From Paenibacillus bovis (GTDB lineage Bacteria > Bacillota > Bacilli > Bacillales > Bacillaceae_C): a DNA stretch of 49,768 nt. The first letter of the stretch is position 1. The number at the start of each line of letters is the position of its first letter. Positions 1-49,768 of the stretch are shown piece by piece. The notes under the pieces are model-generated. The model was not told the origin of the DNA and searched no databases. It was given only the letters and a program-made list of their open reading frames with translations. Location: positions 1-49,768 of the forward strand of contig VEFU01000033.1 in the NCBI GenBank assembly GCA_007679095.1. Direction: 5' to 3'. The translations under genes were made by a program, and so were the position numbers.

Positions 1-211
1 GTTGTGTTTACAGAGTTTATTACAATTTATATTGAAAAGGGTGTTTTTTTACAATAAGCATTTATGAAATTGATTCAAATAGTAATTTTCCCACATATTT
101 ATATGTTACTTCTTACATGATTATAGATAGGATTATGTAGAGGAAGATACTTTCATACTATTAATAGCTTTTCACACCAATTTGAAGGGAAATTTTAATT
201 TACTTAAGATT

Positions 212-300
212 GTTGATTGTAGCGAAAGGTGCGAGATTCCTGCGGGATGAACGATAGTCGGAAGACCCCACAAGCGCTTTAAGGAGGGAACTGAAAAACC
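212..300 (+). repeat. Left-end fragment of dispersed Bacillaceae repeat
   Basis: Begins with GTTGATTGTAGCGAAAGGTG and runs through CTCCTGCGGG-like and GACCCCACA-like segments before similarity fades near 300. The same opening recurs at 24783-24842 on the minus strand. The matching right-hand end (GCACCTGTAGTGAAAATCAAC-like, last base 770) lies beyond another repeat. This suggests one element split or overgrown by others. I recognise the family from memory of Bacillaceae intergenic sequences; it is not coding. Confidence 0.55.
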
Positions 301-438
301 TAGTTTTACGAAAGCTTCAAATGTATGATGGAAAATTTTTGTTTTTATCTGGACTAAAATTGTACAAAAAAGAGCTATAATTCCCTTAATAAAATAATAA
401 ATTATATCTTTTAATACTCATCCATTGTTAAGAATTCT

Positions 439-572
439 GTTGATTGGAGTGGAAGGCAGTGAAGACTCCTGCGGGTTCAAGCGGGACAGGTGAGACCCCA
501 CAGGAGCTTTCGCGACGAGGAGGCTCACCGCCCGCCCCGTGGAAAGCGAAGCTGCCTGGAACGGAAATCAAC
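439..572 (+). repeat. Dispersed Bacillaceae repeat with GTTGATT/AATCAAC ends
   Basis: A 134-bp GC-richer block in AT-rich surroundings. It is bounded by the 7-bp inverted ends GTTGATT (439-445) and AATCAAC (566-572). Inside, GACTCCTGCGGG, GACCCCACAGGAGC, GACGAGGAGGCTCACC and CCCGTGGAAAGCGAAGC occur in order, giving several nested inverted repeats. A related copy in opposite orientation is at 31144-31268. Such elements are widespread and non-coding in Bacillaceae; how they move is not evident here. Confidence 0.7.
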
Positions 573-770
573 AGCTAAGTTTTACCATAACACGAAATTC
601 AGGGACTTCTTCAGTGCCCATGCTTTTAGCGCCATGGAGGCTTCCGAACCTTGTCTAGTTGTAGGCGCCACCGGCTCGAGGTGTCTCAGAACATTTGCTT
701 GTCGCCGATAAGCGGGCGTCTTTCACTTTTCTATGCCCGCGGAAAGCGAGCACCTGTAGTGAAAATCAAC
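573..770 (+). repeat. Second dispersed repeat block, ends in AATCAAC
   Basis: Contains the segments ACTTCTTCAGTGCCC, TTTTAGCGCC, TGTCTAGTTGTAGGCGCC, GGCTCGAGGTGTCTCAG and GCTTGTCGCCGATAAGCGGG. It ends with CCCGCGGAAAGCGAGCACC and AAAATCAAC at 770. I recall the CTTGTCGCCGATAAGCGGGCG string as common Bacillaceae repeat sequence. The right end is complementary to the left end at 212-236, so 212-770 may be one disrupted element. Confidence 0.5.
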
Positions 771-798
771 GTTCAGAATCTATTATAATAACAAAGAA

Positions 799-823
799 AT
801 GAGCCGCTTTATGAGCGACTCAT
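799..823 (-). terminator. Rho-independent terminator of the oxidoreductase gene
   Basis: Read on the minus strand, ATGAGTCGCT and AGCGGCTCAT form a 10-bp stem with one mismatch and a 5-base loop, followed by TTTCTTTG. It starts about 6 bases past the stop codon of the Gfo/Idh/MocA gene. Confidence 0.7.
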
Positions 824-828
824 TTTAA

Positions 829-1836
829 TTATTTTACACTTGCTAGATCCTTTAATTCTACTCGTTTCCCTTCACGATGGGATCTTGCTGCGGCTACATT
901 AATGAGTGTTAAATTGATTGCATCTTCCTTTGTAATAGACGGAGAAGTTCCATTTATAATGGCTTCAGTCCATTGTTGCATCGGCATTGGTAAAGATGAT
1001 AGATTTTCTGGAGTATGCCAGCCACCTTCAAGCTCTTTACTTTGGATACGCACACTGCCATCTTCTATTAAAAGAGAACCCTTTGTTCCAAATAATTCTA
1101 ACTGGAATGGGCTACCAAATGAAACAAATCCTGCTTCAATAATACCAAGTGCACCTGATTCATACTCAACCAGTACAGTGGCATTATCGTCTACTCCAAG
1201 AGCTTTCGTTTCTTGTAATTGCGCTTGAACAGATACTGCCTTTCCAGCTAACCGATTTGTTAAATAGATTGGGTGTGCTCCTAAATCTATTAGTGCACCT
1301 CCACCAGTTTGTTCTTCATTATAAAATCGTTCTGGAAGCCATCCTGTTCTTTCCCCTTCTTTTCCAAGAGCTCCATCATGTGCTAATCGACAACGAATAG
1401 TCGTTAATTTTCCTAACTTCCCTGAATCTAGTGCTTCTTGAGCATATATATAATAGTTCTCTGTAAGTCTTGGCAATGATAGCATTAAGTGAACATTGTT
1501 GGCTTCTACTGCATCATAAATCTCTTGACAGTCTTCTACAGAAAATGCAAGAACCTTTTCTGTGAAAATATGCTTTTTATGATTTGCAGCGGAAATAATG
1601 ATATCCTTATGTAGATTTGTTGGTGTACTAATAATAATCGCATCAATTGCAGGATTAGATAAAACAGCTTCTAAATCTGCTTCAAAAGGAACTCCCAATT
1701 CTGCTGCCCACTTTTCTCCGCGTTCAGGTTCTTCATCCCAAACTAGTTTAATAGAAAGATTTGGGTTATCCCTTGCATTTCTTGCATAATCATCCGCATG
1801 TACGTGCCATCTACTTAATAATGCTACATTAATCAA
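829..1836 (-). CDS. Gfo/Idh/MocA-family NAD(P)-dependent oxidoreductase
   Basis: A 335-residue protein of the sugar or inositol dehydrogenase superfamily. These cytosolic enzymes oxidise or reduce sugar-like substrates with NAD(P). The N-terminal half has a Rossmann-like order (MINVALLSRWHVHADDY, then an acidic WDEE after strand 2, then IISTPTNLHKD). It carries EKVLAFSVEDC at the family's EKP position, where V replaces the usual P. The C-terminal half has GGGALIDLGAHPIYL, the usual site of the catalytic Asp and His. The glycine-rich nucleotide loop is degenerate (no GxGxxG). The start is TTG with AAAGGGAGTG upstream. It is monocistronic with its own terminator. The substrate cannot be told from the sequence. 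Confidence 0.85.
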   Translation of the reverse strand: MINVALLSRWHVHADDYARNARDNPNLSIKLVWDEEPERGEKWAAELGVPFEADLEAVLSNPAIDAIIISTPTNLHKDIIISAANHKKHIFTEKVLAFSVEDCQEIYDAVEANNVHLMLSLPRLTENYYIYAQEALDSGKLGKLTTIRCRLAHDGALGKEGERTGWLPERFYNEEQTGGGALIDLGAHPIYLTNRLAGKAVSVQAQLQETKALGVDDNATVLVEYESGALGIIEAGFVSFGSPFQLELFGTKGSLLIEDGSVRIQSKELEGGWHTPENLSSLPMPMQQWTEAIINGTSPSITKEDAINLTLINVAAARSHREGKRVELKDLASVK

Positions 1837-1962
1837 AGATTACACTCCCTTTATTATATGTTTGTAAGCCTTTGCAAGTTTCATTATAATGGAAAGGTTT
1901 ACAAATTAATAGGTTAATATCTATTATTTTTATAACAACCTTATTATTGAAAAATATAAAAA

Positions 1963-1986
1963 GCCTACCATGTACCACAGGTAGAC
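1963..1986 (-). terminator. Terminator downstream of the gbsR-like gene
   Basis: On the minus strand GTCTACC pairs with GGTAGGC (one G-T wobble) around a 10-base loop that can pair further (TGT/ACA), followed by TTTTTATATTTTT. It lies 10 bases past the regulator's stop codon. Confidence 0.7.
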
Positions 1987-1996
1987 CTTCCATAAT

Positions 1997-2545
1997 TTAT
2001 TTTTGATCATTACGGGGAACTAATTTAAAGATTTCGTGATCCTCGAATGCCTCTACTACGCGATCAAGCCATTCATAATACTCCAACATATACTTTAGTT
2101 TATCCATATCAACTTGTGCCATTTGCTTCACTTCATCATCAATATCATCATTCTCGATTAATTTGTGTAAGTCTCTCAATGACTTCTTAATTTCAATCAT
2201 ATGCATGGAAATGGCACTTTTCCATTTTGTTGAGAATAGATCAATAAAACTTTGATACCAATCTTCTTCTACTTTATAGAGGTCTTTACGAACACCTTTT
2301 TTCCATACTTGTTCAACCATTTTCAAGTCAGCTAGGGCTCGAACGGAGGTACTCATACTTGTTTTACTCATCCCAAGCTTTTCTTTCATATCATCAAGTG
2401 TCATCGGCTCATCGTTGAAAAACATCATTCCATATAATCTACCCGCAGACGGAGTAACTCCATATAGGTGGATATTTTGGGCAATTGTCTCAATTATCCG
2501 CTCTCGTGCTTTTTCAAGTTGTTCGATACCATCCAATTTGCTCAC
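1997..2545 (-). CDS. gbsR: GbsR/MarR-type transcriptional repressor (choline/betaine regulator)
   Basis: A 182-residue DNA-binding protein of the GbsR family. In B. subtilis, GbsR and its paralogue OpcR repress choline uptake and glycine betaine synthesis genes. Residues about 25-85 form a winged helix; the stretch PMTLDDMKEKLGMSKTSMST is the helix-turn-helix region typical of GbsR, followed by the wing around WKKGVRKDLYKVEEDW. The C-terminal half is helical and acidic, as in the family. The start is GTG; an AGGAT sits very close, so a start three codons later (TTG) is possible. It is transcribed divergently from opuA, which suggests that opuA is its target. No gbsA or gbsB lies in the window, so OpcR-like function is an alternative. 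Confidence 0.8.
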   Translation of the reverse strand: MSKLDGIEQLEKARERIIETIAQNIHLYGVTPSAGRLYGMMFFNDEPMTLDDMKEKLGMSKTSMSTSVRALADLKMVEQVWKKGVRKDLYKVEEDWYQSFIDLFSTKWKSAISMHMIEIKKSLRDLHKLIENDDIDDEVKQMAQVDMDKLKYMLEYYEWLDRVVEAFEDHEIFKLVPRNDQK

Positions 2546-2785
2546 ATCCTAAACGATATTACTGCCTAATTACTACTAACAGTATAATAATCGCTTATTT
2601 ATTGTAAAGAATCAAGTTGCAGAGGATTTAGGAGCATTATGGAGGATATGTAAGAATACCAGCTGTTTATTTCGTACAGTTTATTCTTTACAAACAATAC
2701 ATACAGAATATGGTGTAATATGACATTTGTGTTACAAGCCCCTATTCCCCTACAATTAACTAGGTAAGCAAAAGGGGTGACTCGA
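2546..2785. promoter_or_regulatory. Divergent gbsR-opuA control region
   Basis: This 240-bp intergenic region must hold both promoters. TAATAT at 2716-2721 is a possible opuA -10 box, with only a weak -35. Two copies of a 9-mer in inverted orientation, GTAAAGAAT (2604-2612) and ATTCTTTAC (2683-2691), stand 70 bases apart and are candidate operator half-sites. The ribosome binding site AAAGGGGTGA (2771-2780) selects the ATG at 2786 as opuAA start. Promoter and operator assignments are inference. Confidence 0.4.
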
Positions 2786-4054
2786 ATGAGAGAAGAACTT
2801 CAAATGAAAAAGAAGATAGAAGTTCAAAACGTAACGAAAATTTTCGGAAAGAATAGCAAAAAAGCAATTCAGCTTTTAAAAGAAGGCAAATCAAAAAGTG
2901 AAATTTTAAAAGCTACTGGTGCAACTGTCGGTGTAAAAGAAGCTTCTTTTGATGTGTACGAAGGAGAAATCTTTGTGATCATGGGTTTATCTGGCAGTGG
3001 AAAATCGACATTAGTACGGATGCTTAATCGCTTAATTGATCCTACATTAGGACATGTATTATTAGATGATGAAGATATCGTCAAAATGAATAAGGAACAG
3101 CTTCGTGAAGTACGAAGAAAGAAAATTGGAATGGTGTTCCAGAAATTCGCACTCTTTCCTCATCGAACGATTCTCGAAAATACCGAGTATGGTTTAGAAA
3201 TTCAAGGTGTGGAGAAAAAGGCACGTCAACAAAAAGCAAAGGAAGCTTTAGCTCTTGTTGGATTGGAAGGATATGAAGATCAATATCCAAGTCAGCTAAG
3301 TGGTGGGATGCAGCAGCGAGTTGGGCTTGCTAGAGCACTTGCAAATGATCCGGATATTTTATTGATGGACGAAGCGTTTAGCGCATTAGATCCATTAATT
3401 CGCAAGGATATGCAAGATGAGTTATTGCAACTACATCATAATATGGGCAAAACTATTATTTTCATCACACATGATTTGGATGAAGCATTACGAATCGGTG
3501 ATCGAATAGCGCTCATGAAAGATGGGCAAATTGTTCAAATTGGAACACCAGAAGAAATCTTAATGAATCCTTCCAATGAATATGTAGAGCGATTTGTGGA
3601 AGATGTAGATTTATCCAAGGTACTAACAGCGAATCACATTATGAAGCCAGCTGAGTCAATCCAAGTAGATAGAGGTCCTCGTGTTGCTCTTCGTTTAATG
3701 AAAAAACTCGGGTTATCTTCCATTTATGTTGTCGATAAACAAAATCAATTACTCGGAGCAGTTACAGCACAAGTTGCTGCAGAAGCAATGGAAACAGGGA
3801 AGTCATTAGAAGATGTCGTCATTAAAGAAATTGCAACAATTCCTGGCGATACATTATTAACAAATTTATTTAATCTAGTTTCGACTGCTTCTATTCCTGT
3901 TGCAGTAGTAAATGAGAAAAATAGATTACAAGGGATTATTATCCGAGGAGCTCTTATTGGTGCACTAGCTGGTGATGATCATTTTATTAATGAGAATATT
4001 GATGATGTAACAAAAGAGGATATAAATGAAGAATCTTTTAGGGAGGTGAATTAA
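2786..4054 (+). CDS. opuAA: Glycine betaine ABC transporter ATP-binding protein OpuAA
   Basis: Energises the OpuA osmoprotectant importer at the inner face of the membrane. The 422-residue length fits B. subtilis OpuAA (about 418). It has a Walker A GLSGSGKST (about residues 67-75), signature LSGGMQQR, Walker B ILLMDEAFSALDPL and an H-loop ITHD. Two C-terminal CBS domains follow (from about residue 285), which in relatives sense ionic strength or nucleotides. The chosen ATG lies 5 bases after AAAGGGGTGA; an upstream in-frame GTG at 2777 lies inside that ribosome binding site. First gene of opuAA-AB-AC; the stop codon abuts the opuAB start (TAAATG). Confidence 0.93.
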   Translation: MREELQMKKKIEVQNVTKIFGKNSKKAIQLLKEGKSKSEILKATGATVGVKEASFDVYEGEIFVIMGLSGSGKSTLVRMLNRLIDPTLGHVLLDDEDIVKMNKEQLREVRRKKIGMVFQKFALFPHRTILENTEYGLEIQGVEKKARQQKAKEALALVGLEGYEDQYPSQLSGGMQQRVGLARALANDPDILLMDEAFSALDPLIRKDMQDELLQLHHNMGKTIIFITHDLDEALRIGDRIALMKDGQIVQIGTPEEILMNPSNEYVERFVEDVDLSKVLTANHIMKPAESIQVDRGPRVALRLMKKLGLSSIYVVDKQNQLLGAVTAQVAAEAMETGKSLEDVVIKEIATIPGDTLLTNLFNLVSTASIPVAVVNEKNRLQGIIIRGALIGALAGDDHFINENIDDVTKEDINEESFREVN

Positions 4055-5787
<1,733 letters not shown>

Positions 5788-5803
5788 TTATATAAGCAAT
5801 AAG

Positions 5804-5836
5804 GCCCATCGATATGAAAAATCGATGGGCTTTTTT
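5804..5836 (+). terminator. Terminator of the opuA operon
   Basis: GCCCATCGAT and ATCGATGGGC form a perfect 10-bp stem with a 7-base loop, followed by TTTTTT. It begins 17 bases after the opuAC stop codon. Confidence 0.9.
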
Positions 5837-5927
5837 ACGTGTTTTACATGAAATCCTAAAACATACTGATTCTGTTAATTTTATCGTCTAATATAATGAA
5901 TAGAAACAGGTATGGGAGGGAGTTTGT

Positions 5928-7535
5928 TTGGAGAAACAGTCTCTGGAGGAGAGGGTAGAGTTTTTAGAGCAGCGTGTTCGTTACTTAGAGGAAAAACTTT
6001 TATCTGATAACAAGCAAGTTGTTGTAAAAACTCCACCAGTTACAAATACAGTATCAAACGTTCATCATATTCAGAAAGAACCGGTAGAATGGGATGTACT
6101 AATATTTCAAAAGATACTCCCACGATTATTTATTTTTGTATTAATCATTGGAGTACTTTGGGGATTCAAAGCTGCTTCAGATTATGGAATCTTAACAGAA
6201 AGTGTAAAAGTAATTTTAGGATTTATTGTTGCTGCTGTCTTGCTTTACTTAGGACATGTACAAGTGAACCGTGAAAGAAACATTTTAGGGCAAGTCCTTA
6301 TCGGTGGTTCAATTCCAGTTTTCATGTTAACAACATTTGCTATGCACCAACTGTATGAAATGACGGGACCAGAAGTAACTTTCATACTAAATTTACTTTG
6401 GATAGCACTTGGCCTTTATCTGACACTGAAATACAAATCACAAGGGATTGGTATTGTTTCTGCAGTTGGAGGACTGTTAATCCCTTTTCTAATTGAGGGA
6501 CTCGAACCAAATATCGTCCTGTTTGTATCATACGAGACAATTTTATATACGTTTTTTACTTGGTTAGCACTTCAGCATCGCTATATCGCTCTTTATCATG
6601 TTTCAGCAATATTACTAAACATTGTGCTTTTTTTCTATTTTATCATTACAGATATACCAGATGGTTACGAGTGGATCGCCATCGCTCCTATTCTTATACA
6701 ACAAATGACATTACTAATTGGCTTTTTAAAGACCAACTATTTAGGAAAAGTGCAAGCATATACATTATTCTCTAGTATGATTTTATCAGCGGCTTGGGTT
6801 ACTGGAGTACTTAGTGATAATCAATCCGCACTTACTTTCGGATTAATCTCTATTATTTATGGAACATGTTATTACCTTTATCAAAAAGACCAAATACGTG
6901 CACCAATTTTTATTGCCAATGCCTTAATGAGTATCCTCTTCTTTACACAAATACTCTATGATGAGGCGATGTTTGAAGTAATTATTGGATCAAGTTTACT
7001 TTATATGTTCGTTGCTAAAAAATATAAAAGCTTATTTCATTCATTATTAAGTGCATTCACCTATCTTTATTCGTTTACATTTATTGTAAATCAATATATG
7101 GAAGCGTGGATAACATGGGAAATGTTGCATTGGATTGTATTTTTAGCTGTAACAGCGGTTGCGATTAACAATCTTGCTAAATCTAGCCTTCCAATAATGG
7201 CAAAGATTTACCATGTTGCTATTCCTTATTTTGCACTTGTAACGTTAATTTTCTCATCTAGAATTGCAACCATAATTGCTGGTGATGCCGGAGATAATAC
7301 AGAGCGCTTGATTGTAAGTATTATTTGGATCGGGATTGCCATCTTGTTTATGTATGGAAGTCGAGCTCTCTCCATTATCCAAGGAAAATATGTCGGTGTC
7401 GGCATCTTATTTCTCACCTTAGCAAAAATAATATTAATCGACATTCACTTTGTATCGGTCGTAGTAAGAGCATTTCTATTTATTTTACTTGGAGTTGTTG
7501 GTCTCATCGTCTCAAGGGCTTATTATAAAAAATAA
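5928..7535 (+). CDS. DUF2339-type polytopic membrane protein
   Basis: A 535-residue integral membrane protein. Residues 1-30 are a charged, predicted coiled coil (EERVEFLEQRVRYLEEKLL), then a linker, then about 14 hydrophobic segments from about residue 55 to the C-terminus. This layout fits the DUF2339 family, whose function is unknown. The start is TTG, 6 bases after GGGAGGGAG; no ATG fits. TATAAT at 5892-5897 is a plausible -10 box. It stands alone between the opuA terminator and a bidirectional terminator. Confidence 0.75.
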   Translation: MEKQSLEERVEFLEQRVRYLEEKLLSDNKQVVVKTPPVTNTVSNVHHIQKEPVEWDVLIFQKILPRLFIFVLIIGVLWGFKAASDYGILTESVKVILGFIVAAVLLYLGHVQVNRERNILGQVLIGGSIPVFMLTTFAMHQLYEMTGPEVTFILNLLWIALGLYLTLKYKSQGIGIVSAVGGLLIPFLIEGLEPNIVLFVSYETILYTFFTWLALQHRYIALYHVSAILLNIVLFFYFIITDIPDGYEWIAIAPILIQQMTLLIGFLKTNYLGKVQAYTLFSSMILSAAWVTGVLSDNQSALTFGLISIIYGTCYYLYQKDQIRAPIFIANALMSILFFTQILYDEAMFEVIIGSSLLYMFVAKKYKSLFHSLLSAFTYLYSFTFIVNQYMEAWITWEMLHWIVFLAVTAVAINNLAKSSLPIMAKIYHVAIPYFALVTLIFSSRIATIIAGDAGDNTERLIVSIIWIGIAILFMYGSRALSIIQGKYVGVGILFLTLAKIILIDIHFVSVVVRAFLFILLGVVGLIVSRAYYKK

Positions 7536-7576
7536 AAACCTAGTGAGTCTCTGTCAGTTGGAGACTCACTAGGTTT
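7536..7576. terminator. Bidirectional terminator between convergent genes
   Basis: AAACCTAGTGAGTCTC and GAGACTCACTAGGTTT form a perfect 16-bp stem with a 9-base loop, with T-rich sequence on both outer sides. It ends the DUF2339 gene (plus) and the siderophore-binding protein gene (minus). Confidence 0.85.
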
Positions 7577-7588
7577 AACTTAATTGAA

Positions 7589-8527
7589 TTAGTCTAAAGC
7601 TGATTGAACTTCTGTCACCATCGCAGAAACAGATTTTAATCCGCCACCAGATAGGTACCAAAAATCTGGGTCTAAGTAAATAATATTGTCATTTTTATAC
7701 GCATTTGTTTTTTCTACAATTTCATTTTCAACTACTTGTTTTGCAGAAGATCCGCCTTCAACAGCCGCTCCTCTATCGATAACGAATAAGTAATCTGGGT
7801 TCTTTTCTAAAATATATTCAAAGTTAATGTTTTGACCGTGTGTAGAAACTTCAAGTTTGTCATCAACTGCAGCAAAACCAAACACATCATGAATAATTCC
7901 AAATCTGGAGCTCGGTCCATACGCACTAACCTTACCCTCATTCGCAAGTACAATTAATGATTTTCCATCCAGCGCAGAAGCCTTCTCATGTAATTGTTTA
8001 ATATTGTCATTAATAGTTGTTAATTCTTGTTCCACTTCAGCTTCTTTACCAAATATTTTCCCGATTGTTTTAGCATTTTCTTCAAATGATTCCATATAAT
8101 TTGCTGTATCTACACCTAGGAAGATGGTTGGAGCAATGTCTTTAAATTCTTCATATAAAGTTTGTTGTCTACCAGAAATAATGATTAAGTCTGGCTTTAG
8201 AGAATGAATTTTTTCAAAATCTGGTTCTTTCAAGCTTCCGACATTTTCATATTTCTTATCTTCATACTTAGATAAGTAACTTGGAACATTTGCTTGTGGT
8301 AAGCCAATGATGTCGATCCCTAATTGATCTAGTGTATCTAATGCACCGAAATCAAATACTATGACACGTTTCGGATTCTTATTCACTTTTGTTGTATCTA
8401 ATTGATGCTTAACTGTTACTTTTTCTACATCAGCATCTCCAGACCCATTATCGTCATTGCTTGTTCCACAAGCAGCCAATACTAATATAAGTAGGGCTAA
8501 CCCTATGTACATACTAAATTTTTTCAT
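7589..8527 (-). CDS. Siderophore-binding lipoprotein, YclQ/FatB/CeuE type
   Basis: Extracellular binding protein for ferric siderophores. The 312-residue protein has a lipoprotein signal (LVLAAC, Cys20) and one long-helix TroA/FhuD-type binding domain. Segments VIVFDFGALDTLDQLG, VGSLKEPDFEKI, PDLIIISGRQ and YLFVIDRG agree closely with the remembered B. subtilis YclQ (petrobactin-binding). The ATG at 8527 is preferred because AGAGGTGA precedes it; the upstream in-frame GTG lies in that site. There is no permease or ATPase gene nearby, so it must share a transporter encoded elsewhere. Two Fur boxes lie upstream, so iron repression is expected. Confidence 0.85.
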   Translation of the reverse strand: MKKFSMYIGLALLILVLAACGTSNDDNGSGDADVEKVTVKHQLDTTKVNKNPKRVIVFDFGALDTLDQLGIDIIGLPQANVPSYLSKYEDKKYENVGSLKEPDFEKIHSLKPDLIIISGRQQTLYEEFKDIAPTIFLGVDTANYMESFEENAKTIGKIFGKEAEVEQELTTINDNIKQLHEKASALDGKSLIVLANEGKVSAYGPSSRFGIIHDVFGFAAVDDKLEVSTHGQNINFEYILEKNPDYLFVIDRGAAVEGGSSAKQVVENEIVEKTNAYKNDNIIYLDPDFWYLSGGGLKSVSAMVTEVQSALD

Positions 8528-8565
8528 TACCTTCACCTCTAGGTTATTTTTAAAATTATTTTAAA

Positions 8566-8580
8566 TGATAATCATTATCA
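8566..8580. promoter_or_regulatory. Fur box (perfect 7-1-7)
   Basis: TGATAATCATTATCA matches the Bacillus Fur 7-1-7 consensus TGATAATNATTATCA at every position. It lies 39 bases upstream of the siderophore-binding lipoprotein start, where Fur would block transcription when iron is plentiful. Confidence 0.85.
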
Positions 8581-8658
8581 ATAAGTGTCATAAAAAAAGA
8601 GCTTACCTATAATCTCTCCCCTCACAACCAATTTAAATCATCATTTTATTCCTAATAA

Positions 8659-8673
8659 TGATATTCATTCTCA
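8659..8673. promoter_or_regulatory. Second, weaker Fur box
   Basis: TGATATTCATTCTCA matches the Fur 7-1-7 consensus at 12 of the 14 defined positions. It lies about 80 bp upstream of the perfect box, in the same intergenic region. Confidence 0.5.
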
Positions 8674-8756
8674 ATTAGTAATATACCATACTTTCTAATT
8701 ATTACAATACTTTTTTTCCACTTATTTCTGCATTGACACAAATTGTTCAAAAGTAA

Positions 8757-8783
8757 AACCCTTCACCAATAAGGCAAAGGGTT
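8757..8783 (-). terminator. Terminator of the ThuA-like gene
   Basis: On the minus strand AACCCTTTGCC pairs with GGTGAAGGGTT (one mismatch) around a 5-base loop, followed by TTACTTTTG. It lies just past the stop codon at 8790. Confidence 0.7.
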
Positions 8784-8789
8784 AGGGTA

Positions 8790-9512
8790 TTAGTCTTTTT
8801 TAGAAATTTCCTCTAGTGGCTTCGCATTACCATATGTTGGATATGGACGGTTAGATGGACTCACCCATTCTGCCGCATTAATGAGAACCCTTTGTACACC
8901 TTTATTATAATAAGTTGGGTATGTTTCATGGCCTGGTCTAAAGTAGAAAATCTTCCCATTGCCTCGTTGATACGTACAGCCTGAACGGAATACCTCTCCA
9001 CCTTCAAACCAACTTACGAATACAAGTTGATCTGGAGCTGGAATATCAAAGTGCTCCCCATACATTTCTTCTTTCGGTAATTCAATATATTCCCCAATTC
9101 CTTTTGCGATTGGATGAGAAGGATCTACAACCCAAAGACGTTCTTTTTCATCCGCTTCACGCCATTTTAAGTCACAAGATGTTCCCATTAACTTTTTGAA
9201 AATCTTAGAGAAATGTCCAGAGTGAAGAACTACAAGACCCATTCCTTCTAAAACACGCTTATGTACTCGTTCTACAATCGCGTCATCGACTTCATGATGG
9301 GCCATATGTCCCCACCAAAATAATACGTCTGTTTCGTTTAGTACTTCTTCTGTTAAACCATGTTCAGGTTCATCTAATGTTGCTGTTTTGATGTCATGAC
9401 CAGTTTCAGCAAGTGCCTCTGCAATTGCACCATGAATCCCTTCTGGGTATACTTCTGCAACAACTGGATTTGTTTTTTCATGGCGGTTCTCATTCCAAAC
9501 TGTAATTCTCAT
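8790..9512 (-). CDS. ThuA-like domain protein (glutamine amidotransferase-like fold)
   Basis: A 240-residue cytosolic protein with the ThuA fold, first known from a trehalose utilisation locus; the biochemical role of most members is unknown. Recognisable segments are [11 protein letters not shown] at the N-terminus, [27 protein letters not shown] and [15 protein letters not shown] near the C-terminus. The start is ATG with GGAGGGG a few bases upstream. It is monocistronic. No sugar-utilisation genes adjoin it, although a Gfo/Idh/MocA enzyme, a frequent partner elsewhere, lies 7 kb away. Confidence 0.82.
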
Positions 9513-9592
9513 CTTTTCCCCTCCTAAAATATGTGAACCGATTTCATTCCTATTGTACCATGAGTATTAAATATGTGTTCAAACAATAAAAA

Positions 9593-10507
9593 TTAATCTA
9601 CCTTATCTTCTGGTCTAATTTTATCAATTGGAACGAATACGTTTAAATGGCGGTATAGATTTGAAAATTCTGCTGGTAAAAGGCCACCATATTCACCATC
9701 GATGTTTAATTGCATTTTCTGAGGTGACTTTACTTTAATATGATTTGCTTTCGTATAAATTAGATTTGGATCATTTATATGTTCTCCTCTAAGTGCAAGC
9801 GAAGCAACTCGTATAAACTCTGCTAGATTTGTCTTTTTTAAGATCATTAATGTAAAAAGTCCATCATTAATCGAGGAGTCTGGTGCTAATTTTTCAAATC
9901 CACCTATGGAATTTGTTAAGCCAATTAAGAACAACATAATTTCGCCTTCAAACAATTTACCATCATATTCAATACTTACTTCTGCTGGGTGAATGGAAGG
10001 CAACATTTCAATCCCTTTTAAATAATAAGCTAGTTGACCAAGTACAGTTTTAAGCTTGCTTGGTACCTCGTATGTAAGCTCTGTTAGGCGTCCGCCACCA
10101 GCAATATTAATAAAATAACTATCATTCATTCGACCAATATCAACAGGGATTGTATCATTTTTTAAGATTACATCTACTGCTGAATCGATGTCCCGTGGTA
10201 TTTGTAAGGCCCGCGCAAAGTCATTAGTAGTTCCTGTTGGTATAATCCCTAATCTCGGACGGTATTCCTGTTCCGCCAAACCATTTACAACTTCATTAAT
10301 TGTTCCATCCCCACCTGCTGCGACGACGACATCATACTTGCGCTCAACAGCAATTTTAGCAGCCTCAATGGCATCACCTTCTGCAGTCGTGGCATGGCAA
10401 GAAGTTTCATATCCTGCAGATTCAAATTTGCGTAGAACATCCGCCAGGTTTCGTTTAAAAATTTCTCGTCCTGAAGTTGGATTATATATAATACGAGCTC
10501 TTTTCAT
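9593..10507 (-). CDS. dgkB: Diacylglycerol kinase DgkB
   Basis: Phosphorylates diacylglycerol to phosphatidic acid, recycling lipid released by lipoteichoic acid synthesis; cytosolic, membrane-associated. The 304-residue protein (B. subtilis DgkB 303) begins MKRARIIYNPTSGREIF. It has the kinase glycine loop AAGGDGTINEVVNGL, then GIIPTGTTNDFARAL, and the later FEKLAPDSSINDGLF segment. The ATG at 10507 is chosen to match the family start and spacing from AGGAT; two ATGs lie 6 and 9 bases upstream. In B. subtilis it follows gatB; here about 11 kb of other genes separate them. Confidence 0.92.
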   Translation of the reverse strand: MKRARIIYNPTSGREIFKRNLADVLRKFESAGYETSCHATTAEGDAIEAAKIAVERKYDVVVAAGGDGTINEVVNGLAEQEYRPRLGIIPTGTTNDFARALQIPRDIDSAVDVILKNDTIPVDIGRMNDSYFINIAGGGRLTELTYEVPSKLKTVLGQLAYYLKGIEMLPSIHPAEVSIEYDGKLFEGEIMLFLIGLTNSIGGFEKLAPDSSINDGLFTLMILKKTNLAEFIRVASLALRGEHINDPNLIYTKANHIKVKSPQKMQLNIDGEYGGLLPAEFSNLYRHLNVFVPIDKIRPEDKVD

Positions 10508-10610
10508 CTTCATCATCCTATCAATATTATAGAAAAATATTTAGATGGATTTCTCCCATATTAAACTATAATACCTCTTTTTTCTGATAAAATCCATTTA
10601 CACACAAGTT

Positions 10611-10640
10611 AGACGGTGCTATTACACTTAAGCACCGTCT
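10611..10640. terminator. Hairpin at the end of the ECF sigma operon
   Basis: AGACGGTGCT and AGCACCGTCT form a perfect 10-bp stem with a 10-base loop, 17 bases past the last gene of the sigma operon. There is no good T run on the minus-strand side, so termination is likely but not certain. Confidence 0.5.
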
Positions 10641-10656
10641 TTCTAATACACATATT

Positions 10657-11550
10657 TTACTTTTCGATTTGTACTTTATAGGAGTCATGGACTTGGATAA
10701 TTTGCTCACCATTTCCAATTTTGTAGCTGCCAGAAACGTAATCCGCATATTCATCATCATTTTTCTTAATGTTCCAAGAATCCTCATCTAAATATTGTAT
10801 ATCTGTTGCTTGTATCGATATATTTGCGTCTTCTTTTACATTGAACGTAATAGTCCCAGCCTTCGAAATCGACCAATCCGCTTGTAATTTTCGTGTTTCT
10901 ACTTGTAAATCATTGCCCCGAGCTTTCACTTCAACTTGTTTTGTATCTGGGATTAGCAATGTAGCTTCCATCCAGCCATGGTTACTAAAAATTTTACTTG
11001 TTGGTAACCTTTTTATTTTAATATATAACGTATCTGCTTGTTTTTCGATTAAAGCATAATCTGAAATTTCCTTAACAGACGATTGTTTTAAACCATTAGC
11101 AGTATATGTTCCAAACAGAACCGCCTTATTTGCTGGAGTAGCTTCTATATTTAATTCATATGGACCAGTCTCTACTACTACCCTTTTAATATCATCTGAT
11201 AAGGTTTCCTCATATTTCGGTAAATTTTCTGTCAGCTCTTCAGCACTGACAACATCATGAGCAACATCCAATAAACCTACTGTATTTAACATTGCCATTC
11301 CTAATCCAAATGTACCTATCACACTAATAAAGATGATGCTGATAAAATCATATTTCACATATTGCTTATCGTTCTTCCCTATTGCCAAAAAGACTAAGAT
11401 TTCCACTCCTAGAATGATGAAGAGAATCGGCCACCACGATACCATTGCGATGGCAGGATCCCAATCAAATACTTGAGATAGTAATAGGAATATTCCTAAG
11501 AAGACAAGTGCTGCTCCCATTGAAAATGAGCCTACTCTCCAAGTTCTCAA
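10657..11550 (-). CDS. Membrane protein with extracellular beta-rich domain, LiaF/DUF4097-like
   Basis: A 297-residue protein of unknown function. Three hydrophobic segments (about residues 10-27, 38-57 and 70-92) resemble the LiaI/LiaF-type membrane module. A Ser/Thr-rich, strand-rich C-terminal domain follows (ETGPYELNIEATPANKAV onward), as in DUF4097/toast-rack proteins. The start is TTG within a TTGA overlap with the preceding gene, behind GAGGGGG. Last gene of the ECF sigma operon, so it may take part in sensing or answering envelope stress. Family assignment is by pattern only. Confidence 0.6.
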   Translation of the reverse strand: MRTWRVGSFSMGAALVFLGIFLLLSQVFDWDPAIAMVSWWPILFIILGVEILVFLAIGKNDKQYVKYDFISIIFISVIGTFGLGMAMLNTVGLLDVAHDVVSAEELTENLPKYEETLSDDIKRVVVETGPYELNIEATPANKAVLFGTYTANGLKQSSVKEISDYALIEKQADTLYIKIKRLPTSKIFSNHGWMEATLLIPDTKQVEVKARGNDLQVETRKLQADWSISKAGTITFNVKEDANISIQATDIQYLDEDSWNIKKNDDEYADYVSGSYKIGNGEQIIQVHDSYKVQIEK

Positions 11551-12632
11551 TCTAATTCCCCCTCTTCTTCCTTCTGTTTCACTTTACTTCCAGTTAATAA
11601 CTTAATTCCTCCAGCTATTAAAAGTAAGCATAGTACAGCTGTCTGGAAGTACTGGTAGAACCAATAATGAAGGTCAATATGGAACATCTCACGAATATAC
11701 GGAGCTACAATTGGCATGACAATATATGCCCAAATATAGTACAACCCAAATGCGATGAGCCCAATCCCTATCCACTTTTGATGATTGAAAAATGTAGTAA
11801 TAATTGGCTCATCCTCTACTTCACCAACAGCTGATTTAGAAGCTTTTTGCAAACCATCGAAAAAGCTATAAAACCATATAATTGGTACGATGAATAGGAA
11901 TAGACCTAAGCGTAAAACATCTAGGATATAAATGGAAAATAGGAAAGCTACCATTAACTGTATTCCACGCTTCTGTAGCCCTAAATATAAATGCCCCGCT
12001 CCTGGCACAATCGATAACAACGTTGCGATTGCTTTGCTCTTTCTTCCTTCTAAGTCTCTGCTTTCAAAGTCTTCAAAGACTGATTTATCTTCTAAGCTTT
12101 CTCCCTTTTGCTTTTTATCAAGTTGACGTAAAACATCGAAGAACCCATATATCCATACAATTGGTAACGATGCGAGGAATACTAAGATTTCTTCTCTACC
12201 TGTCATCATAGCAACAAATAGAATCATAATTCCAAGCCCCATAAATACTGCTAATAATGTAATCCCTCGATAAACTAACCCTAATTGAAAATGTCCTAAA
12301 CCAGGAACAAAGGATAATACGATTGTAAAGAATCGTTCTGTTTCCGGATTCCTCTCAATAACTGCTTCGTCACTCGTATCTGCTGATCTATTATATAGTT
12401 TTGAAGCTGTAATAACTGTATCTATAAAATTGACGATATACATGAGAATTCCACCAATTGCTAGAAGGGCAAATTCACCATATGCTGTTATAACTGCGAC
12501 GCCGATTGCAAATATCGGGATCCCAAACACTGTAACTGTATAAAATAAACCGCGCATTACTTTCCCTAGGTACATTAATCCACCACCAGGGAAAAATGCG
12601 AGTAAAAATGCGAGTATAGGATTTTTATTCAT
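11547..12632 (-). CDS. Multi-pass membrane protein with three internal repeats
   Basis: A 361-residue polytopic membrane protein of unknown function. One motif recurs three times about 100 residues apart: FPGGGLMYLGKVMRG (14-28), VPGLGHFQLGLVYRG (109-123) and VPGAGHLYLGLQKRG (209-223). Each is followed by two or three hydrophobic segments, and repeats two and three close with WIYGFFDVL and WFYSFFDGL. The motif resembles that of small TM2-type membrane domains. A fourth part (about residues 285-350) adds two more hydrophobic segments. It overlaps both neighbours by four bases in the sigma operon. A role with the anti-sigma factor is inference. Confidence 0.6.
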   Translation of the reverse strand: MNKNPILAFLLAFFPGGGLMYLGKVMRGLFYTVTVFGIPIFAIGVAVITAYGEFALLAIGGILMYIVNFIDTVITASKLYNRSADTSDEAVIERNPETERFFTIVLSFVPGLGHFQLGLVYRGITLLAVFMGLGIMILFVAMMTGREEILVFLASLPIVWIYGFFDVLRQLDKKQKGESLEDKSVFEDFESRDLEGRKSKAIATLLSIVPGAGHLYLGLQKRGIQLMVAFLFSIYILDVLRLGLFLFIVPIIWFYSFFDGLQKASKSAVGEVEDEPIITTFFNHQKWIGIGLIAFGLYYIWAYIVMPIVAPYIREMFHIDLHYWFYQYFQTAVLCLLLIAGGIKLLTGSKVKQKEEEGELD

Positions 12633-13132
12633 TTTTTATCTCCCTCCTTCAAATTATCTTCCAGCTGTTCTGTTATCGATGATGCATTATTTAAGAAACT
12701 ATAAATGAATGATTCTCTCGGTTTCCCATCACTATCTTCAAACTCTCCTACTAAATTCATCAGCTGGGAGAATACTCCTGTCGACATGAGAATTAACGTC
12801 ATTGCCGCAGCTAATGTATAGTGAATCATCATTTCCTTGCGTTTGTTTTTATGTTTTTTGCTAGGTGTTACACGTTTATTTTCAATCTCTAAAGAAGCAA
12901 TTTCTTTCTCCTGATGAGATTCAGGTTTATTCAACTTCAACATTATTTCATCTGTAAAGGTAGACGTTTCGGATACATTTGGCATCTGGAATTCATTTGC
13001 TTCAACTGCCTGTAGATAAAGCTCCAAGCAGTGATCACAGCTATAGAGATGGTTTTCATACTCTTCACGTAAGACTTCCTCTAATTCATCATTTACATAT
13101 TGCAACCAGTTTTCATATGTTTTATGGTTCAT
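12629..13132 (-). CDS. Anti-sigma factor with zinc-binding HxxxCxxC motif
   Basis: A 167-residue membrane-bound anti-sigma factor that should hold the cognate ECF sigma factor inactive. The N-terminal cytoplasmic domain carries H28, C32 and C35 (HLYSCDHC), the zinc anti-sigma signature. A basic stretch (SKKHKNKRKE) is followed by one membrane segment at about residues 103-122, leaving a short extracellular C-terminus of about 45 residues. Its ATGA start overlaps the end of the sigma gene by four bases, which keeps the two proteins in balance. Confidence 0.82.
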   Translation of the reverse strand: MNHKTYENWLQYVNDELEEVLREEYENHLYSCDHCLELYLQAVEANEFQMPNVSETSTFTDEIMLKLNKPESHQEKEIASLEIENKRVTPSKKHKNKRKEMMIHYTLAAAMTLILMSTGVFSQLMNLVGEFEDSDGKPRESFIYSFLNNASSITEQLEDNLKEGDKK

Positions 13133-13671
13133 GAAAAGTCATCCTCCTTCCAGTGCTTCTTCATCCATTGTCTTGCCCGATACAGTTTTACTTCAATTGT
13201 TTTCACTTTCACTTGCTGTTTTAAAGCAATTTCTTGATATGTTTTATCTCGGATATAAAAATCTTCTACTACCTCACGATAATTATCTGGTAACTCTTGC
13301 ATCCGTTGTTGGAGCATTCGCTTTTTCTCTTTCTTTAAAACAAGTAGTTCCACACTTTCAGCAGGCGGTGAATGTCCAATCTCATCGTACTCAACTTGTT
13401 GTTCTTCTCCTCTTCTAACCATTCTTCGTTTTATATCAATCGCATGATTTACAGCAATCCTTGTAATCCATGTTTTAAAACCTTGCTTCTCATACTGGGG
13501 GAGAGAAGTATAGATTTTCAGGAATACTTCCTGGGCTGCATCTTCTGCATCTTTTTCATTACGCAGTACACCGTATACAGTATGAAAAACATGTTTCCGA
13601 TACTTTTCAACAAGAATTCGAAATGCATGATCATTACCTTGTTTTATTTTTTCGATGAGCGCCTCATCCAA
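13129..13671 (-). CDS. ECF RNA polymerase sigma factor, SigX-like
   Basis: A 180-residue extracytoplasmic-function sigma factor. Region 2 is HAFRILVEKYRKHVFHTVYG and AEDAAQEVFLKIYTSLPQYE; region 4 is ELPDNYREVVEDFYIRDKTY plus YQEIALKQQVKVKTIEVKLY. The likely start is TTG at 13671, 9 bases after AAAGGGGGG; an in-frame ATG at 13704 lacks a ribosome binding site. A TGTAGG-N18-CGTCTA element upstream resembles the B. subtilis SigX promoter (remembered consensus TGTAAC-N17-CGWC), which suggests autoregulation. First gene of a four-gene overlapping operon. Orthology to SigX is not proven, so no symbol is given. Confidence 0.85.
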   Translation of the reverse strand: MDEALIEKIKQGNDHAFRILVEKYRKHVFHTVYGVLRNEKDAEDAAQEVFLKIYTSLPQYEKQGFKTWITRIAVNHAIDIKRRMVRRGEEQQVEYDEIGHSPPAESVELLVLKKEKKRMLQQRMQELPDNYREVVEDFYIRDKTYQEIALKQQVKVKTIEVKLYRARQWMKKHWKEDDFS

Positions 13672-13705
13672 GTCTTCTCTCCCCCCTTTCAGCCTTACAC
13701 CCATA

Positions 13706-13735
13706 TAGACGATATTTTTTTCATTCTACCCTACA
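13706..13735 (-). promoter_or_regulatory. Predicted ECF-type promoter of the sigma operon
   Basis: Minus strand: -35 TGTAGG (13730-13735), 18-base spacer, -10 CGTCTA (13706-13711). Transcription would begin near 13700, about 30 bases before the TTG start. The same two boxes precede the carboxypeptidase and the ABC exporter. Confidence 0.55.
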
Positions 13736-13747
13736 GGTAATTTCAAT

Positions 13748-14641
13748 TTATTTTATTGCTGCTTTTGTTACAGTTTTTTCGGAGAATCCATAGTCCAGCA
13801 GTTTGATCGAATCTCTCCATCGCGAATCTTGACCTGAATTTAATATAACAGCTATTAATTTTTTCTCATCACGCTCAGCAGACGACACGAGACAATACCC
13901 AGCTTGGTCAGTGAATCCAGTCTTCAATCCAGTAGCTGGTTCATAGAAAAATTCACTATCTGGATTCAATAGTAAATTTCGATTTGTATATGTGTGAGTT
14001 TCTGTAGAAAAGACTAATTCTCCTACCATTGCATCTATTAATTCATTTTGTTTCGCAACTCTGGCAATCTTCGCAATATCTAATGCAGTAGAATAATGCT
14101 TTTCATCATGAAGTCCATGTGGATTAATAAAATTCGATTGTGTAGCACCAATTTCCACCGCTTTTTCATTCATCAACTCTGCAAAATAGGAGATCGCTTC
14201 TTCAACAGGAAGCTCCTGCTCTTTCTCCTTGTTCGCAATATAAACTGCTAAGGACCTGGCAGCATCATTTCCAGATTGCAGTAACATCGCTGCTAACAAT
14301 TCTTCTACTGTCTGAACTTGACCTTCAAATAAACCTGCACGAGCTTCCCCTTCTGTTTTAACTAAAACTTCATTTCCAACTCGAACTTGCTCAGTTGGCT
14401 CACTATTATCAAGGACAACAAGTGCGGTTAATAGCTTTGTTGTACTTGCAGGATACAATTTATCTTGTTTATTTTTAGAATAAATGATCTCACCAGTTTG
14501 CTCATCCATTAATACTGCCGCTTCCCCAGCAACAATTATAGGTGATTTAGTAATAAATTGATTAATAGTATCTTTGTTGAGGTAATAGCCAATAGCAACA
14601 ATTACTATTATCACAAATATGAGTTTTCGTCTCCCTTTCAT
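13748..14641 (-). CDS. D-alanyl-D-alanine carboxypeptidase (low-molecular-weight PBP)
   Basis: Removes the terminal D-Ala from peptidoglycan stem peptides outside the cell. The 297-residue serine peptidase (S11 family) has the three penicillin-binding motifs: STTK (Ser66), SGN (Ser123) and KTG (Lys239). One hydrophobic segment at residues 5-24 acts as membrane anchor or signal. The protein ends soon after the catalytic domain, without the C-terminal amphipathic domain of DacA. The ATG at 14641 follows AAGGGAGTG at good spacing; an upstream ATG at 14668 lacks one. An ECF-type promoter lies upstream, and only 76 bp without a clear terminator separate it from the sigma gene. Confidence 0.88.
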   Translation of the reverse strand: MKGRRKLIFVIIVIVAIGYYLNKDTINQFITKSPIIVAGEAAVLMDEQTGEIIYSKNKQDKLYPASTTKLLTALVVLDNSEPTEQVRVGNEVLVKTEGEARAGLFEGQVQTVEELLAAMLLQSGNDAARSLAVYIANKEKEQELPVEEAISYFAELMNEKAVEIGATQSNFINPHGLHDEKHYSTALDIAKIARVAKQNELIDAMVGELVFSTETHTYTNRNLLLNPDSEFFYEPATGLKTGFTDQAGYCLVSSAERDEKKLIAVILNSGQDSRWRDSIKLLDYGFSEKTVTKAAIK

Positions 14642-14685
14642 TGTAAAGCACTCCCTTGCTTTGTACATCTCATCTTCTATATTGA

Positions 14686-14714
14686 TAGACGTATAGTAAC
14701 ATGCAAACCCTACA
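14686..14714 (-). promoter_or_regulatory. Predicted ECF-type promoter of the carboxypeptidase
   Basis: Minus strand: -35 TGTAGG (14709-14714), 17-base spacer, -10 CGTCTA (14686-14691), about 45 bases upstream of the ATG. Both boxes are identical to those of the sigma operon. Confidence 0.55.
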
Positions 14715-14799
14715 CTTTTATTTTAAAAAAGTTTCCAGAGGAGCAAATATTTAATGGAAGAGGGAGAGTTGGAGGGTTGGTAATGAGAATATTTATTGT

Positions 14800-14826
14800 G
14801 GGTTTATGGGATGAGATGGGAGGGGG
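14800..14826 (+). other. Quadruplex-type G-run motif
   Basis: Four G runs with short loops: GGG, TTTAT, GGG, ATGAGAT, GGG, A, GGGGG. This fits the usual G3+N1-7 quadruplex pattern and stands out in an AT-rich genome. It lies between array A and the carboxypeptidase promoter, within a purine-rich stretch (about 14740-14865) that holds no gene. Confidence 0.5.
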
Positions 14827-14839
14827 TTTGATAGGTGGT

Positions 14840-15332
14840 GTTCTTTATGGGGAATGTGGAGGAGTTTGCGTGACTGCCTGAACCTCTTTCTAGCTTAGGT
14901 GGGCATGATGAAATGGCTTGCGTGACTACCTTCTCCTTTTTCCAGCTTAGTTGGTCACGTTGAATGCTCTAACGTGACCAACTAATCCTTTTTCCAGCCT
15001 AGGTGGGCACGATGAACGCTCTTGCGTGACCACCTAATCCTTTTTCTTGCTTAGCTGGGTACGATGAACGATCCTGCGTGACCACCTTCTCCTTTTTCAT
15101 GCCTAGGTGGGAACGATAAACACTCTTACGTGACCGCCTACTCTCTTTTCGAGCTGAGGTGGGAACGTTGAACGCTACATCGTGACCGCCTGCAACTTTT
15201 ACAAGCCTAAGTGGGCATGATGAACGATCCTGCGTGACCGCCCTATCCTTTTTCCAGCTCAGGTGGACACGATGAACTCCCCAACGCGACCGCCTTATCC
15301 TTTTTCCAGCCTAGGTGGTCACGCGGAGCAGG
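14840..15332. repeat. 52-bp tandem hairpin array A
   Basis: Eight units of exactly 52 bp start at 14892, 14944, 14996, 15048, 15100, 15152, 15204 and 15256. A partial unit follows at 15308-15332, and a degraded one at 14840-14891 is in register in its right half. A typical unit is AGCCT + arm AGGTGGGCACG + loop ATGAACGCTCTTG + arm CGTGACCACCT + linker AATCCTTTTTCC. The arms form an 11-13-bp inverted repeat. In unit 2 the arms read AGTTGGTCACGTT and AACGTGACCAACT: both sides changed together and pairing is perfect. A 52-bp period cannot stay in one reading frame. I do not recognise it as a named element. Confidence 0.9.
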
Positions 15333-15383
15333 AAAGAACGATTACACAGCAAATCCAAAGGTTAATCCCATAACTCTTAACAC

Positions 15384-15414
15384 AAAAAAACCCACCATCA
15401 TTGGACGGAGGGCT
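15384..15414 (-). terminator. Terminator of the endonuclease-fold gene
   Basis: On the minus strand GCCCTCC pairs imperfectly with GGTGGGT, followed by seven Ts. It lies 13 bases past the stop codon. The stem has a mismatch and a wobble, but the T run is strong. Confidence 0.6.
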
Positions 15415-15426
15415 TGCGTACTTTAA

Positions 15427-16206
15427 TTAACGAATTTCGACATCCACAACAATTGGAAAATGGTCACTTGGGAAACGGCCATCTACTATGTCGTTGACGA
15501 TTTTGATCGTACCTGGTTGTACATTACCACGATATAAAATCCAATCAATTCTTGTGTCTCCACCTGTTGGATCTTTGAAATCGTTGAAACTTCCGAGTTC
15601 TGGGTTAATATGTTCTGTTGCAGTATCCCATGTATCAATAAAGTTCCCTTTGTTTAAGAAAACTTGATGTGTATCACTTTTTGCACCTGTGTTAAAGTCT
15701 GCAGTTAGGATAAGTGGGATGCTTTCATCTAATTCTTCACATTTTTTAACGATTAGTTCTGCACCTTGGACACGTGCTGCTTCTGAAATATGGTCTAAGT
15801 GCGTATTTAGGTGATAAAATTGCTTTCCTGTTTCACGATCTAAGAAACGAATCCATGTCACCATTCGTGTACATGCATTATCCCATGTAATAGAACCCAT
15901 CGTTTCTGGAGTATCTGATAACCAATAATGATCGTACTCTATTACTTTAAAGCGATCTTTTTTGTAGAAAATGGCCATATATTCTTCTTTACTACCGCCT
16001 CTTCTCCCTAACCCAATCCAGCGATAGTCAGGTAATAACTCCTCTAGATCTTGTACTTGTTGAAAAACAGGCTCTTGCGTACCGATAATATCAGGTGATT
16101 CACGATGAATGATATCCACAATTAACGATTTTCGTTCATCCCAAGAATTTGGTGACGGGTCGACATTAAGACGAAGATTATAAGTCATAATTCGTAGTTT
16201 ATCCAT
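15427..16206 (-). CDS. Endonuclease/exonuclease/phosphatase-family protein
   Basis: A 259-residue metal-dependent phosphodiesterase of the DNase I-like fold. Motifs appear in family order: MTYNLRLN (Asn of the metal site), IIGTQEP (Glu), HLNTHLDH, LTADFNT and a C-terminal SDHFPIVVDV (Asp-His pair). There is no signal peptide, so a cytosolic enzyme is likely. The substrate may be a nucleic acid, a phospholipid or a sugar phosphate and cannot be told. The ATG at 16206 follows AAAGGGGAGAGG; longer in-frame versions start inside that site. Monocistronic, divergent from the ABC exporter. Confidence 0.82.
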   Translation of the reverse strand: MDKLRIMTYNLRLNVDPSPNSWDERKSLIVDIIHRESPDIIGTQEPVFQQVQDLEELLPDYRWIGLGRRGGSKEEYMAIFYKKDRFKVIEYDHYWLSDTPETMGSITWDNACTRMVTWIRFLDRETGKQFYHLNTHLDHISEAARVQGAELIVKKCEELDESIPLILTADFNTGAKSDTHQVFLNKGNFIDTWDTATEHINPELGSFNDFKDPTGGDTRIDWILYRGNVQPGTIKIVNDIVDGRFPSDHFPIVVDVEIR

Positions 16207-16278
16207 GGAGTCCTCTCCCCTTTCAAATTCATATTCTACCATAATTAAAAAAGAAATTTATGAAAAGTTTATTTTGAC

Positions 16279-16307
16279 TGTAGTAATTATTCAAAAGATA
16301 TCGTCTA
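16279..16307 (+). promoter_or_regulatory. Predicted ECF-type promoter of the ABC exporter
   Basis: -35 TGTAGT (16279-16284), 17-base spacer, -10 CGTCTA (16302-16307). Transcription would start near 16313, about 27 bases before the TTG start. It matches the boxes before the sigma operon and the carboxypeptidase except for the last -35 base. Confidence 0.55.
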
Positions 16308-16339
16308 ATAGAGTAGATACTATAAAAGGTGGGAGAAAA

Positions 16340-17026
16340 TTGATAGAAGTAAAAAATGTAAGTCATGCCTTTGAAATAGGAAAAAAGGGAAATAAAACAA
16401 TTATTCCTGTTATTGATGATGTTACATTTTCCGTAAACAAAGGAGAAATTGTAACTATCGTCGGCCGGAGTGGTTCCGGAAAATCCACATTACTCAATAT
16501 TATTAGTGGTTTTATTAAAGCGAATGAAGGAGAAATTTGGATTGATGGAATAAAGGTGAGTGATTTTAACGAGGCAAAATTTGCTGACTTCCGTCTCGAA
16601 CATCTTGGCTTTATTTTTCAAAGCTTTCAACTCATTCCAAGTATGACCGCATACCAGAATGTAGAACTCCCTCTTGTCTTAAAGGGAATTAATGAAAAAG
16701 AAAGAAAAGAGCGTACAGAAAACACCTTAAAAAAGGTAGGTTTATATGAATATAGAGAGCATTATCCTAGTGAACTTTCAGGTGGGCAGCAACAACGTGT
16801 AAGTATTGCGAGAGCACTTATCGTTAATCCACCACTTATATTGGCAGACGAGCCGACTGGAAGTTTGGATAGTGAAACGGAAACGAATTTATTGCAATTT
16901 ATAAAAGAATTGAACAAAGAATTAGGTATTACCTTCCTTATCATTACCCATGATGAAACAGTTGCTAAGTTTGGAGACCGGACAATAGAAATTGCAGATG
17001 GCAAAGTATTGGAGGGTTCACGATGA
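16340..17026 (+). CDS. ABC exporter ATP-binding protein, MacB/LolD type
   Basis: A 228-residue ATPase of the MacB/LolD/FtsE class, which powers extrusion or envelope work by FtsX-like permeases. It has Walker A GRSGSGKST, the class Q-loop FIFQSFQLIPSMTAYQNVEL, signature LSGGQQQRVSIARAL and Walker B LILADEPTGSLDSET. The TTG start at 16340 is chosen because AAAGGTGGGAG ends 5 bases before it; the frame stays open far upstream without another site. It overlaps the permease gene by four bases (ATGA). The substrate is unknown; bacitracin-type peptides are handled by some relatives. Confidence 0.88.
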   Translation: MIEVKNVSHAFEIGKKGNKTIIPVIDDVTFSVNKGEIVTIVGRSGSGKSTLLNIISGFIKANEGEIWIDGIKVSDFNEAKFADFRLEHLGFIFQSFQLIPSMTAYQNVELPLVLKGINEKERKERTENTLKKVGLYEYREHYPSELSGGQQQRVSIARALIVNPPLILADEPTGSLDSETETNLLQFIKELNKELGITFLIITHDETVAKFGDRTIEIADGKVLEGSR

Positions 17027-18381
17027 AATTTAAAGATCAATTTCGCTTTGTAAGACAAAATACGAAGAAAAATAAATCAAGATTATTTATGACAGTACTT
17101 GCTACGGCGATTGCGGTTGCATTCTTAATGGTACTTGCCTCTGTTGCATTTGGTCTTCACAAATCTATCATTGCAGACTTAATGCAAGACCGAATGGTGA
17201 CGGAAATAAATGTTCATGGAAAAAACGATCCTGAAACGGGTTATAAACCAATCATAGATGAAGATATCGAATACTTTGAAACGATAGAGAATGTTAAAGC
17301 AATAACAAGAAGACAACATTTAAGACAATCACCTGAATTTATCATAGAAAACTATTCTGTTAACGCCAATACGATGGTGGCATATTTTCCAGAAGAAATG
17401 AAAGCAGGGTTTGAACTATCCGAGGGAAAAATGCCTGAAAAGGACAATGAGATTGTTGTTGGCTACTCGTTTTCCCAAGAATTAATAAAGCAAATGGACG
17501 AAGACAGCATGGATAGAGAGAATCTCTATGATGAAGATGGCAAAATTAAAGAGGAATACACCTATAAAGGGGATATTCTTGGTGAAACAGTTGAAATGCA
17601 AGTTTACAAATTAGTAAATAACGAACCAGAAACGAAGAAAATTCCTCTTACAGTAGTTGGAATTGCCAAGAAACCATCCAGAGAATGGATGATGGATTCG
17701 AATGTATATATTTCTGAAGCTGTTTTACATGAAGTAGAAACATTCACAGGTACTCGTGGCGGAATGCCTGAAGTGTTTGAAGGCGATGAAGAGTATGCGA
17801 AATTAGGGGAACGCAATTATGATGAAGTATATATTTACGCTTCCAATGTTGAAGCTGTAAAAGAAATTTCCAAGCAATTAGAAGATAAGAATTATTATGC
17901 ATGGTCAGTCGTTAGCGAAATGAAGGAAATTAATATGATTTTTAATATATTAAAAGCTGGTGTCATATTCATTGGGACTATTGCACTCATCATTGCATCC
18001 ATTGGTATTTTTAATACAATGACGATGGCAGTTACAGAAAGAGCACCAGATATCGGGATTATGAAAGCTATTGGCGCAAATCCAAAAACTATAAAAAATA
18101 TCTTCCTGTTAGAAAGTTCGTATATTGGTTTATTAGGGGCTTTCTTTGGAGCAATCGTTGCCTATGGAATTAGCTTTTTAGTAAATCTATTCTTACCGAT
18201 GATTCTTGCAGGTGTATTTGAAGAAGAAGCGCCTGAAGGATTCGTGTTAACACATATTCCTTTATCACTTACAGCTATTAGTGTGGGAATTTGTTTAATC
18301 GTTACCATTTTCTCTGGATGGAGACCAGCTCAACGTGCTACTAAAGTAGACGTGCTAAAAGCGATGAGAAGAGAAATATAA
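17023..18381 (+). CDS. ABC exporter permease, FtsX/MacB type
   Basis: A 452-residue permease with one membrane helix near residues 22-45, a large extracytoplasmic domain (about 46-310), and three C-terminal helices. This is the MacB layout of a periplasmic-core domain inside an FtsX-like permease. The cytoplasmic coupling stretch TERAPDIGIMKAIGANPKTI is typical. The extracytoplasmic domain is rich in Glu and Asp, as in many halotolerant bacteria. The start overlaps the ATPase stop codon. Together they form a two-gene exporter ended by a bidirectional terminator. Confidence 0.87.
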   Translation: MKFKDQFRFVRQNTKKNKSRLFMTVLATAIAVAFLMVLASVAFGLHKSIIADLMQDRMVTEINVHGKNDPETGYKPIIDEDIEYFETIENVKAITRRQHLRQSPEFIIENYSVNANTMVAYFPEEMKAGFELSEGKMPEKDNEIVVGYSFSQELIKQMDEDSMDRENLYDEDGKIKEEYTYKGDILGETVEMQVYKLVNNEPETKKIPLTVVGIAKKPSREWMMDSNVYISEAVLHEVETFTGTRGGMPEVFEGDEEYAKLGERNYDEVYIYASNVEAVKEISKQLEDKNYYAWSVVSEMKEINMIFNILKAGVIFIGTIALIIASIGIFNTMTMAVTERAPDIGIMKAIGANPKTIKNIFLLESSYIGLLGAFFGAIVAYGISFLVNLFLPMILAGVFEEEAPEGFVLTHIPLSLTAISVGICLIVTIFSGWRPAQRATKVDVLKAMRREI

Positions 18382-18383
18382 CC

Positions 18384-18423
18384 AAAAAAAGTCACTCGGA
18401 CATTCATTCCGAGTGACTTTTTT
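18384..18423. terminator. Bidirectional terminator, exporter and acetyltransferase
   Basis: AAAAAAGTCACTCGG and CCGAGTGACTTTTTT form a 15-bp stem with a 9-base loop. The flanking A and T runs let it work in both directions. It reaches into the stop codon of the acetyltransferase gene. Confidence 0.88.
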
Positions 18424-19222
18424 AAAATATCTTCACATTCCGTTCAGCTAGAAAATCAAGTGATTCTAATAAAGAAGTTTTATCAATTTGATAAATTTCA
18501 TGGATATGCTTTACCCATTTGTCCGTTTCATTCATTTTAATCTCACTAATATTACGGAATGTCATCACTTTCATTGTTCCATTACGTAAGTAGAAGCACT
18601 TTTGCCCATTGAAGCGAACAGCAGTAATCCGACGCATTGTAATATTATCATCACTATCAAAATAGGAAGCTCGAATATCATCTCGAATATCATCTTCTGA
18701 AAGAGGCTCCCATATGATCTGTTTTTTCACAAATGTTTTCCCATTGGAACGGCGATCAATTTCAAATATATGTGAGCTCTGTTTCGTAAAAATAATTTCT
18801 TCGCCAAACCCATGCATGACAAGTCGCGTTACTTTATCAAGTTCAATAGGTTTCATAATGGGAGAACCATAGCCAACATCCACATAAAATTTTCTATCCT
18901 TGATCTCTACCATGATCGCAATATGGCCTGGCTCTACTTTTACAAGAGAACATTCATATCCCAACTCCGTTAATAATCTAGCGAAGTTCATATTTAAAGT
19001 GAAGCAAGTTCCACCCCATCCTTTTTCGACTAAGTTATCGACAAACAATGGGAGTGGCGGGATATAGTCAGGTGCTAATGTATAGTAGTAAAACTTACTA
19101 AAAGTTTCGTACGGTATGTATGTTAAATGATGTTGGATAAGGCGCTGCAAATAATTTAAACTTGGTTCTTCTCGCTTAACTTTTAAATACTTTAAATATT
19201 TATTTACAACTTCCTCCATCAT
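18422..19222 (-). CDS. Arylamine N-acetyltransferase-family protein
   Basis: A 266-residue cytosolic enzyme of the NAT family, which moves an acetyl group from acetyl-CoA to aromatic amines or hydrazines through a Cys-His-Asp triad. All three residues can be seen: Cys73 in GWGGTCFTLN, His100 in EPGHIAIMV and Asp115 in FYVDVGYGS. The WGGTCF context differs slightly from the usual RGGxCFE, so the acceptor may differ. The start is one of two adjacent ATGs behind GGAGGG. It lies 14 bases downstream of the thioredoxin-fold gene and is probably co-transcribed with it. Confidence 0.85.
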   Translation of the reverse strand: MMEEVVNKYLKYLKVKREEPSLNYLQRLIQHHLTYIPYETFSKFYYYTLAPDYIPPLPLFVDNLVEKGWGGTCFTLNMNFARLLTELGYECSLVKVEPGHIAIMVEIKDRKFYVDVGYGSPIMKPIELDKVTRLVMHGFGEEIIFTKQSSHIFEIDRRSNGKTFVKKQIIWEPLSEDDIRDDIRASYFDSDDNITMRRITAVRFNGQKCFYLRNGTMKVMTFRNISEIKMNETDKWVKHIHEIYQIDKTSLLESLDFLAERNVKIF

Positions 19223-19236
19223 TTAACCCTCCTCTT

Positions 19237-19788
19237 TTATTGCAATTTTTCTTTTAAGCTTTGATACACTTCATTCCAAAATGATTCATCTTCTATATTT
19301 CGTTGCATGATTTGCTTATACATTTCTGATTGTTTATCCGCAAATGTTGGATCTTCTTTATCTGGTAATTGAGAACGTTGATCCATTACATACTGTTGTA
19401 ATTTCGGTGCTCTTGGTCCCCATACTGCACGTTCATTTCCTTCTTGATCAATAAAAATAAAGATAGGAATTGCTCTTGCCGTACCATTTGTTAAATATTG
19501 GTCCATTAATTCTAAGTTTTGATCGCGTAATAACATTCTAACTTGCATATTCGTTTTTTCTGCTAGTTTCAATAAGATTGGTACATTCAGCATGGCATCT
19601 CCACACCAATCCTCTGTTAGTACAATCACTCGTAAATTTTCTGCTTGTACTTTTGCTAAAAATGCTTCATCTTCTGTTGGGACTTCGAATTTCTGTAAAA
19701 TCGTTTCCAATCCTTCTTTATTCACATTCATGCCATTTATGTATTGTTCAGGTGTTAACCCTTTTTCAAACCATTCTACAAGATTCAT
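19237..19788 (-). CDS. Thioredoxin-fold protein with single-cysteine WCGD site
   Basis: A 183-residue cytosolic protein of a thioredoxin-like family. The active-site region reads VIVLTEDWCGDAMLNVPIL: Cys62 is present, but the second cysteine of WCxxC is replaced by Ala. The cis-proline segment is ARAIPIFIFIDQEG. A dithiol-disulfide exchange cycle is therefore not possible in the classic way; peroxide or mixed-disulfide chemistry or a scaffold role is possible. ATG start with a weak upstream site. It precedes the acetyltransferase gene in a likely two-gene operon. Confidence 0.8.
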   Translation of the reverse strand: MNLVEWFEKGLTPEQYINGMNVNKEGLETILQKFEVPTEDEAFLAKVQAENLRVIVLTEDWCGDAMLNVPILLKLAEKTNMQVRMLLRDQNLELMDQYLTNGTARAIPIFIFIDQEGNERAVWGPRAPKLQQYVMDQRSQLPDKEDPTFADKQSEMYKQIMQRNIEDESFWNEVYQSLKEKLQ

Positions 19789-19995
19789 GTCATATCCCCA
19801 CTTCCATATTTTTGTTAATTTCTATTATATAATAGGAACGAAAATACTACACCCTTTTTGTTCGGCTTAACATCCCTTCCATTGTGTAGAAATACCCTTC
19901 AATTTATAGTTGTTTTCGAAATTTGTAAATAAATAGGGAATTTTCTTTTTCCTCTGCTATTATATAAGGTAAAAAGTAGAGGGGGCACGTCGAAA

Positions 19996-20667
19996 GTGAA
20001 AAAAAAGAAACAGTTTATTGTTTTTATTATTGCAGTAGTATTATTAGTACTGGGCGATTTTGGCTATAATGTTTATTCAAAAAAACTGACAGATGTTGAA
20101 AAAAGTATAGATGCTTATAAGCAGAAATATCTTGATGCCGAGTTAGAAAACAAAAAACTTCAAGAGATGATTGATATAGCACAAAGTGATAACGAGCATT
20201 TAAATGATAGAATATCAGAATTGCATCATATTATCGATAAACTATATGACGAAAAAACGAACTATATATTTAGCGATCAAATAGGGAGAAAGGTACTTCA
20301 AGCCTTTGCTAATAATGATATAAACCAATTAAATGAACTTTTACCTATAAATGTTAAAGCATATAAAGGGTATCTAGAAAAAACAGTGAATGGTTCCACT
20401 TCAAAAGTATCATTTCAGCCCATTCAGTCCATGGGATTGGCTAATAATAAAGGCAACATTTCAATATGGCACTATTACAATGATGAGGAATCAAAGACTT
20501 TTGTCATTTTATATAACATTGTTAATGAACTAAACTCCACTTCCATCGATTGCAGAATGACCTTTCGAATTATTAATGAAAAGGATACACAACCAGGAGT
20601 TACAAAAACTACTTTCAAGCTTGTTGATATTGAAATAGGTAAAGATCTCATTCATTCAGATGCATAA
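19996..20667 (+). CDS. Membrane-anchored coiled-coil protein, paralogue 1
   Basis: A 223-residue protein I do not recognise. A lysine-rich N-terminus is followed by one membrane helix (about 7-24, no lipobox). A predicted coiled coil runs over about 30-90 (YKQKYLDAELENKKLQEMI and later heptads). A globular domain of about 125 residues begins at FSDQIGRKVLQAF. The start is GTG behind GAGGGGG at slightly long spacing; TATTATATAAGG just upstream is a possible extended -10 region. It is paralogous to the next gene, sharing YKQKY, the DIG/QIG segment, YLEKTVNGSTSKVSF and an LVDIEIG-type end. Confidence 0.65.
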   Translation: MKKKKQFIVFIIAVVLLVLGDFGYNVYSKKLTDVEKSIDAYKQKYLDAELENKKLQEMIDIAQSDNEHLNDRISELHHIIDKLYDEKTNYIFSDQIGRKVLQAFANNDINQLNELLPINVKAYKGYLEKTVNGSTSKVSFQPIQSMGLANNKGNISIWHYYNDEESKTFVILYNIVNELNSTSIDCRMTFRIINEKDTQPGVTKTTFKLVDIEIGKDLIHSDA

Positions 20668-20816
20668 TAGCAAATGCTCGTATTCCCTCTTTAGTAAAAG
20701 TGCTAATCCTACACCTAGACAAATTATTTCATTCTCATTTATTTAATAATTAGTGAAGAAATAATAAGAATCTAATATACTAGTAAAAAAAGCACATACT
20801 AACTTTGGAGGGGATT

Positions 20817-21467
20817 ATGAAAAGAAAACAGATTATCATTTTTATTAGTATTGTTATTTTATTACTTATTGTTGATACCGTTTACAAAACGTACTCTAAA
20901 ACAAAAGCTGAACATGTAAATAAGTTTAGTGATTACAAGCAAAAATATGAAGAAGCTAAAGAGAAAAATATAAAACTTGAAGAAATTATAGCCTCTTTAG
21001 ATGAAGAGTTAGATATTATGGAACAGGAATACACTAACTTAGAAGAAGAGTATTATAAATCCAAAGATGAAACATCAGAATACTTAATAAGTAATGACAT
21101 AGGGATACAAATCTATCATGCTATGGTAAATGGTGATACTGCTACTTTACAAGAGTTAACATCCCCGAATATAAAGGTAATTGATCATTACTTTGAAAAG
21201 ACTGTGAATGGAATAACTACGAAGATTTCGTTTAAAAATATTCAAGATGCAGCCATTCGAAATGTTGATCCAAAAACATTCAATTTTGGTTATGATGAGG
21301 AACGGGATGCGCTTAGAATTCTGTACGTTATAGATCATCCTCAAAATTCTTCTCGTATAACTTGTAAAATGTACATTAAAAAGTCGGAAGAAATCGATAA
21401 TGAAACGGGTTCAGTTAGTGTGGAACGAAGACTCCTTGATATTGATTTTTTCTTTCCTACTGAATAA
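20817..21467 (+). CDS. Membrane-anchored coiled-coil protein, paralogue 2
   Basis: A 216-residue protein of unknown function, built like the preceding gene product. It has one N-terminal membrane helix (about 6-22) and a Glu-rich coiled coil over about 30-85 (EEAKEKNIKLEEIIASL). The globular domain begins at SNDIGIQIYHAMVNGDTATL and contains YFEKTVNGITTKISF. The ATG at 20817 follows GGAGGGG; an in-frame TTG at 20805 overlaps that site. The pair arose by tandem duplication and has diverged strongly. The pattern of the C-terminal domain is compatible with an NTF2-like fold, but this is a guess. Confidence 0.65.
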   Translation: MKRKQIIIFISIVILLLIVDTVYKTYSKTKAEHVNKFSDYKQKYEEAKEKNIKLEEIIASLDEELDIMEQEYTNLEEEYYKSKDETSEYLISNDIGIQIYHAMVNGDTATLQELTSPNIKVIDHYFEKTVNGITTKISFKNIQDAAIRNVDPKTFNFGYDEERDALRILYVIDHPQNSSRITCKMYIKKSEEIDNETGSVSVERRLLDIDFFFPTE

Positions 21468-21469
21468 AA

Positions 21470-21503
21470 AAGCTACCAGCACATATCCCCATGCTGGTAG
21501 CTT
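21470..21503. terminator. Bidirectional terminator, paralogue 2 and gatB
   Basis: AAGCTACCAGCA and TGCTGGTAGCTT form a perfect 12-bp stem with a 10-base loop. A run of As on the left serves minus-strand termination, and TCTTTC on the right the plus strand. It separates two convergent genes. Confidence 0.88.
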
Positions 21504-21514
21504 CTTTCAATCAA

Positions 21515-22942
21515 TTATCGTTTATCAATTTCTTGTTTTAATAATTTATTTACTACTGGAGGATTTGCTTGTCCTTTTGTAGCTTTCATAATTTGTCCGA
21601 CTAGGAATCCTAGTGCACGGCCTTTACCGTTCTTGTAGTCCTCAATTGATTGCTGGTTTGCATCTAGGACTTCATTCACGATTGGAATTAGTGCGCTTTC
21701 GTCAGAGATTTGGACAAGTCCTTTTTCCTTGACGATTGTTTCAGCGTCTCCGCCGTTTTCAATTAATTCACGGAATACTTTCTTCGCGATTTTAGATGAA
21801 ATTGTTCCGTCCTGAATGAGTTTAATCATCCCTGCAAGGCCAGCTGGAGTTAATGCCACTTCATGCAATTCTTTTTGTTCTGCATTTAAGTATTCAGATA
21901 CGCCACCCATCAACCAATTGGAAGCTAGCTTTGCATCTGCACCTTCCTCTAATACAGCTTCAAAGAAATCAGACATTTCCTTCGTAAGTGTTAACACCAT
22001 TGCATCATATGCAGGTAATCCCAGTTCTTCGACATAACGTTTTTTACGTGCATCCGGTAATTCAGGAATTTCTGCGCGAACACGTTCTTTCCACTCGTCA
22101 TCAATATAAAGTTGCACGAGGTCTGGTTCTGGGAAATAACGATAATCGTCTGAACCTTCTTTCACACGCATTAAGATTGTTTCGCCAGTTGCCTCATCAT
22201 AACGACGAGTCTCTTGTAAAATTTCTCCGCCTGCTAGTAGGACTTTTTCTTGACGCTTTTGTTCGAATTCAAGTCCACGACGAACAAAGTTGAAAGAGTT
22301 TAAGTTTTTCAATTCTGTCTTTGTACCGAATTCTTCTTGTCCAATAGGACGTAAAGAAATATTGGCATCACATCTTAAAGAACCCTCTTCCATTTTACAA
22401 TCAGAAACGCCTGTAAATTGTATAATGGATTTAAGTTTTTCAAGATATAGATAAGCTTCTTCTGGAGTTCTAATATCTGGTTCAGAAACGATTTCAACTA
22501 ATGGTGTACCTTGACGGTTTAAATCGACAAGTGATCCATCATTTGTATGTGTTAATTTTCCAGCATCTTCTTCTAAATGAAGACGAGTAATACCGATTCT
22601 CTTTTTCTCGCCTTGAACTTCAATTTCAATCCATCCATTTTCCCCAATTGGTTTATCAAACTGAGAAATTTGGTATGCTTTTGGATTATCAGGATAGAAA
22701 TAGTTTTTACGGTCAAATTTCGTTTCAGTCGCAATCTCACAGTTTAATGCCATCGCAGCTTTCATCCCGAATTCAACTGCACGTTTATTCAATACAGGTA
22801 ATACTCCTGGATATCCTAGGTCGATGACATTCGTATTATGGTTAGGCTCAGAACCGAATTTATTTGGTGCTGGTGAAAATATCTTTGAATCTGTTTTTAA
22901 CTCTACGTGGACCTCGAGTCCGATTACTGTTTCAAAATTCAT
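21515..22942 (-). CDS. gatB: Asp/Glu-tRNA amidotransferase subunit B
   Basis: Kinase-like, tRNA-binding subunit of GatCAB, which converts Glu-tRNA(Gln) and Asp-tRNA(Asn) to Gln- and Asn-tRNA. The 475-residue length matches the family. It begins [20 protein letters not shown] and has [33 protein letters not shown] and a C-terminal YqeY-like helical tail ending in [12 protein letters not shown]. The ATG at 22942 follows a run of six Gs at good spacing; the frame stays open upstream into gatA. Last gene of gatC-gatA-gatB. Confidence 0.95.
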
Positions 22943-22955
22943 GCCAAATCCCCCC

Positions 22956-24401
22956 TTACAATTGTGGTTTTTGCTCATGATAGTTTGTAGATTGTTCAAA
23001 TGCATGAGCAACACGATAGATTGTTTCTTCGTCAAAATGTTTACCGATAATTTGTAAACCTAATGGAAGTCCATTCGTAAATCCGCATGGAACAGAAATT
23101 CCTGGAAGTCCTGCTAAGTTCACAGGGATTGTTAATAAATCACGTGCGTACATTGTAACTTGGTCATCTACCATTTCACCAATCTTATAAGCTGGTGTCG
23201 GTGTCGTTGGTCCAACGATTACATCATATTTTTCAAAAATATTATCAAAGTCTTGCTTGATCAATGTTCTAGCTTGTTGTGCTTTTTTGTAATAAGCATC
23301 ATAAAATCCGGAGCTAAGAGCATAAGTACCAAGCATGATACGACGTTTTACTTCATCACCGAAACCTTCAGAACGTGTCTTTTTATAAAGTTCCATCAAG
23401 TTCTTTGGATTAGGGGTACGGTATCCATAGCGAACACCATCAAAGCGTGCAAGGTTTGCAGATGCTTCAGATGAAGCTAACAAATAATAAGTTGCTACAC
23501 CATATTCTGAATGTGGAAGTGAAACTTCTTCCCATGTTGCTCCTAATCCTTCGAGTACTTTTAATGCATCTAGAACTGATTGACGTGATGCTTCACTTAC
23601 ACCTTGTCCTAAGTATTCTTTCGGAACGGCAATCTTTAACCCTTTAATATCGCCAGTAAGGCTATCTGTATAATTCGGTACATCTTTATTTACCGTAGTT
23701 GAATCATGTGAGTCTACACCTGAAATAGATTGTAGAACAAATGCATTATCTCTTACATTACGAGTAATTGGCCCAATTTGGTCAAGGGAAGATGCAAAAG
23801 CAACTAGACCATAACGGGAAACTCTTCCATATGTAGGTTTCATTCCTACTACACCACAGAACGCGGCTGGTTGGCGAATAGATCCACCAGTATCAGAACC
23901 TAGTGCAAACGGAATTTGTCCAGAAGCAACAGCTGCTGCAGATCCACCTGATGAACCACCAGGAACAGTATCTAAATTCCATGGATTACGTGTCACTTTG
24001 AATGCAGAGTTCTCTGTTGTTGATCCCATCGCAAACTCATCCATGTTTAACTTACCAATCGTAATGACGTTTTCAGCATTTAACTTTTCCATTACGGTAG
24101 CATCATAGATAGGGTCAAAGTTTTCTAGCATTTTACTTGCACATGTTGTGATCAAGTTCTTCGTTACAATATTATCTTTAATCCCAGCTGGAATACCAAA
24201 AAGTGGGTTATCTCCTACTTTTCCATCCAATGCTTTTGCTTTATTACGTGCATTTTCTTCGTCAAGTGTAAGGAATGCATTAACTTTTCCATCCACTTCA
24301 TTAATACGTTTATATGATTCATCCACTAGGTCAGAAACGTTGATTTCTTTTTTATGTAAAAGTTCATGTAAATCTGTGATGGATTGATCAAATAATGACA
24401 T
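22956..24401 (-). CDS. gatA: Asp/Glu-tRNA amidotransferase subunit A
   Basis: Glutaminase subunit of GatCAB; it frees ammonia from glutamine for the tRNA-bound transamidation. The 481-residue amidase-signature protein shows the Ser-cisSer-Lys triad: Lys75 (AGIKDN), Ser150 ([11 protein letters not shown]) and the nucleophile Ser174 (DTGGSIRQP). These positions agree with the family when allowing for a four-residue shorter N-terminus. ATG start behind GGGGGAG. It is 13 bp from gatB and 14 bp from gatC. Confidence 0.95.
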
Positions 24402-24415
24402 ATGTATTCTCCCCC

Positions 24416-24706
24416 CTATTCCAATATAGATGGCACTTTAATTTGGCCGTCTTGTTGTTCTGGAACATTTTTCATTACTTCTTCAATTGGTAAACCTTCT
24501 TCTGCAATGTCTTCACGCAATACGTTTGTTTGAGCAAATACATGTGAAGTTGGTTCAATATTTTCTGTGTTAAGTTCGTCAAGCTTTTCAGCCATTGTGA
24601 TAATTTTGTCGAGTTGATCTGTGAAAGTTACTGCTTCTTCATCGCTCATGTCGAGTCTTGCTAAATGGGCAACGTGTAAAACTTGTTCCTTTGATATTCT
24701 AGACAA
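24416..24706 (-). CDS. gatC: Asp/Glu-tRNA amidotransferase subunit C
   Basis: Small stabilising subunit of GatCAB, 96 residues (B. subtilis 96), beginning [20 protein letters not shown] and ending VPSILE. The start is TTG at 24706, placed 7 bases after GGAGGTG; a longer frame from 24736 has no ribosome binding site. First gene of the gatCAB operon, with its own promoter upstream. Confidence 0.92.
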
Positions 24707-24750
24707 TATATGACACCTCCAAATTTTTTCGAACACTCACAATACTATTG

Positions 24751-24780
24751 ATAATAGCAGAAAAATAGGAATATAAGCAA
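24751..24780 (-). promoter_or_regulatory. Predicted housekeeping promoter of gatCAB
   Basis: Minus strand: -35 TTGCTT (24775-24780), 18-base spacer, -10 TATTAT (24751-24756), with TGC before the -10 giving an extended -10. Transcription would start about 40 bases before the gatC TTG. Confidence 0.6.
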
Positions 24781-24782
24781 GA

Positions 24783-24842
24783 GATGGAGTAGCCCTCCAT
24801 CCCTTGTTCCCGCAGAAGTCTCGAATCTTCGCTACAATCAAC
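24783..24842 (-). repeat. Degenerate dispersed-repeat remnant
   Basis: Read on the minus strand, it opens with GTTGATTGTAGCGAA and continues through ACTTCTGCGGGAAC, nearly the same as the repeat left end at 212-246. Its inner end has a 7-bp hairpin (GATGGAG/CTCCATC), which could act as a weak terminator for camS. It sits directly upstream of the gatC promoter. Confidence 0.5.
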
Positions 24843-24872
24843 ATAAAAATTTGAAACACTAATAACTTAAAA

Positions 24873-26003
24873 CTAATAAATATGAACGAATGGTTCTTCT
24901 TCTTTTCCTGCATTTTTGACAATTAATGCTTCCGGACCACTTACGGAAGAGATGTTTACTTCCACTCTAATATATTCTGGGAAGTGGTCCATCACCAGAG
25001 AGGTGGCCCATTGCGTAAATGCGATAATTTCTGCTTTTCCATACAGCTGAATCGGTATTTCGATTGTAAGTCTTGTAAATTGATCATTTACATAAAAAGC
25101 TTGTCCAATGACACCATTGTAATTAGGGAAGAACTTTTCTATGTCATCTTTAAATCTTAAAAATTTTGCTTCGTCTTCACGATGATCTTGTTTCGCTTTA
25201 CTAGATGGGAATAAATAATATTTTTCATCTATCGATTTCCAATCACCAAGTGAATTTCCTTTACTTGAATGGGCATATGCAAAAAAGTTCCCAGGAATAA
25301 CAGCATTTTTTGCTTGTTGCTCAAACAAGGCAATAGTAATCGGTACATCGCCAACGCCTTCCATAGCTCGTAGCCTTTTGAGAATTTCCTCTCCCATTTT
25401 TTTACCTTCTGCAGCGAGTTTCTCATGGCTAATTTTTGTTTCATATGTTGCGCCCCATTGTTCCTTCTGATAGTAATGAACAGAGTTTAAGGCTAGTCCA
25501 ATGACAATTCCGCCTAATTTCACAGTTTTATCATTTTTAACTAAATAATTATGTTCCAATATATGTGCTAAATAAATAGGATTTTTTTCATTCTGCTCTT
25601 CAATTGAGCCTTTTTCATCATTATATGGATTTAAACCCACACTATCATTTGGACTCGATTTTCTTTTTAACCAACTACTAACGGTCTCTTTATCTAGCTT
25701 CTGGCCTTCTTGAAACACATATTTATCAGTAGAGAAATGCTCCTTCGCTACACGCATTAAACCTGTTTCAAATTCTTTAATATCATAACTGGAACGCAGG
25801 TTGGAGACGACCATTCCTCTAGTTTGACTAGGTTCAAACGGAATAATGGAGCGATAATAAGATTCATCTATTTGATAATTTGGGATAATAGATGTTTCTT
25901 GTTGTTCATCGTCTTCCTGGACAACTTCATCATTTTTTTCCAAAGTAGGCATACACCCACTTAAGAGAGTCGCTACTAAAATGAGCGATAACCATTTTTT
26001 CAT
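24873..26003 (-). CDS. camS: CamS-family lipoprotein
   Basis: Surface lipoprotein of the CamS family (YerH in B. subtilis). In staphylococci and enterococci such signal peptides give rise to a sex pheromone (cAM373); the function of the mature protein is unclear. The 376 residues include a lipoprotein signal ending LLSGC (Cys17), an acidic linker (KNDEVVQEDDEQQE) and one large domain with segments such as RGMVVSNLRSSYDIKEFETG and YLAHILEHNYLV. The ATG at 26003 follows AAAAGGTGG. It lies 57 bases downstream of ligA, the usual order in Bacillaceae. Confidence 0.9.
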   Translation of the reverse strand: MKKWLSLILVATLLSGCMPTLEKNDEVVQEDDEQQETSIIPNYQIDESYYRSIIPFEPSQTRGMVVSNLRSSYDIKEFETGLMRVAKEHFSTDKYVFQEGQKLDKETVSSWLKRKSSPNDSVGLNPYNDEKGSIEEQNEKNPIYLAHILEHNYLVKNDKTVKLGGIVIGLALNSVHYYQKEQWGATYETKISHEKLAAEGKKMGEEILKRLRAMEGVGDVPITIALFEQQAKNAVIPGNFFAYAHSSKGNSLGDWKSIDEKYYLFPSSKAKQDHREDEAKFLRFKDDIEKFFPNYNGVIGQAFYVNDQFTRLTIEIPIQLYGKAEIIAFTQWATSLVMDHFPEYIRVEVNISSVSGPEALIVKNAGKEEEPFVHIY

Positions 26004-26060
26004 ACCGTTTTCCACCTTTTAAGAAGAATTCCATTTTCTCAGTATGAGGTTTGGAATGTA

Positions 26061-30300
<4,240 letters not shown>

Positions 30301-30361
30301 TTTCTACTCACACCACCTAGTAAGAACATTTGTTCCATTGTACATTATAATTATTTTGCTG

Positions 30362-31045
30362 TCACTTGAATATGTTAACTGTTTTTAACGCTTCTTTGAA
30401 ATCTTCGTATAGAGCATTTCCTACAATAATAACATCTGCGTGTTCGCTCATCTCTTTTGCTTGATCGACATTGCTTATACCGCCACCGTAAAATAACGTT
30501 GTGTTGGAAAGCGTGTTTTTCACTTGACCGACAAGCTGTGGATTTCCGTATGTGCCACTATATTCCATATAGAAAATTGGCATCTTAAACATTTTTTCCG
30601 CCATAAGTGCATAAGCAATGACATCATCATCATCCAAATTAGTATTAGCATTTGTTCGCTCTGCTACTTTGCAATGTTCATTTAATATACAATAACCTTC
30701 TATGATAATTTCATTCCAATCCATAATCTCTCCATAAGCTTTCACCGCTTGATGATGAAGTCCAGAATGATATTTTAAATCACGACTATTTAGTACGGAG
30801 GGAATGAAGTATAAATCAAATCCAGGTGTAATAGATTCCAGATTGCTCACTTCTAATACGCATGGAACTGTATATCTTCTAATTCTAGACATTAAGTTAA
30901 GAACTTTATCAAGTGTAACATTGTCTGTTCCACCGACAATAATAGCGTCCGTCCCTGATTCACAAATTTGTTCAAGCTCTGTGTCAGATATGTCCTTATC
31001 CGGATCAAGTTTAAATGCATGACGCCATTCTTTTATATCGTACAT
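30362..31045 (-). CDS. pcrB: Heptaprenylglyceryl phosphate synthase PcrB
   Basis: TIM-barrel prenyltransferase that joins heptaprenyl diphosphate to sn-glycerol-1-phosphate, giving archaea-like ether lipid precursors in Bacillales. The 227-residue protein (B. subtilis 228) starts MYDIKEWRHAFKLDPDK. It contains IIVGGTDNVT, YIEG-like IIEGYCILN, the MPIFYMEYSGTYG segment and the phosphate-binding LFYGGGI plus IIVGNALYEDF. The ATG at 31045 follows GGGAGAT; the frame is open 20 codons further but without support. First gene of pcrB-pcrA-ligA-camS. Confidence 0.93.
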   Translation of the reverse strand: MYDIKEWRHAFKLDPDKDISDTELEQICESGTDAIIVGGTDNVTLDKVLNLMSRIRRYTVPCVLEVSNLESITPGFDLYFIPSVLNSRDLKYHSGLHHQAVKAYGEIMDWNEIIIEGYCILNEHCKVAERTNANTNLDDDDVIAYALMAEKMFKMPIFYMEYSGTYGNPQLVGQVKNTLSNTTLFYGGGISNVDQAKEMSEHADVIIVGNALYEDFKEALKTVNIFK

Positions 31046-31143
31046 AAATCTCCCAATCCTCCAATCCTTATACCAAATTATATTATAACATTTTGGGCCA
31101 TACACTCCGAGTGAAATAGAAGAAAAGTTATTTTCATGTTGAT

Positions 31144-31268
31144 GATTGATTTACGCTACAGGTGGATTGCTTTCCGCAGGCATGGAAAAGCGTTAGGCTC
31201 CTGTCTATCTCATGCTACTAACGGCGGCACATTCCGCAGGAGTCTCGCCACCTTCCGCTCCAATCAAC
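31144..31268 (-). repeat. Dispersed Bacillaceae repeat, opposite orientation
   Basis: Read on the minus strand it begins GTTGATTGGAGCGGAAGGTG, passes GACTCCTGCGGAATG, GACAGGAGCC and CCTGCGGAAAGCAATCCACC, and ends TACGCTACAG-complementary TGTAGCGTAAATCAATC. It is related to 439-572 but diverged inside, with imperfect GTTGATT/AATCAAT ends. It lies between the pcrB promoter and the yerC terminator. Confidence 0.65.
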
Positions 31269-31314
31269 CTTAAAAAAAACATATGGTTATACTTTTATGT
31301 ATTTAAAAAAGTAA

Positions 31315-31362
31315 AACCTAGTATGAATCTTCACCATTTAGGTGTTGAATTCATACTAGGTT
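31315..31362 (-). terminator. Terminator of the yerA-yerB-yerC group
   Basis: AACCTAGTATGAA and TTCATACTAGGTT form a perfect 13-bp stem, followed on the minus strand by TTACTTTTTT. The 22-base loop holds a small second hairpin (CACC/GGTG). Confidence 0.85.
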
Positions 31363-31367
31363 CATCA

Positions 31368-31661
31368 TCATTTTTCTTTAATTCTATCTAGCACCATTTC
31401 GTACGTATCGTTACCAAAATTGAGGCAACGTTTTACGCGAGAAATGGTTGCTGTACTTGCACCAGTTTCTGTCTCGATTTTATGATATGTTTTCCCTTCT
31501 TTTAACATCCTTGCAACTTCTAAGCGTTGAGATAACGACTGGATTTCATTAATCGTACAAAGATCATCAAAGAAACGGTAACATTCCTCGATATCCTTCA
31601 AAGACAAAATTGCTGCAAATAACTGATCAAGCTCTCTACCTCTTAGTTTCTCAATTTGCAT
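31368..31661 (-). CDS. yerC: YerC/YecD family TrpR-like DNA-binding protein
   Basis: A 97-residue helical protein of the TrpR superfamily (YerC/YecD), role unknown but probably a small regulator. The TrpR-type helix-turn-helix is seen in LCTINEIQSLSQRLEVARML, then GKTYHKIETETGASTATISR. The ATG at 31661 (MQIEKLRGREL) follows AAAGGAGAT; a longer frame starts inside that site. It is 30 bp downstream of yerB, as in B. subtilis. Confidence 0.88.
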   Translation of the reverse strand: MQIEKLRGRELDQLFAAILSLKDIEECYRFFDDLCTINEIQSLSQRLEVARMLKEGKTYHKIETETGASTATISRVKRCLNFGNDTYEMVLDRIKEK

Positions 31662-31691
31662 ATCTATATCTCCTTTATTCAAACAAAGCTA

Positions 31692-32744
31692 TCATTGATA
31701 CGAAACGATATTCATATCTGGAACGACATTGAACCAAGTCTTTCCTGGTACTAGTTTTGCAGGTTGACCACCTTCATAAGGAACGAGACGACCACTTTCA
31801 TTCTTCCACTCTACTTCCTTGACCTTACCTTTTTGGAATAGCAGCGCTTTACCACCAGAAGATAAATCTATATCTCGTCTACCTTTAGAGTCAATAATTC
31901 GATGTGTCGTTTCTACTACGATTATATTATCAATTAATACAGGTATATTGGAATCTAGTTCTGCTGTTTTTACACCACCAGAGTAACGCTCATACTTTCC
32001 TGTTTGAGCATTAAACTTATACTCTGCGTTTAATTGATTATTATTAGAGCTATACTTGATTGTCAATTCTGCACCGTTTTCCCCTGTGAGGTTTGCTACA
32101 TCATCCTCTGAAAGAAACGCCATTGGTTTTGGAGCACCAGATAAACTAAATCCTTCATCATCTGCCCCTTTTTCTATGTTTTGGAACGTTATATAAGAAT
32201 TATGTGGGGCATTTCGGAATGAAGCTCGCTTGAATAAGCTGCCATCATAGCGTATCCCATTTAAATGATCATACTTACCTGAATTCAACATTTTTTTCGC
32301 TTCCGGACTATAACCATGGGCAATATATACACTATCATAGCCTTGAGAGATATCAATAAAATAGTCACGAGCACTACGAATTGGTCCGATATTCTCAGGA
32401 AGTTCACTTTGAAAAATCGCTAAAAATCTAGTAATTGATCCTTCTGCAAGAATTTCATATACAACATCTGCTTTGGACAAGCCCGTTTGTGGCCGTGCTG
32501 GTGGCTGATTACTGATCATTGCAGAGACTGCTCTTTGTGTCGATTCATCCTGCATACCAATACCTGTTAATGGAAATTGATATGGATCTGTTTCTACTAA
32601 CTCCTCATCCTCGTTATCTTTCTCCTCTGGAACAGGATTCTGGTTAGACCCATTGTCTTTTTCGCCTTCTTCAGAAGCATTACATGCAGCCAAAACGAAC
32701 AATAGTAACAAAATGAACATGAGCGGTATCTTCTTTTTCAACAA
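31692..32744 (-). CDS. yerB: DUF3048 lipoprotein YerB
   Basis: A 350-residue surface lipoprotein with DUF3048 domains, function unknown. The signal peptide ends LAAC (Cys21), followed by a low-complexity acidic linker (EEGEKDNGSNQNPVPEEKDN). The folded part has hallmark segments SNQPPARPQTGLSKADVVYE, FLAIFQSELPENIGPIRSAR and DNIIVVETTHRIID. ATG start. It lies between yerA and yerC, the conserved order. Confidence 0.88.
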   Translation of the reverse strand: MLKKKIPLMFILLLLFVLAACNASEEGEKDNGSNQNPVPEEKDNEDEELVETDPYQFPLTGIGMQDESTQRAVSAMISNQPPARPQTGLSKADVVYEILAEGSITRFLAIFQSELPENIGPIRSARDYFIDISQGYDSVYIAHGYSPEAKKMLNSGKYDHLNGIRYDGSLFKRASFRNAPHNSYITFQNIEKGADDEGFSLSGAPKPMAFLSEDDVANLTGENGAELTIKYSSNNNQLNAEYKFNAQTGKYERYSGGVKTAELDSNIPVLIDNIIVVETTHRIIDSKGRRDIDLSSGGKALLFQKGKVKEVEWKNESGRLVPYEGGQPAKLVPGKTWFNVVPDMNIVSYQ

Positions 32745-32788
32745 ATTACCATCTCCTAGACTATTCTTTAGAGTACCACTCTATCATT

Positions 32789-34531
32789 TTAACGCATTAA
32801 CGTCGGAAAAAGTACTGTTTTATTCATAACATCGTACATTCCTTGTTGTGTAATGCGAATATATGGGAGATGAGTGGCTGTAAAAAAGAGTAGAGAATAG
32901 ATAGGATCGCCAAAAGAATATCCTCTTTCTACTAGTAAATCTTTTAATCGTTGTTCCTCTACCATTAGATCTTCCATTTTCCGATCAGACATAATCCCTG
33001 CTAAAGGTAACGGAATTTCATGAATGACTTTTCCATTCTCCACTAACACAATCCCGCCACCGATTTCCTTCATACGATTAAATGCTGCCATCATGTCAGG
33101 TTTGCTCTTACCAATTAAAATAATATCGCCTGTATTTGAAAAAGAAGATGCAAATCCACTAACACCATTAGCAAAACCTTTTAATAATGTGTTGATCCGC
33201 CATTTTCCTTTTACGTCTAGTAACATAAAGAAATTTTCTTCACTTTCCGCAGGAAGAGTCTCTAATCCTAAGTCAATTTTGATAGAATATGGCTTTGTGA
33301 TAACAGCATTAACCATTTCAATTCCAAACGGCATAGAGAATTGCATATCTGATTGTTCAATATCCCAATCTAGTTGCAAAGGTTGTAATCCAAATTCACT
33401 CCAATTTACTTCATCATGTATCTCCAGCTCAATACCATCTTTTTTCACCCATTGCCCTTTTGCCAGTACGGAAATCGGAGTAGGATCTAGTTCATTAGAA
33501 AGAATATTAATATTTGCTATCCTACCTGTTGCGATCATCCCATGGTGATGTAGCAAGTTGTAATGACTAGCAATATTGTGAGTAGCCATTCTATACGCGT
33601 CTATTACGGGAACTCCGTTATCAATTGCAATGCGAATCAACTTATCCATGACCCCATCTTGATAAAAGCCTGGTGTAGAACCGTCCGTTGTATACATAAG
33701 TGAATCATACTGATCAATATTTAACTCCTGCATTTCTTGTAATAGTTTCGGTAAATCAGGACGAATAGAAGAATGTCTTAATGAAACAGTATATCCATGT
33801 ATTAATCTGTTATAGACTTCTTCTCCAGTCATCGCTTCGTGATCACTATCTACACCAAATAACTTCATTCTCGCTAATGTACGCTCAGAAGCGCCAGGTA
33901 AATGACCTTCTACCTTTTTGCCAAGTCGCTTCGTCTCCTGAATCCAATGAAGCATTAAATCATCACCATCTTGTAGCTTCGGCCAACCAGTAAGCTCCCC
34001 ACCTTGTACAACTTGATCATTTTCTAACCACGATTTGATATCTTCATTCGTAAAAATGACTTCTTCGCCTTTTAATTCTGTCTGTGAATCGTATCGACTC
34101 CACCAGTACATCGTAACTGGAGACTGATTAAGTTCATTTATTATAGAAAACGCTTTCTTTTTTTGTAGTTTTAAAAACAATACTAAGTTATCATTTATTA
34201 ATGTTGTTGTACCTGTTTGAGCAGCATAACGAGCAAATGATTGTGGATTATATAATTGAAACGGATGTACGTGAGGTTCGATATACCCGGGGACAAGTGT
34301 AAATCCGGAGCAATCGATAATCTCACTATTTTTAGTCTTCTCCGGCAACTCTTTACCAACATAAATGATCCGATCTTGATGTATCCATATATGAGCTGTT
34401 ATCCATTTACGCAACATAGTGTGTAAAAAGCGTGCATTTTTTAATATTATCGTAGGTGCTATTATCCCATTTATAATACTAACCTGTTCTCTTATTTCTT
34501 TATTTTTCCATCTATATTTTTGTTCTAACAT
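32789..34531 (-). CDS. yerA: Adenine deaminase-like amidohydrolase YerA
   Basis: A 580-residue amidohydrolase related to adenine deaminase (adenine to hypoxanthine); B. subtilis YerA is of equal length and its activity is uncertain. Metal-site motifs are visible: PGYIEPHVHPF (HxH), VEGHLPGASERTL (His), DSDHEAM and TTDGSTPGF (Asp). The C-terminal half has the adenine deaminase domain, with GGGIVLVENGKVIHEIPLPL. The ATG at 34531 follows AGGAGGA at 8 bases; an ATG two codons upstream touches that site. It lies just downstream of the pur operon, which suits a purine salvage role. Confidence 0.85.
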   Translation of the reverse strand: MLEQKYRWKNKEIREQVSIINGIIAPTIILKNARFLHTMLRKWITAHIWIHQDRIIYVGKELPEKTKNSEIIDCSGFTLVPGYIEPHVHPFQLYNPQSFARYAAQTGTTTLINDNLVLFLKLQKKKAFSIINELNQSPVTMYWWSRYDSQTELKGEEVIFTNEDIKSWLENDQVVQGGELTGWPKLQDGDDLMLHWIQETKRLGKKVEGHLPGASERTLARMKLFGVDSDHEAMTGEEVYNRLIHGYTVSLRHSSIRPDLPKLLQEMQELNIDQYDSLMYTTDGSTPGFYQDGVMDKLIRIAIDNGVPVIDAYRMATHNIASHYNLLHHHGMIATGRIANINILSNELDPTPISVLAKGQWVKKDGIELEIHDEVNWSEFGLQPLQLDWDIEQSDMQFSMPFGIEMVNAVITKPYSIKIDLGLETLPAESEENFFMLLDVKGKWRINTLLKGFANGVSGFASSFSNTGDIILIGKSKPDMMAAFNRMKEIGGGIVLVENGKVIHEIPLPLAGIMSDRKMEDLMVEEQRLKDLLVERGYSFGDPIYSLLFFTATHLPYIRITQQGMYDVMNKTVLFPTLMR

Positions 34532-34654
34532 ATACATTCCTCCTGGGAATATAACATTGGATAATATTATTTTAACATATCAAAAAATTTAACGCAGTAA
34601 AGTTTTACAGTGAATTATTAACAATTTGTGAAAACGTATCCATCCCAATAAAAT

Positions 34655-34688
34655 AAAGGGGTCAGACTTATCTAAGCCTGACCCCTTT
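34655..34688 (-). terminator. Terminator of the purine operon
   Basis: AAAGGGGTCAG and CTGACCCCTTT form a perfect 11-bp stem with a 12-base loop, 15 bases past the purD stop codon. The minus-strand side continues as ATTTTATT, a modest U tract. Confidence 0.82.
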
Positions 34689-34703
34689 CGTCGATACATG
34701 TCG

Positions 34704-35987
<1,284 letters not shown>

Positions 35988-36016
35988 CTAACTACGGCGC
36001 CTTCCGCTTTTCTTCC

Positions 36017-37549
36017 TTAATGTTTAAAGTGGCGAATTCCGGTGAATACCATTGCGATTCCGTTTTCGTCACATGCTTTGATCGATTCTTCATCACGTAT
36101 GGAGCCACCTGGTTGGATGATAGCCGTAATGCCAGCTTTAGCGGCAGCTTCTACTGTATCTCCCATTGGGAAGAAAGCATCGGAAGCTAGTACAGCACCT
36201 TTTGCACGCTCTCCAGCTTGTTCTAGTGCAATTTTTGCAGCGCCAACGCGATTCATTTGCCCAGCGCCAACACCAAGTGTCATATCATTTCCAGCGACTA
36301 CGATCGCATTTGATTTCACGTGTTTTACAACTTTCCAACCTAATTTTAATGCAGCAAGTTCTTCTTCAGTTGGTTGACGTTTTGTTGGAACAGTAATCTC
36401 CGCATCTTCGAAAGTATATGAATCTTGATCTTGTAGCAATAAGCCACCTTCAACAGATGTTAATACCTTTTCTTGCTTATTTTCTTTTTCAAAATCAATT
36501 GTTAATAATCTCAAATTCTTCTTGGCAGTTAAGATTGATAATGCTTCCTCAGTAAATGATGGTGCTATAACAATTTCTAAGAAAATTTCATGAAGTTGAC
36601 GAGCTGTATCTGCATCTACTTCACGATTGAATGCAACGATTCCCCCAAAAATGGAAGTGGAGTCTGCCTCATATGCCTTTTGGAATGCTTCATTGGCATT
36701 TGCACCAATTCCAACTCCACATGGGTTCATATGTTTAACCGCTACAGCAGCAGGTTCATCAAAATCTTTCACAATTTGTAATGCAGCATCCGCATCATGG
36801 ATGTTGTTGTAAGAAAGTTCTTTACCATGCAATTGTGTTGCATAGGCAATTGAAAACTCAGATCCAAGTGGACGCTTATAGAAAGCTGCTTGCTGATGCG
36901 GATTCTCTCCATAGCGTAAGTTTTGTTTTAACTCATATGTAAATGTCACACGTTCTGGCTGTTGTTCGCCAACTAATTCTGTCATGTATTCCGCAATTTG
37001 TGCATCATACGCTGCAGTATGACGGAAGACTTTTGCAGCAAGTTTGCGTTTCGTTTCCTTTGATACCTCACCATTTTCGCGAAGTTCCGAAAGTACACCT
37101 GCATAATCCACTGCATCGACAACTACTGTAAGATAATCGTGATTTTTTGCTGCAGCACGTAGCATAGATGGGCCACCAATATCTATATTCTCGATTGCAT
37201 CTTCAGGTGTTACATCTGGTTTCGCAATTGTTTGCTGGAACGGGTACAAATTAACACATACAAGATCAATTGGTTGAATACCTTGTTGTTGTAATTGCTC
37301 TAAATGACTTGCATCATCACGTTTAGCTAAAAGACCACCATGAATGTTCGGATGTAATGTTTTTACACGACCTTCCAATATTTCAGGAAAACCTGTAATT
37401 TCATCTACGCCAATAACAGGAACATTATTTTCTTCTAATGCTTTCTTTGTACCACCTGTTGATAAAATTTCAAATCCAAGGGTAACTAATTCTTTCGCAA
37501 AATCTACTACACCAGTTTTATCAGAAACACTTATTAACGCTCTTTTCAC
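36017..37549 (-). CDS. purH: Bifunctional AICAR transformylase/IMP cyclohydrolase PurH
   Basis: Last two steps to IMP: formylation of AICAR by 10-formyl-THF, then ring closure. The 510-residue protein has the N-terminal MGS-like cyclohydrolase domain ([36 protein letters not shown]). The C-terminal transformylase domain shows [26 protein letters not shown] and AQMNR-like [17 protein letters not shown] start behind AGGAGGGG. It lies between purN and purD. Confidence 0.95.
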
Positions 37550-37571
37550 GCTGTTCCCCTCCTACGACGAA

Positions 37572-38138
37572 TTATTTATTAAACAAAGATTCTAAAGTTT
37601 CGGGATAAAAAATATGCTCGATGGCATGAATTTTGTTTTCCACGTCTTCCATACTATCATTATCTGATAACTGTATTGCTCTTTGTGCAATAATAGGACC
37701 GGTATCCATTCCTGCATCTACATAATGAATCGTTACCCCAACTTCTTTTACTCCTGCTCTATATGCCTGACCAATAGCATCTTTTCCTGGAAAAGCTGGT
37801 AATAAAGATGGATGAATATTAATAATTCGATTTTGAAATACTGTAAGTAAAGTTGATCCTATTAATCTCATGTATCCTGCAAGAATAACATAATCTACTT
37901 CAAGTTCTTGAAGTTTGTTCATAATAATTGTTTCAAACTCTATTTTACTAGCATATTGTTTTGGATTAAATACAAATGTAGGTACAGATGCACGTTCTGC
38001 CTTCTCGATGACAGCTGCACCTGGCTTATCACAAACTAGTAGTTTTACCTCTACATTTAGCGAGCCAGCCTTTACTGCATCGATTAATGCTTGAAAATTA
38101 CTCCCTGTTCCGGAGGCAAATATGGCAATCTTTTTCAC
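37572..38138 (-). CDS. purN: Phosphoribosylglycinamide formyltransferase PurN
   Basis: Third step: transfers a formyl group from 10-formyl-THF to GAR. The 188-residue enzyme shows IAIFASGTGSNFQALIDAVK, the catalytic INIHPSLLPAFPG region (Asn-His) and GVTIHYVDAGMDTGPIIAQR with the conserved Asp. GTG start directly after the purM stop codon (TAAGTG), behind CGGAGGGAAGG inside purM. Confidence 0.95.
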   Translation of the reverse strand: MKKIAIFASGTGSNFQALIDAVKAGSLNVEVKLLVCDKPGAAVIEKAERASVPTFVFNPKQYASKIEFETIIMNKLQELEVDYVILAGYMRLIGSTLLTVFQNRIINIHPSLLPAFPGKDAIGQAYRAGVKEVGVTIHYVDAGMDTGPIIAQRAIQLSDNDSMEDVENKIHAIEHIFYPETLESLFNK

Positions 38139-39188
38139 TTACCTTCCCTCCGCCTGTTCTTCAAACACAACACCATCTCTGTTAGTGACAGAACCAATCA
38201 TATATGCTTTTTCACCTTGAGCTTCAAAGAATTGAACAATTTCATCCGCATCGCTAGCATTTACAGCAACGACAAAACCGATACCCATATTAAAGATATT
38301 AAACATCTCATGGCGATTCAGATTTCCATATTTCTCTAAAGCATGGAATATAGGTAAAATTTGCCACGAGCCTTGATTAATTTTTGCACCTAAACCTTCA
38401 GGAAGCATTCTTGGTATATTTTCAATAAAACCGCCTCCGGTAATATGTGACATCCCTTTAATTTCAAATGTCCTTAATGCTGCTAAAATAGATTTCACAT
38501 AAATCCTTGTCGGCTCTAGAAGTTCATCACCAAGTTTTCTTGATAGTTCTGGTAATTCTATATCCAAATCAAAACCTTGTTCTTCTAAGAAAATTTTTCG
38601 AACTAGAGAATATCCGTTACTATGAATTCCGCTCGAAGCTAGCCCGATTAACACATCACCAGCTTGAATAGTATCACCAGTAATTAATTGTGATTTCTCA
38701 CAAGCTCCAACGGAGAATCCTGCTAAATCATACTCATCTATATCATATAAGCCGGGCATTTCTGCTGTTTCGCCACCAATTAAGGCACAACCAGCTTGTT
38801 CGCAGCCATCTGCAATGCCACTCACTATTTGTTCAATTTTTGTCGGTACTGCTTTCCCAAGTGCAACATAATCAAGGAAATATAAAGGTTCTGCTCCTTG
38901 AACAACTATATCATTGACACACATTGCTACACAGTCTACGCCAATTGTGTCATGGCGATCTGTCATAAAGGCGAGCTTCAGCTTAGTACCAACACCATCT
39001 GTGCCCGAAACTAGTACTGGTTCTTTCAAGTTGAGAGCTGTTAAGTCAAAAATTCCACCAAAGCTACCAAGTTGCCCTAATACTCCTGGACGTAATGTCC
39101 GATTCGTATGCTTTTTTATTTTTTCGACCGCTTCATAACCAGCCTCGATATTAACTCCAGCACGTTCATATGCGTTCGCCATTTCCAT
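38139..39188 (-). CDS. purM: Phosphoribosylformylglycinamidine cyclo-ligase PurM
   Basis: Fifth step: ATP-dependent closure of FGAM to AIR. The 349-residue protein has [35 protein letters not shown] (ATP site), [26 protein letters not shown] and [13 protein letters not shown]. An AAAGGAG lies just upstream; two ATGs six bases apart are possible starts, and the first is given. A 123-bp gap to purF is the largest in the operon and shows nothing I can name. Confidence 0.95.
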
Positions 39189-39311
39189 ATATCTCCTTTC
39201 GAAAGATACCTGTCATTTTTGCGTTTTTATAATAGGAATTATTTCCATAGGTAGAGAGTGGAGATCCGTAAAATGATTGTCATTCAATCATTGAATGGAT
39301 TCTCACCGTTC

Positions 39312-40733
39312 TTATCTGCTTAATTCCTTCTCATGTGGTAATAATGTATCTGAGAATATTTCCGTTGGGTATTCACCTGTGAAGCACGCCATACATTGAC
39401 CGCAGTTTTTCCCGTATCCTTGTCTGCCGATTGCATCTAATGTACCTTCAACACTAAGAAAAGTTAACGAGTCCGCACCAATGATTTTACAAATTTCCTC
39501 TACACTATGTTGAGACGCAATGAGTTCTTCATGTGTAGACGTATCAATTCCATAAAAACACGGACTTTTCATTGGTGGAGAACTGATACAAACGTGAACT
39601 TCTTTCGCACCAGCTTCTTTTAACATCGTGACAATCCGCTTGGAAGTCGTACCACGAACGATAGAATCATCCACCATAATGACACGTTTACCTTCTACGA
39701 CTTTGCGAACTGGTGAAAGCTTCATCTTCACTCCGCGTTCTCGTAGCTCTTGTGAAGGTTTTATAAATGTACGCCCTACATAACGATTTTTGATAAGACC
39801 CATTTCATATGGTAATCCTGCCTCTTCTGCGAAACCGATAGCTGAGGAAATACTGGAATCTGGTACCCCTGTTACAACATCTGCTTCTATATTAGCTTCA
39901 CGAGCTAGTACACGGCCGAGATTTTTTCTCGCAGAATGGACATTAATTCCCTGTATATCACTATCAGGACGAGAAAAATACACATACTCCATCGTACAAA
40001 TAGCATTCGAAGTGGAATACGAGAAAAATTCAGAGTGTAACCCATCATCATTAATAATGATTAATTCACCTGGCAAAACATCGCGAACAAACTCTGCACC
40101 GATAATATCAAATGCACATGTTTCAGATGCTACACAGTAAGAATCTCCAATTTTTCCGATTGATAAAGGACGTAGACCATTCGGATCTAATGCAATCAGT
40201 AATTCATTTTCTGTCATTAATAAAAAGGCATATGCACCTTTTAGCATCGTAAGTGCATTTTTTAATTGGTCCTTTAATGTAAGGAAGCCACTTCTTTTTA
40301 TTAAATGAGCCAACACTTCTGTATCTGAACTCGTTTGAAAAATACTACCTTGTGCTTCCAATTGATGTTTCAACGCATTGGCGTTAACGATATTGCCATT
40401 GTGAGCAAGTGCTAAACTACCATTTTGTGAGTTAAAGAGGAGAGGCTGAACATTAACTATTCCGCCTCCACCCGCTGTTGCGTAGCGAACATGACCGATA
40501 GCAGACTGACCATGAAGTTTTGAAATCATTTCCTCTGTAAAAACTTCTGTCACTAACCCCTCACCTTTTTGAGCTTGAAGTCTTTCACCGTCAGATACAA
40601 CAATTCCTGCCCCTTCTTGGCCACGATGTTGTAGACTATGAAGTCCATAATAGGTGATTTGTGCTGCCTCGGGATGACCCCAAATCCCAAACACGCCACA
40701 TTCTTCATTTAAACCTCTTATTTCAGCAAGCAT
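39312..40733 (-). CDS. purF: Amidophosphoribosyltransferase PurF
   Basis: First committed step: PRPP plus glutamine to phosphoribosylamine. The 473-residue Ntn hydrolase has an 11-residue propeptide ([11 protein letters not shown]) before the nucleophile Cys12 in CGVFGIWG. It then shows [16 protein letters not shown], the PRPP loop [20 protein letters not shown], and C-terminal cysteines ([13 protein letters not shown]) that fit the oxygen-sensitive Fe-S cluster of the Bacillus enzyme. ATG at 40733 follows GGAAGGGAG; it overlaps purL by 16 bases. Confidence 0.95.
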
Positions 40734-42940
40734 GGGATGGCTCCCTTCCAAACTTTCTCACATTCATTTATTGGTGCATCAATTAATAGATTGCTATTAG
40801 TATCTTTGATTGTTAACTTTTCACTGTTCGTTACTTTTCCAATGAAGTATGCATCTTCCACAAGTGCCTCAAATTGCTCTTTGTTTTCTGCTTTGATTGA
40901 AACAATAAAACGAGATTGTGTTTCACTAAATAGTGCTACAGTAGGTTCACCTTCTAGTGTTATTTCTGCCCCTAAACCAGCAGTATTAAATAGTGATTCT
41001 GCTAATGCGATTGCTGTTCCACCTTCTGCAATATCATGTGCAGATGAAACAAGGCCCGATTTAATAGCGGATAATAATTGTTTCTGTCTTACAGCTTCTA
41101 CTTCTAAATCAATTGCAGGAGACTTACCAGTAATTTTGCCATTTTGTAATTTTTGAAGCTCACTACCACCAAATTCTGGTTTTGTTTCCCCAATGATATA
41201 TATTAAATCACCAACATTTTTGAAGCTTTGTGTTGTAATATGATCAAGATCTTCTACTAATCCAACCATACCAATAATAGGTGTAGGATAGATTGCTTCC
41301 CCTTTTGTTTCATTATAAAGGGAGACATTTCCACCAATAACTGGACTGTTTAGTGCGAGACAAGCTGCACTAATTCCATCTGCAGCCTTTTCGATTTGCC
41401 AAAAAATCTCTGGGTTTTCTGGGCTACCAAAATTAAGTCCATCTGTAATTGCTATCGGCTCTGCTCCAGAACAAACGACATTACGAGCTGCTTCAGCAAC
41501 TGCAATTTTCCCACCTGTTTCTGGATCTAAGTATATATAACGAGAGTTACAATCCGTTGTCATAGCTAATGCTTTTCTTGTTCCACGAATTCTTACAACT
41601 GCCGCGTCAGAACCAGGTGTAACCACTGTATTTGTACGAACTTGATAATCATATTGGTTATAAACCCATTCCTTGCTAGCGATCGTAGGCTGTGCTAATA
41701 ACTTCAACAATGTTTCCTTGTAATCTTCTACATTAGGAATCTCTGTTTCCATCGCTTGAAACTCACGGAAATATGCTGGTTCAGAAGAAGGTTTATAATA
41801 AACAGGAGCATCCTCTGCAAGTGCATCTGTAGGAACCTCTGCAACAACTTCTCCACGATGGATTAAGCGTAATTTCTTATCATCTGTTACTTTTCCAACT
41901 GCAACTGCTTCGAGACCATATTTGGAGAAAAGATCGATAATCTCTTGTTCTCTACCTTTTTTCACAACAATCAACATTCTTTCTTGTGATTCAGATAGCA
42001 TCATTTCGTAAGGTGTCATTCCTGTTTCACGTTGCGGAATATCATCCAGAATCATTTCAATACCTGAACCTGCTTTACTTGCCATCTCGGAAGAAGAGCT
42101 AACAAGACCGGCAGCACCCATATCTTGAATACCTACTAAAGCATCTGATTTCACAAGTTCTAAACATGCTTCTAGTAGAAGTTTTTCCATAAATGGATCT
42201 CCTACTTGAACAGCTGGACGGTTTTCATCTGATGTCTCACTTAATTCTTCTGAAGCAAACGTTGCTCCGTGTATACCATCTCTACCTGTTTTAGCACCAA
42301 CATACATAACTGTATTGCCGATACCTTTGGCCTGACCTTTTTGAATATCTTCGTGGTTAATTAATCCAACACACATTGCATTTACTAAAGGGTTACCATC
42401 ATAGCATGGATCAAATTGTATCTCGCCACCAACTGTAGGAATTCCAATACAATTTCCATAGCCTGCGATTCCAGCAACAACTTCTTTAAATAAATATTTC
42501 ACTCTCGGAGTCTCTAATTCTCCGAAACGTAACGAGTTAAGCATTGCAATCGGACGTGCCCCCATGGAAAACACATCGCGAATAATTCCACCAACACCAG
42601 TAGCTGCTCCTTGATATGGCTCAATTGCTGAAGGGTGGTTATGGCTTTCTATTTTAAAAACAACTGCCTGATTATCACCGATATCTACTATTCCTGCACC
42701 TTCACCAGGACCTTGTAGAACTCTTTCACCAGATGTAGGGAATTTCTTCAACACTGGCTTAGAGTTTTTATAACTACAGTGCTCTGACCACATAACAGAG
42801 AATAGACCAAGCTCTGTATAGTTTGGTAGCCTGCCTAATATATTTTCTATCATTGCAAATTCTTCATCTGTAACTCCCATTTGACGATAAACCTGTTCTT
42901 CTTTAATTTGGGATGGATTTGGTTCAAGCATTAACGACAT
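40718..42940 (-). CDS. purL: FGAM synthase large subunit PurL
   Basis: Fourth step: ATP-dependent amination of FGAR to FGAM, in complex with PurQ and PurS. The 740-residue small-type PurL shows [56 protein letters not shown] and [11 protein letters not shown]-like [18 protein letters not shown]. It overlaps purQ by 17 bases and purF by 16, keeping the subunits coupled. Confidence 0.95.
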
Positions 42941-43607
42941 GTGATTCCCTCCAGTTTTTCACGATCGATTGAAATAATTTTAGACCGTCTGCACTTCCTA
43001 ATAGACTATCAACTGCTCTTTCCGGATGTGGCATCATGCCAAGCACATTACCTTTTTCATTCGTAATACCAGCGATATTCGCAACACTTCCATTAGGATT
43101 GTCTGTGTATGTGAAAACAATTTGATTGTTCGCCTCTAAACGTTGAAGTGTTTCATCATCACAGTAATAATTTCCTTCTCCATGTGCAATTGGAATCCGA
43201 ATCACATCATCGTCATTAAATTCAGAAGTGAACATTGTCTTGTTATTTTCAACCTTTAATTCCACTGTTCGACAAATGAATTGTAAACTTTCATTCCTTC
43301 TCATCGCACCTGGTAGTAGACCAGACTCTAGTAAAATCTGAAATCCGTTACATACACCTAATACAGGTTTTCCAGCCTCTGCTGCTTTTACTACTTCTTG
43401 CATTACATTGGAAAAACGAGCAATTGCTCCAGTGCGTAAGTAGTCACCGTATGAAAAACCACCCGGTAATAGAATTCCATCATATTCGTCTAAGCTATCA
43501 GCATCATGTCTTACATACTCTACCTCTTGACCAAGCTCATCATTGATTGCATGGAACATGTCTAAATCACAGTTAGAACCTGGAAAAACGATAACGGCGA
43601 ACTTCAC
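42924..43607 (-). CDS. purQ: FGAM synthase glutaminase subunit PurQ
   Basis: Class I glutamine amidotransferase that feeds ammonia to PurL. The 227-residue protein shows [38 protein letters not shown] and the nucleophile Cys in [15 protein letters not shown]. The C-terminal catalytic pair is [10 protein letters not shown] (His, Glu). Start overlaps the purS stop by four bases (ATGA-type). Confidence 0.95.
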
Positions 43608-43858
43608 TGTGCAACACTCTCCTCAATCTCATATCGATAATCTTCAATCACTGGATTTGCAAGAAGACGAGTACATACCTCATTAATAACTTCATCTATA
43701 TCACGCTCTGTTTTTTCAATTGTTAGTTCCATATATTTTCCGATACGTACGTCCGTTACATCTAAATAGTCCATACTATGAAGTGCACCTTTTACTGCTG
43801 CCCCTTGTGGATCTAATACGCTCTCTCTTAATGTTACATATACTTTTACTTTATACAT
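43604..43858 (-). CDS. purS: FGAM synthase subunit PurS
   Basis: Small dimeric subunit that bridges PurL and PurQ in Gram-positive bacteria. The 84 residues include [20 protein letters not shown] and [12 protein letters not shown], both typical of the family. ATG start; it overlaps purC by eight bases and purQ by four. Confidence 0.94.
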
Positions 43859-44573
43859 GTGAAAATTCTCCTCCTAGACGGTTTAATATTTCTTTATATA
43901 CAAGTGTTAAATCTCCTAAATCTTTACGAAAAACATCTTTATCTAACTTCTGATTTGTATTTACGTCCCACAGACGACATGTATCAGGAGAGATTTCATC
44001 CGCTAATATGATTTCATTAGAGGCAGTTTTTCCAAACTCTAGTTTAAAATCTACTAACCGAATCCCGATTTCTAAAAATAGCTGTGAAAGTACTTCATTG
44101 ATTTTTAAAGCTTTCTCTTTAAGTAGTGCTACTTCATCGAGACTAGCAATCTCTAAAGCTTCTATATGATCTTCCGTTAATAACGGATCGCCCAGTTCAT
44201 CATTTTTATAATAGAATTCGACTATGGGCTTATTGAGTACTGCTCCTTCTTCTAAGCCAAGTCTTCCCGCAAAACTACCTGCAACAATGTTTCTTGTCAC
44301 TACTTCTAACGGAATGATGGAAACCTCTCTCACTAATTGCTCATTGCTTGAGATTCTTTCGATAAAATGACTTTCGATCTCTTTACTCTTTAAGAGTGAA
44401 AAAATACGAGTGGATATTTCGTTGTTCAAAATACCCTTACCGATTATTTCCGACTTCTTTTTTCCGTTAAAAGCAGTGGCAGAATCCTTGTATTCTATCC
44501 ATAAAACACCTGATTCATTTGTCCGATACACTCTTTTAGCCTTACCTTCATACAACACCCCTTGCTTCTCCAT
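43851..44573 (-). CDS. purC: SAICAR synthase PurC
   Basis: Adds aspartate to CAIR with ATP, giving SAICAR. The 240-residue protein begins MEKQGVLYEGKAKRVYRTNE (glycine-rich ATP loop) and has KDSATAFNGKKKSEI, VEVVTRNIVAGSFAGRLG-like IPLEVVTRNIVAGSF, LVDFKLEFGK and LADEISPDTCRLWD. ATG behind GGGGGAATAGG. It follows purB by 28 bp. Confidence 0.95.
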   Translation of the reverse strand: MEKQGVLYEGKAKRVYRTNESGVLWIEYKDSATAFNGKKKSEIIGKGILNNEISTRIFSLLKSKEIESHFIERISSNEQLVREVSIIPLEVVTRNIVAGSFAGRLGLEEGAVLNKPIVEFYYKNDELGDPLLTEDHIEALEIASLDEVALLKEKALKINEVLSQLFLEIGIRLVDFKLEFGKTASNEIILADEISPDTCRLWDVNTNQKLDKDVFRKDLGDLTLVYKEILNRLGGEFSHV

Positions 44574-44601
44574 CCTATTCCCCCTTTTGTAGTATTCCGC
44601 T

Positions 44602-45900
44602 TTAATCGTTAAGTCCTAATCGTTCAAAGATTGTGTCTACATGTTTCAGATGGTAGTTATAATCAAAACAATCTGCTATTTCTTCTGCAGTTAACTTACT
44701 TTGAATTGTTGGATCAGCTTCAATCAACTGTCTAAAATGCACCTGTTTCTCCCAAGCTTCCATCGCTTTTGGTTGAACAGTATCATATGCTTCTTCACGA
44801 ACCATTCCTTTATCAATTAGCGCTAACAGTACTCGCTGAGAATAGATAAGGCCTAGTGTTCTATCCATATTGCGTTTCATATTCTCCGGGAAAACAGTTA
44901 AGTTTTTCACGATATTAGCAAAGCGATTTAACATATAATTCAATGCAATCGTTGCGTCAGGCAAAATAATGCGTTCTGCAGATGAATGAGAAATATCTCT
45001 TTCATGCCATAATGGAACATTTTCATAGGCAGTCATCATGTATCCACGGATAACTCTTGCTAAACCGGTCATATTTTCTGAGCCAATTGGGTTTCGTTTA
45101 TGTGGCATGGCAGAAGATCCTTTTTGCCCCTTCGAAAAGAACTCTTCTACTTCACGCGTTTCACTTTTTTGCAGACCACGAATTTCCACTGCAAATTTCT
45201 CAATGGAGGTAGCAATTAAGGAAATTGCCGCCAAATAATGCGCATGACGATCTCTTTGTAAAGTTTGGGTTGAAATTGGGGCTGGTTGTATCCCTAGTTT
45301 TTCACATACATACTGTTCAACAAATGGATTAATATTTGCATACGTTCCTACTGCACCTGATAATTTCCCAAACTCTACTCCAGCGGCTGCTTGTTTAAAT
45401 CGTTCTAAATTACGTTTCATTTCTTCATACCATAATCCGAGCTTCAAACCGAAAGTTGTTGGTTCTGCATGAACACCATGTGTTCTTCCCATCATGACGG
45501 TATATTTATGTTGCTTCGCTTTCTCTCCAAGAATCGCGATGAAGTTTTCAATATCTTGTAAGAGAATCTCATTTGCTTGCTTTAACAAATAGGACAAAGC
45601 TGTATCTACAACATCTGTTGAAGTAAGACCATAATGGACCCATTTTCTTTCTTCACCTAGTGATTCTGAGACCGCTCTAGTAAAAGCAACAACATCATGA
45701 CGTGTTTCTTCTTCAATTTCATGAATTCTATTAATATCAAATGTTGCTCGTTCTCTAATTTTTGCTACATCATCTTTCGGTATATCACCTAGCTCCGCCC
45801 ATGCTTCACAAGCTAAAATTTCAACTTCTAACCATGCTTTATAACGATTTTCTTCCGTCCATATTGCACCCATTTCTGGTCGTGTATAGCGCTCTATCAT
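44602..45900 (-). CDS. purB: Adenylosuccinate lyase PurB
   Basis: Splits fumarate from SAICAR and from adenylosuccinate. The 432-residue protein of the fumarase/aspartase superfamily shows [46 protein letters not shown] and the signature loop [20 protein letters not shown] with the catalytic Ser. ATG behind CGGAGGAAA. It sits between purK and purC. Confidence 0.95.
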
Positions 45901-45918
45901 GTGAGATTTCCTCCGATT

Positions 45919-47031
45919 CTAGTTCCAAATGTGGTGATCATTTAATTGTAATAGAGTTGCTTCTATATCATCTGTTAACACGGTAATATGTCCCATTTTC
46001 CTTTGATATTTAGCTTCTTGTTTTCCATATAAATGAATGGACCATTCAGAAACGTAGGGTATATGGTTTATAATTTCATTTACATGTTGTCCTAATATAT
46101 TTACCATTATTACTGGCTTTAGTAATGTTGGTTTTTTCAATGGCCAATTGCACACAGCTCGTATATGTTGGTCAAACTGTGAAAAATCACAAGCTTCAAT
46201 GGAATAGTGCCCCGAATTATGTGGTCTTGGAGCTAATTCATTCACATATATTTCTCCATTTTTTGTTACGAACATTTCAACTGCTAATGTTCCTACTAGT
46301 TGAACATGTAGTGCAATCTTTTTTGCTAATTCATAGGCAGCCAATTCAATTGATTCGGATATTCTTGCAGGCACAATTGTTTGATGAAGAATATTATCCT
46401 GATGAATGTTTTCACCAACAGGGAAACATTCCATATCACCATTTTCGTTTCTGGTTACAATAACGGAAATCTCCTTCTCAAACTCTAACCAAGATTCAAG
46501 AACACAAGGACCATTTGCTAAAAGTTTCCTTGCTTCTTCTATGTCTGACTGACTTCTAATTACTCGTTGCCCTTTGCCATCGTATCCCCCACGGCTCGTT
46601 TTCAATACACATGGGTAATCAAGTTTTTCTATCCCTTTTTCAATTTCATCTACGGAGCGAATGATTTCAAAAGGAGCTAGCTTTACTCCAGAAGCATGTA
46701 ATGTATTTTTTTCAGTTATCCGATCTTGTGTAATCCGAATAATCTCGGCTCCTTGTGGAATATGTGCTTTCTCAGCTAATGCTTTTAGTGCTTCATAGTC
46801 TATATTTTCAAATTCATATGTAATGACATCACTTTTTTCGGCTAATAATGCTAATGCTTCATGGTCATCATAGGATGCAACGATTTCTTCATCAGCTACT
46901 TGACCAGCGGGAGAGTTGGATGTTGGTTCTAGCACAATGACATTAAACCCTGAAGCTTTTGCGGATAATGTCATCATTCTCCCTAATTGACCACCGCCGA
47001 TAATGCCGATTGTTTGACCGGGCTTTATCAT
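45919..47031 (-). CDS. purK: N5-carboxyaminoimidazole ribonucleotide synthase PurK
   Basis: ATP-grasp enzyme that carboxylates AIR with bicarbonate to N5-CAIR, the substrate of PurE. It shows GQTIGIIGGGQLGRMMTLSA, VITYEFENIDYEAL, YPCVLKTSRGGYDGKGQRVI (ATP lid), EKEISVIVTRN and VNELAPRPHNSGHYSIEAC. The ATG at 47031 gives 370 residues and stands 4 bases past the purE stop codon. An in-frame GTG at 47052 (377 residues) would overlap purE by 17 bases. Neither has a strong ribosome binding site, so the start is uncertain. Confidence 0.93.
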   Translation of the reverse strand: MIKPGQTIGIIGGGQLGRMMTLSAKASGFNVIVLEPTSNSPAGQVADEEIVASYDDHEALALLAEKSDVITYEFENIDYEALKALAEKAHIPQGAEIIRITQDRITEKNTLHASGVKLAPFEIIRSVDEIEKGIEKLDYPCVLKTSRGGYDGKGQRVIRSQSDIEEARKLLANGPCVLESWLEFEKEISVIVTRNENGDMECFPVGENIHQDNILHQTIVPARISESIELAAYELAKKIALHVQLVGTLAVEMFVTKNGEIYVNELAPRPHNSGHYSIEACDFSQFDQHIRAVCNWPLKKPTLLKPVIMVNILGQHVNEIINHIPYVSEWSIHLYGKQEAKYQRKMGHITVLTDDIEATLLQLNDHHIWN

Positions 47032-47035
47032 GTTA

Positions 47036-47524
47036 TTAGACAAGTTGATCACTGCTTTCTAACACTTTTTCCTTAATGTCGGTTCTTCTAGCTTCTAAGC
47101 GTTCCGCAATTTCTTCCTGATGAGTACTTAATATTTGAGCAGCTAGCAATCCTGCATTTACGGCCCCTGCTTTTCCAATTGCAACAGTTGCTACAGGAAC
47201 TCCACCAGGCATTTGTACGATGGATAGTAATGAATCTAAGCCTTTTAATGATTTAGATTCAATTGGTACTCCGATTACTGGAAGAGTTGTTTTAGCAGCT
47301 ACCATACCAGGAAGGTGTGCAGCTCCGCCAGCGCCTGCAATAATTACTTTCAATCCACGCTCTTTCGCTGTTTCTGCATACTCAAACATCAAATCTGGTG
47401 TTCGATGTGCTGAGACAACTTTCTTTTCATATGAAACTTCTAATTCATCCAATATTCCACATGCATTTTTCATCGTTTCCCAATCTGAAGTACTTCCCAT
47501 AATGATTCCAACTTCGGCCTTCAT
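47036..47524 (-). CDS. purE: N5-CAIR mutase PurE
   Basis: Converts N5-CAIR to CAIR; first gene of the purine operon. The 162 residues equal B. subtilis PurE. It shows [63 protein letters not shown] and [19 protein letters not shown]. The ATG at 47524 follows GCGGAGG at 6 bases. The frame is open far upstream, but that part is the riboswitch leader and not protein. Confidence 0.95.
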
Positions 47525-47554
47525 TTTCATCCTCCGCTCATCATCTAATAAAAT

Positions 47555-47606
47555 AAAAAATCCCAGATAGCCAGCTTTCTTTATCAGAAAGCAGGATATC
47601 TGGGAT
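47555..47606 (-). terminator. Riboswitch-controlled terminator in the pur leader
   Basis: Minus strand: ATCCCAGATA pairs with TATCTGGGAT, and inside it CTTTCT pairs with AGAAAG, giving a long stem with a small internal loop, then TTTTTT. It lies between the guanine aptamer and purE and would stop transcription when guanine is bound. Confidence 0.88.
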
Positions 47607-47656
47607 AAAATATACATACTTAAATAAGCATAAAAATGCTTCCCAAAATCTACTTT

Positions 47657-47724
47657 CCTCATAGTCCAATTATTTACGGCAATTGGGTAGAAACTTATGG
47701 GCCATATTCCCATGATATACGAGG
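47657..47724 (-). ncRNA. Guanine (purine) riboswitch aptamer of the pur operon
   Basis: The minus strand carries the purine aptamer core in order: P1 CCTC, the GTATAT segment, P2 ATGGGAATATGGCCCAT, the junction AGTTTCTACC, P3 CAATTGCCGTAAATAATTG and the closing GGACTATGAGG. The C in GACTATG, where adenine riboswitches have U, marks guanine specificity; a deoxyguanosine type is less likely. The P3 loop GCCGTAAA and P2 loop ATATGGC-type bases give the usual loop-loop contact. It controls the terminator downstream. B. subtilis has the same arrangement before purE. Confidence 0.93.
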
Positions 47725-47734
47725 TAACAACTTC

Positions 47735-47763
47735 ATTTTAACAAAAGATACGAGAGAATACAA
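47735..47763 (-). promoter_or_regulatory. Promoter of the purine operon
   Basis: Minus strand: -35 TTGTAT (47758-47763), 17-base spacer, -10 TAAAAT (47735-47740). It lies directly upstream of the riboswitch and directly downstream of the PurR operator. Confidence 0.7.
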
Positions 47764-47769
47764 TCTAAA

Positions 47770-47810
47770 AATCGAACATTTTGTTTTCGTTAAATTTTAA
47801 TGTTCGTGTT
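47770..47810 (-). promoter_or_regulatory. PurR operator: two inverted PurBoxes
   Basis: On the minus strand CGAACATT (47799-47806) and AATGTTCG (47773-47780) form a perfect inverted pair 18 bases apart in AT-rich sequence. B. subtilis PurR binds such paired PurBoxes (CGAACATT core), and PRPP releases it. Their place just upstream of the -35 box matches the B. subtilis pur operon. Confidence 0.82.
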
Positions 47811-47998
47811 TAGCTATCCTTTATCCCCTGAAAAATGATTTTTTGGGTAATTGGTGTATATTTTATTTCACCATTTACTTTTTCTTCTTTAAATATTGGT
47901 TTCTCCATTCTTCTGACTGGTCGATATCCCTCCTTCTCCATTCTTTGCAAACAATCGCTAATTGATTCATTTTCCAACACTTCAAACTCTTTCTTCAT
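47810..47998 (-). CDS. yebG: NETI-motif protein YebG
   Basis: A 62-residue protein of unknown function of the YebG family, named for an NETI motif, which reads NESI here (residues 10-13). It is charged and probably cytosolic, with [20 protein letters not shown] in the middle. The start overlaps the yebE stop by four bases (ATGA). It lies between yebE and the pur operator, the B. subtilis order; no terminator separates it from the pur promoter. Confidence 0.82.
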
Positions 47999-48537
47999 CG
48001 ATTCAACTTACCTTTCTTCACAGCCTTCACCCAGAAACCTCCATAAATCGCTTTTGGTTCATAGGCAATAATGAAAGACTTCGGATCAAGCTCCTTAATT
48101 CGTTGATATAGTTTTAACTCCATCTTCCTTGGAGTTAACACTTGCAGTGCCATACGATCCCCTTCCAACCCACTTGCAGCCCAACTTGTAACACCATAAC
48201 CATCTGCACGCAATTGTTTAGGAAGGTCTTTATCATATTCTTTCGTAATCACATTTACGGTAATATACCCAAGAGCAAGCTTCTCCTCGATTTTCGTTCC
48301 TACTAACACACCTACGCCATAACCAACTGCATAAGCAATTACGTTCTGAATCTCGTTCAGATTATCTAATACAAGCCCAAGACCCACAACATAAATCACA
48401 ATTTCAATCATACTAATAAACGCAGCAAAATATCGATACCCTTTCAACGTCAAAATCATCCGTATCGTAAAAAAGGAAACATACACGACATTAATAATAA
48501 AAATAATTGCTACCATCACCAAGGTGTTCTCTAACAT
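47995..48537 (-). CDS. yebE: DUF2179 membrane protein YebE
   Basis: A 180-residue membrane protein of the DUF2179/DUF5698 (YebE) family, function unknown. Three hydrophobic segments (about 8-27, 35-57 and 63-82) precede a cytosolic C-terminal domain with [20 protein letters not shown] and [20 protein letters not shown]. The ATG start follows TTGGAGGC. TATAAT at 48570-48575 (minus strand) is a likely -10 box. It forms an overlapping pair with yebG. Confidence 0.88.
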
Positions 48538-48783
48538 GAATGAGCCTCCAATAAAATTGTCTATTTATTATTATAACCATAATGACTCGCCATAAAGCAA
48601 AGCATCCATATTCCTTTACCCTTTATGAGGGGGAGGTAATCATTGGGATGTGAGTGTAGGGTGTTGGTTGGAACCTATGGAAAATTGGATACATTTGTTT
48701 CCAACCAAAACAGCTGACAAAGCGATTCGGGTACTTGGAGAGTGCGGCTCGTTTCTTGGGGGAAGTGGGAGAATGGGAGAATG

Positions 48784-48900
48784 AATTGCTGTTGGATGAT
48801 GTCTTGTCCCTTGGGGGAAGTGGGGGAATGGATTGCTGTTGGATGATGTCTTGTCCCTTGGGGGAAGTGGGGGAATGGATTGCTGTTGGATGGATGATGA
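48784..48900 (+). repeat. 47-bp tandem repeat
   Basis: Two nearly perfect copies of a 47-bp unit (ATTGCTGTTGGATGATGTC, then TTGTCCCTTGGGGGAAGTGG, then GGGAATGG) start at 48785 and 48832. A partial third starts at 48879, and a weaker partial copy precedes them near 48751. The high identity points to recent duplication. Confidence 0.85.
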
Positions 48901-48930
48901 TTTTACTTACTTAGAGAGAGTGGTTGAAAG

Positions 48931-49664
48931 TGATTACCTTTATGTGAGATTTTTAGTTTTTGGGGAATGAGATGTGGATTCTGATTACCTTTCGGAGAGA
49001 TTTTTTTCTTTTTGGTAATCAGATGATCAATCTGATTACCTTTCTGAGGGATTTCTCTCTTTTGGGGAATCAGATGATGGAGCTGATTACCTTTTGAAGG
49101 GATATTTGGGTTTTATAGAATCAGATGTGGGATTTGATTATCCTCTAGAGAGATTTTTCTATTTTGGGGAAGCAGATGATCGGTTTGATTCCCTACGGAT
49201 GAGATTTTTCTTCTTTTGGGAATCATACAGTGTCTTTGATTCCCTTCCTGGGGGTTATTCTCTCCTTATGGGAATCATACAGTGTCTTTGATTCCCTTCC
49301 TGGGGCTTATTCTCTCCTTATGGGAATCATACTGTGACTTTGATTCCCTTCTTGAAGGGTTTACTCTCTTTTCGGGAATCATAAGACCGCTTAGATTTGC
49401 TTCTGATGGATATTTCTTTTTTTGAGGGAACCATGCTTTATTTGTTTTTGTGTTTTAGCTTGATAAGGACTGTAATTTAACATTTTTCTTAATCATGATA
49501 TCTATTTGAAGTGAATAGTTACCTAATTTTCATATTCCTTTTCATTTGGGATTTAATCAGTCTCAATAGTGACCTCTCTTGTCTTTTTTATTATTTTTGG
49601 GCACTATTCCCTCTGAATAGATACCTTAATTCAATTTTCCCATTAATTCGGGCTTTATTATAAT
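48931..49664. repeat. 51-52-bp tandem hairpin array B
   Basis: Units begin with TGATTACC, TGATTCCC or related strings at 48931, 48982, 49033, 49084, 49135, 49186, 49237, 49289, 49341 and 49393, steps of 51 or 52 bp. After an offset they resume at 49461, 49512, 49563 and 49614, again 51 bp apart. Each junction forms an inverted repeat, for example GGTAATCAGA/TCTGATTACC near 49014-49040 and GGGAATCA/TGATTCCC in the later units. The linker is T-rich (GAGATTTTTCTTCTTTT). The stem changed on both sides together (TAATCA/TGATTA to GAATCA/TGATTC). Non-coding: the step from 51 to 52 breaks any frame. Confidence 0.88.
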
Positions 49665-49696
49665 ACTGCTTTTCTTTATTCCTCTTAAAAAAACAC

Positions 49697-49726
49697 AAAA
49701 AAAGCCACCTTCCTCAGAAGATGACT
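49697..49726 (-). terminator. Terminator of the rRNA operon
   Basis: Minus strand: AGTCATCTTC pairs with GAAGGTGGCT (with G-U pairs) around a 4-base loop, followed by seven Ts. It lies 7 bases past the 3' end of the 5S rRNA. Confidence 0.88.
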
Positions 49727-49733
49727 TTCATTT

Positions 49734-49768
49734 GCCTGGCAACGTCCTACTCTCACAAGGGCGAACCC
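49734..49768 (-). rRNA. rrf: 5S ribosomal RNA, 3' end (partial)
   Basis: Only the last 35 bases are in the window. On the minus strand they read CCCTTGTGAGAGTAGGACG and end TTGCCAGGC, the conserved 3' part of Bacillaceae 5S rRNA, where GAGAGTAGGACG is diagnostic. The remaining 80 or so bases and presumably 23S and 16S rRNA lie to the right. The mature 3' end is placed at 49734 by the closing helix sequence. Confidence 0.9.

Follow-up and report, generated by a model that had tools for sequence, protein, structure and literature searches.

A 52-bp tandem array between two genes

The window (the whole stretch of DNA analysed, 49,768 nucleotides) belongs to a Lederbergia-type genome of 4.57 Mb in 522 contigs, hereafter G000. 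A tandem array (array A) occupies the gap that separates a Peptidase_S11 gene from an exonuclease/phosphatase-family gene (both minus-strand), and two further satellite arrays (B and C) follow towards the end of the window, where a tandem repeat of 47 bp with 2.7 copies at 95% match (48766-48892) lies just ahead of array B. The features are:

14849..15323, minus strand: array A, nine 27-bp cores, reading GG[T]CACG-N13-CGTG[C]CC on the minus strand
14849, 14901, 14953, 15005, 15057, 15109, 15161, 15213 and 15265, minus strand: starts of the array A cores
After each core of array A: a linker of 25 bp with an A-tract, the last partial unit ending at 15323
14947..14985, no strand: perfect 15-bp inverted repeat with a 9-nt loop, the only unit of this kind
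48963..49400, minus strand: array B, nine cores GGKAATC-N13-GATTMCC at a spacing of 51-52, a second satellite family of G000
49497..49625, minus strand: array C, three degenerate cores GGKCACTATT-N7-AATAGTGMCC at a spacing of 51, beside B and adjoining a 5S rRNA end

The units of array A are real. TRF places the array at 14866-15323 with a period of 52, 8.8 copies, 75% matches, 0% indels and a score of 403; an ungapped repeat finder gives a constant spacing of 52 between all steps; and a scan for the 27-bp core finds nine units at a 52-bp step, their starts running from 14849 to 15265. The preliminary description had listed eight unit starts, which share this register, and the inverted-repeat core that it saw is present in the units. 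Its perfectly paired second unit also stands as an inverted repeat (arms 14947-14961 and 14971-14985, terminator-like on the plus strand in a simple scan), although the pairing extends over 15 bp rather than 13. The array sits between two genes of the ORF list and 52 is no multiple of three, marking it as noncoding; mechanical ORFs are present within some other arrays of the 52-bp class. An Rfam scan of the window found nothing at array A, as a reading without a known RNA family required, and only a purine riboswitch (47642-47742) reached the gathering score.

The same description knew of no named element of this form, but the class, the 52-nt repeats, is already in print, with 1886 arrays of 51-53 nt counted over 176 Bacillus genomes and present in about 30% of species (PMC8161180). 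Array A is a satellite of this class. Its period of 52 and 8.8 copies lie within the defining 51-53 nt and at least four repeats, it is noncoding, and its genome contains several families of the same length (A, B and C). Species-specific sequence, which is not what we find here, is a reported trait of the class and not its definition.

Satellite families within the genome

A blastn search of G000 with array A as query returns 75 matches at E <= 1, counting the array itself, spread over 15 contigs, far beyond chance. Scanning 17 stretches picked for blastn matches, together with the window, gave 293 core hits in G000, from which 279 units in 20 arrays were kept, those dropped being cut units or hits outside the array ranges. 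Spacing between kept neighbours was 52 (n = 233), 53 (14), 51 (5) or 47 (1), with six larger. The near-exact unit length despite sequence divergence, already remarked upon in the window, extends across the genome: 252 adjacent unit pairs diverge by 27.4%, through 3588 substitutions and 19 length changes. Aligned by the core, family A reads GGTCACG-N13-CGTGCCC, then a 25-bp linker holding an A-tract, and higher-order periods of 104 and 156 bp are present in arrays. In one array (L028, 5398-5920) the strand sense of the units alternates, and there is a higher-order period of 104 bp.

Families B and C are two further 51-52-bp satellite families of G000, and share one common unit layout with A; the correlation between the profiles of the three families is partly circular, because units were chosen by their core. 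Arrays B and C stand side by side, directly adjoining a 5S rRNA gene end, in four places (the window at 48931-49768, L116/L120, L117 and L121), located with a string from the 5S end, only L116/L120 reaching Rfam's 5S score. They are placed as if part of the rRNA operon ends. Other periods also occur within G000, with 42-bp and about 21-bp arrays at L039 10096-10788 and L021 10393-11108.

Relative to genes, and compared with ordinary gaps of 100 bp or more, arrays are depleted between divergent pairs (1/42 against 65/295; p = 0.0014) and enriched between convergent pairs (16/42 against 47/295; p = 0.0013), with ORF cut-offs of 80 aa for the G000 arrays and 100 aa for both the arrays of a second genome, G212, and the baseline, whose stretches contain the array gaps too.

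Dispersed imperfect palindromes with a conserved mismatch, as these arrays are, might be REP-like elements mobilised by a RAYT (Y1) transposase, and of the genus's 16 genomes 14, among them G000, have PF01797 matches. However, the one open Y1 gene seen in G000 (contig C497, a 223-aa frame) is flanked, by eye, by a different palindrome, GTGCCTGGCAC, and has no 52-bp array beside it, while G002 and G010 have no PF01797 match and yet G002 has 52-class arrays. The Y1 gene's other palindrome and the G002 arrays rule out a RAYT partner, and we regard mobilisation of this kind as extremely improbable. The gene itself (L072 1457-2070) is a single-copy RAYT-like gene between palindromes GTGCCTGGCAC; similar genes occur in G005 (L073, also with GTGCCTGGCAC) and G009 (L074, with GGGGACAGTCCCC).

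The dyad does not evolve as an RNA hairpin

Covariation was assessed over 16 pairs in 264 distinct units from the 20 arrays of G000, with shuffles both over all units and within arrays. Pairing in the dyad was 0.677, compared with 0.684 in all-unit shuffles (299/300 reaching the observed value) and 0.675 in within-array shuffles (59/300); double changes numbered 74, compared with 103 +/- 21 and 83 +/- 20 respectively. As neither pairing nor double changes rise clearly above the shuffles, the family A dyad shows no sign of compensation, and the compensatory stem changes described from the window are not a general feature. At the 25 offsets covered, pairing of opposite columns stays near the independence expectation, the departures reaching 5 points upwards and 13 points downwards. 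Pairs 14-17, the outer ones, show a slight excess of pairing over within-array shuffles (matched in 4/200) but fall short of the mean of the all-unit shuffles. One-sided cells are more numerous than in any of the 300 shuffles, for G.U (526, about 472 in shuffles) as well as for A.C (347, about 281), an excess that represents one side changing without its partner. Nor do the A-to-G changes noted earlier preserve wobble pairing in any general sense, for a wobble on one strand is an A.C mismatch on the other, and no strand is consistently favoured. The proposed selection for a hairpin fails on the lack of covariation and on a T.C stem mismatch at positions 3/25, kept in 254/279 units. The pair table of G212 likewise contains no covariation of dyad pairs.

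Array A folds stably on both strands (z of -5.09 and -4.53 against shuffles), as expected of a DNA dyad array. This folding could also be cited in favour of the arrays working as RNA, either as transcribed small RNAs or as 3'-end hairpins, as could their preference for the 3' sides of genes, and for B. coagulans the authors describe its 52-nt repeats as transcribed (PMC8161180, PMC8625621). Yet the two strands fold about equally well, neither the 264 units nor G212 covary, the stem mismatch is retained without a consistent one-strand wobble preference, and array polarity opposes both neighbouring genes at L026, L033 and L293. An RNA hairpin maintained by compensation is ruled out by both types of shuffle and the G212 pair table, and a role as RNA more broadly seems quite unlikely.

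A core shared across genera and families

The array is not the local accident that the preliminary description had allowed for, as homologous arrays exist in other Lederbergia species, in Neobacillus rhizophilus and in three other families. GGTCACG-N13-CGTGCCC matches 9/397 genomes of the order, in 5/135 genera, whereas a reversed control pattern matches two genomes. When genome contigs were scanned for exact matches to a longer pattern, eight stretches emerged: three in L. panacisoli, one each in L. citrisecunda, Bacillus sp. IITD106 and Neobacillus rhizophilus, and two in MAGs of distant phyla, which are taken for chance. The longer pattern was unmatched in viral contigs, which speaks against a viral origin. 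Series of 52-bp units (rarely 51 or 53) surround the core in G172, G212 and G141, representing the three other families, and also in N. rhizophilus, G007, G008, G012 and G015; the core match of G213 is isolated, with no array. The core of the 52-bp units is therefore not species-specific, being common to several genera and families.

Arrays of 51-52 bp with different letters are present in samples of G001, G002, G003, G006, G007 and G015, several with a similar layout by eye, such as GGTAAAT-N13-ATTGACC in G001 (L239). A common layout is not claimed for all arrays, because a dyad scan of 17 consensi was better than shuffled (p <= 0.05) in only 7/17. Within the genus, G004 and G009 retain the gene pair that flanks array A and have no array, the gap being too diverged for an insertion scar to show, and in G013 the exonuclease gene of that pair is followed downstream by two copies of a 53-bp repeat. 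CRISPR-like repeats of about 64-68 bp period (a repeat of about 30 nt plus spacers) were seen at L252 5237-6264 (G010) and L107 12258-17443 (G013).

Tyrosine-recombinase core sites resemble 10-bp arms around a 7-bp centre. By eye, such arm and centre lengths are found in families A, B and C, in family I of G006 (27 bp) and in G015 (26 bp), so that the satellites might be arrays of recombinase core sites; the likeness is one of layout alone, leaving the 52-bp step and the polarity described below unexplained, and we give this explanation very little credence.

Unequal half-sites and orientation along replication

The two halves of the dyad are not equivalent. The right half-site is GGGCACG in 128/279 units of G000 and in 129/183 of G212 (units from 17 of 20 stretches fetched), compared with 1/279 and 0/183 for the left; the left half deviates at position 3 in G000 and, in G212, chiefly at position 4. 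This asymmetry belongs to the two columns, rather than to unit-by-unit avoidance of identical halves, because such units occur at least as often as in shuffles (7/279 against a mean of 5.1 in G000; 20/183 against 14.8 in G212).

The sense of an array was defined as the strand reading GGT..CCC, and the direction of replication was read from GC skew, and not from a located oriC or dif. In G000, array strand matches the sign of the flanking skew in 19/19 oriented arrays on 15 contigs (the alternating array L028 excluded), a count that, like those below, is non-independent because the arrays are related copies; on nine of those 15 contigs, skew over 21-60 kb keeps its sign. A search of G212 with one array gave 23 matches, corresponding to 22 arrays, of which 21 agree with local skew, the exception having a skew of -0.010. 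On its 4.70-Mb contig, 14 arrays at 0.25-2.32 Mb are on the plus strand, and seven at 2.69-4.15 Mb plus one at 0.03 Mb are on the minus strand, giving one switch of strand along each arm. Across genomes, 20 sources of core matches comprise 14 that agree with skew (some single units, and one the G212 array already counted among the 22), three that disagree (L201 and L210, both G172 arrays, and the lone G213 match), and three that are split, one being a second G212 array. Family H of G003 agrees with skew at 5/6 places, and family I of G006, a near-perfect palindrome, has no polarity, with agreement at 4 places, disagreement at 6 and a mixed sense at 1.

GC skew in part reflects gene direction, according to the accessible text of PMC13323073. 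At three places, however, both neighbours oppose an array that follows the skew: at L026 (MreB/Mbl and thioesterase genes), at L033 (YugN and AzlD genes) and at one array of L293. Literature searches on orientation and the leading strand found nothing on 52-nt repeats, although we do not claim that such polarity is absent from print.

The chief rival to a functional account of this polarity is that the arrays are a functionless by-product, with growth tied to a replication strand, through slippage or insertion via single-stranded DNA, setting their orientation, and a ruler within that process setting the 52 bp. Such growth would accommodate a 20-nt family of G014 that lacks the 27-bp core and nevertheless has one sense in 17/21 arrays, the 104- and 156-bp periods, which point to block duplication, and the variation in content among species, with G004 and G009 having the gene pair and not the array. 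It accounts less readily for identical core letters and identical asymmetry recurring across families. Hairpin stability is not the cause of the polarity, because its sign is opposite in the two genomes: the leading-strand sequence forms the weaker hairpin in 203/279 units of G000 and the stronger in 133/183 of G212. Other strand-linked processes could still be its source, and overall we think a by-product origin rather unlikely. The G014 family (L093) is itself a satellite at about 30 places over 1.69-5.47 Mb of contig C1, with none found in the first 1.69 Mb, and its strand mostly switches near 3.35 Mb (24/30 places).

Oriented protein-binding arrays as a proposed explanation

Constancy of length, layout, asymmetry, lack of covariation and polarity fit an oriented protein complex better than RNA. 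Each unit is a 27-bp asymmetric dyad of two facing 7-bp half-sites, 20 bp centre to centre, with the next unit 52 bp on; as these spacings are about two and about five helical turns, the half-sites should share one face of the helix. A putative sequence-specific DNA-binding protein, dimeric or of two subunits, may occupy the arrays cooperatively, its unequal fit to the two half-sites giving the bound array a direction, which the cell could read against the movement of the fork, with one-way roadblocks or oriented landmarks of chromosome organisation as examples of such a use. That the arrays are phased, oriented sites for such a putative dimeric protein, read relative to replication, is the reading we tentatively adopt from the sequence patterns, judging its chances to be a little under even. 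More doubtful, and rather unlikely, is its extension, in which 52-nt satellites would serve the chromosome as direction signs, phased asymmetric dyads running along replication on each arm, on which the putative protein would form one-way filaments (a fork barrier or segregation landmark), perhaps replacing RTP/ter where RTP is lacking, and guarding rRNA operon ends.

The class has so far been called enigmatic, with a constant length, no conserved sequence and no known function. A shared core, asymmetry and polarity make it a testable problem of protein-DNA recognition, with the 27-bp core available as bait and the strand of arrays on the chromosome arms as a quantitative trait. A functional polarity would mean that many Bacillaceae have a directional system spanning the chromosome, and a polarity that is a by-product would reveal replication-coupled growth of bacterial satellites.

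Comparison with known systems

Several known elements share parts of this description. REP/BIME elements with RAYT transposases are dispersed intergenic imperfect palindromes, as are these arrays, whereas array A has exact 52-bp tandem units. KOPS/SRS and Chi are short oriented motifs co-directed with replication, and eukaryotic rDNA fork barriers are arrays of sites downstream of rRNA genes; KOPS/SRS and Chi are single short motifs, unlike 52-bp dyad arrays, and the likeness is by description.

RTP/ter of B. subtilis appears to be the nearest working analogue: its sites, in the accessible parts of PMC13220808, are asymmetric dyads of about 30 bp with unequal half-sites, replication-polar and bound by dimers, as a dimer is proposed for the 52-bp arrays. 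Compared by description, nine single ter sites lie in the terminus region (PMC13220808), whereas long arrays here lie along both arms. Array A is not a member of this system, because a PF02334 (RTP) search of G000 gave no match. The occurrence of RTP within the genus is uneven: three genomes have an intact copy (over cut-off in G001, G005 and G010), one has a broken copy (G013) and most lack it. RTP over cut-off was also not found in G172, G212, G141, G404 or G405, and is present in G213, whose lone core match has no array. One 52-class array occurs in 560 kb sampled from the RTP-bearing G001, G005 and G010, against eight in 620 kb from G000, G002, G003, G006, G007, G011, G014 and G015, a comparison that excludes G013 (RTP broken, 80 kb, none) and the L039 call (a 42-bp family) and ignores kinship, and which we treat as a lead only that these arrays are rarer where RTP is present.

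The closest relatives by structure remain the 52-nt repeats of Subirana and Messeguer (2021, PMC8161180), which, in the accessible text, have the same constant 51-53 nt, variable sequence and noncoding position, the same many arrays and several families per genome, and the same short sequences with their reverse inside the repeat, and for which nucleoid proteins or small RNAs are the roles discussed. That text states that the sequences are species-specific without conservation, whereas here a core is common to genera and families, and its accessible parts contain no statement that we found on half-site asymmetry or replication polarity. Relative to that text, therefore, the shared core, the unequal half-sites and the orientation along replication are new features of the class.
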